Source: Clostridia bacterium (GTDB lineage Bacteria > Bacillota > Clostridia > UBA1381 > UBA9506). Taken from it: a stretch of DNA of 60,704 nt. Below the pieces are notes generated by a model that made no database searches, had not been told where the DNA came from, and saw nothing but the letters and a program-made list of their open reading frames with translations. Both the position numbers and the translations under genes were made by a program. The first letter of the stretch is position 1. The number at the start of each line of letters is the position of its first letter. Shown here piece by piece: positions 1 to 60,704 of this stretch. The stretch covers positions 1 to 60,704 of the forward strand of contig JAFYXI010000073.1 in the NCBI GenBank assembly GCA_017546245.1, in the 5' to 3' direction.

Positions 1-138
1 AACAGCAACCTCGCAGGCTACTCTGCCCATCGGGTCTTGCTCTAAAATAGCATCTAAAACAGAATCGGAAATTTTATCCGCAATTTTATCAGGATGCCCC
101 TCAGTTACCGATTCAGATGTAAATAATCTTTTTATCAC
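1..138 (-). CDS. metK: S-adenosylmethionine synthetase, N-terminal part (cut by window edge)
   Basis: MetK makes S-adenosylmethionine from methionine and ATP in the cytoplasm. Only the first 46 codons lie in the window. They encode the hallmark N-terminus [14 protein letters not shown] followed by [18 protein letters not shown], which is essentially diagnostic for this family. The start is a GTG at 138 preceded by AGAGAGG at a normal distance; no ATG is available. It lies 39 bp downstream of the RNase J gene on the same strand, so the two are probably cotranscribed. The rest of the gene is beyond the left edge. Confidence 0.95.
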
Positions 139-177
139 TTTTATCAAACCTCTCTGTATCTTTTAATCATTTGTTTT

Positions 178-1848
178 TTATACTTCCATTATAACAGGCA
201 AAACCATAGGCTTGCGCTTTGTTTTTGTGTAAAGAAAATCGCTTAGACTCGATTTTAATCCATTTTTTAATGTCGCCCAGTCATTATGATTTTTGCTTAC
301 TGCTCTTTCCAGCGATTCACGGGCAATTGCTTTTGCCTCGTCCATTAAGTCTTCAGATTCACGCACATACACAAATCCGCGCGATATAACATCAGGACCG
401 CTTAAAATAGAGCCGTCTTTTTTACTCATGGTTACTACAACAACTATAATTCCGTCCTCTGCCAAGTGCTTTCTGTCACGTAATACAATATTTCCGACAT
501 CACCGACACCCAAACCGTCAACAAGTACTATTCCTGAAGGAACAGTTCCGTTTAATTTACAGCTGTTAGGTCCAAGCTCTATTACCTTTCCTACATCACC
601 GACAATGATGTTTTTAGACGGAATGCCCATTTTTTCGGCAAGCAGCGCGTGTTGACGCAGGTGTCTGAACTCGCCGTGAACAGGGATAAAGTATTTCGGT
701 TTTGTCAGAGAAAGAATAATTTTTAATTCTTCCTGACAAGCGTGACCTGATACATGTATATTTTCGAGCGAGCGGTATACAACCTCTGCACCCTTTTTAA
801 ACAGTTCATTTATTACGTTCGAAATCGGCTTTTCGTTACCGGGAATAGGCGTTGCCGAAATGATAACCAAGTCACCACGATTGATTTCGACCTTTTTATG
901 GTCAGAAAATGCCATTCTTGTAAGAGCAGACATCGCCTCGCCCTGACTGCCCGTCGTTATTATAACAAGCTGATTCGGGCGGTATTTTTTAATTTCATCT
1001 ATGCTGATAATAACATTTTCTGGTACTGTCATATAACCCAAAAGCATTGCAACCTCGGCAACACTTTCCATACTTCTGCCCGAAAAAGCAACCTTTCTGC
1101 CAAAGCGGTATGCCGAATTTATAATCTGCTGAACACGGTGCACATTAGATGCAAAGGTCGCAACAATAATTCGCTGGTCGCCGTGATTTCTGAACAGGTC
1201 ATCAAATGAATTACCTACCGTACTTTCAGACATTGTATAACCCGGTCGCTCAACGTTTGTGCTTTCTGACATCAAGGCCAAAACGCCTTGTTTGCCCAAA
1301 TCACCAAACTTTGCAAGGTCAATCATCTGCCCCTCGATAGGTGTGCAGTCAACCTTAAAGTCACCTGTGTGCACAACCGTTCCTATCGGCGTGTGAATTG
1401 CAAGCGCCATAGCATCGGGAATAGAATGGTTCGTGCGGATAAATTCAACACGAAAGCCTGAACCGATTTTTACTATATCACCTGCACGAACTCGGTGAAG
1501 CTTGGTTTTAGATAAAAGGTTATGCTCTTTTAGTTTTAGCTCAACCAATCCCATTGTAAGACGCGAGCCGAAAATAGGAATATTAAGCTCTTTTAAAAAG
1601 TAAGGTATTGCTCCTATGTGGTCTTCGTGACCGTGCGTAAGTACTATCGCCTTTACTTTAGACTGATTTTTTATAAGATACGAAATATCGGGAATAACCA
1701 TATCAATTCCCGGCATATCGTCGTCAGGAAAAGCCAGTCCGCAGTCCAGCACAATAATATCCCCACCGAATTCGAAGGCCGTCATATTTTTTCCGATCTC
1801 GTTAAGACCGCCCAGAGGGATAATTTTAAGTTTTTGATTTTTTGCCAC
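178..1848 (-). CDS. rnjA: Ribonuclease J
   Basis: This is a metallo-β-lactamase/β-CASP ribonuclease with 5'-3' exonuclease and endonuclease activity in mRNA decay and rRNA maturation. The metal-binding motif HGHEDH lies near residues 72–77, and a later HVSGHACQEEL motif belongs to the β-CASP region. I place the start at the GTG at 1848 (VAKNQKLK), because GGAGGA lies 6 bp upstream. An upstream ATG at 1881 would add 11 residues that include the ribosome binding site. The resulting 556 aa matches the usual RNase J length of about 555. Only one RNase J is in view; calling it J1 rather than J2 rests on general similarity. It is probably transcribed with metK from the extended -10 promoter near 2010. 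Confidence 0.95.
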   Translation of the reverse strand: MAKNQKLKIIPLGGLNEIGKNMTAFEFGGDIIVLDCGLAFPDDDMPGIDMVIPDISYLIKNQSKVKAIVLTHGHEDHIGAIPYFLKELNIPIFGSRLTMGLVELKLKEHNLLSKTKLHRVRAGDIVKIGSGFRVEFIRTNHSIPDAMALAIHTPIGTVVHTGDFKVDCTPIEGQMIDLAKFGDLGKQGVLALMSESTNVERPGYTMSESTVGNSFDDLFRNHGDQRIIVATFASNVHRVQQIINSAYRFGRKVAFSGRSMESVAEVAMLLGYMTVPENVIISIDEIKKYRPNQLVIITTGSQGEAMSALTRMAFSDHKKVEINRGDLVIISATPIPGNEKPISNVINELFKKGAEVVYRSLENIHVSGHACQEELKIILSLTKPKYFIPVHGEFRHLRQHALLAEKMGIPSKNIIVGDVGKVIELGPNSCKLNGTVPSGIVLVDGLGVGDVGNIVLRDRKHLAEDGIIVVVVTMSKKDGSILSGPDVISRGFVYVRESEDLMDEAKAIARESLERAVSKNHNDWATLKNGLKSSLSDFLYTKTKRKPMVLPVIMEV

Positions 1849-2009
1849 AATACATCCTCCATTTTTTAGATTTCCGTTCATATGTCGATGCTTTATGCAT
1901 CATAAATCAACCGCTTGTATTTTCGTTCATACCGCGGTATGTATATTCATTTAAATATTAAAAGACATATTTTTATGTCATAAGTATCCGAGGTTATACT
2001 ATTAATATT

Positions 2010-2015
2010 ATTATA
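2010..2015 (-). promoter_or_regulatory. Predicted extended -10 promoter of the RNase J gene
   Basis: On the minus strand TATAAT (2010–2015) is preceded by TGG, an extended -10. The -35 region (2033–2038) is poor. Transcription from here would give a leader of about 155 nt with three short inverted repeats: GACAT/ATGTC (around 1963–1979), the perfect palindrome CATACCGCGGTATG (1928–1941) and GATGC/GCATC (around 1890–1905). Confidence 0.55.
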
Positions 2016-2069
2016 CCAAAATTTATTAGAATAATAAAGTACTTTTTGAAAAATTTTAAAAAAAATATT

Positions 2070-2106
2070 AAATGCCGCAAGATGCTGTTAGCAATATGCG
2101 GCATTT
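2070..2106 (-). terminator. Rho-independent terminator after the 65-aa protein gene
   Basis: AAATGCCGCA (2070–2079) pairs with TGCGGCATTT (2097–2106). On the minus strand the stem is followed by AATATTTTTTTT. It ends the repressor/small-protein transcript before the RNase J promoter. Confidence 0.85.
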
Positions 2107-2113
2107 TAAAGTT

Positions 2114-2311
2114 TTATTTTTTTAAAATTTCTCTTTCTTCGGGATTTTGCGGTCCAAAGTCAAAAATATCACGATATGAATGCTCTGCTTCTGCATTTTC
2201 AGGAAGCGTCGGTATTAAACCGGTACACTCGGTAGAAGATGCCATTGTTTTTAATCCAAACTCTTCAATGCTATCTGCAGGTGATTTTAGCGGTTTTTCT
2301 TTATCAGGCAT
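2114..2311 (-). CDS. Conserved-looking small acidic protein (65 aa)
   Basis: I do not recognise a named family with confidence. The protein is hydrophilic and acidic, with no membrane segment and a single cysteine in the segment ASSTECTGLIPTLP. I recall similar STECTGLIP segments in small clostridial proteins, but that is memory and not a search. I start it at ATG 2311 (MPDKEKPLK) because AAAGGAG lies 9 bp upstream; an ATG at 2320 directly abuts the Shine–Dalgarno. It lies 65 bp after the XRE/S24 repressor on the same strand and has its own terminator. Its Shine–Dalgarno is inside a strong inverted repeat (2321–2344), so translation may be gated. Function unknown. Confidence 0.6.
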   Translation of the reverse strand: MPDKEKPLKSPADSIEEFGLKTMASSTECTGLIPTLPENAEAEHSYRDIFDFGPQNPEEREILKK

Positions 2312-2320
2312 AATTTTCAT

Positions 2321-2344
2321 CTCCTTTAAACTTAGTTTAAGGAG
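2321..2344 (-). promoter_or_regulatory. Inverted repeat masking the ribosome binding site of the 65-aa protein
   Basis: In the mRNA, CUCCUUAAACU pairs with AGUUUAAAGGAG (one bulged A, two-base loop). The second arm is the Shine–Dalgarno of the downstream ORF and the first arm is a perfect anti-Shine–Dalgarno. No U-tract follows, which argues against a terminator. Confidence 0.5.
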
Positions 2345-2376
2345 AAAAATAAAAATTATGCTTTTAATTTATATTT

Positions 2377-2994
2377 TTACCACTTTCTTTTGCTCTCAAT
2401 CACTTTGCCGCAAACACGAACCCTAAGAACATCTAATCCTTTAAACTTCATCGGCGGATAATATGGATTAAACGAAATAAGCTCTATGCTCCCCTCGTCA
2501 TATATAACCTTTTTTACAACACCTTCCTGACCGTCAACAACAAAAACACCTACGTCGCCGCTGTCAACCGAGGTTTGCTTGCGTATTAAAAGAAAATCTC
2601 CGTCGTCTATACGCGGTGCCATACTGTCACCGCTTACCTTAAGCCAGAAATAGTCTTCTTCGTTATATTTTTCATCAGCAGCCTCGTAACCTATAATGTC
2701 CTCTGCTGCCAAAACTCCGTTACCTGCACAAACTCTGCCCACGACAGGAAGCAAGTGTCTTTTCTCTATCGGTATAGCCCTATTGGTATCAACCAAAGGC
2801 ATCTCGCCATATTCCATAAGGCTGTCGAGCGAAATATCGAACACCTTTGCTATTTTTTTTAACGTATCTAAGTCAGGCTCACGTCGGTTTTGTTCATACA
2901 TTCCTACCGCACTTGTAGAAATTCCGAGTTTTTTTGCCAGATCACGCTGTGTCATTTCTTTGCCACGCAATTCTCTTATTTTATCGCCTAACAT
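2377..2994 (-). CDS. XRE-family/S24 LexA-like self-cleaving repressor
   Basis: This is a 205-aa cI/LexA-type repressor. Residues 1–62 form an XRE helix-turn-helix (MTQRDLAKKLGISTSAVGMYEQ). Residues 80–205 are an S24 autoprotease domain with the Ala90-Gly91 cleavage site in RVCAGNG, nucleophile Ser124 in SGDSMAP and general-base Lys161 in EGVVKK. In this family RecA filaments trigger self-cleavage after DNA damage. The start is ATG 2994 with GAGG 7 bp upstream; a GTG at 3000 is too close to it. Its promoter carries ACACAAATCGTGT in the spacer, suggesting autoregulation. The same operator occurs twice at the phage-like operon promoter near 39.9 kb, so that operon is the likely main target (inference). 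It is not the housekeeping LexA, whose HTH is of a different (winged) type. Confidence 0.9.
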   Translation of the reverse strand: MLGDKIRELRGKEMTQRDLAKKLGISTSAVGMYEQNRREPDLDTLKKIAKVFDISLDSLMEYGEMPLVDTNRAIPIEKRHLLPVVGRVCAGNGVLAAEDIIGYEAADEKYNEEDYFWLKVSGDSMAPRIDDGDFLLIRKQTSVDSGDVGVFVVDGQEGVVKKVIYDEGSIELISFNPYYPPMKFKGLDVLRVRVCGKVIESKRKW

Positions 2995-3024
2995 AAGCAC
3001 ACCTCATTTGATTCATTTTCTTAA

Positions 3025-3053
3025 ATCATAACACAAATCGTGTGAAAAAGCAA
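3025..3053 (-). promoter_or_regulatory. Repressor promoter with operator in the spacer
   Basis: On the minus strand TTGCTT (3048–3053), a 17-bp spacer and TATGAT (3025–3030) form a σA-type promoter. The spacer contains ACACGATTTGTGT, which on the plus strand reads ACACAAATCGTGT (3031–3043). The position within the promoter is the same as in the phage-like operon promoter at 39900–39928. Confidence 0.8.
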
Positions 3054-3141
3054 GTGCATTTTTACTTGAAACTTATTTAAAAAAGTTATAAAATAACTAT
3101 ATATGTATAAAATATGATATACAAATTCGAAAGGATTATCT

Positions 3142-3651
3142 ATGACTGCAGTTGATTTTTTTATTTTAGACAGCATAAAAAGTTTTTTTAGCTGTTATTT
3201 TTTAAACAGCTTTATGCCGTTTGTTTCATTTTTGGGAAATTCGGGAGGAATCTGGATTGTATCAGGAATTATTCTTTTAATCTTTCCTAAATACCGAAAA
3301 AACGGATGGTTCGTTTTATTATCTCTTTTGGCAGGATTTATAATTTGCAATTTAACCTTAAAGCCACTTGTAGCCCGTCCCAGACCATGCTGGATAAGAC
3401 CTGATGCGGCTCTGCTTATATCTGTTCCGCACGATTTTTCCTTTCCTTCGGGGCATACAGTTTCGTCATTTGCCGCAGCAGAAAGCTTAAGATATGCCAA
3501 TCGCAAATTAGGCATATGGGCATACATTCTGGCGATTTTAATTGCATTTTCACGTTTGTACTTATATGTTCACTTTCCGTCTGATGTATTTATCGGAGCT
3601 TTAATAGGTTTTATGTGCGGACACTTTGTACCAAAACTAACAAATAAATAA
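3142..3651 (+). CDS. PAP2-family membrane phosphatase
   Basis: A 169-aa integral membrane phosphatase of the type-2 phosphatidic acid phosphatase family. Such enzymes dephosphorylate lipid phosphates, for example undecaprenyl pyrophosphate or phosphatidate, at the membrane. All three signature motifs are present: K-x6-RP as KPLVARPRP (around residues 73–81), PSGH in FSFPSGHT (around 100–107) and SR-x5-H-x3-D in SRLYLYVHFPSD. About five hydrophobic segments are visible. It has its own RBS (AAAGGA) and is divergent from the repressor. The actual substrate cannot be told from sequence. It ends at the 159-bp inverted-repeat element. Confidence 0.85.
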   Translation: MTAVDFFILDSIKSFFSCYFLNSFMPFVSFLGNSGGIWIVSGIILLIFPKYRKNGWFVLLSLLAGFIICNLTLKPLVARPRPCWIRPDAALLISVPHDFSFPSGHTVSSFAAAESLRYANRKLGIWAYILAILIAFSRLYLYVHFPSDVFIGALIGFMCGHFVPKLTNK

Positions 3652-3809
3652 AAAAGGGGCTGTCTTGATAATCATTTTTTATAAATATTTATGCACGAAA
3701 TATTGCAGGGAACGCATTAATGCGTTCCGCGGAATGGATAAATCCATTCCCTACAACCAAACATTGCATAATTATTTGCTATATATGATTATCAAGACAG
3801 CCCCTTTTT
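3651..3809. repeat. 159-bp inverted-repeat element (MITE-like or double terminator)
   Basis: Perfect 25-bp inverted termini (3651–3675 and 3785–3809; the left starts AAAAAGGGGCTGTC) bound a core with a 20-bp perfect palindrome at 3709–3728 (GGAACGCATT and its complement) and a second hairpin GGAATGGAT/ATCCATTCC at 3731–3750. It sits between the convergent PAP2 and MATE genes, whose stops touch it, so the termini can act as a bidirectional terminator. No ORF is inside. Confidence 0.85.
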
Positions 3810-3810
3810 A

Positions 3811-5136
3811 TTAATAGTTGTATTTCTTCTTTTTAATTATTATAAAAGCAATTGACAGTATTGCTGCCGCAATCTCTACCGCAACAAGCGAGAGCCAAAT
3901 ACCGTTAATTCCAAGCCATATAGGCATAAGCATTACCGCAGTAATCTGAAAAACAATAGTTCTTAAAAAAGAAATTATTGCTGAAGTTACGCCATCGTTT
4001 AACGCTGTAAAAAATGCAGAGCCAAAGATTGCAAATCCTGCGAATAAGAACGCGAACGAATAGAATTTAAAGGCTGTGAGTGCCATGGCAAACAGATTTT
4101 CATCATATCCTACAAACATTTCAGACAGAGGACGCGCCAACAACAAAGCAAGCGCAACCATTGCTACGGAAAATACTAAAATAATATTAAAACTGCGTTT
4201 TCTTAAGTTTTTAAGTTCATCGTAATTTTTTGCTCCGAAATGAAAACTTATTACAGGCGAAATGCCAACGGCATAGCCAAACGACACACCGCAGAAAATC
4301 ATTCCTACATACATCAAAACGCCATAAGATGCTACTCCGTCTTCACCGGCATATTTCAAAAGCTGCATATTATAAAGCATACTTACAACCGACATTGATA
4401 TATTACCGAGCAATTCTGACATTCCGTTTGTACAGGTTTTAGTCAGCACCTTAGCATCAAATTTTGTTTTCGTCAGTCTTAAAATACTTGAGTTAGGGCA
4501 CATAAAATATATAAGCGGAATTATTCCGCCAACAGCCTGACTTATTGCAGTAGCCGCAGCAGCACCGGCTAAACCTAATTTAAATACCCCAACCAACAAA
4601 AAGTCAAGAACCATGTTGGTTACACCTGCCGCTACTGTTACTATAAGCCCCAATTGCGGTTTTTCTGCCGTAATAAAAAAACTCTGAAACTCCATTTGAA
4701 GTAAGAATGCAATCAGTGCGATAAGTATAATACGACCATAAAGTACACAATGTTCAAGCATTACACCCTCTGCACCCAAAAAACGTGCAACCGGTCTTAT
4801 AAATGCGATTCCTAAAACAGTAAGTACTAAGCCTGTTATAATTGATGTATAAACAATCATCGAAAAACGCCTGTTTGCCTTTTCTTTGTCGCCCTCACCT
4901 AAAGTTTTACCGGCAAGCGCACTGCCGCCTGCACCGAACATAAAACCTACTGCTCCTAAAATAATTAAAAACGGCATAATAAGATTAACCGCAGCAAAAG
5001 GAACTTTACCGGCATAGTTCGAAACAAAAAATCCGTCAACGACACCGTAAATTGATGAAAAAATCATCATAATTATAGTAGGAAACGTAAAACGCAAAAG
5101 CTTTTTATGTGTAAAATGATCTGATAAACGAATCAT
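3811..5136 (-). CDS. MATE-family multidrug/cation antiporter
   Basis: A 441-aa, twelve-helix transporter of the MATE/DinF type, which exports cationic drugs or metabolites in exchange for Na+ or H+. The N-terminal segment FPTIIMMIFSSIYGVVDGFFVSNYAG and the duplicated six-helix organisation fit the clostridial MATE group. The start is ATG 5136 (MIRLSDHF) with GGAGG 6 bp upstream. Reading on to 5280 would add a non-homologous, poorly coding stretch. It stands alone, divergent from the 32-aa membrane protein gene and convergent with PAP2. The substrate is unknown. Confidence 0.88.
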   Translation of the reverse strand: MIRLSDHFTHKKLLRFTFPTIIMMIFSSIYGVVDGFFVSNYAGKVPFAAVNLIMPFLIILGAVGFMFGAGGSALAGKTLGEGDKEKANRRFSMIVYTSIITGLVLTVLGIAFIRPVARFLGAEGVMLEHCVLYGRIILIALIAFLLQMEFQSFFITAEKPQLGLIVTVAAGVTNMVLDFLLVGVFKLGLAGAAAATAISQAVGGIIPLIYFMCPNSSILRLTKTKFDAKVLTKTCTNGMSELLGNISMSVVSMLYNMQLLKYAGEDGVASYGVLMYVGMIFCGVSFGYAVGISPVISFHFGAKNYDELKNLRKRSFNIILVFSVAMVALALLLARPLSEMFVGYDENLFAMALTAFKFYSFAFLFAGFAIFGSAFFTALNDGVTSAIISFLRTIVFQITAVMLMPIWLGINGIWLSLVAVEIAAAILSIAFIIIKKKKYNY

Positions 5137-5294
5137 ATTAATCCTCCATAGATTTAGTAATATTGCAATTATAGTATGAAGTATGTTAAAAGTCAATACA
5201 AATAAAAAATTTAATAAAAATCTTCCAAACACTCTCACCACTTTTATGTTTATGTCATAGTATGTAACATAACTAATCAAAGGAGGTAAGAGTT

Positions 5295-5393
5295 ATGGGA
5301 TGCGATAAAGGTTTCTTTGGTTTTGGTGGTAACAATAGCTGCCTGTGGATAATTCTCATCATTATCCTTCTGTCTTGCTGCTGCAACGACTAA
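5295..5393 (+). CDS. 32-aa Gly/Cys-rich single-helix membrane peptide
   Basis: This short ORF has an excellent ribosome binding site (AAAGGAGG, 8 bp before ATG). It encodes a Gly/Phe-rich head (GCDKGFFGFGGNN), one hydrophobic helix (CLWIILIIILLS) and a CCCND tail. The layout resembles the very small YjcZ-type sporulation-associated peptides of Firmicutes; that match is from general recollection and is not certain. It is followed at once by a 42-bp perfect palindrome that should terminate its transcript, so it looks like a monocistronic unit. Five cysteines in 32 residues is unusual. Function unknown; localisation is inferred to be membrane. Confidence 0.7.
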   Translation: MGCDKGFFGFGGNNSCLWIILIIILLSCCCND

Positions 5394-5409
5394 TTCTACC
5401 TAACTAAAA

Positions 5410-5451
5410 AAGGTGTTGTGGTAAAATGAATTCATTTTACCACAACACCTT
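5410..5451. terminator. Bidirectional terminator, 42-bp perfect palindrome
   Basis: AAGGTGTTGTGGTAAAATGAA (5410–5430) is followed directly by its exact reverse complement (5431–5451). It is flanked by A-rich sequence on the left and T-rich sequence on the right, and lies between the convergent 32-aa peptide and PpiC lipoprotein genes. Confidence 0.85.
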
Positions 5452-5491
5452 AACTTTTAATACCTAACCGCAAAGCCTTTTGCTGTGCCGA

Positions 5492-6574
5492 TTAGTCGAT
5501 TTTAATTTTTTCGATTTCTTTGTCATTGATTTTAATATCAAATTCTGACTGATATGAATCGATAAGCTCGTTATACTTATCCTGCATTAAGTAACCCTTA
5601 ACTGTCTGGATTGCACTGTCATACATCTCGCCTGATGTAGGAAGGGCATAACGCTTAATGATATGCCAGCCGTAGCTTGATTCAACAAGCTCGGTAATTT
5701 CGCCGATACCAACCGAGAACGAACCCTGTGTGAACTCTGCCACCATTGTGCCCGAACCGCTTGCATCGTTTCCGTTTTTGTCGATTACATATCCGTCAGG
5801 CATAGACTCCATACCCGGATCTTCGCCATACTCTGCTATCAATGCTTCAAAGTTATTACCGGCTTTTGCTTTTGCTAAAACTTCGTCTGCTAAAAGCTTC
5901 TGCTCTGCTTTATAAAGCTCAGCTTCTGCCTCTGCTTTTTCCGGATCTGCAGCTTCTTCAGATTCAGCAGCTGCTGCATCCTCCTGTTTTGCGTTCATAA
6001 TAAGAATGTGTTTAACACGCGCATAATCGCTGTTATATTTTTCGTTAACTGCCTCGTCAAAAACTGCCAACTTGTCGGGATCTGTAATCTGAACATCCTG
6101 AGCATACATACTTGCTAAAGTTGTTTTAGTCAGAAGATTTTTAAGCCCCATTTCGCTCAATCCGGTAGAAGAACGAATGCTGTCTATCTGAGCTTTTGTT
6201 GATGCATCTTTAGCTTTTACCACAGAGTTAATCTGACCTTCTGCTGTGCTGTCGAGTGCCAGACCTTTTTCTAAAGCCTTGCTTGCAGCAATCTCAACAC
6301 GAAGCATTTCTGCTCTTGCTCTTTCTTTTGCTACATCTGTTGCTTTTTTACCGTCAATTTCGCCGCTCCAGAAAGTTTCGGCATCAGTTGCACCGCTTTC
6401 AGCAAGCATCTGTTCTTTAATGCTTTCTAAATAATATTTGTACTCTGCAACCGAAACCATATTTCCGTTTATGGTAGCCAGTTCTTTTGCAATCTGTAAT
6501 CTGCCGCATCCGCTCAATCCCAAAGCCAATACCAAAGCCAGAACGACTGCTGTAATTTTTTTCATCTGTTTCAA
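5492..6574 (-). CDS. Peptidyl-prolyl isomerase lipoprotein (PrsA/SurA-like foldase)
   Basis: A 360-aa secreted lipoprotein, expected to help exported proteins fold outside the membrane. The N-terminus is a lipoprotein signal (KKITAVVLALVLALGLSGCG) with lipobox LSGC. A SurA_N-like helical region follows, then a PpiC parvulin domain at roughly residues 185–315 (VKHILIMNA … ELVESSYGWHIIKR). An Ala/Glu-rich low-complexity stretch (about residues 198–222) interrupts the front of the parvulin domain. The start is a TTG at 6574 with AAAGGAG about 8 bp upstream; the ATG three codons later is too far from it. It lies just downstream of mfd on the same strand. Confidence 0.88.
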   Translation of the reverse strand: MKQMKKITAVVLALVLALGLSGCGRLQIAKELATINGNMVSVAEYKYYLESIKEQMLAESGATDAETFWSGEIDGKKATDVAKERARAEMLRVEIAASKALEKGLALDSTAEGQINSVVKAKDASTKAQIDSIRSSTGLSEMGLKNLLTKTTLASMYAQDVQITDPDKLAVFDEAVNEKYNSDYARVKHILIMNAKQEDAAAAESEEAADPEKAEAEAELYKAEQKLLADEVLAKAKAGNNFEALIAEYGEDPGMESMPDGYVIDKNGNDASGSGTMVAEFTQGSFSVGIGEITELVESSYGWHIIKRYALPTSGEMYDSAIQTVKGYLMQDKYNELIDSYQSEFDIKINDKEIEKIKID

Positions 6575-6628
6575 TTAAAACACTCCTTTAAATTATACTC
6601 ACAAAATATAAACATAATATATTATACA

Positions 6629-9600
6629 CTAAATTTTTCCCTGATGCAAGTTAATATAGCATTGTAACATATTTTTAATAAGTTCAAGCGGATTTTTTTG
6701 CTCATCCTTTGATAATTTCATTGTAATATACGGTTTATTGCCTGCCGAAAGTAAAATTCTTCCTTTATATTCGCCTATTAATGCCGAAGCTTTTTCAAAA
6801 TCTATATCAGATTTATAATAAAGCGTCATTTTTCCATCGCGGTATGTTACCTCGCTAAAGCGTGCCTCTTTTGCCATTGCTTTGACGTATGCCGCATCCA
6901 CGAGCGCAACAACCGATGCAGGAGGTTCGCCGAAACGGTCAATCATTTCGTCTAAGACCTCCATATAATCCTTATTATCTTCAACTGATGCAATCTTTTT
7001 GTACATATCAAGACGCATACTGTGATTTTTAATATATTTAGGCGGAATATATGCCTCAACATTAACATCGACAACGGCTGACCATACCTCTTCCTGCGGT
7101 TTTCCTGCAAGCTCGTCTACACTTTCAGATAACAGACGGCAATACATATCGTAACCAACGCTGTCCATATGTCCGTGCTGCTGGTCGCCCAGGATATTTC
7201 CTGCGCCTCGGATTTCCAAATCACGCATTGCAATTTTAAATCCCGAGCCGAACTCAGTAAACTCGCGTATTGCCTGAAGTCTTTTTACTGCAACCTCATT
7301 CAGCACCTTCATCGGCTTATAGGTTAAATATGCAAACGCACGGCGGTTAGAACGGCCGACTCTGCCCTTTAGCTGATAAAGCTGCGACAAGCCCATTCTG
7401 TCTGAATCTTCTATAATAATGGTGTTTACATTAGGAATATCAAGACCGGTTTCGATGATAGTTGTACACACCAAAACGTCAATCTCGCCCTCTAACATAT
7501 CCATCATAATGTCCTCCAGCTCATCTTCGTCCATCTGTCCGTGCGCAAATCTTACACGGGCATCAGGTATTGCTTCTGATATTCTTCGTGCCGCTGCCTG
7601 AATAGAATCTACTCTGTTATGAAGATAATACACCTGTCCTCCTCTAGACAGTTCGCGACGGATTGCATCTAAAAGGATTCCCATATTGTGCTCCATTACA
7701 AAGGTCTGAACGGGATATCTTTCTTCGGGGGGTTGTGTCAGCACGCTCATATCACGGATGTTTACCATAGACATATGAAGAGTTCTGGGAATCGGTGTTG
7801 CAGACAGCGTTAAAACATCGACATTTGTTTTTATTTCTTTTAGCCGTTCTTTGTGTTTAACTCCGAATCGTTGTTCTTCATCAACAACTAAAAGACCCAA
7901 ATCTTTAAACTCTATATCTTTTCCGAGCAAACGGTGTGTGCCAATTACTATATCTGTTTCGCCGCTTTTAAGCCTTGCAATTGTTTGCTTTTGCTCTTTT
8001 GCAGTACGAAAACGTGATAGCATTTCAATTTTTATCGGATAGTCCTTCATTCTCTGAACAAAGGTGTTATAGTGCTGCATTGTAAGCACAGTTGTCGGCG
8101 CAAGATATGCAACCTGCTTTGAATCCTGAACCGCCTTAAATGCCGCGCGAAGTGCAACCTCTGTTTTGCCGTATCCTACATCTCCGCACAAAAGTCGGTC
8201 CATAGGATGCTCACTTTCCATATCACTTTTCACTTCGTTTATACTGCGGAGCTGGTCTTCGGTTTCTTCATAAGGAAATTTTGCCTCAAACTCTCCCTGC
8301 CATGCTGTATCCTTACCGAACGCAAAACCGACCGCCTGCTGTCTGGCGCTGTAAAGACGCAAAAGCTCTTCTGCGAGTTCTTTGGTAGACTCCTTAACCC
8401 TTGCCTTTTGGCGTGCAAACTCCGCTCCGCCCATTTTATTTAATCGGACATGCCCCTCTTTGCCGATATATTTTTGCAAAAGCTCCAGCTGGTCAGTCGG
8501 AACATACAAAAAATCGTTACCGTTATATTTAATTTTAAGATAATCCTTGCGGCAGCCGTCAACCTCTAAGGTATCAAGCCCCACATATTCACCTATACCG
8601 TGAGTCTGATGAACAACGTAATCGCCAATGTCTAAATCTGTAAAGTTACGGATTTTGCTTGCAGAATCAGGCTTTTTCTTGCGCAGACGTTTTTTTGTCT
8701 GCCTTCCGAAAACCTCTTCATCACTTATAACCGCAAGCTTTAATTGCGGATAATAAAAACCCTTTCTGAGCGCACCCGATGCAATATAAACATTGCCGGG
8801 TGTAAGTTCTTTTGTATTTTCATCGCAGATTATTGCGTTAAATTCGTGTTCAGAAAGCTTTTCTTTTAAGTCAGAAAGCTTAGAATCATTACCTGCCAGA
8901 ACCAAAACACAAAAATTTTTTCCGAGCCAGTCAGATAAGTCCGAATAGAAAAATTCCATTTTGCCCGAAAATGAATTTGTTGCACCCACTGTTAAGCTTA
9001 CGTTTGCCTTTGGTCTGTACTCTTTGCAGGAATGCGGCAACGCATAAAGCCCCACCAGACTATGCTCTAGCAGTTCTTTTAAGGTTTCTGAAAAATTGTG
9101 TATATACTGTTCTTTTGACTCTGTTATAACCTCTTTTTCTAAAAGAGCTTTAACAGTTTCGTTAACATCCCACAAAAGGCCGTCGGCACGTTCGCTTATT
9201 CTGTGCGGTTCATCCATAAACACTAAAGATTTGCGACTGATATACTGAAGTATTGACGGATATCCGTCAGATGCCCTATATTCTTCATCTACCGCACTTA
9301 AGGTAACAGAATCAACCTGTTCTATCGAAATCTGTGACATTGGGTCAAACTCTCTTATTGAGTCAACCTCGTCACCAAAAAATTCTATTCTGTACGGATT
9401 TTCTGCCTGAGGGGTGAATACATCAAGTATTCCTCCTCGTATACTGAACTGACCGCAGCCTTCAACAATTTCTTCACGCGAAAAGCCCATATCGACTAAC
9501 TGTTTTGCCAGTTCTTCTATTTTATGCTCCTGCCCTGCCGCTATGGTCATAATGCTCGAAACGTATGAATCATAGTCTATGGTGAACTGCAAAAGCGCAT

Positions 9601-9967
9601 CTGTGCTCATAACCGTAAGAGTATTTTCGTTCGTGTTTGCAAGCTTTTCCAAAACCTTTAATCTCTCGTTTATATACTCATTACTTTTCGCGTCTACTGA
9701 ATAATATTCAATTTCTTTTGCAGGATAATAAAGTGTGTTTTTTCCGTAAAAAAACTCAATATCTGCCGCAGCTTTTTTAGCCTGATATTCGCTGTCGGTC
9801 ACATAAAGACCCGAGCGATTTAAATTTTTACATAACGAAGCGGCAAGATGCGCCTTGGTTGACTCGGTTAAACCCGAGACATTTACCGGCACCTCGCCTT
9901 GTGTTATGTGCTCTTTTAACACGCTGTATTCATCTGATTTTTTGAGTAATTCTGATAAAAATTCCAT
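6629..9967 (-). CDS. mfd: Transcription-repair coupling factor
   Basis: Mfd removes RNA polymerase stalled at DNA lesions and recruits UvrA. At 1112 aa the protein is of normal length. The order is a UvrB-homology region, an RNAP-interaction (CarD-like RID) domain starting near LDIGDYVVHQTHGIGEYVGL, a RecG-like SF2 translocase with Walker A GDVGYGKTE and the DEEQRFGVKHKERLK motif, and a C-terminal TRCF domain. It belongs to the DNA-maintenance stretch of this window (mfd, recD2, mutL) and lies 4 bp after pth on the same strand. It ends with TAG, which shows that TAG is a normal stop in this genome. Confidence 0.98.
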   Translation of the reverse strand: MEFLSELLKKSDEYSVLKEHITQGEVPVNVSGLTESTKAHLAASLCKNLNRSGLYVTDSEYQAKKAAADIEFFYGKNTLYYPAKEIEYYSVDAKSNEYINERLKVLEKLANTNENTLTVMSTDALLQFTIDYDSYVSSIMTIAAGQEHKIEELAKQLVDMGFSREEIVEGCGQFSIRGGILDVFTPQAENPYRIEFFGDEVDSIREFDPMSQISIEQVDSVTLSAVDEEYRASDGYPSILQYISRKSLVFMDEPHRISERADGLLWDVNETVKALLEKEVITESKEQYIHNFSETLKELLEHSLVGLYALPHSCKEYRPKANVSLTVGATNSFSGKMEFFYSDLSDWLGKNFCVLVLAGNDSKLSDLKEKLSEHEFNAIICDENTKELTPGNVYIASGALRKGFYYPQLKLAVISDEEVFGRQTKKRLRKKKPDSASKIRNFTDLDIGDYVVHQTHGIGEYVGLDTLEVDGCRKDYLKIKYNGNDFLYVPTDQLELLQKYIGKEGHVRLNKMGGAEFARQKARVKESTKELAEELLRLYSARQQAVGFAFGKDTAWQGEFEAKFPYEETEDQLRSINEVKSDMESEHPMDRLLCGDVGYGKTEVALRAAFKAVQDSKQVAYLAPTTVLTMQHYNTFVQRMKDYPIKIEMLSRFRTAKEQKQTIARLKSGETDIVIGTHRLLGKDIEFKDLGLLVVDEEQRFGVKHKERLKEIKTNVDVLTLSATPIPRTLHMSMVNIRDMSVLTQPPEERYPVQTFVMEHNMGILLDAIRRELSRGGQVYYLHNRVDSIQAAARRISEAIPDARVRFAHGQMDEDELEDIMMDMLEGEIDVLVCTTIIETGLDIPNVNTIIIEDSDRMGLSQLYQLKGRVGRSNRRAFAYLTYKPMKVLNEVAVKRLQAIREFTEFGSGFKIAMRDLEIRGAGNILGDQQHGHMDSVGYDMYCRLLSESVDELAGKPQEEVWSAVVDVNVEAYIPPKYIKNHSMRLDMYKKIASVEDNKDYMEVLDEMIDRFGEPPASVVALVDAAYVKAMAKEARFSEVTYRDGKMTLYYKSDIDFEKASALIGEYKGRILLSAGNKPYITMKLSKDEQKNPLELIKNMLQCYINLHQGKI

Positions 9968-9971
9968 TAAC

Positions 9972-10538
9972 TCAACCCTTGCTGTTAAACCTGTTCATAG
10001 CACTTTGCGGACCTTTTTTTATCATTTCTTCTATCGCAGCAGGCAGTTTTTCAACAGATTCAGACAAAATCTTTATTTCTTCATCAGAAAATTTGCCTGT
10101 AACCCAGTCTGCCATATCCCAATGCTCAGGAGGTGCACCCACACCCAGTTTTATTCTTGGAAAGGCGTCACTTGCCAACTGATAAATAATAGATTTTATG
10201 CCGTTATGACCGCCTGCACTTCCTTTAGGACGTATTCTTATACGACCGGTATCCAGGCTTACATCATCATAAATAACGATAAGATTTTCGACCGGAACTT
10301 TGTAAAAGCCCATAATCTCTCTTAAGCTTTCGCCGGAAAGATTCATAAAAGTCTGCGGTTTTATTAAAATAACCTTTTCGCCGGCTATTGTTCCCTCGCC
10401 ATAAACTGCTTTGAATTTTAATTTATTCATATTTATCTTAAAATATGCCGATAAATAATCAGCACTGATAAATCCTATGTTGTGTCTTGTACTTTCGTAC
10501 TGCTTTCCGGGATTGCCCAGACCTGCTATTATATACAT
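9972..10538 (-). CDS. pth: Peptidyl-tRNA hydrolase
   Basis: Pth recycles peptidyl-tRNAs dropped from ribosomes by cleaving the ester bond. The 188-aa protein has the family pattern: GLGNPGKQYESTRHNIGF with catalytic His at about residue 20, the YDDVSLDTGRIRIRP segment with the conserved Asp, and GSAGGHNGIKSI. The start is ATG 10538 with AAAGGAG upstream. The pth–mfd order is common in Firmicutes, and the 4-bp gap to mfd indicates cotranscription. Confidence 0.97.
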   Translation of the reverse strand: MYIIAGLGNPGKQYESTRHNIGFISADYLSAYFKINMNKLKFKAVYGEGTIAGEKVILIKPQTFMNLSGESLREIMGFYKVPVENLIVIYDDVSLDTGRIRIRPKGSAGGHNGIKSIIYQLASDAFPRIKLGVGAPPEHWDMADWVTGKFSDEEIKILSESVEKLPAAIEEMIKKGPQSAMNRFNSKG

Positions 10539-10553
10539 CAGATTTCTCCTTTA

Positions 10554-11192
10554 TTATTTTACTTTGGTTATTGCCATACCGTCACCAATAGGAAGTATAG
10601 CTGTGTCAAACCGCTCGTCGTTACATATTGAATCTAAAAACTCTTTTAAACGGTTTACTATCGTGCGGTGTTTATGACCAACATCTTCTTTTTGAGCAAC
10701 CATTCCTCTGTAAAGTACATTATCCGTTAAAATAACACCGCCGGGTGATAGCTTCTCTAAAGCTAAATCGAAATGTATCGGCGACTGACCCTTTGCAGCA
10801 TCAATAAAAATAAAGTCAAATTTGCCGGGCAAATTCTGCACCTCTGCCTCGGCATCGCCGTGAATTAAACGTATCCTGTCCTGCATACCGAGTTTAGCTA
10901 TGTTATCCAACGCAAGACAAAACATTTCTTCATCACGTTCGATTGTTGTGATATGAGCATTACTTGATTTTGCCATTAAAAGTGCCGAATACCCTATTGC
11001 TGTTCCCATTTCTAAAATCCGCTCAGGATTTATTATTGATACCAAAACACTTAAAAAACGACCTGCCTCACGCTGAATGATAGGGACATAATTTTCTTTT
11101 GCAAAAAGCTCCATTTTGCGAAGATATCCCTCTTCTTTTTTTACGGTATTATTAATAAATTCGGTCACAGCCGCTTCGGTAATGTTTTGCAT
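10554..11192 (-). CDS. trmR: Class I SAM O-methyltransferase, TrmR (YrrM)-like
   Basis: A 212-aa Rossmann-fold methyltransferase of the O-methyltransferase family 3. In Bacillus the homologue TrmR methylates 5-hydroxyuridine in tRNA wobble positions. Visible are the SAM-binding motif ILEMGTAIGYSALLMA (about residues 58–73), the acidic ITTIERDEE that binds the ribose, and FDFIFIDAAKGQ with the metal/catalytic Asp. The TrmR assignment rests on size and motif spacing; a catechol O-methyltransferase-like relative cannot be excluded. It lies 15 bp upstream of pth on the same strand. Confidence 0.8.
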   Translation of the reverse strand: MQNITEAAVTEFINNTVKKEEGYLRKMELFAKENYVPIIQREAGRFLSVLVSIINPERILEMGTAIGYSALLMAKSSNAHITTIERDEEMFCLALDNIAKLGMQDRIRLIHGDAEAEVQNLPGKFDFIFIDAAKGQSPIHFDLALEKLSPGGVILTDNVLYRGMVAQKEDVGHKHRTIVNRLKEFLDSICNDERFDTAILPIGDGMAITKVK

Positions 11193-11210
11193 TAAAATTC
11201 CATAGCCTTT

Positions 11211-11375
11211 CTGCCCACAAATAGTAGTAATTAATAATATACACGCTGCTTACCGTGGGCAGATAAGGCGTATAGTGGAAATTATGCACATCGCCGTTTC
11301 GTGACTTTAGGCACGAAAGTTCGGCGGTGCAACAAATTCCGCCGGAGGCTTTTAACGTGATTTTTCACGTTAAAA
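11211..11375. repeat. Intergenic region with three inverted repeats
   Basis: CTGCCCAC/GTGGGCAG (11211–11218 and 11255–11262), a long imperfect hairpin at 11286–11330 (arms GCAC-CGCCG-TTTCGTG) and TTTTAACGTGA/TCACGTTAAAA (11350–11375) follow each other between recD2 and trmR. The last overlaps the recD2 stop and is probably its terminator. The GC-rich middle hairpin resembles a REP-type palindrome. No gene is seen here. Confidence 0.7.
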
Positions 11376-13583
11376 ATTCTCCTCTTTAAGCCACCTTACT
11401 AAATTAGAATATCGTTTAGCCTCAAAATCGTTATCAACCATTTTTTCGGCGGCACTTTTTTGTCCGACCAGCGTTACAAAATCTTTTGCTCTTGTAATTG
11501 CGGTATATATAAGATTTCGGTTCATAAGCATTGGTGCTCCGTGAAATACCGGCATAACCACAGCAGGAAACTCGCTGCCCTGACTTTTGTGAACAGTAAT
11601 TGCATAGGCAAGCTCAAGCTCGTCAAGCATTGCATTTGCATATTCAGCACATCTTTCATCATCAAAAACAACAGTTACAGATGAACTTGTTACCTCTGAT
11701 ATATAACCGATGTCGCCGTTATATACGCCTATACCCTCTTCGTTTGTTCCAACCTTTTCCCAAACTAAATCGTAATTATTTTTAACCTGCATAACCTTGT
11801 CGCCCTCACGCAGGATTCGTGACATAAAAACACGTTCTTTTTTGCTGTCATCAGGCGGATTTAACGCTTTTTGCAGTTCATTGTTAAGCTGATAAACTCC
11901 GGCAGGAGTTTTTTTCATAGGCGATATTACCTGAATGTCGCGTATTGGGTCAAAGCCGTATGCTGCAGGCAGTCTTTCGCAAACTAAATTTACAACCGTT
12001 CTTGTTATTTCATCGCCGTTTTTTGCAGGTATAAAGAAAAAGTCTTTATCTTTTTGATTATATATCGGATATTCTCCGCCGTTTATTCTGTGCGCATTTA
12101 CAACTATCATACTTTCTTCTGCCTGACGAAATACCGTATCTAAACGTATTACCGGTACAGTATCAGAATCTATAATATCCTCTAAAACATTACCTGCTCC
12201 GACTGACGGAAGCTGGTCGCTGTCACCAACCAAAACCACTTTAGCACCCGGCTTTGCTGCGGCTAAAAGCGCCTGCATCAAAAGAACATCGACCATACTT
12301 ACTTCATCAACAATAATTACATCGTGCTCTAACGGAAATTCGCTTGAACGTCTGTAATCTCTTTCTAACTCATCACCGGTGTAGCCAAGCTCTAACAGAC
12401 GATGAATGGTTTTTGCCTCTTCGCCTGTTACGGCACTCATTCGTTTTGCAGCACGACCGGTAGGTGCAGTAAGAGCAATATCAAGCCCGCTTTTTTTTAA
12501 AAGCTTTATAATAAAATTAATCGTTGTAGTTTTTCCTGTTCCGGGTCCGCCGGTTATGACTGTAACGCCGGAGGTAATAGCACAAACAACCGCTTGTTTT
12601 TGCTTTTCTTCTAATACTATACCACTTTCTTTTTCGAGCTCTTTTATCTCATTTTCAGGATTATCTTTCTTGCCCTTTTTAATATGCCCTGCCAATGCTC
12701 TTATTTGTGCTGCAACATCGTGCTCACATTCGTAATAAACAGGCAGATAAATACACTCTTCTTCTGCATCCTGCTCACTTACTATCTGCCCGTCAATAAT
12801 CAGCGAAACAATTGCGTTTTCTATTTCTAAACTGTCTACTCTTAGCATTTTTTCTGCTAAAGATACCAAAATATTTCTTGGAAGATATGTATGACCTCCG
12901 CTTGCCGCATAAAACGACAAGGTATATTTTATTCCCGAACGTATGCGGTTCTGGTCTTCGGGTCGTATGCCCATATGATGTGCGACCAAATCGGCTGTTT
13001 TAAAGCTTATGCCGCGTATGCGTTCGCACAATGAATATGGATTTTCCTGAATAATTGCTACCGCTCTTTCACCGAATGTATCATAAATACGCACCGCAAA
13101 GGCAGGTGTTATATTATATTTTTGCAAAAACAAAATAAGCTGTTCTTTTTCAAAAATCTGCATATACGACTGCTGAATTTCGTATGCCTTAGCCAGACTT
13201 ATGCCCTTTATTTCTGCCAAACGTTCGGGCATATCGACAATAACATGCAGGCTGTCTTCACCAAATCGGTCAACTATTTTTTCAGCCGTCGATTTTCTTA
13301 CTCCACGCACAACACCGGATGAAAGATAGCTTAAAATCTCATCTCTTCCGGTTGGCTCTATACGTTCAAAATGCTCAACCTTAAGCTGCTCTCCGTAGCT
13401 TGAATGATTTGTCCATTTTCCGCTTACTATAAGCATTTCGCCTGCTTTTATATAAGGAATATAGCCAACGCAGGTTATTAACCCCGTATCGTTTGCATCA
13501 AATTCAAACACCGCGTATCCGTTTTCTTCATTTGCATATATTACCTCTTCTACCGTACCCTGATACGCATCTAAATCCTGCAT
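11370..13583 (-). CDS. recD2: ATP-dependent RecD-like DNA helicase
   Basis: RecD2 is a 5'-3' SF1B helicase found in bacteria without RecBC, involved in replication-fork maintenance and mismatch repair. The 737-aa protein has an N-terminal OB-like segment, helix-hairpin-helix repeats (residues about 90–190), Walker A GGPGTGKTTT, Walker B IIVDEVSMVD and a C-terminal motif VI region (YTAITRAKDFVTLVG). I start at ATG 13583, 8 bp after GGAGG; a GTG three codons upstream touches the Shine–Dalgarno. It is 17 bp downstream of miaA and probably in the mutL–miaA–recD2 transcript. There is no second RecB subunit nearby, which fits RecD2 rather than RecD. Confidence 0.95.
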   Translation of the reverse strand: MQDLDAYQGTVEEVIYANEENGYAVFEFDANDTGLITCVGYIPYIKAGEMLIVSGKWTNHSSYGEQLKVEHFERIEPTGRDEILSYLSSGVVRGVRKSTAEKIVDRFGEDSLHVIVDMPERLAEIKGISLAKAYEIQQSYMQIFEKEQLILFLQKYNITPAFAVRIYDTFGERAVAIIQENPYSLCERIRGISFKTADLVAHHMGIRPEDQNRIRSGIKYTLSFYAASGGHTYLPRNILVSLAEKMLRVDSLEIENAIVSLIIDGQIVSEQDAEEECIYLPVYYECEHDVAAQIRALAGHIKKGKKDNPENEIKELEKESGIVLEEKQKQAVVCAITSGVTVITGGPGTGKTTTINFIIKLLKKSGLDIALTAPTGRAAKRMSAVTGEEAKTIHRLLELGYTGDELERDYRRSSEFPLEHDVIIVDEVSMVDVLLMQALLAAAKPGAKVVLVGDSDQLPSVGAGNVLEDIIDSDTVPVIRLDTVFRQAEESMIVVNAHRINGGEYPIYNQKDKDFFFIPAKNGDEITRTVVNLVCERLPAAYGFDPIRDIQVISPMKKTPAGVYQLNNELQKALNPPDDSKKERVFMSRILREGDKVMQVKNNYDLVWEKVGTNEEGIGVYNGDIGYISEVTSSSVTVVFDDERCAEYANAMLDELELAYAITVHKSQGSEFPAVVMPVFHGAPMLMNRNLIYTAITRAKDFVTLVGQKSAAEKMVDNDFEAKRYSNLVRWLKEENF

Positions 13584-13600
13584 TTGGCTCACCTCCGATT

Positions 13601-14527
13601 TTAGCCTATTGCCTGTTTAACTGTTTCTTCTGCCTGATAAAACAAATCTTCTGCCATACAATCAAGCCATTTATATCTTTCATCCCTTTTGAACCACGTC
13701 AGCTGACGTTTGGCATAATTTCGGCTGTTTTTCTTAACAAGCTCTGTTGCCTCGTCTAAGCTTATTTCTCCATCTAAATAAGATAAAATTTCTTTATAGC
13801 CAATGCCCTGCATTGACTGCATATCTTTAGCAAGTCCCATCTGCTTAAGGTTTTTTATCTCATCCAAAAGACCACATGAAAGCATTATATCTACGCGTAA
13901 ATTTATACGTTCATACAAAACTTCACGTTCGGTGTTAAGCGCAATCATTATCGGCTCGTACGGAGATGGCTCTGTTTTGGAATTTTCGTTTTGCTCTGAC
14001 AAGGTAAGTCCCGTAGTCTCAAAAAGCTCTAATGCCCTTACAACTCTTTTTACATTGTTGGGATGTATTCCCTCAGCAGACTTTGGGTCGATTTGACTAA
14101 GTCTTTTGTGCAAAGCCTCGCAGCCTATATCTTCTGCCTCTTTTAAAAGCTTTTCACGCAGCTCAAAGTCCGTTTGTGACTGCGTAAACTTAACATTATC
14201 TATAAATGATGAAATATAAAGACCCGTTCCGCCTGCTATAATCGGCAGTTTGCCGCGAGATAATATATCCTGCGCAGCTAAATTAGCAAGCTCGACATAA
14301 CGCGCAACGCTAAACGGTTCATCGGGATTTACAACATCAATCAAGTGATGCGGCACGCCCTCGGTTTCTTCTTTAGTCGGTTTTGCGCTGCCAATATCCA
14401 TATGTCGATAAATCTGCATAGAGTCGGCAGATATAACCTCGCCGTTAAACCGTTTTGCGAGCATAACCGCAAGCCGGGTTTTTCCCGTTGCTGTGGGCCC
14501 GGCAATTACAGCAATTTTATTTTTCAT
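13601..14527 (-). CDS. miaA: tRNA dimethylallyltransferase
   Basis: MiaA transfers a dimethylallyl group to N6 of A37 in tRNAs that read UNN codons. The 308-aa protein begins with the P-loop AGPTATGKTRLA and has SADSMQIYRHMDIGSAKPT, GGTGLYI and KRQLTWFKRD, all family signatures. Its ATG overlaps the mutL stop codon (TAATG), indicating translational coupling. The mutL–miaA pairing is widespread in bacteria. Confidence 0.97.
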   Translation of the reverse strand: MKNKIAVIAGPTATGKTRLAVMLAKRFNGEVISADSMQIYRHMDIGSAKPTKEETEGVPHHLIDVVNPDEPFSVARYVELANLAAQDILSRGKLPIIAGGTGLYISSFIDNVKFTQSQTDFELREKLLKEAEDIGCEALHKRLSQIDPKSAEGIHPNNVKRVVRALELFETTGLTLSEQNENSKTEPSPYEPIMIALNTEREVLYERINLRVDIMLSCGLLDEIKNLKQMGLAKDMQSMQGIGYKEILSYLDGEISLDEATELVKKNSRNYAKRQLTWFKRDERYKWLDCMAEDLFYQAEETVKQAIG

Positions 14528-16494
14528 TATACAATCCTCTTAAACTGTTTTTCTATATATGCCTTGGTAAACGCAATGGTTATCGGCCGTCCGTGAGGAC
14601 AAGTATTTATGCCGTCCAAGGCAAAAACTGCATCTAAAAGAGCTTTTATTTCCTCTTGGTGCAGATTATGATTTGCCTTTATTGCACCTTTACACGCAAT
14701 ACTGTATAGCATACGGCTTGCTAAATCTTCGCTTACATTTTTTCTGTTTTCAGAAAGCATAGTCAAAATTTCGATAAACAAATCAGACAAATCTCTGTCA
14801 GATAACTCTTCGGGAGTTGCTCTTAGGGCAACTGCATTTTCGCCAAATTCTTCCGAATCAAATCCCAAGTCAGAAATTTCGTCAATATTTTCACGATAGA
14901 TTGCCATTTCCTGCGCCGAAAGATTTACAACACACGGTATTAACATCGACTGTGCCGCGAGTGCCTTGCTTTTATATTGCTTTAAAAGCTCTTCGTATCT
15001 TAATCTTTCGTGTGCCGCGTGCTGGTCAACCATCAGCATTTCGCCGTCTTTTTCGACTATTACATATGTGCCGAACACCTGACCGCAGATTTTATATTCC
15101 GTTTCAGGCTTGTCCTGCGGTTTTATTTCAGGTTCTGCAACCTCTGCTTTGGATTCCGGAATTATAATCTTTTCCTTTATCGGCAGATTTTCTTCTTTTT
15201 CTACTATTTTTTCTACTATCTCTTTTGCGACAGTTTCTTCTTTTGGCATTTCCTCAAAAACAGAGGTCTCACGCATAGTAAACTTACTTGAAGCAGTTTT
15301 TGCCGGCACGGATTTGGTGATACCCGGCGTGCCTGATGTAATAGTATTATGCTCTCCTCTTACTTTAATTTCTGCCGCACGTTTTACCTCATCCTGTCTT
15401 GGTAAAACTGTTTCAATTCGCACCGGTTCCGCTTTTTCTTGTTTAATTTGTTCTTTCAGCTCAAAGCTGACACTCGGAGCAGTTTTTTCTACCTTTGGTA
15501 TATATGTGTTCCGGTGAAGAGCATTTTTTACTGCCCAGTATACACAATGATAAATCTGCTTTTCATCGGCAAACTTTGCTTCTAACTTAGTCGGATGAAC
15601 ATTTATATCAACCATTTGTGGGTCTAAATCAATATGTATTGCAAAAACCGGAAACTTTCCTACCATAATTTCGTTTTTATACGCATCCTCGACCGCACGC
15701 GCTAAAAGAGGACTTTTTATGTATCTTCCATTTATAAAAAAGTTCTGCATATTTCTGTTCGGTCTTGATACAGAGCCTCTGCCGGTAAGTCCGCTGACTT
15801 TAACAGGACCTTCGCTAAAGTTAACCTGCTGCATAGCCGCACCTACTTCTTTTCCGTACACAGCATAAATACAGCCCGAAAGCTCTCCGTCACCCGATGT
15901 AAAAAGAGCCTCTTTTCCGTTATTAATCAGCTTAAACGATACCTCGGGATGCGAAAGCGCAAGGCGGTTTAACATATCGGCAATATAGCCTGCCTCGGTA
16001 AAGTCTTTCTTTAAAAACTTCATTCGTGCAGGAGTTGAACAAAACAAATCACGCACAATCATTGTTGTGCCGTTAGGGCATCCTGCCTCTGATATTTCTG
16101 TTATTTCACCGCAGTCACAACTTATATGAGTTCCTGCCTCGTCTTCCTGCGCTTTGGTATAAATATCAAGCTTAGATACCGCCGCTATGCTTGCCAGAGC
16201 CTCGCCGCGAAAGCCGAGGGTAGAAATCGCTGACAAATCCTCTGCAGATGATATTTTGCTTGTTGCGTGACGCAAAAGACAGGTTTTAGCATCTTCTTCA
16301 GACATTCCGCAGCCATCGTCTGCCACACGTATATAAGAAATACCGCCCGATTTAATCTCTACGGTAATATGCTTTGCACCTGCATCCATTGCGTTTTCTA
16401 AAAGCTCTTTTACCACAGAGGCAGGTCTTTCAACAACTTCTCCTGCCGCAATCATATTCGAAACCGTTTTATCAAGTACGTGAATGCGTCCCAT
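14527..16494 (-). CDS. mutL: DNA mismatch repair protein MutL
   Basis: MutL couples mismatch recognition by MutS to strand excision. The 655-aa protein has the N-terminal GHKL ATPase (ELLENAMDAGAK, DDGCGM, GFRGEALASI), a charged linker of about 120 residues (roughly 330–450), and a C-terminal dimerisation domain. The endonuclease motif DQHA-x2-E-x4-E is intact (DQHAAHERLRYEE) as are ACKGAIKA and CPHGRP, so it should nick DNA itself, as expected without MutH. The start is ATG 16494, with AAAGGAGG 5 bp upstream. No mutS is in this window. Confidence 0.97.
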   Translation of the reverse strand: MGRIHVLDKTVSNMIAAGEVVERPASVVKELLENAMDAGAKHITVEIKSGGISYIRVADDGCGMSEEDAKTCLLRHATSKISSAEDLSAISTLGFRGEALASIAAVSKLDIYTKAQEDEAGTHISCDCGEITEISEAGCPNGTTMIVRDLFCSTPARMKFLKKDFTEAGYIADMLNRLALSHPEVSFKLINNGKEALFTSGDGELSGCIYAVYGKEVGAAMQQVNFSEGPVKVSGLTGRGSVSRPNRNMQNFFINGRYIKSPLLARAVEDAYKNEIMVGKFPVFAIHIDLDPQMVDINVHPTKLEAKFADEKQIYHCVYWAVKNALHRNTYIPKVEKTAPSVSFELKEQIKQEKAEPVRIETVLPRQDEVKRAAEIKVRGEHNTITSGTPGITKSVPAKTASSKFTMRETSVFEEMPKEETVAKEIVEKIVEKEENLPIKEKIIIPESKAEVAEPEIKPQDKPETEYKICGQVFGTYVIVEKDGEMLMVDQHAAHERLRYEELLKQYKSKALAAQSMLIPCVVNLSAQEMAIYRENIDEISDLGFDSEEFGENAVALRATPEELSDRDLSDLFIEILTMLSENRKNVSEDLASRMLYSIACKGAIKANHNLHQEEIKALLDAVFALDGINTCPHGRPITIAFTKAYIEKQFKRIV

Positions 16495-16518
16495 AACTGC
16501 CTCCTTTATCACAAGTTC

Positions 16519-17553
16519 TTATGCCCAGAATTTCATAATATCCATCAGTGCCACAAAAATTGAAAGTAATATTAAAAGTGCAAAGCCTATAAAGTGCACC
16601 ATTCCCTCTTTTTGAGGTGGTATTGGCTTTCTTCGAATCATTTCGACTATAACAAAGAAAATTCTGCCGCCGTCTAGTGCCGGAAGCGGCAAAAGATTAA
16701 ATATTCCAAGATTTATTGTTAAAATAACCGCTAAGTTTATAAGATTTAAAAGTCCCGGCATACCTGTTTTTGCCGTTTCTTCAACAGCAGAGCCTATTTC
16801 TGATACTATGCCGATAGGGCCTGATAACTGTGTTACCTTAACATCGCCACGGAACAAGTCAACTAAAGAACCGACAATAAGCTTTGAATAGAAAAATGTT
16901 CCGTAATATCCTGATTTTATTGTATTTATAAAGCTGTTATCTTCGCTTGCCAATGAGAAGCCGTAAGTAAATCTTCCGTTTTCTTCTCTCGGCTGAATTA
17001 AAATGCTTCGCTTTTCGCCGTTGCGTTTTACCAAAAACTCCGTTTCGGCATCTCCGCGTCTCGAGGTTGCCCAGGTTACATCTGCGGCAATGTGTGTGCG
17101 AGAACCGGCAATTTTTATTATTTCGTCACCGGGCATAAGACCTGCATCGTATGCCGCCGTGTTTTCGATTACCTGTGCTACCTTGTTGGTTGCAACAGCT
17201 TCGCCCTGAGACATCATAACCGTTAAAAGAACAAAGCCAAGCAAAATATTCATAAATGCGCCTGCTGCAAGTACTAAAAATCTTTGCCACGCAGGCTTAT
17301 TGTTTATTGCTCTTGGGTCAGATGAGTTTTCATCTTCGCCTTCCATTGCACAGAATCCGCCTATCGGAACCGCTCGAACAGAATAAAGTGTTTCGCCCTT
17401 TTGTTTTGAAAAAATTTTAGGACCCATTCCGACAGCAAATTCTAAAACGCGTATACTAACTGCCTTTGCGACGATAAAATGCCCGAATTCGTGAACAAAA
17501 ATCATTAGTGCAAAAATAAGTATTGCAACAATTATTGTAAAGACAACTGTCAT
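16519..17553 (-). CDS. rseP: Site-2 intramembrane metalloprotease RseP/RasP
   Basis: This membrane zinc protease cleaves substrates such as anti-sigma factors and leftover signal peptides within the membrane. The 344-aa protein has the HEFGH zinc site in the first helix (MIFVHEFGHFIVAK), one PDZ domain (about residues 125–195, AAYDAGLMPGDEIIKI) and the C-terminal NLLPLPALDGGR motif with the third zinc ligand. The single PDZ is typical of Gram-positive homologues. It is the last gene of the pyrH–frr–uppS–cdsA–dxr–rseP cluster and lies 24 bp before mutL. Confidence 0.96.
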   Translation of the reverse strand: MTVVFTIIVAILIFALMIFVHEFGHFIVAKAVSIRVLEFAVGMGPKIFSKQKGETLYSVRAVPIGGFCAMEGEDENSSDPRAINNKPAWQRFLVLAAGAFMNILLGFVLLTVMMSQGEAVATNKVAQVIENTAAYDAGLMPGDEIIKIAGSRTHIAADVTWATSRRGDAETEFLVKRNGEKRSILIQPREENGRFTYGFSLASEDNSFINTIKSGYYGTFFYSKLIVGSLVDLFRGDVKVTQLSGPIGIVSEIGSAVEETAKTGMPGLLNLINLAVILTINLGIFNLLPLPALDGGRIFFVIVEMIRRKPIPPQKEGMVHFIGFALLILLSIFVALMDIMKFWA

Positions 17554-17590
17554 TTAAACCCTCCGAAAATTACTTAAGCCAATTTTGTGG

Positions 17591-18757
17591 TTATATTTTA
17601 TGCACACTTTTTAAAACATATTCTCTTGCCCATTTATCGGCAGATAATATATCATCAATAGTGGGATTAGCAATAACCTCATGGTTGTTCATAGCCGACT
17701 CAACTACATCTGCTATCTCTAAGAAACGTATTTTATCCTGCAAAAACAAAGCTACCGCCTCTTCATTCGCTCCGTTTAATACGACAGGCATTGTGCCACC
17801 TTTATTACCTGCGCGATATGCTAAAGTTAAGCAACGGAATGTATCGGTATCAGGCTTATCAAACGTAAGCGGTCCGCAGGTTAAAAAGTCAAGCTCGTTA
17901 TTTGTCATTACCATTCTTTTCGGATATGTTATTGCATACTGAATCGGCAGTTTCATATCCGGAACACCGAGTTGTGCGATGGTTGCATTGTCGCAAAATC
18001 TTACCATAGAGTGAATAATACTCTGGCGATGCACCAAAACCTCGATTTTATCAAGAGGCATATTGAATAAATGAGCCGCCTCTAATACCTCTAAACCTTT
18101 ATTCATCAACGTTGCGCTGTCAATGGTTATTTTTGCTCCCATTTCCCAGTTAGGATGAGCCAGAGCCTGTGCACGTGTCACATTTTCCAAGCTATTTCGG
18201 TCTCTTCCGAAAAACGGTCCGCCAGAAGCTGTAAGAACTATCGCATCAACTTCTTTTTCATATTCATCTTTATTCACTCTTGCAGCCAGGCATTGAAAAA
18301 CTGCGCTGTGTTCGCTGTCAACAGGAATAATCTCTGAGCCGTATTTTTTTGCTTCGCTCATTACAATATTGCCTGCGGTAACCAAGGTTTCTTTATTTGC
18401 TAAGGCTATGCGCTTACCCTTTTTTATCGCTGCAAGCGTTGGGATAAGACCGGCAATGCCTACAATACCGGTTACAACAGTATCACTTTTTTCACTTGAT
18501 GCAAGCTCTACAAGCCCCTCAGGTCCCGACAAAACCTTAATATCAGTATCTGCAAGCTTTATTTTAAGCTCAGCCGCCTTATCCTCACGAACAACGCAAA
18601 CCTTATCGGGCTTAAACTGTCTTGCCTGCTGCTCTAAAAGCTCGATTTTCGAATAAGTCGAAAGACCGTCGGGGCGAGCATTTTCCATTTTTTCCATAAC
18701 CTCTAAGGTCTGAACACCAATAGAGCCGGTAGAGCCTAAAACCGTAATATATCTCAT
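17591..18757 (-). CDS. dxr: 1-deoxy-D-xylulose 5-phosphate reductoisomerase
   Basis: Dxr makes 2-C-methyl-D-erythritol 4-phosphate with NADPH, the committed step of the MEP isoprenoid pathway. The 388-aa protein has GSTGSIG at the N-terminus, LANKETLVTAG, IIPVDSEHSAVFQCL and TASGGPFFGR, with substrate and metal ligands all in place. The segment between GSTGSIG and KIELLEQQ is divergent (ENARPDGLSTYS), but the spacing is almost normal and the frame is continuous. It sits between cdsA and rseP; isoprenoids made here feed the neighbouring uppS product. Confidence 0.97.
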   Translation of the reverse strand: MRYITVLGSTGSIGVQTLEVMEKMENARPDGLSTYSKIELLEQQARQFKPDKVCVVREDKAAELKIKLADTDIKVLSGPEGLVELASSEKSDTVVTGIVGIAGLIPTLAAIKKGKRIALANKETLVTAGNIVMSEAKKYGSEIIPVDSEHSAVFQCLAARVNKDEYEKEVDAIVLTASGGPFFGRDRNSLENVTRAQALAHPNWEMGAKITIDSATLMNKGLEVLEAAHLFNMPLDKIEVLVHRQSIIHSMVRFCDNATIAQLGVPDMKLPIQYAITYPKRMVMTNNELDFLTCGPLTFDKPDTDTFRCLTLAYRAGNKGGTMPVVLNGANEEAVALFLQDKIRFLEIADVVESAMNNHEVIANPTIDDILSADKWAREYVLKSVHKI

Positions 18758-18773
18758 TTTTTAACTCCTTATC

Positions 18774-19598
18774 TTACGAAATAACAGGGATATATAAAAG
18801 AAAATAATAAACAAGCGGCGCAACAAAAATCAGACTGTCTATTCTGTCGATTATTCCGCCGTGACCGGGGATAAGATTTCCGAAATCCTTAACACCGAAT
18901 TCTCTTTTTATAACCGATGCTGACAAATCACCAAGCTGTGCTACAATTCCGCACAAAACAGCAAGGATAATAAGCGTCAGATAATTAACTGAAAGACCAA
19001 CCGCGCAATCGACAATAAGGCCATATACCACAAACGAAATTATGCATCCGATAACCGCACCGATTGCACCCTCGACTGTCTTTTTAGGACTGACTGACGG
19101 AATTAACTTATGCTTTCCGAAAAGAGTTCCCGAAAAATATGCAAAGGTATCCGGCATCCAAGCACCCAAAAACGGAATAAACAACAGCACAACACCGTTT
19201 TGCATAGAACGTATAAAACCTATATGATACAACAAGAGCACCGCATATATCAGCGAGAAAAATGCTGTGCACACATCTGAAAACTTGATTTTGCCATTCA
19301 GAAAAACTGCACAAATAAGTAAAAGCATTAAATATCCTACAAGTATAAGTGTTAAAAAATCTCTGCTATAGCCCATAAATACCGCACACAAAAGCAAAAG
19401 CGCAAATACAAAGACCAAGACTGCCACCGGTTTTTTTTCAAGCAGTTTAAACGTTTTGCACAACTCATAAAGCGATATAACACATGCTGCCGATACCACT
19501 AAATTAAACAGCATCGGCGAAGCAAACAGAATAATAGCCAGTACTAAGGCTGCACCTATAACTCCGCTTAAAACTCTTATTCCAAGCTTTGACCACAT
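18774..19598 (-). CDS. cdsA: Phosphatidate cytidylyltransferase
   Basis: CdsA forms CDP-diacylglycerol from phosphatidate and CTP, the entry to phospholipid synthesis at the membrane. The 274-aa protein has about eight hydrophobic helices, the SPKKTVEGAIGAVIG region and the C-terminal family signature (GVKDFGNLIPGHGGIIDRID). I start at ATG 19598, 5 bp after GGAGG, which is more likely than the TTG at 19610 that overlaps that site. It is tightly packed between uppS and dxr. Confidence 0.96.
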   Translation of the reverse strand: MWSKLGIRVLSGVIGAALVLAIILFASPMLFNLVVSAACVISLYELCKTFKLLEKKPVAVLVFVFALLLLCAVFMGYSRDFLTLILVGYLMLLLICAVFLNGKIKFSDVCTAFFSLIYAVLLLYHIGFIRSMQNGVVLLFIPFLGAWMPDTFAYFSGTLFGKHKLIPSVSPKKTVEGAIGAVIGCIISFVVYGLIVDCAVGLSVNYLTLIILAVLCGIVAQLGDLSASVIKREFGVKDFGNLIPGHGGIIDRIDSLIFVAPLVYYFLLYIPVIS

Positions 19599-19622
19599 AG
19601 CGACCTCCAAATTTATATCGGC

Positions 19623-20387
19623 TTAAACACCGCCGAAACGTCTGTTTCTGTTTTGATAGTCTAAAATTGCACCTGCAAAATCCTTTTCTGTAAAGTCTGG
19701 CCAGTTTATGTCAGAAAACCAAAATTCGCTGTATGCCGACTGCCACAACAAGAAATTGCTTAATCTTAATTCTCCGCTGGGACGAATGATAAGGTCAACA
19801 TCAGGAACATCGGGGGTATAAAGTCTGTCAGATATCATCTGCTCGGTTATATTCTCTTCAGAAAGCCCACCGTCTTTTAACTGTTTACCTAAGTCTTTTA
19901 CAGCTCTTACAATTTCCTGTCTGCCGCCGTAGTTGATTGCAAGATAGAGCACCAATCCCTCACGGTCTTTTGTACACTCTTCAACAATGTCTATCTCGCG
20001 GTTTATTTCATCGCTTAACGTGCTTCTGTCGCCAATTACTCTGATTATTACATCTTTGCCTGCAAGCTGCTCTCTGTCGCGCAGATATTCTAGCAAAAGC
20101 TCCATTAATGAGTCAACCTCTGCTTTAGGTCTTTTCCAGTTTTCTGTCGAAAAGGCATAAGCGGTTATGTATTTAACTCCCAGACTTTTTGCATATTCTG
20201 TAATAACTCTTAATTTTTGTGCACCTGCTCTGTGCCCTGCGCTTCTGGGCAAACCTCTTTTTTTTGCCCAGCGGCCGTTCCCGTCCATAATAATGCCCAC
20301 ATGTTTAGGTGCTTTTTCTATATCAATTTCTCTTTCAATCGACTTTTTTGTAAGCTTATCTTTTATAATTTTAAAAATAATAATCAC
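19623..20387 (-). CDS. uppS: Undecaprenyl diphosphate synthase (isoprenyl transferase)
   Basis: A cis-prenyltransferase that makes the C55 lipid carrier for peptidoglycan and glycopolymers. The 254-aa protein has the diagnostic IIMDGNGRWAKKRGLPRSAGHRAG near residues 32–55 and the later RPSGELRLSNFLLWQSAYSEF motif. The apparent start is a GTG at 20387 lying almost on its own GGAG, so the true start could be a few codons further in. It follows frr after a strong hairpin. Confidence 0.96.
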   Translation of the reverse strand: MIIIFKIIKDKLTKKSIEREIDIEKAPKHVGIIMDGNGRWAKKRGLPRSAGHRAGAQKLRVITEYAKSLGVKYITAYAFSTENWKRPKAEVDSLMELLLEYLRDREQLAGKDVIIRVIGDRSTLSDEINREIDIVEECTKDREGLVLYLAINYGGRQEIVRAVKDLGKQLKDGGLSEENITEQMISDRLYTPDVPDVDLIIRPSGELRLSNFLLWQSAYSEFWFSDINWPDFTEKDFAGAILDYQNRNRRFGGV

Positions 20388-20400
20388 TCCAATAAATGCC

Positions 20401-20433
20401 CTAAAGGGACGCCGCTGTCGGCGCCCCTTTTAG
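20401..20433. terminator. Hairpin between frr and uppS
   Basis: CTAAAGGGACGCCG pairs with CGGCGCCCCTTTTAG with minor mismatches. There is no good U-tract on the minus strand, so it may attenuate or stabilise the transcript rather than end it; uppS would otherwise need its own promoter. Confidence 0.5.
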
Positions 20434-20446
20434 TGTATTACATTTT

Positions 20447-20992
20447 TTATACTTCCATAATTTCCTTTTCTTTTTTAGCCGAAATTGCATCGATGTCTTT
20501 TATATATTTATCTGTAATATCCTGAACATCTTTTTCGCAACCCTTTAAGTCGTCTTCGGTAATTTCGCCTTGCTTTTTCTGATTTTTAAAATCATCAATT
20601 GCATCACGACGAATTCCGCGGATTACAACCTTGCCCTCTTCGGCTCTTTTCGAGATTGATTTTGCAATATCACGTCTGCGCTCTTCTGTAAGAGGCGGAA
20701 AGTTTAAACGAATTGATTTTCCGTCATTGTTCGGAGCTATACCAATATCTGCTGCAACAATCGCTTTTTCGATTTCGTGAAGAATTGTTGCATCCCACGG
20801 CTGAATCATTAAAGTTCTTGCATCCGGAACTGATATTGTTCCAACCTGACCAACAGGCGTTGCAACGCCGTAATAATCAACCATAACCTTATCTAAAATC
20901 GCAGGATTTGCTCTTCCTGCTCTTATTGCAGCATAATCAGCTTCTAACGCTGCAATAGCTTTATCCATTTTTGCTTTAATTTCTGTATACAT
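20447..20992 (-). CDS. frr: Ribosome recycling factor
   Basis: RRF splits post-termination ribosomes together with EF-G. The 181-aa protein shows the standard MDKAIAALEADYAAIRAGRANPAILDKV start region, the NDGKSIRLNFPPLTEERR segment and the coiled-coil C-terminus. The start is ATG 20992 (MYTEIKAKM) preceded by AAAGGCGG; an upstream in-frame codon would extend into pyrH-proximal spacer without homology. The pyrH–frr order is near universal in Firmicutes. Confidence 0.97.
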   Translation of the reverse strand: MYTEIKAKMDKAIAALEADYAAIRAGRANPAILDKVMVDYYGVATPVGQVGTISVPDARTLMIQPWDATILHEIEKAIVAADIGIAPNNDGKSIRLNFPPLTEERRRDIAKSISKRAEEGKVVIRGIRRDAIDDFKNQKKQGEITEDDLKGCEKDVQDITDKYIKDIDAISAKKEKEIMEV

Positions 20993-21012
20993 ATTATAAA
21001 TACCGCCTTTCG

Positions 21013-21720
21013 TCAATTTGAAACTACTGTTCCTATTTTTTCACCGCATAAAACACGTATAATATTTTCGGGTTTGTCAAGACCAAACACCAAAATCGGA
21101 ATGTTATTATCCATACACAGCGAGGTTGCTGTTGAATCCATAACACCTAATCCCTTGTTAAGTACATCAATGTATTTAAGCTCATCAAACTTTTTGGCAT
21201 CAGGATTTAAATTCGGGTCACTATCATAAACACCGTCAACCTTTTTAGCAAGCAGGATTGCTTCTGCATCTATTTCCGCCGCACGAAGCGCCGCACCTGT
21301 ATCGGTTGAGAAAAACGGATTTCCAGTTCCGCAGCCGAAAATTACTACTCTGTTTTTAGATAAATGACTAATTGCCTTACCTCTTATATAAGGCTCTGCA
21401 ATCTGGCGCATTTCTATCGCTGTCTGTACACGAGTCTGCACACCTGCCGATTCAAGAGCACTCTGAAGTGCCAAAGAGTTTATTACTGTAGCCAGCATTC
21501 CCATATGGTCTGCACGGGTTCTGTCCATGTCCTTGCCGGTTCTTCCTCTCCAGAAGTTTCCGCCGCCGACAACTACCGCAATTTCTACACCCATTTCGTT
21601 TGCCTTTTTGATCACCTGAGAAATATCAGCCAAAGTGTCTTCATCAAGACCAAATCCGCGCGGACCTGCCAAAGCCTCTCCGCTTAATTTAAGGAGTATT
21701 CTTTTAAACTTAGGTGTCAT
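21013..21720 (-). CDS. pyrH: UMP kinase
   Basis: PyrH phosphorylates UMP to UDP; it is a hexameric amino-acid-kinase-fold enzyme. The 235-aa protein has [13 protein letters not shown] at the start, [13 protein letters not shown], and [22 protein letters not shown] start at ATG 21720 with GGGAGG 5 bp upstream. The rpsB–tsf genes that often precede it are absent here; an AT-rich spacer with DnaA-box-like repeats lies upstream instead. Confidence 0.97.
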
Positions 21721-21893
21721 GGTAACCTCCCAATACATCTTATTTTATTAAACACATCTTATAATATTATATAATTTTTTTTCATAAGATTCAAGTATTA
21801 TACCCATTATTTTCAAAATTTTCAAATTTTATTTGTTTATAAGCAAGTTTTTCAGTTTACATAACACCAAAAATAACACTTTCTACTGTAAAG

Positions 21894-21994
21894 TTATCAA
21901 CATTGTCAACAGAGTTATCAACAGTTTTCATAACTTTTTATCCCTTTATTCACAGTTATCCCTAAAAATACATATGTTTTTTAAGTTATTAACA
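21894..21994. repeat. Cluster of DnaA-box-like 9-mers in an AT-rich spacer
   Basis: The 300-bp gap between pyrH and the GtrA gene contains TTATCAACA at 21894 and 21915, TTGTCAACA at 21903, TTATCCCTA at 21956 and TTATTAACA at 21986, all on the plus strand. Each resembles the DnaA consensus TTATCCACA with one to three differences. I see no gene in the gap. Confidence 0.45.
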
Positions 21995-22037
21995 ATGCAA
22001 CTGTGTACAAACATAGGTTTACATAATATTTATGGTG

Positions 22038-22505
22038 TTAATTTGCATTTTCATCTGTTTTTTTAGCAAAAACCCATAGGCGATTTCCTAAAAAGTTTAC
22101 TGCTAAAGAGAACGGCACTGCCACTAATTTGCAGAACATAACTGCAGAATCTCCCTCAAACAGATACGAAATACCCATAGCTGACAAAATGCTGTTTGCA
22201 ATATTTTCTATATGCATAACATCATAGAATAAATTAAGACACAAAATAGTTACACACATAGATACAAGATTTACAACAACAAACTTCCACATTTCGCCAA
22301 ACTCTGCCTTACCGCCTTTATTAAATGTCCAGTATCTGTTAAAGAAGTAGCTGTTTGTCATTGCAATCGCAGTTGCTAAAATCTGTGCCAAATTTTTATT
22401 GATATTTAAAAGGCTGAAAAATACAAAAAACAAAAAATAGTCAAGCGCCGTATTTAAAATACCTATTAAGCCAAACTTTAAAATCTGAAAAATATTTTTT
22501 TTCAT
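22038..22505 (-). CDS. GtrA-like four-helix membrane protein
   Basis: A 155-aa GtrA/DPMS-like membrane protein with four hydrophobic helices, thought to help move lipid-linked sugars across the membrane. The signature positions are visible: KFGLIGILNTALDYFLFF, NSYFFNRYWTF and NFLGNRLWVF. The start is ATG 22505, overlapping the region of the glycosyltransferase stop (22510); longer readings from 22613 run through the upstream gene. It forms a two-gene unit with the GT2 enzyme, the usual partnership for polyprenyl-phosphate-sugar synthesis and flipping. Confidence 0.88.
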   Translation of the reverse strand: MKKNIFQILKFGLIGILNTALDYFLFFVFFSLLNINKNLAQILATAIAMTNSYFFNRYWTFNKGGKAEFGEMWKFVVVNLVSMCVTILCLNLFYDVMHIENIANSILSAMGISYLFEGDSAVMFCKLVAVPFSLAVNFLGNRLWVFAKKTDENAN

Positions 22506-22509
22506 TTCA

Positions 22510-23463
22510 TTATTTTTCTTCACTATCTTCACCTTTATCAAAACCGAGCTTTTCACGAATAATATAAAGCGGTCTGCCTTTTGCTTCGTCATAAATTCTT
22601 CCGATATATTCACCGATTATACCCAGCATCATTAATATAACACCGTTAAAAATCAGCGAAACTGCAAGAGTTGATGCCCAGCCTGTTACTGTTGTATCTG
22701 TAAACAAGCGCAGACAAATTACAACTAAAAGATATATAAAGCTTGCCCCTGCAACTAAAAATCCCACATAGGTAGAAAGCTTTAATGGTTTATAAGAAAA
22801 TGTTGTTATTCCATCCATAGCAAACTTAAGCATTTTTTTAAGAGGATACTTAGTTTCTCCGGCAAAACGCTCATCACGTACATAAGTCACAGCAGTCTGA
22901 CGGAATCCTACCCAGCTTACCAGTCCGCGAACATAACGGTTCTGCTCTGTTAAAGATGACATAACGTCACATACTTTACGGTCAATCAGGCGAAAATCAC
23001 CGGTATCAACCGGAATATCTACACTTGTCATACTTGAGAGCAATCTGTAAAACATTTTTGCAGTAGCCTTTTTAAAGAAGGTTTCGCCCTTTCTTTTAAG
23101 ACGCTGACCGTAAACAACGTCATAGCCTTCCTTCCATTTTTCAATCATTTCAAGTATAACCTCGGGCGGATCCTGTAAGTCAGCATCTATAACCACAACA
23201 GCCTGACCGCTTGAATTATCCATTCCTGCGGTAATTGCTGTCTGATGACCGAAGTTACGCGAAAAATTAATCAGGCGTACATTTTTGTCGTTTTCGCATA
23301 TCTGAGCAACTATCTCAGGAGTTTTATCACGGCTGCCGTCATTTACAAAAATAAGCTCATACGGCTCATTTGTTGTATCCATGACCTGCTTTAATCTTTT
23401 ATAACTCTCTTCAACAACCAGCTCCTCATTAAATACCGGAACTACAATAGAATATCTTATCAT
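22510..23463 (-). CDS. GT2 polyprenyl-phosphate glycosyltransferase (GtrB/DPM1-like)
   Basis: A 317-aa membrane-anchored glycosyltransferase that probably transfers a sugar from a nucleotide sugar to undecaprenyl phosphate. The GT-A domain (about 1–230) has SIVVPVFNEE, FVNDGSRDKT, RNFGHQTAITAG and the DADLQDPPE metal-binding motif; two C-terminal helices follow. The start is ATG 23463 with AAGGAG 7 bp upstream. It is paired with the GtrA-like gene downstream. The sugar donor cannot be inferred. Confidence 0.9.
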   Translation of the reverse strand: MIRYSIVVPVFNEELVVEESYKRLKQVMDTTNEPYELIFVNDGSRDKTPEIVAQICENDKNVRLINFSRNFGHQTAITAGMDNSSGQAVVVIDADLQDPPEVILEMIEKWKEGYDVVYGQRLKRKGETFFKKATAKMFYRLLSSMTSVDIPVDTGDFRLIDRKVCDVMSSLTEQNRYVRGLVSWVGFRQTAVTYVRDERFAGETKYPLKKMLKFAMDGITTFSYKPLKLSTYVGFLVAGASFIYLLVVICLRLFTDTTVTGWASTLAVSLIFNGVILMMLGIIGEYIGRIYDEAKGRPLYIIREKLGFDKGEDSEEK

Positions 23464-23623
23464 ATTTATTCTCCTTTTCAAATTTCTCTCTTTTTAAATG
23501 TAAGTTTTTTACTTTACACCTTTTTTTGCAGAGTTATACAGCAAAACTCCGCATATCAAAGTTATTATACCACTATTTACGCAATTTTGCAACAAAATTC
23601 CTATTAATTATAACTACAAAAAA

Positions 23624-23689
23624 AGTCGAAATGTTTTTAGCATTCGACAACTCAAATTGACAAGTTTTTTTAACAGCACGATATATAAT
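23624..23689 (+). promoter_or_regulatory. spoIIG-type promoter with Spo0A boxes and 21-bp spacer
   Basis: TTGACA (23657–23662) and TATAAT (23684–23689) are separated by 21 bp, the abnormally long spacing known from the Bacillus spoIIG promoter that σA reads only with Spo0A~P. Upstream lie 0A-box matches: AGTCGAA (23624–23630, one mismatch to TGTCGAA) and TTCGACA (23643–23649, perfect in reverse orientation) just before the -35. Confidence 0.85.
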
Positions 23690-23719
23690 TGTACTGTCGG
23701 CACAAAAGGAGTGAAATAG

Positions 23720-24637
23720 TTGGAAATTAAAATATATACAGATATTCTTTTTTTAATTAATTTAATTTTTGACTTTTGTCTGTTGTCTGTAACATCTGCT
23801 CTTATACACATAAAACCCAACTTGATAAAACTAATTATCTCGTCAGCAACAGGTGCATTTTATTCCGTTATGGTATTTTTTACAAGCTCGCTTATTTTGT
23901 CAAATTATATGCTGCAAATCGCAGTCGCCGCCACGATGGTTTCAATTGCATTCGGTATTAAAAAAATAAAAACTTTTTTAAAATATCTTTGCATTTTTTA
24001 TCTGACATCTCTCGCCGCCGGCGGAATGTGTTTTGCACTTTTTTCATCAAGCGGTCTTGGAAGTCGCTTTGGCGCAGTATATTCAAACGGAATTTTATAC
24101 ATAAACATTTCGGTACATAAACTTATTTTTGCCGCAGCAATTTTGCATATTGTTTTGCGCACAGCGGTATGTGCAGGCGAAAAATTTGCTCTGAAAGCCT
24201 CAAAAATCAAATCAGTTACACTTTCGGCATTCGGAAATAATCTGACCCTGCCCGGACTTTGCGACAGCGGCAATTTTTTGTCTGACTCCGAAACCGGTCT
24301 GGGCGTTTGCGTTGCTGAGTGGACTGCAGTTAAAAACTGCTTTCCTGATTATGATACAGTTTTCGAAGTTGCAGAGAATAAGCCCGAAATATTTAAAAAA
24401 ATTACATGCAAAGGCATCGGCGGCACGCAAGAACTTTACGCATTTTATGCAGAACTCGGGTATTCATTTTCATCTGCAACATCAAAAAGACTTATCGCTA
24501 TAACGCCTCAAAAGCTGACAAGCGACCAAAAATATTTTTTAATTTTACCAAATGACTTCGAGGGGGATAATATAAATGATGGCACATCTTTTAAAAGACA
24601 TTTTATGCATAGCAAAAATCAAGTATCTGCAAATTAA
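23720..24637 (+). CDS. spoIIGA: Sporulation sigma-E factor processing peptidase
   Basis: SpoIIGA is the septal membrane aspartic protease that cleaves pro-σE in the mother cell. The 305-aa protein has five N-terminal hydrophobic helices (about residues 1–150) and a C-terminal protease domain with [10 protein letters not shown] carrying the catalytic Asp. The start is a TTG at 23720 with AAAGGAG 8 bp upstream. Its 3' end overlaps the sigE start by about 60 bp in another frame, so the two genes are translationally coupled. It is driven by the Spo0A/σA promoter described above. Confidence 0.95.
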
Positions 24638-25316
24638 AAATCAACTCGCCCTGCAAGACGAGCCGGACGAGATTTATTACATAAGCAGCGGAGAAGCTCT
24701 ACCTCCGCCACTCACCGCAGACGAAGAACTGAATTTATTATCGAATCTTTCGTCAGACAGCTATACTATAAAAAAAACCTTGGTAGAACGTAATTTAAGG
24801 CTTGTAGTTTATGTTGCGCGAAAATTCGAAAATACGGGAATCTGCATAGAAGATTTAATTTCCATAGGCTCAATAGGTCTTATAAAAGCAATCAATTCTT
24901 TTGATCCCACAAAAAATATAAAGCTTGCCACATATGCATCCCGCTGTATCGAAAATGAAATTCTTATGTTTTTGCGCAAAAATCACAACATTAAGACGGA
25001 GGTATCTATCGACGAGCCTTTAAACACCGATTGGGACGGCAACGAACTGCTTTTATCCGATGTTTTAGGCACAGATTCCGATGAAGTATACAGAAAACTG
25101 GAAGACGATGTAGACAGACAGCTTTTGCGCAGTGCAATTAACAAATTGAGCAGCCGCGAACGCTCAATTATGGAGCTGAGATTCGGTTTAGGCAACAAAT
25201 CAGAAAAAACGCAAAAAGAAGTAGCTGATATGCTGGGAATATCACAATCATACATTTCCCGGCTTGAAAAACGAATTATAGCAAGATTAAAAAAAGAGAT
25301 TTCAAAGATGATGTAA
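24576..25316 (+). CDS. sigE: RNA polymerase sporulation sigma factor σE (pro-form)
   Basis: σE is the first mother-cell sigma factor of sporulation. The 246-aa protein has a short amphipathic pro-sequence ending near [16 protein letters not shown], the region cut by SpoIIGA. Region 2 follows ([23 protein letters not shown] … [10 protein letters not shown]), then region 4 ([16 protein letters not shown] … [18 protein letters not shown]). The start is ATG 24576 or 24579; GAGGGGG precedes both. It is the last chromosomal gene before the phage-like operon, separated from it by a bidirectional terminator. Confidence 0.96.
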
Positions 25317-25317
25317 A

Positions 25318-25355
25318 TAAAATATCCGCCACTTCTTCCAAAGTGACGGATATTT
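25318..25355. terminator. Bidirectional terminator between sigE and the phage-like operon
   Basis: AAATATCCG-CACTT pairs with AAGTG-CGGATATTT around a short loop, with flanking A and T runs. It lies between two convergent stop codons (25316 and 25355). Confidence 0.8.
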
Positions 25356-25771
25356 CATTTAGAAAAATCATTTCTTATGTTTCTCACTCTGTAAAGCTCT
25401 CTTAAATATTTCGCATCTTCTTCAATCACACCGTTTTCAATATTCTTATCTTCGGTATATTGTTCATACTCCCGCAGTTCAGAAATTGCATGCTTCCACT
25501 CTTCTCTGCTGTGTTGCTTTCCATTTCGGCAACTGTTTGCAAAAGATAAAATATGCCACCTTTTATCCTGTGCCTTGGTTTGCTCAAAATCTCTTTGCAA
25601 ATCAGAAAGCCGTTCACTTACCTCACCGTTTATCATTTTACCGACCCATTTTAAGATTTTCTCCCAAGGATTTATTTTAATCGGTGCAATTTCAATTAAT
25701 GTAAGTGCACCGATTAAAACTATCTCAGGATGCATAGACATTCTTTCTAAAATCTCGAAAAAATTATCCAT
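25355..25771 (-). CDS. Phage lysis-cassette-associated protein with one N-terminal membrane segment
   Basis: A 138-aa protein. Residues about 14–30 are hydrophobic (PEIVLIGALTLIEIAPI) and the rest is charged and helical with the segment WHILSFANSCRNGKQHSREEWKHAISEL. I recall similar FANSCRNG proteins next to holins in clostridial phages, but the function is not known to me. As the last gene of the operon, after amidase and holin, a role in lysis or as a second holin-like or antiholin protein is plausible. RBS AAGGGG precedes ATG 25771. Confidence 0.7.
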   Translation of the reverse strand: MDNFFEILERMSMHPEIVLIGALTLIEIAPIKINPWEKILKWVGKMINGEVSERLSDLQRDFEQTKAQDKRWHILSFANSCRNGKQHSREEWKHAISELREYEQYTEDKNIENGVIEEDAKYLRELYRVRNIRNDFSK

Positions 25772-25782
25772 AAATATGCCCC

Positions 25783-25977
25783 TTATATATTTTCCTTATC
25801 CGTCAGACAATGCTTTTGATACTGAGTTCCGAAATAAAATGATATAACCACCGTAAATATGGTCAAAAACTGTTCCGATGAGATTTGCCCTTTTATAGCA
25901 AGAATAGTAAAAACAAAGGTAAGTAACAGAGTTACTATACTTTTTACATCTATGAGCTTAGCCAGTTGCTTTTTCAT
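25783..25977 (-). CDS. Phage holin
   Basis: A 64-aa protein with two hydrophobic stretches (VKSIVTLLLTFVFTILAIKG and EQFLTIFTVVISFYFGTQYQ) and a charged tail, typical of small phage holins that permeabilise the membrane so that the endolysin reaches the wall. It starts at ATG 25977 after GGAGG, directly downstream of the amidase gene. The position in the lysis cassette supports the call. Confidence 0.82.
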   Translation of the reverse strand: MKKQLAKLIDVKSIVTLLLTFVFTILAIKGQISSEQFLTIFTVVISFYFGTQYQKHCLTDKENI

Positions 25978-25992
25978 TTTTCCGCCTCCAAA

Positions 25993-26712
25993 TCAAAAAT
26001 TTCTCTCTCTTATAAACTGTAAGGTTTTACGTGCCAGCCAATATAATCGTCCGTTCGGATTTTGTCTCATTTCATTTTCAAACCCTTCTAAATCCTCTAC
26101 AATTCCTCTGTATGCATATTCCCAGGCAATATCATGAATATCTGTAAGCTCTGCGATACCGCCGGCACGCTCACCGGTTATCCCCTCAAATATAGCTTTT
26201 GCAAAATCTTCCTGTCTTGTCTTCAAAAACCATGCATCATCTTCGTTGTCAATAAAAGCCAATTCGACTAACAAAGCAGGCGACATTGTATTTTTAAGAA
26301 CCGCAAGCTCCGAACGTGCCTTTACACCTCTGTCAGCAGTCCCCAAATTATTAACTATCGCAGTCTGCACCCTTTGAGCAATTTCTGCCGCGTCGCTTCC
26401 CTTAGAATATACAAGGGTTTCTGTACCGCGTGCAGCTCCGTTAAACGCATTACAATGAATCGAAACAAACAAATCCGCTCTCCATGAGTTTGACATGCTT
26501 ACACGCTCATTTAAGCTCGAAGCAATAGTTCCGTTACCAACATTGTCGGTCACATAGTTGCGGCTCATTCTTACCTCGTGACCTGCCGACTGCAAAAGTT
26601 CACGCAATTTATTTGCTACCTCAAAGGTAACAATTTCTTCCCTCAAGCCAAAACCGCCTGCGCCTGTATCGCTACCCGAATAGTTGTGTCCGGGGTCAAG
26701 AAATATCTTCAT
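25993..26712 (-). CDS. N-acetylmuramoyl-L-alanine amidase (endolysin, Amidase_3)
   Basis: A 239-aa zinc amidase that cuts the bond between muramic acid and the peptide stem. Zinc ligands and catalytic residues are in place: His9 in FLDPGHN, Glu25/26 in LREE, His86 in SIHCN and the catalytic Glu150 in LLVELAFIDN. After about residue 175 comes a 60-aa tail (TDIHDIAWEYAYRGIVEDLE … ARKTLQFIRERNF) of unknown role, perhaps wall binding. The start is ATG 26712 with GGAGG upstream; it overlaps the end of the 66-aa gene by 17 bp. No signal peptide is present, so export depends on the holin. Confidence 0.92.
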   Translation of the reverse strand: MKIFLDPGHNYSGSDTGAGGFGLREEIVTFEVANKLRELLQSAGHEVRMSRNYVTDNVGNGTIASSLNERVSMSNSWRADLFVSIHCNAFNGAARGTETLVYSKGSDAAEIAQRVQTAIVNNLGTADRGVKARSELAVLKNTMSPALLVELAFIDNEDDAWFLKTRQEDFAKAIFEGITGERAGGIAELTDIHDIAWEYAYRGIVEDLEGFENEMRQNPNGRLYWLARKTLQFIRERNF

Positions 26713-26896
26713 CAGCCGCCTCCGTTTCTTCTGCGCTTTCTTCAATCGCAGTAAAACTGTCAACCTCCGATAAGTCCTCAATGGTTAAAACCTCTTTTTC
26801 AAACCAGCCAAGAGCATATTTATTAACCTTATAAGCCGGTTCACTCTTTGCCATATCTTTTAAAGTTTTCATTACAAAATATCTTAAATTAAACAT
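26696..26896 (-). CDS. Small acidic phage protein (XkdX-like position)
   Basis: A 66-aa protein with a basic/hydrophobic N-terminus (LRYFVMKTLKDMAKSEPAYK) and a strongly acidic C-terminus. The segment KYALGWFEKEVLTIEDL recalls XkdX-type proteins that lie between tail-fibre and lysis genes in PBSX-like phages. The assignment is by position and composition. Its first codon touches the stop of the baseplate gene. Confidence 0.6.
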   Translation of the reverse strand: MFNLRYFVMKTLKDMAKSEPAYKVNKYALGWFEKEVLTIEDLSEVDSFTAIEESAEETEAADEDIS

Positions 26897-29043
26897 TATA
26901 TCGTACCTCCTAAAGCTATAATTGCATTTGCCATTTCAGCAAAAGCTTTGTTAATATCTCTGTTGTATTCACAATCAATAAGCGCTCCGTTTGCGTCGGC
27001 ATATAGTGTCATATTAGGATATATGCTTTTAACTCCGTTTACTGTACCGTCTGCATTTACCTCATATTCTACCGGAGCTATATAAGGCTCGTATTCTGTA
27101 GAAGTTTCACCTAACTCTACTTGTAAATCAGATATTGTAAGATAGTCACCAATTTCTTTACCATTGTATAAATATAAGCGCACCACTAATGGTTTACCCT
27201 TTTCTGTTTGCTCTGGAATAGTAATAGGAACGGCTATTTTTGCGCCCACATCATCTACTTTTAAATTTATTGTTCTTACAAGGGCAGTAGTTGGATTAGC
27301 TCCAAAAGGATTGCCTTGCATTATAACAATAGCTCCAAGTGTATTAGTATCAGAGCCACCTAAAGCATCAAGATTACAAGATACTGTTAAGGTTTTACCA
27401 ATGTAGCTATCATAGTTCCCTAAATCCCATACCATAGAAGAAGCCGAAGCAGTACTATCTGCTATTCTTTCTATTGTAATTGTATTATCTTTAATAATAA
27501 AATTAGCAGTAGCAGTAGAAGCATTAGCATAGTTAGGTATATCTAAAAAGTTCTTACTAAATGCCTTTACTTTGACTGCGTTTATATCAATATAAGGTTT
27601 CCAATCGGTAGCAGAAGTGCCCACCATGACACAAGGATATAATGTTGTTGCTTCACCAGTAAAAGTCGTTAAAACGGCAATACCCACTTCTATATAAAAC
27701 GCATTATCAGGAACGATACCTGTTGTTATTTTACTCGAAACTAACCAATTATACGTAATTGCTATACCATCTTTATCATATAAATGAACGTAAACTCTTG
27801 TTGAGTAATCAGTAGGAATAATAGCAACAGCCTTTCCTCTATATGGCTCTGCTCCGAAACGTTTTAAAGTAAATACCGAATTAGAAGTACATACGTCCCT
27901 AACAGTAACACTATAATCTTCGTTTACTGTAGCTTTAGTTCCATAATTAGAAGTTGAAGTTCCAGTAAAGTTATAAGGTACCGGTACAATGTTCTTACTT
28001 CTAACCCTAACCCCTAATGTATGCTCTACAGGCGATACATCATCAATACGTATAGCCTCACCGCTTGCCGTGCCTTTGAGGGCATTAGCAAATGTATTAC
28101 GGCTTCTTTCTTCCATGTCAATTAAGGCAATATCGGCAGCTGTTTTGTTTCCTTCTACCACTTGGTCAAGGTCGGCAATCCATGTATTTGCTTGCTCAAC
28201 AGCTCCATTAAGTTCGTCAACCCTTTTACCCACATTTTCAATATCGGTTATAGCTTGTCGTTCTTCATCCGCTGTAGGTCTTGCCATAAGGTCATCCCTT
28301 AAAATTCCTATGTCTGTTGCATTAGCATTAACACTTTCTTGCAGACTTTGAATGTCTGTTTCATTATTAGCGACGCGAGGTTCGACATTATCTAACCTCG
28401 TTTTATTGGAATATGCCAGAGCATATATTCTCTCTTTTTCTTCTCCAAGATAGTCAATAGCTTCCTGCACATTTTCACCATTAACCCAATCATCAGTGCA
28501 TACTATATCCTTTGCTGTGTGCTTATTTGATTCCCCTGATATATGCTCATTAAAATTCGTTGCATTACCGTTAATCGCTTCAGCATTTGCCGCAATATCT
28601 TTACTTATTTCATTATGCTCCGAACGACACTCTAAATACTGCCCCTCAAGCTTTGACAAAACTGGTTCGTTATCTGCTGACGTTAAACCCACTTCACCAA
28701 AGCCCTCTCTAACGTTAGCCGATATAACTTTAGTTGTGGCATAAGAACCATCGGCCTTAACCAAAGCCACTTCAAATTCAAGTTCACCTTTTACTGAATA
28801 TGCATTATCTGCTACAACATAATACGCTCCGTCTTCTGTCGTAATACCGCTGTCAATAATAACTGCACCGTCTGCACGCTTAGCTTTTACTGTCAAACCG
28901 TATAAAGAGGCATCTATTTTTTTACCGTTTGAATAAAATACAAAATCAAATCTATATCCGCTTTTATCGCCGATGGTAAAGACTATGTTTTTATAAACTT
29001 CTCTTTCGCCTTCTAAATCAATTTTAAACTTATAGTTTATCAA
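26896..29043 (-). CDS. Baseplate upper protein (BppU-like) / receptor-binding fibre
   Basis: A 715-aa protein in the receptor-binding slot. Residues about 1–120 resemble the BppU N-terminal domain (FTIGDKSGYRFDFVFYSNGKKIDASLYGLTVKAKRADG). A long coiled-coil linker follows (about 125–330, rich in N and E). The C-terminal half has β-rich segments ending YEPYIAPVEYEVNADGTVNGVKSIYPN, a type seen on phage fibre and carbohydrate-binding modules. I prefer the TTG at 29043, 6 bp after GGGGGT; an ATG at 29061 overlaps the previous stop. This protein would decide which cells the particle attaches to. Confidence 0.72.
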   Translation of the reverse strand: MINYKFKIDLEGEREVYKNIVFTIGDKSGYRFDFVFYSNGKKIDASLYGLTVKAKRADGAVIIDSGITTEDGAYYVVADNAYSVKGELEFEVALVKADGSYATTKVISANVREGFGEVGLTSADNEPVLSKLEGQYLECRSEHNEISKDIAANAEAINGNATNFNEHISGESNKHTAKDIVCTDDWVNGENVQEAIDYLGEEKERIYALAYSNKTRLDNVEPRVANNETDIQSLQESVNANATDIGILRDDLMARPTADEERQAITDIENVGKRVDELNGAVEQANTWIADLDQVVEGNKTAADIALIDMEERSRNTFANALKGTASGEAIRIDDVSPVEHTLGVRVRSKNIVPVPYNFTGTSTSNYGTKATVNEDYSVTVRDVCTSNSVFTLKRFGAEPYRGKAVAIIPTDYSTRVYVHLYDKDGIAITYNWLVSSKITTGIVPDNAFYIEVGIAVLTTFTGEATTLYPCVMVGTSATDWKPYIDINAVKVKAFSKNFLDIPNYANASTATANFIIKDNTITIERIADSTASASSMVWDLGNYDSYIGKTLTVSCNLDALGGSDTNTLGAIVIMQGNPFGANPTTALVRTINLKVDDVGAKIAVPITIPEQTEKGKPLVVRLYLYNGKEIGDYLTISDLQVELGETSTEYEPYIAPVEYEVNADGTVNGVKSIYPNMTLYADANGALIDCEYNRDINKAFAEMANAIIALGGTI

Positions 29044-29054
29044 GACGACACCCC

Positions 29055-29939
29055 CTAACATAAAATTACTTTAATCGGAAAATTTAACAAGCCATCAAGT
29101 CTGCTTTCAACGGTCCAGCTATAGTTAAGTTTAAGCTTACTGCCATCTAAGGAAAACTTAACTGTTGCAGGCCATGAAAAGCCTCCGTTGTGTTCGCTTG
29201 CAACAACTAAATTTTCGTGGCTTGAGCCGCTTGTTTTATTTTGAATAAAATGAAAACCATAATAGCTGTCGTCTGCAAACGTATACATTCCCATACAGTC
29301 GCCGCTTCCATTCGATTTACGAGATAGCACGAACACTCTTGAATAATTATTTGTCTCCATATCAATAGTAAAGGTTCTTGTACCTGAATGTCCCGCTGTG
29401 TCTAAATTCACCTGAAGCATAATATCTTTTTCCATAGATACGTTTGCATTACTCTGATACCCCGGTACTCTGCCGCATGCATATTCGCGTTTATCCGTTA
29501 TAGCTTTTATTTCACTTATTTCAGCCAACATAACAACATCGGCATTATATGCCGGCTTTTCCGTCGAACAAACAGGATAATTGTAATTCTTTTCTGCCAA
29601 ATCCTGCTTTAAATATACATAGTTTATTACACCCGGAACATAGTCCATCGTGTGTGCCTCGGTTATACGAATCGTACTGCCATCTTCAAAAAAAGCCAAT
29701 CCGGGTGCAATTGCTATTTTCCCATCTGATACATGACTTACTTTAAGCGTATTAATACTGTCGGGTACAACACCCCCGGTATAAACTCCGCTTATTATTT
29801 CATTAAGTTTTTTTGCATTATATGCTTCTCCGTCAGTAAACGGATCAGCCACTCCCGAACTCACCAATGAGCTTACAAGCTTGTTTAAATCCTCCGCTCC
29901 GTATTCAACATTATCTGCAAATCCATATTCGTATGACAT
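29055..29939 (-). CDS. Tail/baseplate structural protein of unknown family
   Basis: A 294-aa protein between the Tal-like and BppU-like genes. The first 90 residues (YGAEDLNKLVSSLVSSGVADPF, APGLAFFEDGSTIRI) look like an N-terminal attachment domain. The rest is β-rich (TFTIDMETNNYSRVFVL). No catalytic motif is recognised. It ends with TAG 6 nt after the ATG alternative start of the next gene. This TAG stop within the operon argues that amber is not reassigned here. Confidence 0.65.
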   Translation of the reverse strand: MSYEYGFADNVEYGAEDLNKLVSSLVSSGVADPFTDGEAYNAKKLNEIISGVYTGGVVPDSINTLKVSHVSDGKIAIAPGLAFFEDGSTIRITEAHTMDYVPGVINYVYLKQDLAEKNYNYPVCSTEKPAYNADVVMLAEISEIKAITDKREYACGRVPGYQSNANVSMEKDIMLQVNLDTAGHSGTRTFTIDMETNNYSRVFVLSRKSNGSGDCMGMYTFADDSYYGFHFIQNKTSGSSHENLVVASEHNGGFSWPATVKFSLDGSKLKLNYSWTVESRLDGLLNFPIKVILC

Positions 29940-29943
29940 TCTA

Positions 29944-30900
29944 TCACTCCTCCATTATAGGCTGCTCGCCTACGTCATTTTCTTCGTACCATAAATGAAC
30001 TCCAACAATTCTCATTAAAGCAGTTTTTTCAAAACCAGCTTTTTCTATTTTCATTTTTACCGTATCGCCAAGCTCATAATCCGTATGCCATGCAAAATCA
30101 ACCGCTAACGCTTTGGCAGAGTTTTTAATTTTTTTCTTTTCCAGTTCTTTAACCGCCTCAGTTTCCGACCTGGCCGAAAGAATACTTTCCCACCTGTAAA
30201 TACCATTTAACGCTTTTATTTCTTTTAAAGACCATATCGGTTCAAGAACAGTTCCGTCATCCGCCTTTTCCTGTTCTTTTAAATACCAACCGCCCGAACA
30301 TAAATCAATGCAATCCGATAAAAACTCAAGCTCTGCTCCATTTCTGTTTCCTTCAGATATAACCGTTAAAATTTCTTTAGGATATATAATTTTAAACAAC
30401 CATTTTTTCTGTTTGGTATCAAAAATAACTCTATGCCCCAAATTGCCCAGTTCAAGACAATCTATAACCGCATCAGACAGCAGTCGATAATCCTCCTGTA
30501 TAATCTCAACTGTCTTTTGGCTTATATTTTCATCTGTTGTTTCAACCGTCAGTGCATCAGAAAAAATTTCCATAACCATTTGATTTGCAAGCTCTCCGCA
30601 GCCTCCTGTTTTTATTTCAAACGCAGGAACTACACGTTTTGATAAAATCCAGTTACAGGTTCTCCCAAAAACTGCAAAATCTTCAGACGATTGCCAACCG
30701 ACAATAACAGCCGCCTTTTCCCCTTGAACAGCAACAATGTACTGCTTACCGGTTATAATCTTAACTATTTCAGAATCGTTTGAAAAATGTGCTTCAAACT
30801 GTCCTATATCATTAAAATAAATCTGCCAGTTAACACTTATAAAATCATTCTGTATGGCAAGCAGGTTAAATTCAAAATCATAAAATTTAATATCTTCCAC
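29944..30900 (-). CDS. Tail-associated protein, ReqiPepy6 Gp37-like (Tal-type)
   Basis: A 318-aa protein in the tail-associated-lysin position. It contains the pattern NWQIYFNDIGQFEAHFSND … IVAVQGEKAAVIVGWQ seen in the siphovirus Gp37-like family that forms the baseplate hub. No lytic domain is visible. I start at GTG 30900 because AAGGAG lies 7 bp upstream and the ORF from there begins with the conserved region; the ATG at 30960 lies inside the upstream gene. Confidence 0.75.
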   Translation of the reverse strand: MEDIKFYDFEFNLLAIQNDFISVNWQIYFNDIGQFEAHFSNDSEIVKIITGKQYIVAVQGEKAAVIVGWQSSEDFAVFGRTCNWILSKRVVPAFEIKTGGCGELANQMVMEIFSDALTVETTDENISQKTVEIIQEDYRLLSDAVIDCLELGNLGHRVIFDTKQKKWLFKIIYPKEILTVISEGNRNGAELEFLSDCIDLCSGGWYLKEQEKADDGTVLEPIWSLKEIKALNGIYRWESILSARSETEAVKELEKKKIKNSAKALAVDFAWHTDYELGDTVKMKIEKAGFEKTALMRIVGVHLWYEENDVGEQPIMEE

Positions 30901-30920
30901 TTTATCACTCCTTGCGCATT

Positions 30921-31772
30921 CTAACATACAGCCTCTAAATATCTGTTCACAAATCTGCATACAATGCTTAAATTTGTTTCAGCATCACTCGTTACATTTA
31001 TATTATTTGCTCCCTCTTTTAGTATAAATTTATTAAGGCTGGAGTCATCCGATAAAGATGTAATAAGATTTTCACCTCTGTCATTGTAAATCCTGCGCTT
31101 TGCAATATCAATGGTAACAACATCACAAGGCTTAGGATACAACGTCATAACAAGCTTACAATCCGATGTTTCATTACAAATTGTCAGTATAATTTTTTTC
31201 TCTGCTGCGATTTCAGCGCCAAAATATATATTAAATATCGGTTCTGCCTCAACATCTCCGCGATTTATAACCACGCCGCCTGATATTCTGCCGGTAAATA
31301 TTTTTGGAAATTTAAATGTATTCTTAATTTCTTTTGTTCTCTTAAACAGCGCAACAAAATCATTCCCTACATCTTCAAAATAAGGACAATCGCAACAAAA
31401 CTGCATGGCAAATTTTTTAAATATGCCATAGGCATCGCCCTCTTCAAATCCGGTGCAATACGCCTCTATTCTTCTTGTCACACCATTAGAACGGATAACA
31501 AGCCACCCCGGTTTATCAAGTATTTTTATTGCCCTTGATATTTTATGCGCAGCCGATTTTTCTGTACCTAAAACATCTCCTGCAATTGTAATAATTCTTG
31601 CTTCACGTCGTTCACTTACGGTCTTTTGACCGGCTTCTGAAAAATAAGATACCGTCTGATATTTTTTGTCCGACATTCCAAGACCGGTTATTCTTGTTAT
31701 ACGCCACGCTTCATCGCCACCGCCGCTTAAGCAAAGCCTGCCTGTATCATTTTCAAAAATAATCTTGGTCAT
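30921..31772 (-). CDS. Distal tail protein (Dit-like)
   Basis: A 283-aa protein directly after the putative tape measure, the usual position of Dit, which joins tail tube to baseplate. The N-terminal half has the tail-protein pattern (RITRITGLGMSDKKYQTVSYFSEAGQKTV … REARIITIAGDVLG) and an internal FPKIFTGRISGGVVINRGDVEAEPIFNI motif seen in the Sipho_tail family. Its ATG overlaps the previous stop (ATGA), indicating coupling. Confidence 0.8.
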   Translation of the reverse strand: MTKIIFENDTGRLCLSGGGDEAWRITRITGLGMSDKKYQTVSYFSEAGQKTVSERREARIITIAGDVLGTEKSAAHKISRAIKILDKPGWLVIRSNGVTRRIEAYCTGFEEGDAYGIFKKFAMQFCCDCPYFEDVGNDFVALFKRTKEIKNTFKFPKIFTGRISGGVVINRGDVEAEPIFNIYFGAEIAAEKKIILTICNETSDCKLVMTLYPKPCDVVTIDIAKRRIYNDRGENLITSLSDDSSLNKFILKEGANNINVTSDAETNLSIVCRFVNRYLEAVC

Positions 31773-32980
31773 AAATTTCTCATCCTTTCCAATTCATTAT
31801 GACTTCGGGCGCTGGCAAGCTGCTGCGCAACAGTTTCTCCGCTTCCGTTTAATATATATGTGGTTGAATTATTGTTATAATTTCCGGCACTTTGTATAAC
31901 AGATGAATTTATGTCCTTAGGCTCAAATGATACCGAAAAAGATTGAACCATCTGTTTAATTTTTTCCATCTGCAGCTTAAGCTCTTCTAAAAAAGCAGAA
32001 CCAAAATTTATAGCTGACTCTGTGCCGCTTAAGGTAAATTCTTCCGGAATGCTAAGACCTGCCTCCGTCAGTTTTTTTATCATATAGTCTTTTACATCAT
32101 CAACTGCCGCTGTAAATTGTTCAGAATAAATATCTTTTGAAATACTCTCCGACAGATCCTGCTTCTTTGCCCACTTGTTTAAATAATCCGAAAACTGTTC
32201 GTCATTTAATTCACCCAGCAGTTCAGCAAATTTTGTTCCCTCTGTTACAGACATCTCGTTTATTGCAGATAAAAGACCTGCAAATGTTCCGTCTGAAAAA
32301 TTGCCTTCACTCACTCGTTCTTTTAACGATTTTAGAGCATCAGAATATTTTGTCATCGCCTCAATCTGCGGCTCAAGGTCAGAAAGAATAGTGTACACTT
32401 CCTCACCTTTTCCATCACCAAGCCCCTTAAAAATCTGCTTTCTTGTAATGTTACCTAAATTGGCAAGCTTATCTTCCATTGCATTCTGAGATTTTAAGAT
32501 GTCCGATATTCTTTCTGATGCATACTGTGCAATTTCATTATATGTTTTTTTAATATCCTGCTTTAACTGATTTAAAATTTTCTATTCCTGTTCAGCAGTT
32601 TGTTTCAGTTGTTCTAAGTATTCATTGTCGGCAAGCTTTTTAAGTCTTAACAATTCATTTTTTTCAACTATTTCCCGATTAGTTGCATTTTTTGCAGCAG
32701 CAAGCCTTTTAGAATATTCAAGCCTTTTGGTTTCTTCCGCTATTTTGGCATACTCAGCTTCCAGTCTTTCAGATTCTTCTAAATAAAACCGTTCAGATTC
32801 AAGCATACTATCATAAAAATCTTCTCCTGCTTTCTTGGCATATTCGCCGAGTCCCGATAAATTCTGTATGCTGTTATCAATTGAATCATCAATTAAATCT
32901 ACACTTTTTTGCAAATCCTCTCCCAAAGACTCTATTTCTTCCCGTACTGCTTTAATTTCTTTTTGCGAATCGTTTGCCAT
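31769..32980 (-). pseudogene. Putative tape measure gene interrupted by one in-frame amber codon
   Basis: Two ORFs, 32582–32980 (132 aa) and 31769–32479 (236 aa), are in the same frame. The 102 bp between them are open in that frame (KILNQLKQDIKKTYNEIA, YASERISDILKSQNAMEDK). The only interruption is TAG at 32582–32584 after QTAEQE. Read through, the product is 403 aa, charged and coiled-coil, in the tape-measure slot between the Gp15-like chaperone and Dit; it lacks the hydrophobic helices of most tape measures. Possible explanations are a nonsense mutation, natural amber suppression, internal restart at ATG 32479, or a sequencing error. TAG is used as an ordinary stop elsewhere (6629, 29055), so general recoding is unlikely. 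Confidence 0.75.
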
Positions 32981-32991
32981 ATTACGCCCCC

Positions 32992-33564
32992 TTATTCCAT
33001 CATCTGCGAAATCATTTCCGCCAGCTCGCTGTCCCCATCACCCAAACGCCGGCTCGGCAGACGATAAATTCTCTTTAAATTTCTATAATGCTCCTTTTGA
33101 TTTTTATCAGAAATTACCGATAAATCCATTGCTCTCCACTGCATAACAGAAAAAAGCTTGGTATCCTGACCGACAGAACGAAATAACGCTAAAAATTTCC
33201 ACCAATGCAACTCTTCTTCAGTCAGATCTATTCTGTATTGCTGCATAAAAGCCGCATAAATGAGTTCAGCATCAAATTCAAAATCAAACACCCTGAAAAA
33301 TGTTCCTTGTTGTATTTTATTTTCAGCATATACCTCGCTGCCGCCACAATAAAAATTAATGAGCAATTTAAATGCAACATTGGCATCAGGCGGCAGATTG
33401 TCCTTGTAACATAGTTTAAAAAGTTCAATTATCTTTTCAAACCATGGCAATTCAGAATACAAAATATTTTCCGTATTTATCCATACACGAAAATCAGTAT
33501 TTATCATATAACGTTCACCTTCATACACTACATAATCAGGCATTTCTTTTTTTAAATAAATCAT
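32992..33564 (-). CDS. Gp15-family tail assembly protein (chaperone-like)
   Basis: A 190-aa protein matching the phage Gp15 family in layout: aromatic N-terminus (MPDYVVYEGERYMINTDFRVW), KIIELFKLCYKD, FEFDAELIYAAFMQQYRIDL and LHWWKFLALFRSV. Such proteins sit before the tape measure and are taken to be tail assembly chaperones. The start is uncertain: TTG 33579, GTG or ATG 33564 all follow G-rich stretches; I give ATG 33564. Confidence 0.75.
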   Translation of the reverse strand: MIYLKKEMPDYVVYEGERYMINTDFRVWINTENILYSELPWFEKIIELFKLCYKDNLPPDANVAFKLLINFYCGGSEVYAENKIQQGTFFRVFDFEFDAELIYAAFMQQYRIDLTEEELHWWKFLALFRSVGQDTKLFSVMQWRAMDLSVISDKNQKEHYRNLKRIYRLPSRRLGDGDSELAEMISQMME

Positions 33565-33591
33565 ACCGCCCACCGCCAATCTTAATTACTG

Positions 33592-34080
33592 TTATTCTGC
33601 AAAGATTAAAGTCTTCCAGTTATCGTTACTGGTTGCACTGCCAATAACCTTATCACCCGATGCTTTAAAGCTGCCGGAATAGGTATATGCCTCCACCGAG
33701 CCGCCCTCGCTGTCAGGAATAACTGCAAACTCACGCTTAACCGCTCTGTACGAACCATTGTTCTCGCTTGTAAAATCAACAACAACTATCGAGCGTATTG
33801 CCTCAGTACCTATACACTCTCCGTCAGCAAGCGCCGCCAAATCACTATGTACTTTATTTCCGTCAAACTGATCAAATTCATAAGAAAATACAGGACTGTA
33901 ACCTACAACATCATTTCTCTCATGTTCTTCGTCAATATACTGACGTTTATATTCTTTCGGATTTGCCTTTTTCGAAAATTCGGTAAATCCGCTCATTCTG
34001 TAATAAGTAACGGTATCATTTTCAACAACACCGTAAAAAGCAAGCTTTTGACATCTTCTAACTAATTTTTCATTTAACAA
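33592..34080 (-). CDS. Major tail (tube) protein-like
   Basis: A 162-aa protein in the major tail protein slot. The segments VENDTVTYYRMSGFTEFSKKANPKEYKRQYID and SPVFSYEFDQFDGNKVHSDLA recall clostridial phage tail tube proteins. The C-terminus is β-rich. The start is a TTG at 34080 with AAGGAGG 9 bp upstream. The call is from size, position and pattern; no decisive motif exists. Confidence 0.65.
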   Translation of the reverse strand: MLNEKLVRRCQKLAFYGVVENDTVTYYRMSGFTEFSKKANPKEYKRQYIDEEHERNDVVGYSPVFSYEFDQFDGNKVHSDLAALADGECIGTEAIRSIVVVDFTSENNGSYRAVKREFAVIPDSEGGSVEAYTYSGSFKASGDKVIGSATSNDNWKTLIFAE

Positions 34081-34082
34081 AT

Positions 34083-34505
34083 TTATATACCTCCTTCAAA
34101 ATAAACCACCGTGCACTCAATGCTGTATTTAGCACAATCATCAGCCATATCTTTTAAAACACCCGAGCTTGATACCCTGATCGATTGCGTCACTTTATCC
34201 TTGCCTATATCAGGCAATTCTCCCATGTCATTCTTAGCCGCAATCCACTCCGAAAATTTTTCATGAAATTCTGCCGCTTTTAAATGCTTGTCAACACTCA
34301 TTCCAACATACTCACGCGAGGTTATTGCAAAAACAAATTTTTTAAGCATGCCTCCGTCCGAATACCGCTTAATAACTTCATCGGTGCTGATTCGTTCAAC
34401 AGAATATTCCACAGGCTCTGCACCTAAAAAATCAACATTAATCTTTCCCTCGCAAATCAAAGGGCATCCTGCAATAAATTCTCTTATTCCGTTTATAATA
34501 CTCAC
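34083..34505 (-). CDS. Phage minor structural protein (tail-terminator position)
   Basis: A 140-aa protein beginning at a GTG with GGGAGG upstream. It contains VDFLGAEPVEYSVERIST and YVGMSVDKHLKAAEFHEKFSEWI. Its place immediately before the tail tube protein is that of tail terminators or minor capsid proteins. No named family is recognised with certainty. Confidence 0.6.
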   Translation of the reverse strand: MSIINGIREFIAGCPLICEGKINVDFLGAEPVEYSVERISTDEVIKRYSDGGMLKKFVFAITSREYVGMSVDKHLKAAEFHEKFSEWIAAKNDMGELPDIGKDKVTQSIRVSSSGVLKDMADDCAKYSIECTVVYFEGGI

Positions 34506-34524
34506 GTTTTACCTCCCGCTCATA

Positions 34525-34857
34525 CTAACGGCACACAATTTTAAAATGCCGTACTGCTTTGTGACCTCTGCAATTATCTGCAAAACCGCAAACCATCAGA
34601 CTGCTCTCCGGTGGAACATCAGATAAACAATTACCCAAAACAACTCTGTCACCAACAGAAACTGTCGGCATCTCCTTAACAGGAATCCTTATAACCGTTT
34701 TACGTTCTCTCCAAGGACCGTTTCTGCTGTGGCGTTTTTCTACCGATACTTTGCCCACAACAGAGCATTTCGGATAATAGCTGCGATAGAATATCTCTTT
34801 TTTCGAATCTTTGTCAATCCCGGTACGATAAACGGTAACACCGCTGCGTGCAATCAT
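34525..34857 (-). CDS. Phage head–tail connector/minor capsid protein
   Basis: A 110-aa basic β-rich protein (VTVYRTGIDKDSKKEIFYRSYYP … VSVGDRVVLGNCLSDVPP). Its start overlaps the previous stop by 4 bp (ATGA). It occupies the head-closure position between head–tail adaptor and tail genes. The family is not recognised; the role is inferred from synteny. Confidence 0.6.
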   Translation of the reverse strand: MIARSGVTVYRTGIDKDSKKEIFYRSYYPKCSVVGKVSVEKRHSRNGPWRERKTVIRIPVKEMPTVSVGDRVVLGNCLSDVPPESSLMVCGFADNCRGHKAVRHFKIVCR

Positions 34858-35192
34858 ATACCTATCCCCCTGTAAATCAGAAACGACGGCAGAATTTTTA
34901 CAGCAGCACGGTACATCTCTGTTTCATCCGGCGATTCATAAATAACCTGATATCCGTCATTTGATTCTGAGTGAACACCTTGTCTGTTTTCGTGTTCAAA
35001 ATATATTTCAGTTAAAGCACACTCTGCAAGCTTCACCTCATCAGGAATAGCCTCAGCACCCTTTAGCGCTCCATTAGTAAGCCAATCAATATAACACTTA
35101 GCCTTAACAGCAGCGGAGGCAAAATCCTCCGCTGTCTCAATCACGTTGCCGCAAAACTCAGTCTGATAAAAATTAAAATCTGAATAAGGCAT
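34854..35192 (-). CDS. Phage head–tail adaptor protein
   Basis: A 112-aa helical protein directly after the capsid gene. DFASAAVKAKCYIDWLTNG and EVKLAECALTEIYFEHENRQG match the helical layout of gp6/Ad1-type connector proteins that bind beneath the portal. RBS GGGAGG precedes ATG 35192. Confidence 0.7.
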   Translation of the reverse strand: MPYSDFNFYQTEFCGNVIETAEDFASAAVKAKCYIDWLTNGALKGAEAIPDEVKLAECALTEIYFEHENRQGVHSESNDGYQVIYESPDETEMYRAAVKILPSFLIYRGIGI

Positions 35193-35206
35193 TATATCGC
35201 CTCCCG

Positions 35207-36088
35207 TTAAGCCTTGGTGCTTAAATAAATACCGTTCTTTTTGTTTTCAAACACACGGTTAAGACCGTAAATACGGTATCCGAATTTATATGCATCGGCA
35301 TCAGGATTTGCTTCCGGCATAATAACCTTCGGAGCCTGATGCTTTGTAATCTGCATTACCGCCGGTTTATGAATAATCATAAAGTTAATATCCGTTGCAT
35401 CATCTGCTTTTACATAACCGCCTGCGGTTTCATCCGCTAAATCCGTCACCTTACCGCTTTTCAAGTCTACAGATGTACAAAATCTGCTCTGCGGAACAGC
35501 AATAATACCTGCAAAACGTTTTAAAACTTCTTTAGAAACGGTAGTATCAACACCGTCAATTAAATCAAGCAAAGTCGGAGTAATAAACAAGTATCTGTCC
35601 TCCTCACCAACCTCGCTGTTATCCATCTGTGATTTTGCTTTACGAAGAGCGCCAAGCACTTCTTCTCCGTCTGCATATTCAACAGGATCAGCCTTTAAAA
35701 TACCGTCTTCTGATGCATACTGTGCAAAACGAACCGCATCAAGCTCCGGAACAACCTTTGTACGAATAAACTCGCCGGAAAGCTTCCCAAAAGCCACACC
35801 GGCTGTTTCCTCATTGTCCATCGCATCAACCGAAAACATTCTGCCTCTTTCATAGTTAAACTGTACGGTTTCATTAGTAAGCTTAACATCGCCGTCTGCA
35901 TAACCGCTGTTTCTGTCGTAATTGCCTAAACCGGACATTTCCATTTTAGGTATAATCAGCTCATTTGCATTTGCACCCTGCTGAACAAGCAAAGAATCAC
36001 TTTCTAATACAGCAGTTTTTGCCGTCTGCTGATAAACCTCGTCTAAAAGTCCCACATAATTTTTGAATAACTGAATTGAATTTGCCAT
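35207..36088 (-). CDS. Major capsid protein
   Basis: A 293-aa protein in the capsid slot after the scaffold gene. Typical features are the early SDSLLVQQGANANELIIPKMEMSGLGNYDR segment, FNYERGRMFSVDAMDNEE, RYLFITPTLLDLI and the C-terminal KFGYRIYGLNRVFENKKNGIYL. No protease is encoded nearby, so the capsid probably matures without delta-domain cleavage and uses the separate scaffold. The RBS AAAGGAG is strong, as expected for an abundant protein. Confidence 0.85.
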   Translation of the reverse strand: MANSIQLFKNYVGLLDEVYQQTAKTAVLESDSLLVQQGANANELIIPKMEMSGLGNYDRNSGYADGDVKLTNETVQFNYERGRMFSVDAMDNEETAGVAFGKLSGEFIRTKVVPELDAVRFAQYASEDGILKADPVEYADGEEVLGALRKAKSQMDNSEVGEEDRYLFITPTLLDLIDGVDTTVSKEVLKRFAGIIAVPQSRFCTSVDLKSGKVTDLADETAGGYVKADDATDINFMIIHKPAVMQITKHQAPKVIMPEANPDADAYKFGYRIYGLNRVFENKKNGIYLSTKA

Positions 36089-36108
36089 TTAAAATCTCCT
36101 TTTCTTTT

Positions 36109-36642
36109 TTAAATTCCCATTGCTTCACGAACGGCACTTGTCCCATCCGATTCTTTTATATCACCCATCGCCGCCGAAAACTGCGGAAGATCGCTGTCAG
36201 AATGGAACAAATATCCGTACTGCTCTTTTACCTGACTTATTTGCCCGTCAAGACCGATAACAGAATCCCCTTCTACGCTAACCTCTTCCCAGTTAATAAG
36301 CGCATCTAAAACCTCTGTGTTTTTTACGCCGTTTTGTAAGTAAAGTTTTTCTTTTTCATCACAAAGTATAGATTTTTCGGTCATCTTTTTAGCAGCAAGC
36401 TCTGCCTGTCCTGCTTTTTCTTTCCATGAGTTTAATTCATTTTTTAACCCCTCATAATCCATACTGCGATAGTTTTCAAGCTCCTGCTTTGTATCAGCAA
36501 GTTCGTTTAACACACGCTCAAGCTCCAGTCGTTCCTGCTGATTAACGCTTTTTGTGCGTTCAATGTCTCTGCCGTTTATGGCCAATATACTGTCAGCTTG
36601 CTCACGGGTTAAACCTAAATTTAAAAGTTCTTCTGTTTTCAT
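36109..36642 (-). CDS. Phage scaffold protein (GP20-like)
   Basis: A 177-aa, highly charged, coiled-coil protein (ERLELERVLNELADTKQELENYRS) starting MKTEELLNLGLTREQADSIL, the usual N-terminus of GP20-type scaffold proteins that template capsid assembly. The start is ATG 36642, 8 bp after GGGAGG; the ORF is open to 36669 without an RBS. Confidence 0.82.
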   Translation of the reverse strand: MKTEELLNLGLTREQADSILAINGRDIERTKSVNQQERLELERVLNELADTKQELENYRSMDYEGLKNELNSWKEKAGQAELAAKKMTEKSILCDEKEKLYLQNGVKNTEVLDALINWEEVSVEGDSVIGLDGQISQVKEQYGYLFHSDSDLPQFSAAMGDIKESDGTSAVREAMGI

Positions 36643-36672
36643 CAGATATTCCTCCCATTTTCCGCGCATAAC

Positions 36673-36735
36673 CTACGCATTTTTATTATTTGTTGTATGC
36701 GGCATAAAAAGACTACGCTTTTTAGGTGGTCGCAT
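36673..36735 (-). CDS. Possible 20-aa basic peptide between portal and scaffold genes
   Basis: ATG 36735 is preceded by AGAGGA at a usable distance and opens MRPPKKRSLFMPHTTNNKNA before TAG. It sits in the only gap above 100 bp inside the structural genes. It may be real or chance; no homologue is recognised. Confidence 0.3.
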   Translation of the reverse strand: MRPPKKRSLFMPHTTNNKNA

Positions 36736-36782
36736 CACCTATCCTCTGCATATTAGGCTTGCAGAACAGCCAATTTATATAA

Positions 36783-38162
36783 TCAGGCAACACCTGCATC
36801 TGTTTTAAACACCCTGCCCGAAACAGCCTTTTTAGCCACTTCTTCGCTTTCGCCAAAATACCACATTCTAAATTCCCACGGATGCATAATTCCATTTTGT
36901 ACAAGCTGTTGCTTTTCAGCAAATTCGGCATTTCTGTCGGTTATGCTGCTGTCATCAAATTCAAAAGAAACACTGCTCTTTCCGCTTGGCGCAAGCTTAT
37001 ATAGGCTGCATAATACATCCATTGCATAAACAAGCTCCTCTAAGGCTTTAGCAACAGACTTCTGCACATCACAGATCATCGAAAAGCTTCTCTGTTTAGA
37101 GGCTCTTACCTCCTCTGCCGTCTTATCAACATTATCAATATCCGATAACGTACCGTAAGCAAGGCCGCAGTTAAACTCTATCTTGCGCAATATGCTGTTT
37201 AATCCACGCAGAATGTTTTCTTCACGTAAATTCGGAGTCCAGTCAGAAAATAAATCATCGCCGTTTTGTTCTAAAGCAAGCAAGCGGTAAAGTCTTTTAT
37301 CAGGAATTATTGCTCGGCCGTTTTTATCTACACGAAACGCCATATCTGAAACATACAAAGCTCTTTCACCGCTTTCAAACTCCCATAACAATCTCGAATA
37401 CTGTCTGTCAGCCTCGCAAATCAAATCGCAGGCACGCGCATAAACCGAAACACCAAGCGGCGAACCCGGGTCTACCGCATTTGCATAAGGAACTTTAAAA
37501 TACCCTATTAAAAGGCGGTCAACGTTTTTAATAGAAACATTTGGAGATATTTCTTTCCATTCCGCCACCTGACTGAGCGGTATTTCCTTTCCCAATACAC
37601 CTTTTGTACGACTAAAATACGCATGGTTGACTATTTTATAAATTTTGTTTTCAATAATGTGTTCTTCAAGTCTGGTATAAATTGCACCGTCTTTTTTTAT
37701 CTGACCCACGAAAATTGCTCCGGTAATTCTTCCTGAGCTGTCAAATGCTGTCGGAAAAAACTTATCCGCCTGAATAAAATCTACTAAAATTTTATTACCG
37801 TCTACATATGGCTTCATTACCATTCCACCTTTGGCACAGCCATATTCAACAAACCTTCTTAAATTTTCCAAAACAGGCTGATACGCTTTGTTCAAAAATT
37901 CAGCCCGCGCGCTGCCCGAAACCTCCGACCTCATTTCAACAGTTGCTAAACGCGCCACCTCAGCTGCAATAGCAGCCGGCAAGTTAAGACTTTTAACCTT
38001 GTCATTACACCACGGCGATTCATTGTCATACATTAAAGACCACAAAGACAGTGCCTCTTTCATTTTTTCAGACACCTCACCGCCTGCCCTTACTTTTTTC
38101 TCAACCTCGCTTGTTCTAACCAATTTAGTCATCCCCCTTATCAAATCCTTAAGCTTTGTCAA
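36783..38162 (-). CDS. Phage portal protein (SPP1 gp6-like)
   Basis: A 459-aa portal, the dodecameric ring through which DNA enters the head. The segments WCNDKVKSLNLPAAIAAEVARL, RRFVEYGCAKGGMVMKPYVDGNKI, NVDKTAEEVRASKQRSFSMI and the C-terminal ITDRNAEFAEKQQLVQNGIMHPWEFR are standard for this group. The start is a TTG at 38162 after AAAGGCGG. The gene is intact and follows terL after 26 bp. Confidence 0.9.
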   Translation of the reverse strand: MTKLKDLIRGMTKLVRTSEVEKKVRAGGEVSEKMKEALSLWSLMYDNESPWCNDKVKSLNLPAAIAAEVARLATVEMRSEVSGSARAEFLNKAYQPVLENLRRFVEYGCAKGGMVMKPYVDGNKILVDFIQADKFFPTAFDSSGRITGAIFVGQIKKDGAIYTRLEEHIIENKIYKIVNHAYFSRTKGVLGKEIPLSQVAEWKEISPNVSIKNVDRLLIGYFKVPYANAVDPGSPLGVSVYARACDLICEADRQYSRLLWEFESGERALYVSDMAFRVDKNGRAIIPDKRLYRLLALEQNGDDLFSDWTPNLREENILRGLNSILRKIEFNCGLAYGTLSDIDNVDKTAEEVRASKQRSFSMICDVQKSVAKALEELVYAMDVLCSLYKLAPSGKSSVSFEFDDSSITDRNAEFAEKQQLVQNGIMHPWEFRMWYFGESEEVAKKAVSGRVFKTDAGVA

Positions 38163-38188
38163 AATTCCACCGCCTTTATAAATTTTAA

Positions 38189-39379
38189 TTACCTGAACTG
38201 TCTTCTTAAAATGGTATTACAAAAATATCTTACATCATCCATAGCATGGTCGTTAACCTTTAAAACCGCATCAGACTGCGCATCCTCATCCCACACATAA
38301 GACCTGAATTCTCTTAAGCAACCCTTGCAGCTCTCATGAAACAAAAGCCTCTCTTGCGCAAGAAGCGAGAATACCAGTCTTATACCATCTAAAACCTTGT
38401 TGTCTGCTTTTTTTACCGCAAATCTGCCTTTTCTTTTAATGCAGGCTATAAAGCTTGCCGCCGATGGATCTATAATAACCTGCCTTATTGGTAAATTCCC
38501 TGCCAATATCTCTAACTGCTGATAATACTCCTCATCTGTCATTTGCCGTTGCTCCTGCCTGCCGTCATAATAAAATTCTCTCAGTCTTGTTGCCTGCATT
38601 TTTTCTCTGTCAATTTGCCAAAGACCCATCGAGCATGGATTAAGCGTTCCATAATCAACCGAAATATAAAAATCGCCTTTTTCTTCAATCTTGCCCTTTA
38701 TAACGTGTTTTTCTTCGCTGAAATTCGGATAAACCAAACCTTCTGCATTAATCCATTCACCGCAGATAAATCTTTCATAAAAAATGCCGGTGTATTCTTT
38801 TTTTAAATTTTCAACAAAATCAACGGATAAAAAACAATTATCATCAATCAAAAACTTTTCGCAATAAATATCAAGCTCATCTTTCCTGTCAATGTACTTT
38901 TTCTTAAGCCAATGCTCAGGCGAATCAGGATTTGTAGTACCTATAAGCTTTGCTCCATCTGCAGACATTCTTGAAAGCAGCATTGAAAAAAACTCCTGAG
39001 GAAAAAGTGTAATTTCGTCACAGTACACACCTGAAAGTGTCATTCCGCGAATCTTTTCTTCTGCTCTGGCATCGCTTGCCCCCTCAAGATAAATTTTCCT
39101 GCCCATTAGCACCGCCTCTTTTTTCGATAAGCTGTAAGAAAAATACTTTTCGCCCGCAATCTTAGATAAAATATCCAGGCAATTTCGCTTTAATGAATCC
39201 AACGTTTTAGCACACATAAGATAATTAGCATTTTTAGGCATCTGCGTTATCCACAGCGCCCATAAAATTAAGCTAATCCACGTTTTGCCCGAACGAACCG
39301 AGCCTTGCAAAATATTAATTCGTTTAAGACCGTCTTTTAACATCAGGCATAATATTTCCCATTGTTTTTCACTAAACAG
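38189..39379 (-). CDS. Terminase large subunit
   Basis: The packaging motor and nuclease. Walker A is QGSVRSGKTW and Walker B SGVYCDEITLF; the nuclease domain has Asp residues in ISVDYGT, VIIDPSA and HAMDDVRYF, so both activities look intact. The first ATG (39343) leaves 384 aa, but the conserved N-terminal segment LFSEKQWEIL lies upstream of it in the same frame. No ATG, GTG or TTG exists between the terS stop (TGA, 39386–39388) and 39343; the only candidate is the CTG at 39379. I give that extended start with reservation. The family is PBSX XtmB-like. Confidence 0.85.
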   Translation of the reverse strand: MFSEKQWEILCLMLKDGLKRINILQGSVRSGKTWISLILWALWITQMPKNANYLMCAKTLDSLKRNCLDILSKIAGEKYFSYSLSKKEAVLMGRKIYLEGASDARAEEKIRGMTLSGVYCDEITLFPQEFFSMLLSRMSADGAKLIGTTNPDSPEHWLKKKYIDRKDELDIYCEKFLIDDNCFLSVDFVENLKKEYTGIFYERFICGEWINAEGLVYPNFSEEKHVIKGKIEEKGDFYISVDYGTLNPCSMGLWQIDREKMQATRLREFYYDGRQEQRQMTDEEYYQQLEILAGNLPIRQVIIDPSAASFIACIKRKGRFAVKKADNKVLDGIRLVFSLLAQERLLFHESCKGCLREFRSYVWDEDAQSDAVLKVNDHAMDDVRYFCNTILRRQFR

Positions 39380-39385
39380 AGCCTT

Positions 39386-39787
39386 TCATTCCGGTTCTTG
39401 CGCCACAGCCTTGTCGATAGCTTTATTACTCCTTTTGCTTTTTGTTGATTTTTTGTCTGATTTTTTAACAAAATCATCATCTTTCTTTTTTGCAAGCGAT
39501 TTTTTAATAGCACAAACCATCTCTTCCAGCTCATTTCTACCGCCCTCATCTTCACCCAGCATAGCCTTAACTTCTTTAAAAGCAGATACATCACCCTTTT
39601 CAATAGCCTTATCCAACACCGACCGCGCTAAAAGCATAGCCTGATTTACCTCGTTACCCTTATATCCGTTTGCGGCAAACCTTTCCTGTTCTTCTTCATT
39701 TGCCGGCATATTTAAAAGCTCGGTCATATATTCTGCCAAAGAACCTGCTGTGTTGGTTTTATTTTTTCTTTTGCCCGTACCTATCAC
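39386..39787 (-). CDS. Terminase small subunit-like protein
   Basis: A 133-aa charged protein immediately upstream of terL and first in the operon. It has a helical N-terminal half (LAEYMTELLNMPANEEEQERFAANGYKGNE) and a Lys-rich C-terminus, suitable for DNA recognition during packaging. The family match is by position and composition. The start is awkward: GTG 39787 overlaps AGGAGG. It ends with TGA in the same frame as terL. Confidence 0.65.
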   Translation of the reverse strand: MIGTGKRKNKTNTAGSLAEYMTELLNMPANEEEQERFAANGYKGNEVNQAMLLARSVLDKAIEKGDVSAFKEVKAMLGEDEGGRNELEEMVCAIKKSLAKKKDDDFVKKSDKKSTKSKRSNKAIDKAVAQEPE

Positions 39788-39812
39788 CTCCTGTTACCAT
39801 CCCACAAATAAA

Positions 39813-39825
39813 ACACATTACGTGT
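39813..39825. promoter_or_regulatory. Second operator copy in the phage-like operon leader
   Basis: ACACATTACGTGT, matching the ACACA-WWW-CGTGT operator of the XRE/S24 repressor promoter and of the phage-operon promoter. It lies about 70–80 bp downstream of the predicted transcription start and just before terS. Confidence 0.75.
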
Positions 39826-39875
39826 GATTTGCTTTTAAAAATAAAAGCATTTAGCGCCACACACAGAAAATAACA

Positions 39876-39928
39876 GAACATTTGTTCTGTATGATGTGTA
39901 TTATACCACACGATATGTGTTTTGTCAA
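39876..39928 (-). promoter_or_regulatory. σA promoter of the phage-like operon with repressor operator and LexA box
   Basis: On the minus strand TTGACA (39923–39928), a 17-bp spacer and TATAAT (39900–39905) give a full-consensus promoter. The spacer holds ACACATATCGTGT (39908–39920). At about +6 to +17 lies GAACAAATGTTC (39876–39887) inside the longer palindrome ACAGAAC-N4-GTTCTGT, a match to the Gram-positive LexA/DinR box GAAC-N4-GTTC. It predicts tight repression and release on DNA damage. Confidence 0.88.
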
Positions 39929-39963
39929 GTGTTTTTTATAAAAAATTTTTAAATAACAAAAAA

Positions 39964-39988
39964 GAGTCGTGAAATTTTATCACGACTC
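39964..39988 (-). terminator. Terminator of the aroQ–comFC transcript
   Basis: GAGTCGTGA (39964–39972) pairs with TCACGACTC (39980–39988); on the minus strand TTTTTTGTT follows. The comFC stop codon lies in the stem. It insulates the phage-like promoter from upstream transcription. Confidence 0.88.
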
Positions 39989-40699
39989 TAATTCAGTTAA
40001 AGCGACCGTAGCAACATATATTTCCTTTGCTCCTGCTTCGAGCAGAATTTTAGCTATCTCGTCAACAGTCGCACCTGTGGTATATATATCATCAATCAAA
40101 AGAATAACCTTTCCTTTTACTTTCTCCGGATTTATAACCTTAAATACTCCACGTAGATTTTTCTGTCTATTTGCATACGACAGCTTGCTCTGAGCAGGCA
40201 CATCTTTAATTTTTTTAATACACCTTTTCAGTAATTTAACACCCAGTTCTTCAGCAACAACCTTAGCTAATAAAACTGCTTGCTCATAGCCTCTTTCTTC
40301 CAGCCTTTTTTCAGATAACGGCACACCAATTACCGCATCAAACTTTGGCAAAAGGTCAAACTTTGCCAATCTCATCAAAATCAATCCTGCAAGACCTCTG
40401 TGTAAATCAGGTCTTTTATAAAACTTATATTTAATAATAGCCTCACGCAACTCTTTTTTATAAACTGCGGCAGCAAAGTTAGCCGTAAAATAATGCTGAT
40501 GCACAAGACACGCATCACATAAAACCGCTCCCTCAGATATGGGATGCGAACATTTTTTACAAGTCCTCTCATCAGATAAAAAAGTCAGTTTTTCATAGCA
40601 TTCTGAGCAAACAGACTTTTTACCCTTCACTACACGATCGCACAAAACGCACCTTGACGGAAAGAAAAGATTTAAAAAACTCTCAATCTTTTTCGACAT
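39980..40699 (-). CDS. comFC: ComF-family phosphoribosyltransferase-like competence protein
   Basis: A 239-aa ComFC/GntX-type protein, in competent bacteria needed for uptake of single-stranded DNA at the membrane. The N-terminus has two zinc-ribbon-like Cys pairs (CVLCDRVVKGKKSVCSECYE and CKKC … CDAC). The C-terminal PRTase-like domain has the PRPP loop VILLIDDIYTTGAT. It overlaps aroQ by 17 bp. No comFA is next to it, so a role in transformation is not assured. It flanks the phage-like operon, whose particles would deliver DNA; that pairing may be chance. Confidence 0.9.
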   Translation of the reverse strand: MSKKIESFLNLFFPSRCVLCDRVVKGKKSVCSECYEKLTFLSDERTCKKCSHPISEGAVLCDACLVHQHYFTANFAAAVYKKELREAIIKYKFYKRPDLHRGLAGLILMRLAKFDLLPKFDAVIGVPLSEKRLEERGYEQAVLLAKVVAEELGVKLLKRCIKKIKDVPAQSKLSYANRQKNLRGVFKVINPEKVKGKVILLIDDIYTTGATVDEIAKILLEAGAKEIYVATVALTELES

Positions 40700-41129
40700 A
40701 ATTTTCTATTAAATCCTCTAAAGCAATGTAATATCCTTTTTCGCCAAGACCGCAAATCTGTCGCTTGCATACAGGCTCAATAACCGAAATTCTTCTGAAT
40801 TCCTCTCTTTTGTGAATATCCGATAAATGCACCTCCATAACTGGCAGCATAACAGAAGCGATTGCATCACGAATTGCATAGCTGTAATGGGTATAAGCAC
40901 CGGCATTTAAAATTATTCCGTCAACACGTTTAAAACCGCTTTGAATTGCATCTATTATAGCGCCCTCAGAGTTTGACTGAAAGCACTCAAGCTCAAATCC
41001 AAGTTCTTTTGCTTTTAGCGTTAGTCCTTTTTCAATATCTGCCAAAGTAACCGTGCCGTAAATTTCAGGCTGACGAATCCCAAGCATATTAAGATTAGGA
41101 CCGTTAATAAGCATAATTTTATTATACAT
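40683..41129 (-). CDS. aroQ: Type II 3-dehydroquinate dehydratase
   Basis: AroQ dehydrates 3-dehydroquinate to 3-dehydroshikimate in the shikimate pathway. The 148-aa protein has INGPNLNMLGIRQPEIYG with the catalytic Tyr loop, FQSNSEGAIIDAIQ, LNAGAYTHYSYAIRDAI and EVHLSDIHKREEFR. The length is typical of the dodecameric type II enzyme. It is translated together with comFC (17-bp overlap). Confidence 0.96.
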   Translation of the reverse strand: MYNKIMLINGPNLNMLGIRQPEIYGTVTLADIEKGLTLKAKELGFELECFQSNSEGAIIDAIQSGFKRVDGIILNAGAYTHYSYAIRDAIASVMLPVMEVHLSDIHKREEFRRISVIEPVCKRQICGLGEKGYYIALEDLIENYVEKD

Positions 41130-41148
41130 TACTTTCCCACCTCACCTA

Positions 41149-42318
41149 TCAATAACAGCTTTTAAATATTTCTTCAATTTTCTCAAAATCAAGCTCAATA
41201 TAAGTATTTATAACTCTCGAGCGATTAAAAGTACAAAGCTCAGCAAGACGGCTGATTGAATTTTCTTCAATATCAAACTCTCGAAGTTTAAGAGGCATAC
41301 CTAAAAAGTCAAAGAACTCTGACATCTTATCAATTCCCTCTACCGCTGCTTTTTCATCATCAGCTTCTGTTACATCCCATACCTGACGTGCAAAGCGAGC
41401 AAATCTTTTCGGATTATATTTATAAACATACTTAGCCCACGCAGGAAATAACACAGCCAGACCGGCACCATGAGCAATATGGTCGAACTCACCGCTTAAA
41501 GCGTGCTCAAGCTGATGAACAGGAAGCATATTATCTCTTCCGCAGCCTGTCAAATCATTGTGAGAAAGGCTTGATGCCCACATCACAGTAGCACGAGCCT
41601 CATAATCACACGGATTATCCTTTAAAACTTTACCTGCATCCACGACCGATTTTAAAATACTTTCTGCAATTCTGTCGGTCAGCATAGTATCTTCACAGTT
41701 TGTAAAATAACGCTCCATAGTATGAGCCATAATATCCACAATTCCGCAGGCAGTCTGATACGGACTTACAGTATAAGTAAGCTCAGGATTGCAAACAGCA
41801 AACTTGCAACGGTTAAAATCGCTGTTAAAGCCACGCTTCATATTTTCTTCCATATTTGTAATAACTGCCGAGCTGCTCATTTCGCTGCCTGCCGCTGCAA
41901 GAGTTAAAATGCAGCCGACAGGCAGGCTTTTTTCAGGTACTGCTTTTCTTGTCGGAAAATCCCAAACATCGCAATCGTCAGCCGCACCTGCCGCAGTATA
42001 TTTTGACGAATCAATCGCACTTCCGCCGCCAACAGCAAGAATCATTTCAACTTTATTTTCTTTTGCAACCTTAATCGCTTCACGCACAAATGACAGCTTC
42101 GGATTCGGCTCAACGCCGCCCATTTCGATAACTTTAATACCGCTATCAGAAAGAGATTTCATAACCTCATCATAAAGACCGTTCTTTTTTATACTTTCCT
42201 TGCCGTACTGCATCATAATTACCTTGTATCCAAGACCTTTTATAATAGCACCGACCTCTTTGTGATTATCTTTTCCGAAATAAACCTTAGTCGGAGCATA
42301 AAATGTAAAATCTCGCAT
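41149..42318 (-). CDS. Iron-containing alcohol dehydrogenase (butanol dehydrogenase-like)
   Basis: A 389-aa group III NAD(P)H-dependent alcohol dehydrogenase of the BdhA/YqhD type, reducing aldehydes to alcohols in fermentation. The N-terminus FTFYAPTKVYFGKD and cofactor motif LAVGGGSAIDSSK are standard. Metal ligands are found in the Asp and His of CGIVDIMAHTMERYF and in the His residues of HQLEHALSG and DHIAHGAGLAVLFP. The aldehyde used cannot be told. RBS AGAAAGGA precedes ATG 42318; the gene lies 41 bp after the hemolysin III-like gene. Confidence 0.93.
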   Translation of the reverse strand: MRDFTFYAPTKVYFGKDNHKEVGAIIKGLGYKVIMMQYGKESIKKNGLYDEVMKSLSDSGIKVIEMGGVEPNPKLSFVREAIKVAKENKVEMILAVGGGSAIDSSKYTAAGAADDCDVWDFPTRKAVPEKSLPVGCILTLAAAGSEMSSSAVITNMEENMKRGFNSDFNRCKFAVCNPELTYTVSPYQTACGIVDIMAHTMERYFTNCEDTMLTDRIAESILKSVVDAGKVLKDNPCDYEARATVMWASSLSHNDLTGCGRDNMLPVHQLEHALSGEFDHIAHGAGLAVLFPAWAKYVYKYNPKRFARFARQVWDVTEADDEKAAVEGIDKMSEFFDFLGMPLKLREFDIEENSISRLAELCTFNRSRVINTYIELDFEKIEEIFKSCY

Positions 42319-42359
42319 TTTTATTATCCTTTCTGTTACATATTATTATTTTTTATATA

Positions 42360-43025
42360 TCACACTACATAAAGCAAAATACAAAAGAAATGACAAAGAC
42401 TTGCCAGATTCACAAAAATATGAAAAACTGAATGTATGTATTTTTTTGTTTTGCCAACACCGTATAGAATTGCACCGACAGTATAAAGAATACCACCTGC
42501 AATTAAAAATGCAGCACCGCCAAAGCCAATAGCCGCATATGTAAGCTTCCAGAAGCCTACAATACACCAACCCATTCCTAAATAGCAAATCATCGATAAA
42601 GTTTTGTATTTGTTAAGGTCAATAGCAGTAAAAGTTGCCGCAAGAGCTGTCATACCCCATATAATTCCAAAAAGCACCCAACCTGCAGCAGTATTCTGCC
42701 CTCTTACCGCACAGAGCGCAATAGGAGTATACGTTCCTGCAATCATAAGATAAATAGTACAATGGTCAATAATTCTCAAAACCATTTTCGCGCCCGATGG
42801 TCTTACACCGTGATACACACTTGACATAGTAAAAAGAATAATTACCGAGGCACCGTAAATTGCAGACGCTACCACACCCATAACATTTTTATGAACAGCC
42901 GCCATAATAACGCACAATACTAAATAAGCAACACCCCACGCACCGCCTACAATGTGAGATACCATATTAAATATTTCTTCACCTTTAGTGTATAAAGGTA
43001 AAAATTTCTCTTTTAATTTAGACAT
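42360..43025 (-). CDS. Hemolysin III/PAQR-family membrane protein
   Basis: A 221-aa, seven-helix protein of the HlyIII/YqfA family. Signature residues are EEIFNMVSHIVGGAWG, FTMSSVYHGV (the conserved S-x3-H), ILRIIDHCTIYLMIAGTYTPIAL (D and H) and the C-terminal HSVFHIFVNLASLCHF. These Ser, Asp and His positions form a zinc site in PAQR proteins, suggesting a membrane hydrolase. Physiological role unclear. RBS AAAGGAG precedes ATG 43025. Confidence 0.9.
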   Translation of the reverse strand: MSKLKEKFLPLYTKGEEIFNMVSHIVGGAWGVAYLVLCVIMAAVHKNVMGVVASAIYGASVIILFTMSSVYHGVRPSGAKMVLRIIDHCTIYLMIAGTYTPIALCAVRGQNTAAGWVLFGIIWGMTALAATFTAIDLNKYKTLSMICYLGMGWCIVGFWKLTYAAIGFGGAAFLIAGGILYTVGAILYGVGKTKKYIHSVFHIFVNLASLCHFFCILLYVV

Positions 43026-43189
43026 ACCGTTTCTCCTTTTTTATTATTTTAATCACGTTAACGTTATAAAAACTATATATTCCAGATGCCACGATTTTTT
43101 AGCAATAGTTCATATCAATTTAGAAGAAATTATACGTCTTGTCCATTGATACTTTGTTTTGTCTGCAAACTTTTAAATATTCCTTAATT

Positions 43190-46103
<2,914 letters not shown>

Positions 46104-46140
46104 ACAGTGAATGATAAGAACCAAACCGTCCCGTTGTCTT

Positions 46141-47715
46141 TTATTCTGCCTGAATTTCAATCCAACGCACCTTGCAGAGCTTTTCTTTGCCCGAAGTGAT
46201 TTTAAAACTGTTAAATCCGGATGTCACTGAACTTAAATCTGCTTCAAACTGCATCACACAAGCCGCCGTTTCAGAAACGTGCTCAATAAATTCAAATCCT
46301 GTGCTGTTCTCATCAAAATTTAAACCCTTTTGAGCTTTTATGTTTTCAATCCGTTTCGTTTTTGTTTCGTTAACATCAACAAACACATCAGCATCCTCAT
46401 CGGTTCCAACTATTATATGATAATATTTTTGTGGCTTTGAACCTGTGTTCAACACAAATTCAAAAAACTGCTGATTAGCAATTTCAATGGGGTAAGGATT
46501 GTTTTCATCATATGTATTCACATAGGTTCTCATTCCTGATTCAGCATCTTCAAAGGAATTTGCACTGTTAATTTTCTTTTTCAATACTCTTTCTGAAACT
46601 TTATTTCCTTTTTCATCAATATAACAGGTGAAAAGTCCCATGTTGTTATCGCGGTGACATTCGTCATCGGTATTAAAATGATTAAAAAGATAAATCCCGT
46701 CAGCTCCTCTGCTGTAAGCACCGCTTGCAAATCCTTTAAGCTGTTCGAGTGAAATCCACATATATTTTTTGTGATAGGGTGATTCGTCACAGCTCACCGC
46801 CCAATCAGTTCCACAAAGCAGAGTGTATGGGTTTTTCATTACATTTCTGGAATTGATGATCTCTCGCCATTCCTCTACAGGTATGTTATAATATGTAGGT
46901 ATATACCAATTCTCAACCGTTAATAAGTCAATATATCCGTCGGCAATCCACTGTGCCGCATCAATACCGAACCCCATATTCTTTTTAACGGTAGGATAGA
47001 CTCTCGCCGCCATCTGTATATTGGGATTAGCTCCTTTTGTGATTTCTCTCAGTTCACCAACGAAGCTATTTATATTTTTAATGTTTTCCGGTGTTGACTC
47101 TGCCATTATCGGACAGCTTCTCAGAAAATCAAGTTCAATTCCGTTAATAACATAATGTTCGCACAATTCTTTTATATATGCCTTATAATAGCTCTGCACT
47201 TCTTTTTTCGTGAAATCCAGATATGTTCTTGAACCGTTAACGCCTAAGCTGTCGGCTTTATCATAACCCATAGTCGAGTTGAAGCTACGATCATTAGGAA
47301 AATGGTGATCATTCATACGCACCGAAAACCAAACCTCGACCCCATAGTTTCTGCACTCTTCTAATGCCATTTGTATAATGTCTATGTTTCGTCTTAGCAT
47401 TTCCCGGTAGCCTTTATTTAACGGAGAAACTTCACTCGTGGCAACCTCTGTTTTCTTTACATTCCCTGCTTCATCTCTTTCAACATTATAGAGCACGGTA
47501 TCCACAACGTCACTGTGTACTACTGAACGCTTGTAGCATACGTTAAAAAATATCCTTCCGCAAACAGTGTCTTGCAAAAACTCCGAAATATATCTTTTTA
47601 TTCTTTTGCGATACACAGAAACGTCAGAATCAACTGTTCTTATAATTTCCTCTTCCAGTCCGTCACTGGCAATATTTACTACTACATTTTTATTCCGCAC
47701 TGCTATATCACTCAT
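46141..47715 (-). CDS. Putative TIM-barrel glycoside hydrolase (GHL10-like)
   Basis: A 524-aa protein without a signal peptide. The middle part reads as a (β/α)8 barrel: GVEVWFSVRMNDHHF, INGIELDFLRSCPIM, IQMAARVYPTV, IDLLTVENWYIPTYY and GADGIYLFNHFN are successive β-strand ends with acidic or aromatic residues. This resembles the glycosyl-hydrolase-like GHL10 superfamily; the catalytic residues are not proven. The C-terminal 130 residues form a β-rich extra domain. It is bracketed by the A/B repeats, lies 95 bp from lacZ on the same strand and abuts a decayed methyltransferase locus, so it may have arrived as a unit. Confidence 0.65.
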   Translation of the reverse strand: MSDIAVRNKNVVVNIASDGLEEEIIRTVDSDVSVYRKRIKRYISEFLQDTVCGRIFFNVCYKRSVVHSDVVDTVLYNVERDEAGNVKKTEVATSEVSPLNKGYREMLRRNIDIIQMALEECRNYGVEVWFSVRMNDHHFPNDRSFNSTMGYDKADSLGVNGSRTYLDFTKKEVQSYYKAYIKELCEHYVINGIELDFLRSCPIMAESTPENIKNINSFVGELREITKGANPNIQMAARVYPTVKKNMGFGIDAAQWIADGYIDLLTVENWYIPTYYNIPVEEWREIINSRNVMKNPYTLLCGTDWAVSCDESPYHKKYMWISLEQLKGFASGAYSRGADGIYLFNHFNTDDECHRDNNMGLFTCYIDEKGNKVSERVLKKKINSANSFEDAESGMRTYVNTYDENNPYPIEIANQQFFEFVLNTGSKPQKYYHIIVGTDEDADVFVDVNETKTKRIENIKAQKGLNFDENSTGFEFIEHVSETAACVMQFEADLSSVTSGFNSFKITSGKEKLCKVRWIEIQAE

Positions 47716-47757
47716 TCCTTTTCAATTTTTCCACCTTTTTCTAAATCATTAATCATC

Positions 47758-47793
47758 ATTCGACACAATTCTTACTCGTTTCAAGTCAGGTGA
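47758..47793. repeat. Copy B of the short repeat
   Basis: ATTCGACA, a 6-bp insertion, then TTACTCGTTTCAAGTCAGGTGA. It includes the point where the P-loop ATPase remnant ends (stop at 47786–47788). In one minus-strand frame it reads SPDLKRVRIVSNDD-stop and copy A reads [10 protein letters not shown], so it may derive from the 3' end of a gene. Confidence 0.6.
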
Positions 47794-47985
47794 TTGATAA
47801 TCTACTTCCGTTCCATATTGAATCAGGTGTCGGTGTAAAAAAGAAACTAAACGGATAATATGTTCCGTTTCCATTAGGCAAATACATACAAGCCAATGCA
47901 TGAAGAACAGTTGATTTTCCTGCACCGTTTACTCCCATAATAGCTGTCAAATTCTTCTCAATAGGTATGTCCAGGTTTTTAGCCC
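47786..47985 (-). pseudogene. Truncated P-loop ATPase fragment
   Basis: Read on the minus strand, one frame gives NLTAIMGVNGAGKSTVLHAL followed by ACMYLPNGNGTYYPFSFFF, TPTPDSIWNGSRLSIT and a stop. The Walker A GVNGAGKST and the HALAC context are those of an AAA/RecF-OLD-type ATPase that accompanies DNA methyltransferases in defence loci. Only about 65 residues remain. The fragment is one frame off the end of the methyltransferase ORF, whose last coding residues (LNIHIEKLKGLK) look like the start of the same ATPase. Confidence 0.7.
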
Positions 47986-49058
47986 TTTAAGCTTTTCTAT
48001 ATGTATATTAAGCAATTTTTGCTTAGGAAAAACAATGTCTTTTCGAATATCGTTTTCTTTATCTTTTCTTGACCTTTTCTTGAGGTCTTTGCCGGATTCA
48101 TTTTCTGCAAAGACTTCAAGTTTCGGTTTTAAATCCGAAGTGTTAATTTCATGAAGATACTTAAGCACACTTTCGGCTAACGCCCTTACAATAAAAACAT
48201 TAGGTGCTGATGCTATTCTTCTGTACATTTTAAATCTGTTACTACATTCATTAAAGTTGTAATAACCATAACCCTTCAGCCTAGCATATTCATTATGGGT
48301 AACTCGTCTTAAACCATAATCATCAGCATAATAAGTTCCTCCAAACATATTATAACCTACGGTTTCAGACTTCACAAATTTTCGTTTCTTAACTGTATAA
48401 TATTTGTGTTTTTCCGGTTCTTCCCCAAAATCAAGCGCAGGATTGTGTTTTCTGTACCATTCATCAATTTCATAATAATTTTCTGTATACACGTCTTTGT
48501 AATATGAAAAATATACAGGCTGCGGAAATTCAAAAGTATCAAAAGGTATACCTGAGGCTATACCTATTATGTACAGTTGATTACCGTTTACCGGAAATCC
48601 GGAATAATCAGTCTCTCTAAACACAGAGTATGTTACATAATATCTTCTCTGTAAAGCCATACTCAACAAAAACATTGATTCATCGTTATTTCTTACAAAC
48701 TGTAATGGAGCACGAACTAAAAACATTTTTGGCATCCTGTTTAATATAATATTAGAAATATGTTCATTTCTTCTGTTAAGTTCAGCAGAAGTTCTTATAT
48801 TGACTGTAGAAGTCAAATCAGCAGTAATAATATCAGCATAAGGTAATCCTGTGCCGTCTAAATCAGTATATTCTCCTCTAATAAATTATTATTTCTAACT
48901 AAACTTTTATATATATCAGCGTTTTGAGAATCACCTTCTATTGCACAGACAACATCAAACTCTGCCTGTTCAAACGCCAAAGAAAATCCACCTATACCAC
49001 CAGTCAAATCAAGTACTTTATATCTGTCAATGCTCATAAGATGCCGCCTCACCAACAA
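47947..49058 (-). pseudogene. DNA (cytosine-5) methyltransferase, frameshifted and degenerate
   Basis: The N-terminal part (48858–49058) has the SAM-binding motif VLDLTGGIGGFSLAFEQ and the acidic IEGD. It ends at a stop just past a frameshift near 48855–48865. The next frame continues LDGTGLPYADIITADLTSTV and, in the long ORF 47947–48816, VTYSVFRETDYSGFPVNGNQ and HNEYARLKGYGYYNF with SAPNVFIVRALAESVLKYL, matching motifs VIII–X of C5 methyltransferases. The PCQ catalytic loop expected after DII is missing (DIITADLTS), so the enzyme is dead even apart from the frameshift. It is a relic of a restriction or defence locus. Confidence 0.8.
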
Positions 49059-49096
49059 AATTTGTATAATTACGTCGAATAATTACAAATTTATTT

Positions 49097-49120
49097 TAGA
49101 ATCAGTGTACATTTTAGATG
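49097..49120. repeat. Left flanking repeat of the hairpin array
   Basis: A 24-bp sequence, TAGAATCAG-TGT-ACATTTTAGATG. It recurs at 49422–49445 with CGA in place of TGT (two substitutions). A stem AGTGT/ACACT (49104–49125) closes over the shared loop ACATTTTAGATG. Confidence 0.8.
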
Positions 49121-49214
49121 ACACTATTTTATAGTTTCAAACCTAAATTCTTCTATCTTTTGATTTATCAAGCATTATGCTTTCTGCCATATCTTAACTT
49201 CCCATAATTCTTTT

Positions 49215-49421
49215 TAGCTAAATTTTGAACTAAAGTTCAAAGCTAAATTATTCCGCTTCGCTTCATAGCTAAATTGTTTCTTACGAAACAGCTAAATTAA
49301 ATTCGCCTTTTAGCTGACCGCAAGGTCAATTTAGCTACGAAGTAATTTAGCGTGCTTTAGCACATTTAGCTCGCCGTCAGGCGAATTTAGCTGAATAGAT
49401 TTAACTTTGTTAAATCTATTC
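49215..49421. repeat. Array of variable hairpins separated by AGCTAAATT / AATTTAGCT
   Basis: AGCTAAATT recurs at 49216, 49241, 49267 and 49290, then its reverse complement AATTTAGCT at 49328, 49344 (last base changed), 49363 (first base changed) and 49384. Most of the 7–29-nt spacers are self-complementary and all differ: TTGAAC/GTTCAA, GTTTC/GAAAC, GACC/GGTC, GTGC/GCAC, CGCC/GGCG and finally GAATAGATTTAAC/GTTAAATCTATTC. The whole block can fold as one large branched stem. The 500-bp gap between the methyltransferase relic and the aldolase gene holds this element and no ORF that I can support. Confidence 0.85.
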
Positions 49422-49445
49422 TAGAATCAGCGAACATTTTAGATG
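49422..49445. repeat. Right flanking repeat of the hairpin array
   Basis: Second copy of the 24-bp repeat (TAGAATCAG-CGA-ACATTTTAGATG). Its stem is ATCAGCG/CGCTGAT around the same loop; relative to the left copy one base pair changed from T-A to C-G on both sides. Confidence 0.8.
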
Positions 49446-49524
49446 CCGCTGATTTTAAATGAATAATCAATTGAGAAAACTGATGCAACTGGTTTCAGGA
49501 AAATTATATCATTATCAATAGTAA

Positions 49525-49563
49525 AAGGCAATCTTTTTTTGCATTTCAAAAAAAGATTGCCTT
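49525..49563 (-). terminator. Terminator of the kinase–aldolase operon
   Basis: AAGGCAATCTTTTTTTG and its exact complement CAAAAAAAGATTGCCTT surround a 5-nt loop, 20 bp after the aldolase stop. Confidence 0.85.
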
Positions 49564-49583
49564 CTAATTTAGTATAAACAACA

Positions 49584-50432
49584 TTAAATTGCCTTACCAG
49601 CACAACCACAAACTTTAATTATCCTTGTAACATAGTTCTTTACTTCTTCGCGTGCCTTTGTAATATATTTTTTAGGGTCATATACCTCATTGTCTTCTTG
49701 CAACAATGACGTCACTCCCTTTGTGAATGCAACCCTCAAGTCTGTGGCATAGTTTACTTTACAAATACCATTCTCTATACACTGCATAACTATTTCATCC
49801 GGCACACCAGATGTCCCATGTAATACGAGCGGAACATCAACAAGCTGATGAATTTCTTTTAGCCTGTCAATATCTATTTTCGGTTTTGATTTATATACAC
49901 CATGTGCCGTACCAATAGCTACCGCCAATGCGTCTATTTTTGTTTCACTAACAAAAAATGCAGCTTCTTCAGGACGAGTATAAATATTTTCTGCGGCAAG
50001 ACTATCTTCTTTTCCACCAATGCTCCCTAACTCTGCTTCTACGGAAACTTTCAAAGGACTGCATAAATCAACAACCTTTTTTGTGAGCTTTACATTTTCG
50101 TCCAAACTATATTTTGAACCATCAATCATAACTGATGTATATCCTGCCCTAAATGCCTTTGTTACAATTTCAAAAGAATCTCCATGATCCAGATGTATAG
50201 CAATCGGTATCTCTGTTTGACTTGCCAATACGCTTACGTTTGCGAAGAACAATTCCGGATTTGCATATTTCAATGTCGACGGTGTTGTTTGTAAAATAAC
50301 CGGTGCTTTTAATTCTTCGGCTGCTCCAATGACCGCCTGTATCATTTCCATATTTTCTACATTAAACGTGCCAACAGCGTATTTCTCTTCCTGCGCCTTT
50401 TGCAACATGTTTTTAATTGATACTAAACTCAT
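49584..50432 (-). CDS. Class II ketose-bisphosphate aldolase (fructose/tagatose type)
   Basis: A 282-aa zinc aldolase that splits fructose-1,6- or tagatose-1,6-bisphosphate into DHAP and glyceraldehyde 3-phosphate. Zinc ligands and active-site residues are present: AIHLDHGDSFE, SVEAELGSIGGKED, AVAIGTAHGVYKSKP and LHGTSGVPDE. Length and pattern match the GatY/KbaY/FbaA group. The adjacent PfkB kinase and the RpiR regulator favour a dedicated sugar branch (tagatose or fructose-1-phosphate) rather than central glycolysis; the exact substrate is not decided by sequence. Confidence 0.9.
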   Translation of the reverse strand: MSLVSIKNMLQKAQEEKYAVGTFNVENMEMIQAVIGAAEELKAPVILQTTPSTLKYANPELFFANVSVLASQTEIPIAIHLDHGDSFEIVTKAFRAGYTSVMIDGSKYSLDENVKLTKKVVDLCSPLKVSVEAELGSIGGKEDSLAAENIYTRPEEAAFFVSETKIDALAVAIGTAHGVYKSKPKIDIDRLKEIHQLVDVPLVLHGTSGVPDEIVMQCIENGICKVNYATDLRVAFTKGVTSLLQEDNEVYDPKKYITKAREEVKNYVTRIIKVCGCAGKAI

Positions 50433-50449
50433 ATTTCTTCCTCATTTCT

Positions 50450-51370
50450 TTATATAATTTTTCGCACCGTGATTTTTTCCTGATACTCTGCAACTCTTAA
50501 AAAATCGCCTAATCCATTGCTTTCGGCAACATTTGCACCTGTTGCTGAAGCAAGAGTCAAGGCAGTTTCTACATTTTTTTGTTCCGGTAACCACTGACTT
50601 AAAAACGCCCCCAAATAGGCATCACCGGCACAGGCAGAGCTTTTTAGTTTGACTGGATATGCTTCACAAAAATACACATCGTTCCCATTGTAAAAGTACG
50701 ATCCCTTTTCGCCAAGTGTTATAAGAACATTGCATGCTCCCATTTCGTATAGCTGTCTAAGAACACGAATTACGTCTTTTTCACAGACAATGTCATAACC
50801 AAAAATCTCTTTTATTTCTTCATCATTTGGTTTAATAAGAAGCGGCTTATAGTTTAACAATTCTTTTAATTTAGGCGAGCTGATATCCAAAATAACCTTG
50901 GTCTTTTTTAATTTGCACAGGTTCAACATCTGTTCATAATAAGTTTCTTCGATTCCATTTGCAAGGCTACCGCTAATAACAAGGACATCCATATCCTCTA
51001 ATTCATTTATTACGTCAAGAAGTTCCTTCTGCTTAACAACATCAACCAAAGGACCATTGTTTACCAACTTATACTCGCTACCGTTTACTTCCACAAAAAC
51101 ATTTATGCGGGTGATTCCATCGATTTCTACCCCGCAAATTTTATATCCATTTTCTTTGCAAACATCAAGAATATATTCACCGGAAAACCCACCAAAAATA
51201 CCTATAATACCGGATTCAACACCAAAATACCGTAGTGCAACGCTGACATTAAGACCTTTTCCATTAGCGGAATATGCTGCATTTTTTGTTCTGTTTACTT
51301 TTCCAAGCACTAAATCCTCTGCCGTAACATTCATATCAATTGCCGGATTAATTGTAAGTGTATATATCAT
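50450..51370 (-). CDS. 1-phosphofructokinase/tagatose-6-phosphate kinase (PfkB family)
   Basis: A 306-aa PfkB-type sugar kinase. ITLTINPAIDMN-like N-terminus (YTLTINPAIDMNV), ANGKGLNVSVALRYFG, LLIKPNDEEIKEIFG and the anion-hole motif SSACAGDAYLGAFL are typical of FruK/LacC. It phosphorylates fructose 1-phosphate or tagatose 6-phosphate to the bisphosphate used by the aldolase 17 bp downstream. The start is ATG 51370 with AGGAGG 7 bp upstream. In the catalytic motif the usual GAGD is replaced by CAGD. Confidence 0.88.
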   Translation of the reverse strand: MIYTLTINPAIDMNVTAEDLVLGKVNRTKNAAYSANGKGLNVSVALRYFGVESGIIGIFGGFSGEYILDVCKENGYKICGVEIDGITRINVFVEVNGSEYKLVNNGPLVDVVKQKELLDVINELEDMDVLVISGSLANGIEETYYEQMLNLCKLKKTKVILDISSPKLKELLNYKPLLIKPNDEEIKEIFGYDIVCEKDVIRVLRQLYEMGACNVLITLGEKGSYFYNGNDVYFCEAYPVKLKSSACAGDAYLGAFLSQWLPEQKNVETALTLASATGANVAESNGLGDFLRVAEYQEKITVRKII

Positions 51371-51398
51371 CTATCACACCTCCTAAAAAAGTATAACA

Positions 51399-51448
51399 AA
51401 AAACGGAATGAAAATCTTTTCAAAAAATGAAAATTCCATTCCGTTTTT
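51399..51448 (-). terminator. Hairpin between rpiR-type gene and kinase gene (terminator and possible operator)
   Basis: AAAACGGAATG and CATTCCGTTTT form a long stem followed on the minus strand by T6, right after the regulator stop. Inside are two direct ATGAAAAT copies 20 bp apart (around 51407 and 51427). A TATACT (-10-like) for the kinase gene starts just downstream. Termination of the regulator and regulation of the kinase may overlap here. Confidence 0.65.
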
Positions 51449-51449
51449 A

Positions 51450-52187
51450 TTATTTCTGTGCATAATATTCTGTTATCATTCTTGATATCACATAAAGCGG
51501 TAATCTGGACTTCACCTCATATTGTGTAATCCGAGAATACGGCTCACTATATCCGATCAGCGGAGTGTCTGACAATGCAATAAGTTCCGAACTGGGATTG
51601 CAACAACAACAAAGAATTTTCGCCCCTCCAATTTTCACATTCCTGGCTGCTTCAATCAGTTCAGGAGTTTGCCCGTTCAATGAAAAAATTACAATCAGAG
51701 AATCCTCCTTTAATTGCTTTGATTTTTGTCTGATAATGTTTGGATCTTTTATAAACATAGAATCCTTGTTCATAAGTTGCAATTTGAACGAAAACTCCTC
51801 TGCAACATATTCGCTTAAACCTCGTCCAAATACATAAACTTTTTTTGCCGCATCAATACGCTCTATTGCCTGTAAAATCCTTCTGACAGATATTGACTCA
51901 ATAATATTCTGAGTCTCATTAAATGATTGATACATAATCTCATTTGCTAAATTCAAACTATTATCATTTGCTTTATCTAAACATTTACAACGCAATTCAT
52001 TAAATCCATGAAGGTTAGCTTTTCTAATTGCGCGCGACACTGTTGCCGGAGAAGTATATGTTTCAAAAGCAATATCCACTATAGACAGTTCCGACAATCG
52101 TTCTTCGTTTTCATTAATAAATCGTATAACTCCAAGCTCCGTTTTTGTAAGGCACTCAACTATTTTCTTATTTAATTCAATCAACAT
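51450..52187 (-). CDS. RpiR/MurR-family transcriptional regulator
   Basis: A 245-aa regulator with an N-terminal HTH_6 domain (residues about 5–80, LSIVDIAFETYTSPATVSRAIRKANLHGFNELR) and a C-terminal SIS sugar-phosphate-binding domain (about 105–230, KKVYVFGRGLSEYVAEEFSFKLQ … VIFSLNGQTPELIEAARN). It stands directly upstream of the kinase–aldolase pair, so it likely senses their sugar phosphate. Repressor or activator cannot be told from sequence. Confidence 0.92.
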   Translation of the reverse strand: MLIELNKKIVECLTKTELGVIRFINENEERLSELSIVDIAFETYTSPATVSRAIRKANLHGFNELRCKCLDKANDNSLNLANEIMYQSFNETQNIIESISVRRILQAIERIDAAKKVYVFGRGLSEYVAEEFSFKLQLMNKDSMFIKDPNIIRQKSKQLKEDSLIVIFSLNGQTPELIEAARNVKIGGAKILCCCCNPSSELIALSDTPLIGYSEPYSRITQYEVKSRLPLYVISRMITEYYAQK

Positions 52188-52247
52188 ACTTTCACGCAGC
52201 TTTCAATTTATAATAATTCTTATACTTTGAGTTTACTTAATAATTTC

Positions 52248-52276
52248 ATTCTATCACATACTACAAAAAATGACAA
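52248..52276 (-). promoter_or_regulatory. σA promoter of the RpiR-type regulator
   Basis: TTGTCA (52271–52276), 17-bp spacer, TAGAAT (52248–52253) on the minus strand, about 60 bp before the start codon. Confidence 0.65.
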
Positions 52277-52404
52277 TATTAAACCGTATTTTTATACTTA
52301 AATATATTTTACGTTATCATGTGAGATGCTATAGATGAGTTGAAGAGAATTTGATTGTTAGAGTATTTCCCTGATTTTGTGTAACTCCAAAATAATAATA
52401 TAAT

Positions 52405-52887
52405 TTAAGTGATTTTCGAGGTATGAAATCCATATTGCTGGATTTCATACCTTAACTCATATATAGTTATCTTCTTCAGCTTACCCTTAACAGACTGTCT
52501 TTCTTTGGAAAATAACACAATTCCAAGAATCAGTACGCACATAGTAATTACGGTTAAATCAGACGGAATAAAGAGAAAGGGTGATAAAATAGTAAGCCCT
52601 GCCGTTACATACGCTTTTGCATTGTATTCGATAGGGGTAAGACGGATTCCGGCTCTTTGTAAATCTTTTTCCAATTTTCTTTTTTGATAGTTTTCCATTC
52701 GGATAAACTTTGAGATAAGTTTAGTAAGTGGATATGTTACTGTACTATAAATCTTTTCACCTTCGCCTTGCTTGTGTTTGAATGTTGACATTACCTTTTC
52801 GCTTCTTTTTGTAGGAAAGGTTATAAAGTTACCAACTAATGTATATGTTCCAAACACCATCAGCAGGGCAACCAATAAATAATACAA
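52405..52887 (-). pseudogene. Type II secretion F-like (Flp/Tad-type) protein, C-terminally truncated
   Basis: A 160-aa ORF with an N-terminal helix (YYLLVALLMVFGTYTLVGNF), a cytoplasmic helical part (EKDLQRAGIRLTPIEYNAKAY) and two further helices. This matches the first third of GspF/TadB-C-like membrane proteins, usually about 250–320 aa. After KKITIYEL the coding sequence runs into a perfect inverted repeat (GGTATGAAATCCA, 52421–52452) and stops. It seems to be cut by a deletion or insertion, leaving no T2SF domain. No other secretion gene is near. The start is a TTG at 52887 with AAAGGTGA. Confidence 0.55.
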
Positions 52888-52912
52888 ATTGCATCACCTT
52901 TGAAAAAGAAAA

Positions 52913-52944
52913 AGAGCAACTAAGTCGTAAAGCCTAATTGCTCT
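52913..52944 (-). terminator. Terminator of the GNAT/antitoxin-like operon
   Basis: AGAGCAA (52913–52919) pairs with TTGCTCT (52938–52944); on the minus strand TTTTCTTTTTC follows. Confidence 0.75.
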
Positions 52945-53000
52945 AATCTACTATTTAACTTTCTCATTTATAGGGCCGAGATACACCCAATAACAGTTGC

Positions 53001-53585
53001 TTATATACATCTAAACAACTGTATATATTTTATATTATCTTCTTCGGAATATCTTTCACCGAATTTAAAGAACTGATTAGGTTCGGAAGAATAGAAATTC
53101 AGCAGTTTTTCTCTGTCCTCACATTCGAGATATACAAGACCTCCGCCTATATCGTGCTGTACTGCAGTCAAAACCTCAAAAGTAAAATCCATCAAAGCAT
53201 CACCGCTTATGTTTTCTTCTGTTGAATATGTATCGTTTTTACCAAATTGTGCAATCAAAAATGCTGAAACATTAAAACTGTCGGTACCTTCATCTAGTTT
53301 TGAATGTCGCTGAATCCTTTTACGCATAGTACTTGACAAATTCACATTTGTTAATTCAATAGCCTTGTGAGTTAAAGTAAAAATTGCTCTTACTGTTTCT
53401 GTTGTATCGACAACAAGATATGTAATAGACATCTTTTTCTTTGCAAAATCCACCGCACTATTCTTAACAAAATTCTCAATTTCAGGATTTTTTTGACACG
53501 AAAATTCAGAGAGGATGGATTTTACCCCATCCTCTCCTACAGACTCAATCATATCTAAAATATTTATAACTTGAAAATCGCTCAT
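53001..53585 (-). CDS. GNAT-like acetyltransferase, probable toxin of a two-gene TA-type module
   Basis: A 194-aa protein. FQVINILDMIESVGEDGVKSIL at the N-terminus, then SFNVSAFLIAQFGKNDTYSTEENISGDALMDF and GGLVYLECEDREKLLNFY with FFKFGERY at the end. This order (LIAQLGKN … GDxLM … YLECED) is that of GNAT acetyltransferases often paired with a short upstream gene in clostridia; some GNAT relatives acetylate aminoacyl-tRNAs and act as toxins. Activity is inferred. Its ATG overlaps the stop of the 61-aa partner (ATGA), and both share one promoter and one terminator. Confidence 0.75.
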   Translation of the reverse strand: MSDFQVINILDMIESVGEDGVKSILSEFSCQKNPEIENFVKNSAVDFAKKKMSITYLVVDTTETVRAIFTLTHKAIELTNVNLSSTMRKRIQRHSKLDEGTDSFNVSAFLIAQFGKNDTYSTEENISGDALMDFTFEVLTAVQHDIGGGLVYLECEDREKLLNFYSSEPNQFFKFGERYSEEDNIKYIQLFRCI

Positions 53586-53767
53586 TTGTTACCCAGCCTT
53601 TTTGCAAATAAAGCTCTTATCGCTTCTTTATCCCTAAGAGGCGCACTAACTTTTGTTGTAGGCACTCTTTTGGGAGCTTCACTTGCTTTTTCCAAAGCCG
53701 ATATAAACATTTCAGCACTCTCTCTGTCTGTTATTTTTACATTCGTAAAAATACTTGAAGTAGCCAT
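53582..53767 (-). CDS. Antitoxin-like 61-aa partner protein
   Basis: A short protein (SSIFTNVKITDRESAEMFISALEKASE … LRDKEAIRALFAKRLGNK) with a helical, charged C-terminus and no recognised DNA-binding fold. Small proteins of this type precede the GNAT gene in similar loci (recollection). The 4-bp overlap with the GNAT gene and the operator-like repeats at its promoter suggest an autoregulated antitoxin. RBS AAGGAGG precedes ATG 53767. Confidence 0.7.
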   Translation of the reverse strand: MATSSIFTNVKITDRESAEMFISALEKASEAPKRVPTTKVSAPLRDKEAIRALFAKRLGNK

Positions 53768-53791
53768 ATAAGCCCGCCTCCTTAATTAGTA

Positions 53792-53854
53792 TTCGTATAA
53801 AAAATAATTATTATACTTCGTATATATTATAACACGAAAGTCATGAAAAGTCAA
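53792..53854 (-). promoter_or_regulatory. Promoter and operator-like repeats of the GNAT/antitoxin module
   Basis: TTGACT (53849–53854), 17-bp spacer, TATAAT (53826–53831) on the minus strand. Immediately downstream lies the palindrome TATAC-TTC-GTATA (53812–53824), and its half TTCGTATA recurs at 53792–53799, 25 bp away. Confidence 0.75.
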
Positions 53855-54018
53855 TGATTTACACTATTTTTCAAAAAATCTGCATTTTGATACATTTTCT
53901 ATTATATATTATATTCCAAATCAACAGATTATGTCAATATCAATCTTGTTTTACAGTACCAAAACAGACTTGTTGACCTTTATTACACACGCTGTTGCAA
54001 TAAAGATTACACCAAAGG

Positions 54019-54567
54019 TTACTCCCAGAAGCCTTTACTTGCAGATTCCTTCAAAAGCTCTTCAGGGAAAGATACGCTGTTGTGAGCGTCCATCATGTCA
54101 CTGTAAATACCGCAGAAAGAATAAATTATGTGTGTCTTAAATACAGTTTTCTTATCATAGCGCTTTTTCTCAAAACTAAGCGTGCCGCAGCTTTGTGCCA
54201 TATTTATCAGTGAATAGAATGCACTCATCACACCAAAGGCAGACGCACCGACAATTTTTATAAAATCGCTTTCAATAACGATTTTATGATCTTTCTCGTT
54301 TTTCATGGTACGTTTTATATCAACAGTGATTTTCTTATCAGATTTTTCTAAAAATTTAACACCGAATTTTTCAAATGCAAATTCACGAAAATCCTCAGCA
54401 TACATTTTTGCACCCTCATCATCGCACAAAAGCTCGATTGACTACTCGTCAGTAAGACAAACCTCGTTTTTCTTCTTAACAGAAAGCGTTTTATACGGAA
54501 GATTGAAAAAGTCTAACTCCTGTGTTTTTTCCGATGTTTCTTCATACTGCATGACAGTTTCTTTCAT
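54019..54567 (-). pseudogene. Glycosidase-like N-terminal fragment with in-frame amber codon
   Basis: A same-frame run of two ORFs broken only by TAG at 54439–54441 (LTDE-stop-SIELL). The second part (KIVIESDFIKIVGASAFGVMSAFYSLINMAQ) has the look of the N-terminal α/β domain found before GH20/GH67-type barrels, where a substrate glycan enzyme would follow. The catalytic barrel is absent; the frame ends at 54019. The 5' part near 54570–54650 is also out of frame with a better-looking peptide (GYEKPACKKVSY). I call it a decayed carbohydrate-enzyme gene; the family is uncertain. Confidence 0.55.
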
Positions 54568-54667
54568 AAGAGTCCGATTTTTCAGTCTTTGCTTTTTCAT
54601 CTGCTGTAAATTTTCTGTATGAAACCTTTTTGCACGCAGGCTTTTCATAGCCCAGCTTAACTCCTAA

Positions 54668-55123
54668 AAAGTCATCCTCTTACAATATGATGACAGATAT
54701 ATAATTGTAGAGAAAAACAAAGCAACTGCACTAGCTTTACAAATTGTCGAAGATAAGGAAATTGCTTTTCAATTGTTGGAATACAACCATTACGGATTAA
54801 AAGGAAATCTGTCAAAAAAGAGAAGTATTCTTGTTTCTTTAGGAGCGTATATAGAACCAATATTGAGAAATAAATCGTTATTAAATGCTGGATATAAAGA
54901 ATTAGAATCCAACGTGGGATTTTTATTAAATAAATTTCATATACGGCATAATAATAAAGAAGGTAAAACAGCACAGGAATATATAGTTAATATCACTGAT
55001 GAACAATTGGAAAATTGGTATGATAAAACATACGATATGATAATTCAAGTTATTATAACTAATGAAAATATATCTGCAGAAAAAGAAATTGAGCAATTGA
55101 AAAAAGATTACACTTGGAAATAG
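54668..55123 (+). pseudogene. C-terminal fragment of an unrecognised protein
   Basis: An open plus-strand frame of about 151 codons without an in-frame ATG near its beginning: LQYDDRYIIVEKNKATALAL, then VEDKEIAFQLLEYNHYGLKG, NLSKKRSILVSLGAYIEPIL and TAQEYIVNITDEQLENWYDK. The composition (Lys/Ile/Asn-rich) is unlike the neighbouring chromosome and like mobile defence genes, perhaps an abortive-infection C-terminus, but I cannot name it. It is the only plus-strand coding trace in this relic zone and ends 120 bp before the tRNA half. Confidence 0.45.
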
Positions 55124-55245
55124 AAATGGCAAGTGGTTGCTAAAAATAAATATTTCTTTTTGATGAACGTCGTCATTTCGTCGACAAATAAACAACTCGA
55201 GTCGAGGATTTCATTGATTTCCATATGCTTTAGTGCTTAGTCTCG

Positions 55246-55295
55246 AGATTCTCCAAAACCACGTGCCGAGGGTTCAAATCCTACTGCCCCTGCCA
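55246..55295 (+). pseudogene. 3' half of tRNA-Trp (anticodon loop to CCA), probable att remnant
   Basis: CTCCAAA anticodon loop (anticodon CCA), then GAGGGTTCAAATCCTACT with an intact TΨC loop GTTCAAAT and acceptor 3' strand TGCCCCTGCCA, the sequence of clostridial tRNA-Trp. The matching 5' half beginning AGGGGCA is not upstream. tRNA 3' halves are typical leftover attachment sites of integrative elements that enter tRNA genes. Confidence 0.8.
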
Positions 55296-55298
55296 CAT

Positions 55299-55333
55299 AT
55301 AAACGGCTTAAACACAGTGTTTAAGCCGTTTAT
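55299..55333 (+). terminator. Terminator after the tRNA-Trp half
   Basis: ATAAACGGCTTAAACA and TGTTTAAGCCGTTTAT pair almost perfectly with a CAG loop, immediately after the CCA end. Confidence 0.8.
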
Positions 55334-55495
55334 GTTTATATTTACATTTTCTTCCAATTTCAACCTATTATGCTCAACATGAGCAACAATTTCGCATCTG
55401 GTCGCATCCGTTTCTAACGATTCCGTCTGCTACATCATCATTTTAGCATCACTTGATTTCGTCAATCCTATCAATTTCACCTTTAAAGAACAATT

Positions 55496-55523
55496 CTGCG
55501 AGAATATTTTTTAATTCTCGCAG
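55496..55523. terminator. Hairpin in the relic region
   Basis: CTGCGAGAAT and ATTCTCGCAG pair, followed by CTGTTTTT on the plus strand. On the minus strand the stem lies in a 25-codon remnant (LRELKNILAELFFKGEIDRI) ending at TGA; the parent gene is not recognised. Confidence 0.5.
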
Positions 55524-55567
55524 CTGTTTTTACCCAAGGGAGGGTGCGGACAGAATCCTAGACTAAA

Positions 55568-55690
55568 TTAAAATCCTAAACTCTGTCTATACTCCAAAGG
55601 ACTCATTCCATTAAGAGATGTTTTAATGCGTTTTTGATTGTGCCAATGAATGTAATTATCTAATAGCGTGATATAAATGGCCCTCACGAA
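55568..55690 (-). mobile_element. IS3-family transposase (OrfB) C-terminal relic
   Basis: The minus-strand frame ending at 55568 reads YITLLDNYIHWHNQKRIKTS then LNGMSPLEYRQSLGF, the conserved C-terminus of IS3/IS150-type DDE transposases (YN-x-RI-x-x-x-L-x-G-x-SP-x-EYR). Only about 38 codons remain; the catalytic domain is absent. The frame upstream (to 55891) is not transposase-like. The right end of the IS would lie near 55545–55567 (GGACAGAATCCTAGACT). Confidence 0.8.
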
Positions 55691-55776
55691 GATGCGTGAT
55701 AATACCGTTGCTTTTTTTATAAAGCGGAAGTGAGTACATAAGCACATGAAGATAGATGGGACCGCCGACAGGTCAA

Positions 55777-55925
55777 TTAAAATTTTATCATCTGCCAATG
55801 CCTGACTTCTGGCGCACACATTTTTGCGCCAACCTTTCTTGTGCTTGTGTAGGTATCGCAGTCGCAAAACAGTGCAAGAACCCCTCTGCAACTGCTGTGC
55901 CGTAGCTTTATTCCTTTAATATACA
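55777..55925 (-). CDS. Short ORF or gene start of unknown function in a relic zone
   Basis: ATG 55925 has AGAGAGG upstream and opens MYIKGIKLRHSSCRG before a short Cys-rich run (LFCDCDTYTSTRK) and a stop at 55777. The good RBS suggests the 5' end of a once longer gene, cut by the IS3 relic. No family is recognised. Confidence 0.3.
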
Positions 55926-55939
55926 TTAAACGTTCCTCT

Positions 55940-56075
55940 CTATTTTTTGAGCATTTCAAGTTCCTTATCAATAATCATAAGGCAGCGCGGAATGTGATAA
56001 GCTCCTTTAAAAATTGAGCCTTTTAGGGTTTTGCTTACCGAGCCGTCCTTATTGAGATATCCATACCATTTTCAG
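55940..56075 (-). pseudogene. C-terminal relic of an AGE-family sugar epimerase
   Basis: The minus-strand frame reads WYGYLNKDGSVSKTLKGSIF then KGAYHIPRCLMIIDKELEML and a TAG. This is the C-terminal signature of N-acylglucosamine/cellobiose 2-epimerases (GYLNRDG … KG … FHVPR). The rest of the gene is missing; a gap of 46 bp separates it from the GH105-like gene downstream in coordinate but upstream in transcription, so the deletion joined the two. Confidence 0.65.
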
Positions 56076-56120
56076 CCGGAACAGCAGTATATTATCAACA
56101 AATATTTTAATGTCTATTTT

Positions 56121-58178
56121 TTAATAGTCACTAAATATCTTTGCCATTTCACTAAGAGCCATTAATATTATACCAGTTCCGTGATCATCGTTGTCAATAA
56201 CAGCCAAATTCATATAGTAATTTTCATCCATGGAATTGCCCGAGCCACGACAAACATCATATATATTACCTTTTTTATCAATTTTATTTTTTAATAATCC
56301 GAAAAATGCCCTTTTTATATTTTCTTCATATTCTTTGCCTAACCAACCATTTTTTACTCCTCTGCATAATCCCAGTAAAAACATACCTGTACACGAAGTT
56401 TCTTGATATGAGTCAGGTCGCGTAATGACTTGATGCCACAAACCCTCGTTATCTTGTTTTTTCACTATTCCATCGGCAAAGTCTTTAAATAGATTTAAAA
56501 GTTCTTCTCTGCCAACAATATCCTTTGGTATGTTTTCTAAAATATCAGAAATCGCAACAAATACCCAACCGTTTCCTCTACCCCATGTAATGCGATTAGG
56601 AATGTTATTATCTAAAAGGAAAATATGTGAAAATAGTCTTTCATCTTCTAACCATAATCTCTTTTTAAAACCCATAATTTGGCGCACCGCTTCTTCAAAA
56701 TAATACCGGTCCTTTTTAATAAGACCAAGTCTCACAAGAAACGGACAGCTCATAAACGTATCATCTGCCCACATATCTTTAGGTCGGCAATATGTACCAT
56801 CAGAAAAACGAGGTATGTTATCCTTTGCAGCTGTAGCCAAAACCTCTATGCAGTATAATGCTTCCGGACTTGAAGTAAGCTTATAAAGTTCGCACAAATT
56901 CATACCCATTGTTCCTATGGCATCTAAATCACTCAAATCCATTCCACGCTGGATAAAGGTCGGCTGACCAAAATTCTCACGTTCATAGAGCATATAGTTA
57001 TAAAACTCCGCCATATTTTGCATACCATCCGAAAAATATTTTATGTATTCCGAATTATTCAAAACCTTTGCGGCTTGTAACAGTCCAAATTGACCAACCA
57101 TTAATGCGTAAAACCATTGGGCATAAAAACAAGTGTCCATATATGGTCTTATATAATCGTTTTCAGAGCTTAGCTTCCAAAAAGTCTTATTCCAACCCTC
57201 TGTAACATATGCATTCGTAAATTGCATTTTTAATTCAGGAGCATAAGGTATATCAATGCAATTTTCTTGCCCGAAAGTGCCGAGCGTAAGCCATTTATCG
57301 CCTGTATATCTGCTAGATTCAAGAAAAGGTATACCTATTTTAGCATCATCAGAAAAAGAAAAACCCCACATATCTTCTTTTAAGGATTTCACTAAAACCT
57401 TATCGCCCTGTTTTAGCTCAATTTCATCAGATAAAGCTACTTCACCATTTACTAAAACCTTGCTTTTAGAAAAAGCTTTAAGTTTTAAGTTCGTATCATT
57501 TAGGGCCTCGGTATAAGCATAGGCACAAGTGCCATCTGCCGCACCAAAAATCTTACTAAAATTGATTTCATTCTTTTCTTTCCCTATGGCTGGATAGACA
57601 TAATTTCCGTCAAACGGCTGTTCATCTACATAAAGGTCAGAAATTCCCACTCCGTCTTCCCCGCTGAAACATTCTATAGGTGAGGTTATCCTGACATGCA
57701 AAATATAGTCGAGTGCCCAAAACCAAAATGCAGGAACCGATGGCATGAATTCAAATTTAAACTCATCATCTTCATCGCATCTTACCATGAATAAAACAGG
57801 ATTTCTGCCTTTCCGAAAATGTATTGGGCATTTTGAACGTTTTTTATCAGTAGGATTTTTTTCATAGTCAAAGATTTCCTTGCCTTCGTAAAACACCTTA
57901 ACATTACCGATCATACAAATACTTGCATCATAATCTGCAACTGAATCAAAAATTGTGCCTACATAAACAACATTACCCTTTTTAGCATTCGGGTAAAGTT
58001 TTTTTAAGTTAACCACATGTGGCTCTAAAAGTCCACGATCATAAGAAACATCGCACTTCCTATATGGGCGATACACGATATCTCCTCGCGGACGAGTTTT
58101 TATCATATTGTCACCTATTATTTTTATCGCCTCTTTAACATCTGATGTAACAGAAGCAAGTGAATCATTAAAATTCAT
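56121..58178 (-). CDS. GH105/GH88-type unsaturated glucuronyl/galacturonyl hydrolase-like protein
   Basis: A 685-aa intracellular protein (no signal peptide). The C-terminal half (about 320–685) is an (α/α)6 barrel with GH88/GH105 motifs: MWADDTFMSCPFLVRLG (Asp that hydrates the unsaturated uronate), WGRGNGWVFVAISDILE, YQETSCTGMFLLGLCRG and VCRGSGNSMD. The first 300 residues form β-domains not usual for the family, giving twice the common length of about 370. It would process unsaturated disaccharides released by the polysaccharide lyase encoded next to it. RBS AAAAGGAG precedes ATG 58178. Confidence 0.8.
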   Translation of the reverse strand: MNFNDSLASVTSDVKEAIKIIGDNMIKTRPRGDIVYRPYRKCDVSYDRGLLEPHVVNLKKLYPNAKKGNVVYVGTIFDSVADYDASICMIGNVKVFYEGKEIFDYEKNPTDKKRSKCPIHFRKGRNPVLFMVRCDEDDEFKFEFMPSVPAFWFWALDYILHVRITSPIECFSGEDGVGISDLYVDEQPFDGNYVYPAIGKEKNEINFSKIFGAADGTCAYAYTEALNDTNLKLKAFSKSKVLVNGEVALSDEIELKQGDKVLVKSLKEDMWGFSFSDDAKIGIPFLESSRYTGDKWLTLGTFGQENCIDIPYAPELKMQFTNAYVTEGWNKTFWKLSSENDYIRPYMDTCFYAQWFYALMVGQFGLLQAAKVLNNSEYIKYFSDGMQNMAEFYNYMLYERENFGQPTFIQRGMDLSDLDAIGTMGMNLCELYKLTSSPEALYCIEVLATAAKDNIPRFSDGTYCRPKDMWADDTFMSCPFLVRLGLIKKDRYYFEEAVRQIMGFKKRLWLEDERLFSHIFLLDNNIPNRITWGRGNGWVFVAISDILENIPKDIVGREELLNLFKDFADGIVKKQDNEGLWHQVITRPDSYQETSCTGMFLLGLCRGVKNGWLGKEYEENIKRAFFGLLKNKIDKKGNIYDVCRGSGNSMDENYYMNLAVIDNDDHGTGIILMALSEMAKIFSDY

Positions 58179-58201
58179 AAGTATTTACTCCTTTTTAAGA
58201 T

Positions 58202-58232
58202 TAGGGTAAACCGAATTTATCGGTTTACCCTA
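58202..58232 (-). terminator. Hairpin between the lyase and hydrolase genes
   Basis: TAGGGTAAACCGA and TCGGTTTACCCTA pair perfectly with a 5-nt loop. It lies 7 bp after the lyase stop and before the hydrolase RBS, so it may reduce read-through or protect the upstream mRNA. Confidence 0.65.
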
Positions 58233-58238
58233 CACAAA

Positions 58239-60704
58239 TTAATACTTCTTTATCATAGCTCGGAATTCAAGTACATTAAAGTTAACATTCGACGGGGGAT
58301 TACCAGAGTTACCATTAGCTACTAGCTTAACATAACGCGCCTGTTCTCTTTGTTCAAAGGTATAAAGTTCAAGTTCCTCAGTATTTCCGCTAGATTCACC
58401 ATTTAAGTAAACCGGTTTCCAGTTTTCACCATCATCTGAAAGATATACATCAAAGAAATACTGTCTTACCGAACCCTTGTAGAAGCAGGTTGCAAATCCG
58501 TCTATATTCGTTATTTCGCCAAGGTCAAATATAGCATATTCCCCCTTTGCCATAGCAGTCCATCTAGTTTCAAAATCATTATCAAGCATATTATCCTTAT
58601 GATTTACCTCTTCAGGTGTCGAGCTTACCTTTACACCATAAATCGGCGTAGTTTCATATTCGCCCATACTTACACCCGATGCCTTATAATAGCTTATTGT
58701 TCCTCTTTGATATGCAATCCTATTCGGATCCCATACCTTAATTTTTGTTTTGTCGTTAATGTCTTTAGCATATTCAATTTCAACTATAGCATTTGGGTCT
58801 TCAGTTACTATTTCAAACACTGGCATTTCTGTTTCATCATATACTGGACACACAACAGGAGCTTCTTCTCCTCTGTATAAAACCTTAAAGTTTGTATTAA
58901 CATTATCTCCAAGTGTTGATCTTTCAGGAAGCTTCCATTCAGAGAATGTAACGTCTGCTATCGGTTTTGTGGCAGCACCTGTTGGGCTTATTTTTACAAT
59001 AACCTTGTTATCGCCTTCAGCACCGTCAAACCAAAGTCTAAGTTGCTTAAATTCCGCATTTTGTTTTTGTTTAGCAAACTTATCTGCAGGAATTGTTTCT
59101 GCTAGGGGCTTAGGATTCCCATTATCTTCCCACCTAGCATTTTTACCTGAACAAATGAATTCTAGTTTTATTGATCCATCCGTCTGTGTAATATATGCAA
59201 CATTACCTTCAATTTCAATATCCCCCTGTGTCATCATCGACCACATGCATTGTTTAGATGAGTCTAAGATAAATTCGTTTCGCATTGTTACCGAACTCAT
59301 ATTATCATCTATATAATATCCAAGGGTCATTTTGTCAGCATCTTCATATACAGAATCCATATTCGCATAAACAAAACCACCATAAGCATTTGACTGTGCA
59401 TCAATTATCGGCGCATTTTCACCAAGTACTGTTTCAACCCCACTCGTATATTTAGTAGGATCAATAACCAACATATTATGAGCTTCGCCTCTTTTTCTGA
59501 ATATCTCGTATCCCTGATATCCAAGCTCATTCTGAAGGTTATAGTTATCCATTCCCAGATCATATGCCCATCTTTTACCCTTGTAATCAAGAACAAAAGT
59601 ACCACAGTCCCAATGCTGATGGTAACCGGTTGTTGTACCGAAATGTGCTGAAAAATAGAAGTTCGCCTCACTATCGGCATACGAATCACGAATTGAGAAT
59701 AACTCCATACCATCTACCCGTTGAGTTTTTGGCAAATCTGCAAGAGCTGTCTGATCTATTTTACCTGCCTCAAAATCCCAATACATTAAATCGTAGAACG
59801 AACCTAATGTATTACCGCTGTTGATATCATGCCATCTCATATAAGAAGCATATGGTCTGTTATATCTTTTAGCAAAATAGAAATACGATTCATATGAAAG
59901 GGCTGGTGTTTTTTCACTGTCACCCATATTGTTAGTTCCCTCTGTACCGGTACTGGCAACCATAAAGTCTACAACACCATCCATTCCCTGTCCATCCATA
60001 ATATTATAAGACTGACCAAAGTTATTTTCCATATTTAACGCCCAGGGAACTATCGATTGCAAAGTAAAATTCAAGTAGTTAGGTCCTTCTGTCCACGCAC
60101 CACCCGGAGGGAACATCTGCATAGTATATTCTATACTCCGAAGCGAATCTGAAATATACTGAAATGCTGTATCTGTATCATGTTCTAAGGTCGCAATTGA
60201 TGCAAGCGTAATGCCTGCATTAACAATTGCATTATAGTTGTTCATAAGTTTAAACGAACGCCATTCGGAAGCACCATCAGAAGCAGAACTTAGTCTTCCG
60301 TATAATCCACTTGCTAACATATCAAGACAAACTTCACGCACCGCTTTTAGTGCAAATGCCCTTTGCTCAGGAGTGAACGCATTGTAAAACCAGTCGTAGC
60401 CTACTGCAAGACCAGCTGCTGATTCTCCTGCATCTATAACGTGCGCTGTGTTAAAATCAGGGAAGGTTGACGCTATTTCAAATTGCTTTGCCGCCGCATC
60501 AACGTACTTTTTATCACCTGTCATTTGATAGGCAACTCCCCAAGCTAAAAAACGAGAAGTTATATCGCGGCCTGCCATATGTCTCATCGAATCTAACCAG
60601 TCCGTGTAATCAATCAGCGGTTCTTCTAAATATTTATCTGCCGTTTTAATATATTCGTTCACAGTTTTAGTGAACAAAGGATCGACATTTGCTTCATACT
60701 TTTC
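58239..60704 (-). CDS. Heparinase II/III-family polysaccharide lyase with C-terminal F5/8C (CBM32-like) domain, partial
   Basis: At least 821 aa, open to the right edge, so the N-terminus (and any signal peptide) is missing. The first 300 residues are an (α/α) toroid (TSRFLAWGVAYQMTGD, WRSFKLMNNYNAIVNAGITLAS, GGAWTEGPNYLNFT). The heparinase II/III β-domain follows with HFGTTTGYHQHWDCGTFVLDYKGKRWAYDLG and KRGEAHNMLVID, holding the conserved His/Tyr residues. The last 120 residues (NMLDNDFETRWTA … VYLSDDGENWKPVY … ARYVKLVANG) are a discoidin/F5/8C sugar-binding domain. It probably cleaves a uronate-rich glycan; unsaturated products fit the GH105-like neighbour. Confidence 0.88.
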   Translation of the reverse strand, partial: EKYEANVDPLFTKTVNEYIKTADKYLEEPLIDYTDWLDSMRHMAGRDITSRFLAWGVAYQMTGDKKYVDAAAKQFEIASTFPDFNTAHVIDAGESAAGLAVGYDWFYNAFTPEQRAFALKAVREVCLDMLASGLYGRLSSASDGASEWRSFKLMNNYNAIVNAGITLASIATLEHDTDTAFQYISDSLRSIEYTMQMFPPGGAWTEGPNYLNFTLQSIVPWALNMENNFGQSYNIMDGQGMDGVVDFMVASTGTEGTNNMGDSEKTPALSYESYFYFAKRYNRPYASYMRWHDINSGNTLGSFYDLMYWDFEAGKIDQTALADLPKTQRVDGMELFSIRDSYADSEANFYFSAHFGTTTGYHQHWDCGTFVLDYKGKRWAYDLGMDNYNLQNELGYQGYEIFRKRGEAHNMLVIDPTKYTSGVETVLGENAPIIDAQSNAYGGFVYANMDSVYEDADKMTLGYYIDDNMSSVTMRNEFILDSSKQCMWSMMTQGDIEIEGNVAYITQTDGSIKLEFICSGKNARWEDNGNPKPLAETIPADKFAKQKQNAEFKQLRLWFDGAEGDNKVIVKISPTGAATKPIADVTFSEWKLPERSTLGDNVNTNFKVLYRGEEAPVVCPVYDETEMPVFEIVTEDPNAIVEIEYAKDINDKTKIKVWDPNRIAYQRGTISYYKASGVSMGEYETTPIYGVKVSSTPEEVNHKDNMLDNDFETRWTAMAKGEYAIFDLGEITNIDGFATCFYKGSVRQYFFDVYLSDDGENWKPVYLNGESSGNTEELELYTFEQREQARYVKLVANGNSGNPPSNVNFNVLEFRAMIKKY

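Follow-up and report, generated by a model that had tools for sequence, protein, structure and literature searches.

A candidate GTA-like phage particle operon with predicted LexA and XRE-S24 control in a genus of gut Clostridia

An operon of phage genes in a Clostridia genome is probably a siphovirus-like particle operon that was domesticated by its host lineage, is derepressed in the SOS response through two repressors and yields a product resembling a gene transfer agent (GTA). The operon was found in a 60,704-nt stretch of DNA (hereafter the window) that lies on contig C49 of the 2.03-Mb, 73-contig genome of a gut bacterium (G000), where it spans positions 25355–39928 on the minus strand. 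Its content, constraint and predicted control suggest a mode of action like that of a GTA or a PBSX-type particle, and we regard it as a good candidate for a GTA-like domesticated particle rather than as a proven GTA. The original prediction had proposed a GTA or a PBSX-like particle; the domesticated particle is upheld at the level of the genus, but the contractile tail of PBSX has no match in the operon.

Profile matches on the minus strand identified terminase, portal, scaffold, capsid, connector, siphovirus-type tail and lysis genes within this single operon, in agreement with the predicted one-stranded morphogenesis and lysis operon. The gene run extends from 39787 to 25355 and starts with a TerS-like gene (39386–39787) and the terminase large subunit gene terL (38189–39343). 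These are followed by genes for the portal (36783–38162; phrog_533, 6e-122), the capsid scaffold (36109–36669), the major capsid protein (35207–36088; phrog_422, 5e-71) and a head-tail adaptor (34854–35192). A DUF6751 protein (34525–34857) is presumed from its position to act in head closure; it precedes a tail completion protein (34083–34505), a phrog_3099 protein presumed, also from position, to be the major tail protein (33592–34080), and a Gp15-type tail assembly chaperone (32992–33579). The tape measure, which is short (404 codons; 31769–32980), was recognized by its position and its homology to relatives, and the distal tail protein (Dit; 30921–31772) and the tail-associated protein (Gp37-like/Tal; 29944–30960) by profile matches. 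Position also suggests the roles of a baseplate-type protein (29055–29939) and of a candidate receptor-binding protein (26896–29061). The operon ends with a small protein conserved in relatives (26696–26896), an Amidase_3 endolysin (25993–26781), a protein that is holin-like by position and size (25783–25977; phrog_13256, a family without assigned function) and a last gene from a phage family of no known function (25355–25771; phrog_37604). A few phage genes without assigned function are part of the run. TerL belongs to the PBSX family TIGR01547 (157 bits for a cut-off of 105) and presents the Walker A (GSVRSGKT) and Walker B (VYCDE) motifs as well as the nuclease acidic residues, as had been predicted for its ATPase and nuclease.

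Head, packaging, tail and lysis genes of phage origin are therefore gathered in one cluster, as in GTAs, and no match to integrase, replication or repressor genes was found among the genes of 25355–39928. The absence of an integrase and a replication module from the operon led us to reject a complete temperate prophage. A tailocin was rejected as well, because the head and packaging genes have not been lost: portal, capsid and terL are present with low dN/dS. The operon is flanked by spoIIGA-sigE and by comFC-aroQ, with terminators at both borders and no shared border repeat or att site longer than 9 bp, which bears out what had been read from the window about its borders. We searched the relatives for tyrosine integrases (PF00589). 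None was detected near the operon on any operon-bearing contig of the family, the nearest being located ~95 kb away in G012; the operon sites yielded no version equipped with a tyrosine integrase.

The chromosomal location of the operon differs within the genus. In the closest sister species (G002), two contigs show the neighbours seen in the window: on one the operon adjoins sigE, on the other comFC. In G001, it adjoins rplQ-rpoA. In both G001 and G003, a gene for a SigK-like sigma factor comes after comFC without any operon in between, and the operon is found elsewhere. The same-locus check thus succeeded for G002 and failed for G001 and G003, and the predicted long residence between sigE and comFC is not supported, since two congeners carry the operon at other sites. 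Because the comFC locus of G001 and G003 is undisturbed, the ancestor of G000 and G002 underwent either a move of the operon or a chromosomal rearrangement. At two loci (L226:2675–4833 and L231:2148–4278), aroQ-comFC is followed by the SigK-like sigma factor gene, which is missing at this place in the window; judging from these gene orders, the order aroQ-comFC-SigK-like looks ancestral in the genus. A satellite-like element that replicates and moves with the aid of a helper phage would account for the movement of the operon within the genus and for its lack of replication and integration genes. Such an element is very improbable, however, as the operon encodes an entire particle, contrary to what most phage satellites do, and possesses no integrase, origin or packaging-hijack genes of its own.

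We further analyzed the distribution of the operon among relatives. The portal gene is present as a single copy in all four genomes of the genus (G000, G001, G002 and G003) and was detected in 16 of the 20 genomes of the family; two family members that are at least 90% complete (G004 and G009) are devoid of the operon. In the portal tree (92 sequences), the window's genus (g1) and the genera g6 and g22 each form a single group with full support, next to which IMG/VR phages are placed, the clade of the window's genus being supported at 100/100. The three genera use three different capsid families (phrog_422, phrog_247 and phrog_544). These capsids, together with the absence from G004 and G009, led us to reject a single ancient GTA of the whole family, and vertical inheritance with the host lineage is observed at the genus level only. 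Even within the genus, the relationships of the genes are mixed, with terL and portal nearer to G001 and the tape measure nearer to G003. In genus g6, Mantel tests against sigE were mostly weak and a thiamine-transporter neighbour is common to most genomes; vertical descent in g6 therefore rests on monophyly and on this neighbour rather than on congruence. One g6 operon (L040:7145–12215, in G010) has lost the stretch of genes that separates the capsid gene from that of the receptor-binding protein. Among the neighbouring phages, the temperate siphophage L023 (IMG/VR 3300032167_007831), whose portal belongs to a neighbouring clade, shares the gene order and the short tape measure of the window operon. 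Unlike the operon, it has an AAA ATPase gene and, about 3 kb upstream of terL, a gene for a tyrosine integrase (PF00589).

Between G000 and G002, the median dS of the operon is about 0.8, similar to that of host genes (0.73–1.13 for sigE, spoIIGA, comFC and a neighbouring glycosyltransferase gene). The dN/dS ratios of the operon range from 0.03 to 0.30. Portal and capsid (both 0.037) are among the lowest and terL reaches 0.052, so the ratios of the three genes for which this check had been suggested are far from 1; the highest value is that of the candidate receptor-binding protein (0.30). The structural and packaging genes are thus under purifying selection, as expected for a GTA. Given this strong selection on portal, capsid and terminase and the lack of integration and replication ability, the product is most likely a GTA-like particle carrying host DNA. 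A ComEC-type Competence family was found in three of the four genomes of the genus and a DprA family in all four, which is compatible with DNA delivery and says no more than that.

The control region of the operon contains a sigma-70 promoter with a 12/12 match (TTGACA-17-TATAAT; 39900–39928, minus strand) ahead of the first gene, the sole such match in the scanned 16 kb and the single promoter that had been predicted. The spacer between −35 and −10 harbors a palindrome of the form ACACN5GTGT (O1, ACACATATCGTGT; 39908–39920), and a second copy (O2, ACACGTAATGTGT; 39813–39825) is located 95 bp away. A LexA/SOS box (GAACAAATGTTC; 39876–39887) is found 12 bp past the −10. Boxes of this class also precede recA and dinB in this genome, which encodes LexA. 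The LexA box is found ahead of the operon in all four genomes of the genus, with a fixed geometry in three. G000, G001 and G002 all present a spacer copy of ACACN5GTGT, at equal offset in G001 and G002, and a second copy 94–95 bp downstream, with nearly equal distances of the operators to the −35, the −10 and the LexA box; G003 keeps one copy and a partly preserved layout. Across the genome, neither motif exceeds the level expected by chance (13 sites versus 28 in the control for GAACN4GTTC; 22 versus 18 in the reversed control for ACACN5GTGT). The case for these sites consequently rests on position and conservation, not on counts.

Within the window, three ACACN5GTGT sites were observed for 0.35 expected, and none of 100 shuffles contained as many. 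The third site (3031–3043), the same palindrome as O1 and O2, lies in the spacer of the promoter that precedes an XRE-S24 (CI-like) repressor gene (2377–2994, minus strand) located 37 kb from the operon, and the orthologues of this gene in G001 and G003 carry the motif too. From this shared operator we propose that the XRE-S24 protein regulates the operon in trans; the claim that nothing relevant lies outside the operon is probably wrong. In genus g22, an XRE-S24 gene adjoins the operon in divergent orientation with a related operator (ACACGAAATGTGG), and the recognition helix (SAVGMYEQN) is near-identical. The simplest reading of these sequences would be that a single repressor family, whose gene is linked to the operon in g22 but not in g1, acts together with LexA. 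Other loci of the genus carry related elements. Contig C57 of G003 breaks off within a second XRE-S24 gene, of which the end is present and is 63% identical to the g22 repressor (L195:1498–1821). On contig C237 of G002 (L248:3106–4670), a second composite promoter of the same layout, with ACACGTTTTGTGT in its spacer followed by GAACAAATGTTC, precedes a gene that is located next to cdaA/cdaR-like genes and encodes a Mu-F-type minor head protein of 469 residues. This gene could possibly represent an unlinked second locus of the particle, judging from its promoter; the idea that it moved out of the operon is unsupported, since it shows no detectable similarity to anything in the comparison phages.

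We propose that two chromosomally encoded repressors, LexA and the unlinked XRE-S24 protein, would hold the operon off, LexA acting on the box just past the −10 and XRE-S24 on the two operators 94–95 bp apart. DNA damage, through the RecA filament, is expected to inactivate both repressors. A few cells would then produce capsids, fill them with DNA, attach short non-contractile tails and lyse.

This predicted SOS control, by a LexA box and S24 operators, recalls PBSX of Bacillus subtilis, an SOS-inducible defective element with an XRE-type repressor. A PBSX-like defective particle would be induced by SOS and package host DNA without delivering it, killing competitors or lysing its producer; the TIGR01547 family of TerL and the fast evolution of the receptor-binding candidate also fit such a particle. 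The tail of PBSX is contractile and its repressor gene adjacent, whereas the XRE-S24 gene of the window is unlinked and the tail genes belong to siphovirus-type Dit/Tal families, no contractile sheath family being detected among them. On this account, an assignment to PBSX based on a contractile (myovirus-type) tail was rejected. In addition, a killer acting by its tail alone needs no strong constraint on capsid and terminase, although PBSX does package DNA. A PBSX-like particle appears less likely than a GTA-like one.

The window's copy of the operon is not complete as had been claimed, since codon 133 of the tape-measure gene (32582–32584) is an in-frame TAG, which is AAG in G002. The gene is uninterrupted in G001, G002 and G003, with 404 codons in G001 and G002. 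Its dN/dS is nearly equal before and after the stop (0.113 and 0.093), which indicates that the stop is recent, or else an assembly error or a polymorphism. If real, this nonsense codon would prevent the assembled strain from building normal tails. The stop, the different chromosomal sites within the genus and the integrase of the related phage L023 would all suit the remnant of a temperate phage that is being lost by drift, its integrase and replication genes already gone, and whose presence in relatives reflects a common phage family. Such a remnant is quite improbable: dN/dS is low throughout the operon and does not relax after the stop, the operon is single-copy with one clade per genus, and the promoter layout has been kept in three species.

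Apart from TerS, the features of GTAs that sequence can address were all found in the operon. The TerS-like protein shares its core with the TerS of neighbouring phages, and the N-terminal MANEKNL...GGKKSGEVRREK (KGG) segment of phage TerS is absent from it in G000, G001 and G003. It has no HMM match, and its AlphaFold model (pLDDT 60) is too poor to use. The lack of the KGG segment agrees with the idea of a GTA-type TerS (PMC6854486), a DNA-binding role of this segment being putative. The start of the TerS-like gene is probably non-AUG, with ACG at the RBS-predicted start (39770–39790) in G000 and G002 and no GTG there in G002. In the genus, the TerS and TerL frames are continuous except for a single TGA; in g6 both form one open frame. 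The annotated start of terL (39343) removes a conserved FS.KQW motif, coding evidence reaching upstream to about 39382 in a frame that extends back to the TGA ending the TerS-like gene. No ATG, GTG or TTG lies between this TGA and FS.KQW (39340–39390) in G000 or G002, and G000 has one CTG. TerL may possibly be translated by readthrough or by restart at a non-standard codon.

To our knowledge, very few GTAs are known outside Alphaproteobacteria. The alphaproteobacterial RcGTA of Rhodobacter capsulatus is similar in size (about 14 kb) and is vertically inherited, as also seen for the window operon; it is controlled by GafA/CtrA, whereas LexA and an S24 repressor are predicted here. Compared by description, its siphovirus-like content resembles that of the window operon (PMC6854486). 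In gut Clostridia, FpGTA of Faecalibacterium is a phage-like structural cluster with TerS, TerL, portal, scaffold and capsid genes and no replication genes, found in all Faecalibacterium genomes examined in that study, and its TerS was reported to lack an obvious DNA-binding domain (PMC12946183). FpGTA I, which is 10.5 kb long, is described as podovirus-like, and a second operon holds the tail and lysis genes (PMC12946183). Compared by description, the window operon resembles it as a structural cluster of gut Clostridia without replication genes, and differs in that lysis genes and those for a siphovirus-type tail share a single operon of 14.4 kb. The same study reported that gut Clostridia show GTA-like packaging; of the MAGs that it searched, a single one yielded a strong candidate operon (PMC12946183).

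More tentatively, and with rather less than an even chance in our view, domestication may have turned members of one temperate siphophage family into genuine GTAs in several genera of the order, perhaps independently in each. In the window's genus, the phage repressor would then have split from the operon, with LexA and the unlinked XRE-S24 protein exerting joint control, and further head genes, such as that of the Mu-F protein of G002, would have joined the regulon elsewhere. If confirmed, the operon would represent a second candidate GTA lineage in gut Clostridia, of siphovirus type, with a control scheme by LexA and an unlinked S24 repressor that can be tested directly, and it would show a route by which a phage operon enters the SOS regulon of the cell.

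Follow-up and report, generated by a model that had tools for sequence, protein, structure and literature searches.

The window, as we call the whole analysed stretch of 60,704 nucleotides, contains an array of short constant words and small hairpins between the terminator of an aldolase gene and a broken C5-cytosine DNA methylase gene. This array is the 5' part of a 325-bp element with its sense on the minus strand (Table 1), so that the limits 49215-49421, within which a first-pass annotation had confined it, were too narrow for the element as a whole. The element sits behind an older relic and in the promoter region of the methylase gene, and only in this respect is the 'defence-relic zone', to which the array had been assigned, of relevance. 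The same annotation saw no ORF here, which is correct for intact genes but overlooks a 12-codon gene relic of the S23/IVP family on the minus strand; this call is backed by position, as the relic occupies the same place as the intact genes of the relatives. The element has no inverted ends, and a TANAAT box stands on both sides of it, the 5' copy apparently being the element's own. A second copy of the array lies on another contig of the same genome. An Rfam search of the window gave no match on the array and no rRNA; GP20-b RNA (RF03003; 36714-36771, minus strand) alone was matched.

Table 1. Features of the array-bearing element and its surroundings in the window.
Feature	Position	Strand	Remarks
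Aldolase-gene terminator hairpin	49522-49566
-35-like TTGCCT	49526-49531	-	exactly 17 nt before TATAAT; overlaps the 3' arm of the aldolase-gene terminator hairpin
Older 85-nt relic element	49424-49508	-	from TATAAT (49503-49508) to ...GGCATCTAAAATGTTCGCTGATTC
Array-bearing element, 325 bp	49099-49423	-	both ends as in relatives
5' end box TAGAAT	49418-49423	-
5' terminal hairpin	49393-49421	-	13-bp stem
Separator/hairpin array	49216-49392	-	on the plus strand four AGCTAAATT, four AATTTAGCT, seven hairpin spacers, centre AAATTCGCC
S23/IVP gene relic	49155-49190	-	first 12 codons; 91.7% over 12 aa, E 0.48 alone
Second (cargo) gene relic	49124-49153	-	3' end of the gene, as in L240/L241
Element 3' end GTGTCATCTAAAATGTACACTGATTC	49099-49124	-
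Host-side TAAAAT box	49093-49098	-	directly past the 3' end
C5-cytosine DNA methylase fragment	48858-49058	-	N-terminal; PF00145, E 7.1e-8, profile positions 1-42 of 324; downstream of the element

Read on the plus strand, the array begins with four exact copies of AGCTAAATT (at 49216, 49241, 49267 and 49290), and of the reversed units two are exact copies of AATTTAGCT (49328 and 49384), the other two, AATTTAGCG (49344) and CATTTAGCT (49364), having one mismatch each. The four plus four units annotated at first are thus exact in the first half and in part of the second, and the separator is not strictly 'invariant', as it had been called, with one mismatch in two of eight units; the midway flip of its orientation and the possible pairing between the two halves of the array were seen correctly. 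The exact 9-mer occurs seven times in the window, compared with 2.05 expected. Uninterrupted stems of 6, 5, 4, 4, 4 and 13 bp in six of the eight spacers, terminal hairpin included, agree with the six clear stems of 4–13 bp claimed before, and in the remaining two spacers 2 bp form, next to GAA-type loops or tandem G-A mismatches. Spacers and terminal hairpin sum up to 40 stem bp (20,000 spacer shuffles average 3.3 and never exceed 15) and are therefore far more self-complementary than shuffled sequence; likewise, a 371-nt segment folds far better than its shuffles (z = -9.1 as RNA and -10.9 as DNA). The loops of the window hairpins h1 and h6 are not GNNA. Constant separators with self-complementary inserts are hence a real design, copies of which exist in many other genomes as well as on the other contig of this one, and no matching named element was found, in line with the annotation. 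Its description of the spacers as unrelated does not hold: other copies have the array positions in an identical order, their stems being different yet complementary.

A scan of genome contigs for three separator words in a row returned at least 119 stretches. Those among the matches listed come mostly from Oscillospirales-type Clostridia of animal guts, and a minority of them (in Puniceispirillum, Methanosarcina, Capnocytophaga and further taxa) represent repeats of a different kind. Most of the source genomes are apparently metagenome-assembled, and contigs of such genomes break at repeats. Within the host family, paired separator words were found in 8/20 genomes, with no control matches. 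The common ordered layout (given for the plus strand of the window) comprises three hairpins between forward words, the centre AAATTCGCC and four hairpins between reversed words, and a single array position can be filled by differing complementary stems (CGCC/GGCG, CGCG/CGCG, TGCC/GGCA and CGGC/GCCG) in different copies. A stem of at least 3 bp from the spacer ends is possible in 196 of 267 distinct spacers between two AATTTAGCT words (shuffles: mean 6.4, maximum 13), and loops of 3 or 4 nt (n = 187, stem of at least 2 bp) are GNA in 64, GNNA in 49, of other kinds in 74 and TNC or TNNC in no case, these counts leaving out L001-L014 as duplicates and L054, L062, L063, L064, L079, L081, L087, L123, L125 and L152 as other repeats, L152 without being read. 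As GNA and GNNA are present and TNC and TNNC are absent, the hairpins are polarised with the separator. A C-G pair closes 48/49 GNNA and 51/64 GNA loops, and cGNAg and cGNNAg are unusually stable DNA loops; one hairpin position has tandem G-A pairs (GCGAGC...GCGAGC) in place of the usual loop. Counted from the 267-spacer analysis, 17 of 42 GNNA loops are GNRA and 9 of 42 are GRNA, so that there is no RNA-type loop preference and GNRA-type RNA tetraloops are not favoured. Some arrays (L060, L076, L127, L134 and L148) are enlarged by tandem copies of one hairpin-separator unit. A palindromic repeat, TGTAGGG...CCCTACA, lies in or near the array centre at L015 (4606-4672), L114 and L143, as if it targeted arrays.

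At seven loci (L020, L061, L066, L103, L117, L150 and L159), a gene of about 119 codons follows immediately 3' of the array and is read in its direction; the product of this gene matches PF05635 (23S_rRNA_IVP; E 2e-28) and TIGR02436 (four helix bundle protein; E 1.6e-33). A linked gene, for which a recombinase or reverse transcriptase had been suggested, does therefore exist, but it encodes neither of the two. Full-length copies consist of the array, one IVP gene and often one small extra gene, the IVP gene being the only one constant among the full-length copies inspected, and the neighbourhoods of the array copies read by eye showed no transposase gene. The second gene, between the IVP gene and the 3' end, varies by copy (for example, L243, L247, L259, L265) and can be regarded as cargo. 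The copy L240, of 985 bp, contains the array, the IVP gene and a 118-aa gene without Pfam family, and this second gene ends in codons that match the relic which the window has immediately ahead of the 3' end. By this comparison, the window copy is an internal deletion of an L240-like element, one of the elements of about 1 kb found across Clostridia. The genome of the window has four IVP genes, none of which belongs to the AGCTAAATT clade, so that nothing in this assembly would move the window copy now. More widely, IVP genes were found in 16/20 genomes examined of the family, 27/77 of the order and 69/243 of the class.

The predicted IVP fold (pLDDT 95.7) matches 2RLD (S23 family), 2GSC (Xcc0516) and Avd (4DWL and 8UB7), with TM values of 0.79/0.87 and a Foldseek E of 0.046 for 4DWL and a TM value of 0.78 for chain B of 8UB7; a sequence search with the IVP protein found 2RLD and 2GSC alone and gave no hit to 4DWL. 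To our knowledge, the S23/IVP family, for which crystal structures exist, has had database entries for decades without an assigned function; nor do we know of a catalytic site or motif in this fold. PF05635 and Avd are stated to be related in a passage of PMC10053308, and the 23S rRNA IVP is named beside CRISPR adaptation modules in a figure legend of PMC10910872. Some IVP genes have no array (L169, L171, L178, L180, L181, L189, L191, L200, L208); upstream of these, an inverted repeat of A-rich units is found, and its loop includes a duplicate of the adjoining terminator's 3' arm, which at every site agrees with the terminator found there.

Arrays of other IVP clades have the same layout with a different separator. 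The words are AGCTAAATT in type S1, AGTGATATT in S2, GTGAAATA in S3, ATGAAATA in S4, ATGAATTG in S5, GATGAAATC in S6, GCGATATA in S7 and TCGATATG in S8, and further types exist. An inverted-separator score of at least 7 was obtained upstream of 28/67 IVP genes (some of them duplicates), and a score above 6 in 0/213 control stretches. In a tree of 68 IVP proteins, which left out proteins with less than 42% identity to the queries, less than 95 aa or less than 200 nt upstream as well as repeats, the 12 labels require 12 changes (minimum 11), compared with a mean of 39.2 for shuffled labels and 0/200 shuffles as low: the separator type tracks the IVP protein tree almost perfectly. All array-bearing genes fall within one 46-row group of the tree, the support of which (91/84) is not strong, and in the rows of this group labelled 'none' (L246, L261, L268) the words of the nearest type are visible on reading. 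The families f26, f40 and f47 have proteins of the AGCTAAATT clade that are 95-100% identical to the queries, and on account of these near-identical genes the AGCTAAATT element seems to spread between hosts. The four identical IVP genes of G258 were rejected as a proof of recent movement, for they share a repeated flank of about 4 kb, presumed to be rRNA operons. The same genome holds an 856-bp IVP-bearing segment of another type in two places (L256 and L257), 97.8% identical and with one end abutting different hairpins.

The ends of the element are exact. On the gene strand, the 5' end consists of TANAAT, the hairpin and then the array, and the 3' end is CATCTAAA-N14, followed by a host TANAAT. 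Among 28 5' sites, including three (L073, L102, L154) that turned out on reading not to be genuine 5' ends, 19 have TTG exactly 17 nt before TANAAT and 19 have TGn directly before it, compared with 7.0% and 10.3%, respectively, of 5,776 TANAAT in the same DNA. If sites are picked by the 5' hairpin alone, TTG stands in the -35 register in 20/26; five of the other six (window included) have GCATCT in that register, which in most of them is the 3' end of a preceding element, and L179 has neither. TANAAT lies exactly 14 nt past CATC[TC]AAA at 22/126 sites, whereas the remaining offsets between 5 and 29 account for 9 in sum. A search with the 3' motif only gave 18 sites in 9/20 genomes and no control match, and for 14 of these 18 3' ends TTG-N20-TANAAT is present 85-410 nt upstream; the enclosed DNA is an array (four separator types are represented), a short relic or a member of a hairpin family resembling a cloverleaf. 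We also considered a hairpin at the 3' terminus; its stem is not kept in all copies, and we claim the linear motif alone. The cloverleaf-like hairpin set represents a second non-autonomous family, TATAATTGACACA..., with the same 3' end (L015 at 4310-4479, L017, L277, L279, L299, L300, L308, L313), in which TTG occupies the -35 register in four of five exact 5' ends and GCATCT in the fifth.

Filled and empty alleles were found between xseA (PF02601) and the PP-loop gene (PF01171), which is the next gene after xseA in most of genus g6. In G016, TTGAAA-N17-TACAAT stands there uninterrupted by an element; between TTGAAA-N17 and TACAAT, G013 and G017 carry an ATGAATTG element and G015 a GCGATATA element, the 5' box being TATAAT in either case. 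G019 has a AGCTAAATT element on the same side of xseA, the next gene being different, and G010, G011, G012, G014 and G018 are without element and without recognisable promoter there, so that the promoter is kept in one empty allele only (L290). Together with the 5' ends 17 nt past TTG, these alleles point to entry just before the -10 box; judging from sequence, the element enters sigma-A promoters between the 17-nt spacer and the -10 box, carrying its own TANAAT. The boxes at both ends are alike, masking any duplication of a few bases. The second copy in the genome of the window gave no clean empty allele, its neighbours lying on two G002 contigs, one of which has a different next gene, and no orthologue of the window flanks was found in the three other genomes of the genus.

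The choice of target is not uniform, as arrays also lie behind tRNA genes or terminators; this applies to AGCTAAATT copies (L022, L026, L067, L092, L147) and to part of the S3, S4, S6, S11 and S12 elements. A same-strand tRNA within 450 nt upstream of the IVP gene was found in 2/3 S3, 1/1 S4, 1/3 S6, 1/2 S11, 1/1 S12 and 0/1 S10 cases and in 9/25 of those labelled 'none', and in no case of S1 (0/15), S2 (0/8), S5 (0/4), S7 (0/2) and S8 (0/3). Some 3' ends at these sites read CATCTAAA..TTCGGCTCTTCC-A before the terminator. The tRNA-type 3' end (TTCGGCTCTTCC-A; L178, L180, L185, L188, L189) resembles the 3' end of a tRNA, and the promoter-type 3' end likewise preserves the promoter spacing (GCATCT-N17-TANAAT). 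At L092 (array 7467-7703), the terminator 3' arm CAAGTCGTTTTTTT flanks the array on both sides, like a 14-bp target duplication.

We consider it likely that the array forms the 5' end of a non-autonomous mobile element, and that the S23/IVP protein, encoded by the sole constant gene of its relatives, is the mover. The linkage of array and gene, the clade-specific words and the constancy of the gene in full-length copies all point to this protein, which, probably as a pentamer, would bind the array when single-stranded or extruded, reading the separator word of its clade together with the G-N-A- or G-N-N-A-capped hairpins. It would then pair the 5' array end with the conserved 3' end (CATCTAAA-N14) and insert the element into a sigma-A promoter at the junction of spacer and -10 box, where the DNA melts in transcription initiation and may thereby become accessible to the element. 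After insertion, the host -35 would drive the element, with the element's 5' TANAAT as -10, and the host -10 would remain past the 3' end. Gene-less copies with both ends, the window copy included, would be movable in trans. The substrate is probably DNA rather than RNA.

An alternative mover could be a transposase or a site-specific recombinase which the cell provides from another locus, with the IVP protein as regulator or passenger and the array as an att-like structured joint. The TANAAT core common to both sides and the exact ends do look like a recombination core, the IVP protein has no known catalytic motif, and the cargo genes vary by copy. This mover appears unlikely to us, since the separator type follows the IVP protein tree, the IVP gene is the one constant gene of the full-length copies looked at, and those inspected by eye have no transposase gene at their side.

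Improbable, too, is a retroelement, in which the array would be a structured RNA bound by the IVP protein in the manner of Avd and copied into new sites by a reverse transcriptase acting in trans. The superposition of the IVP model on Avd argues for it, as does the homing of diversity-generating retroelements (DGR), which according to PMC3240598 requires in the DNA a hairpin of variable stem whose loop is GRNA; furthermore, several types have the array downstream of a promoter, within the transcribed leader. However, RVT_1 was found in 0/10 genomes of g6, a genus holding S1, S5, S7 and S8 elements, which makes a route through RNA and reverse transcriptase less likely (4/20 genomes of the family have RVT_1 matches, the genome of the window two, on other contigs). 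The shares of GNRA and GRNA among the GNNA loops likewise speak against it, and so does a promoter-like TTGAAA..TATAAT, seen by eye between array and gene in S2, S3, S4 and S6.

The same promoter-like sequence past the array argues against a pure leader, that is, against the array as an RNA partner of the IVP gene, in autoregulation or in the manner of a type III toxin-antitoxin system, of which the array-only copies would be decayed remnants. The array does lie 5' of the gene, codirectional with it and often with a promoter upstream, but eight array-only copies have a second end 17-19 nt past the array, array-only copies are located in unrelated promoters, and the units are non-identical and flip their orientation midway; near-identical tandem RNA repeats before a toxin gene are not what is seen here, and we regard this regulatory role as very improbable. 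A CRISPR-like or integron-like array was rejected because the spacers are self-complementary, the positions fixed and the orientation flipped, and ordinary REP/BIME or terminator palindromes because of the linked gene, the words and the promoter register.

Among known systems, REP/BIME sequences with their RAYT (TnpA_REP) proteins, the 'REPtrons', may serve as the nearest working analogy: as described in PMC8266576, they likewise combine a short constant word with palindromes, are intergenic and probably non-autonomous, and have a dedicated protein recognising word and palindrome. They differ in that RAYT is a Y1 HUH transposase and the word is GTAG, whereas the elements described here have a four-helix-bundle protein, separators of 8-9 nt and a fixed ordered array; the gene adjoining the arrays at the array loci is PF05635/TIGR02436 and not a Y1 (HUH) RAYT, and the separators are AATTTAGCT and 11 other words in place of a conserved GTAG-type tetranucleotide 5' of the palindrome. 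The intervening sequences (IVS) of 23S rRNA in Coxiella and Leptospira are stem-loop-associated insertions with the same protein family, PF05635/TIGR02436. PMC4990558 describes that IVS substitute for small tetraloops of rRNA helices and proposes a mobile origin, the mobility of ORF-bearing IVS having been suggested earlier (Ralph and McClelland 1993, as cited there). An S23/IVP frame is present in the full-length relatives and, as a 12-codon relic, in the window; but IVS lie in 23S rRNA helices and have complementary ends, while the elements described here are found within promoters or past tRNAs, and of their two ends one is formed by the separator/hairpin array and the other by a conserved linear sequence. 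DGR share with them the fold of Avd (PMC10053308) and the need for a DNA hairpin whose stem sequence is free and whose loop is constrained (PMC3240598), and the authors of the latter paper considered a contact of Avd with the hairpin. The likeness to Avd is one of fold only, no reverse transcriptase, template or variable repeat was seen here, and the loops are GNA/GNNA and not GRNA, the hairpins being part of the element and not of the target. Like MITEs, the short copies are deletion derivatives retaining both ends of a gene-bearing element, as the window copy does without a gene if compared with L240/L241; they appear to differ from MITEs in having no terminal inverted repeats and no known transposase. 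In the open-licence literature, the matches listed describe neither these arrays nor an IVP-linked mobile element nor elements aimed at the -10 box.

A wider reading can be put forward tentatively: Clostridia may have a large and so far unrecognised class of transposable elements, moved by S23/IVP proteins alone. Each clade of the protein would read its own separator word in single-stranded DNA hairpin arrays with GNA/GNNA caps and would insert the element into DNA opened by transcription, directly ahead of the -10 box of active sigma-A promoters in some clades and between the 3' end of a tRNA and its terminator in others, and the rRNA inserts and Avd may be offshoots of this hairpin-reading machinery. 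The S23/IVP family gains a mobile partner as well as a separator word which is predictable from the protein. If the proposed role of the protein is true, these elements would constitute a kind of mobile element without known transposase and a selfish element aimed at the promoter -10 box, they would explain many orphan palindromes in gut Clostridia, and the reading of hairpins by four-helix bundles would be a common root of rRNA inserts and of the Avd of DGR.
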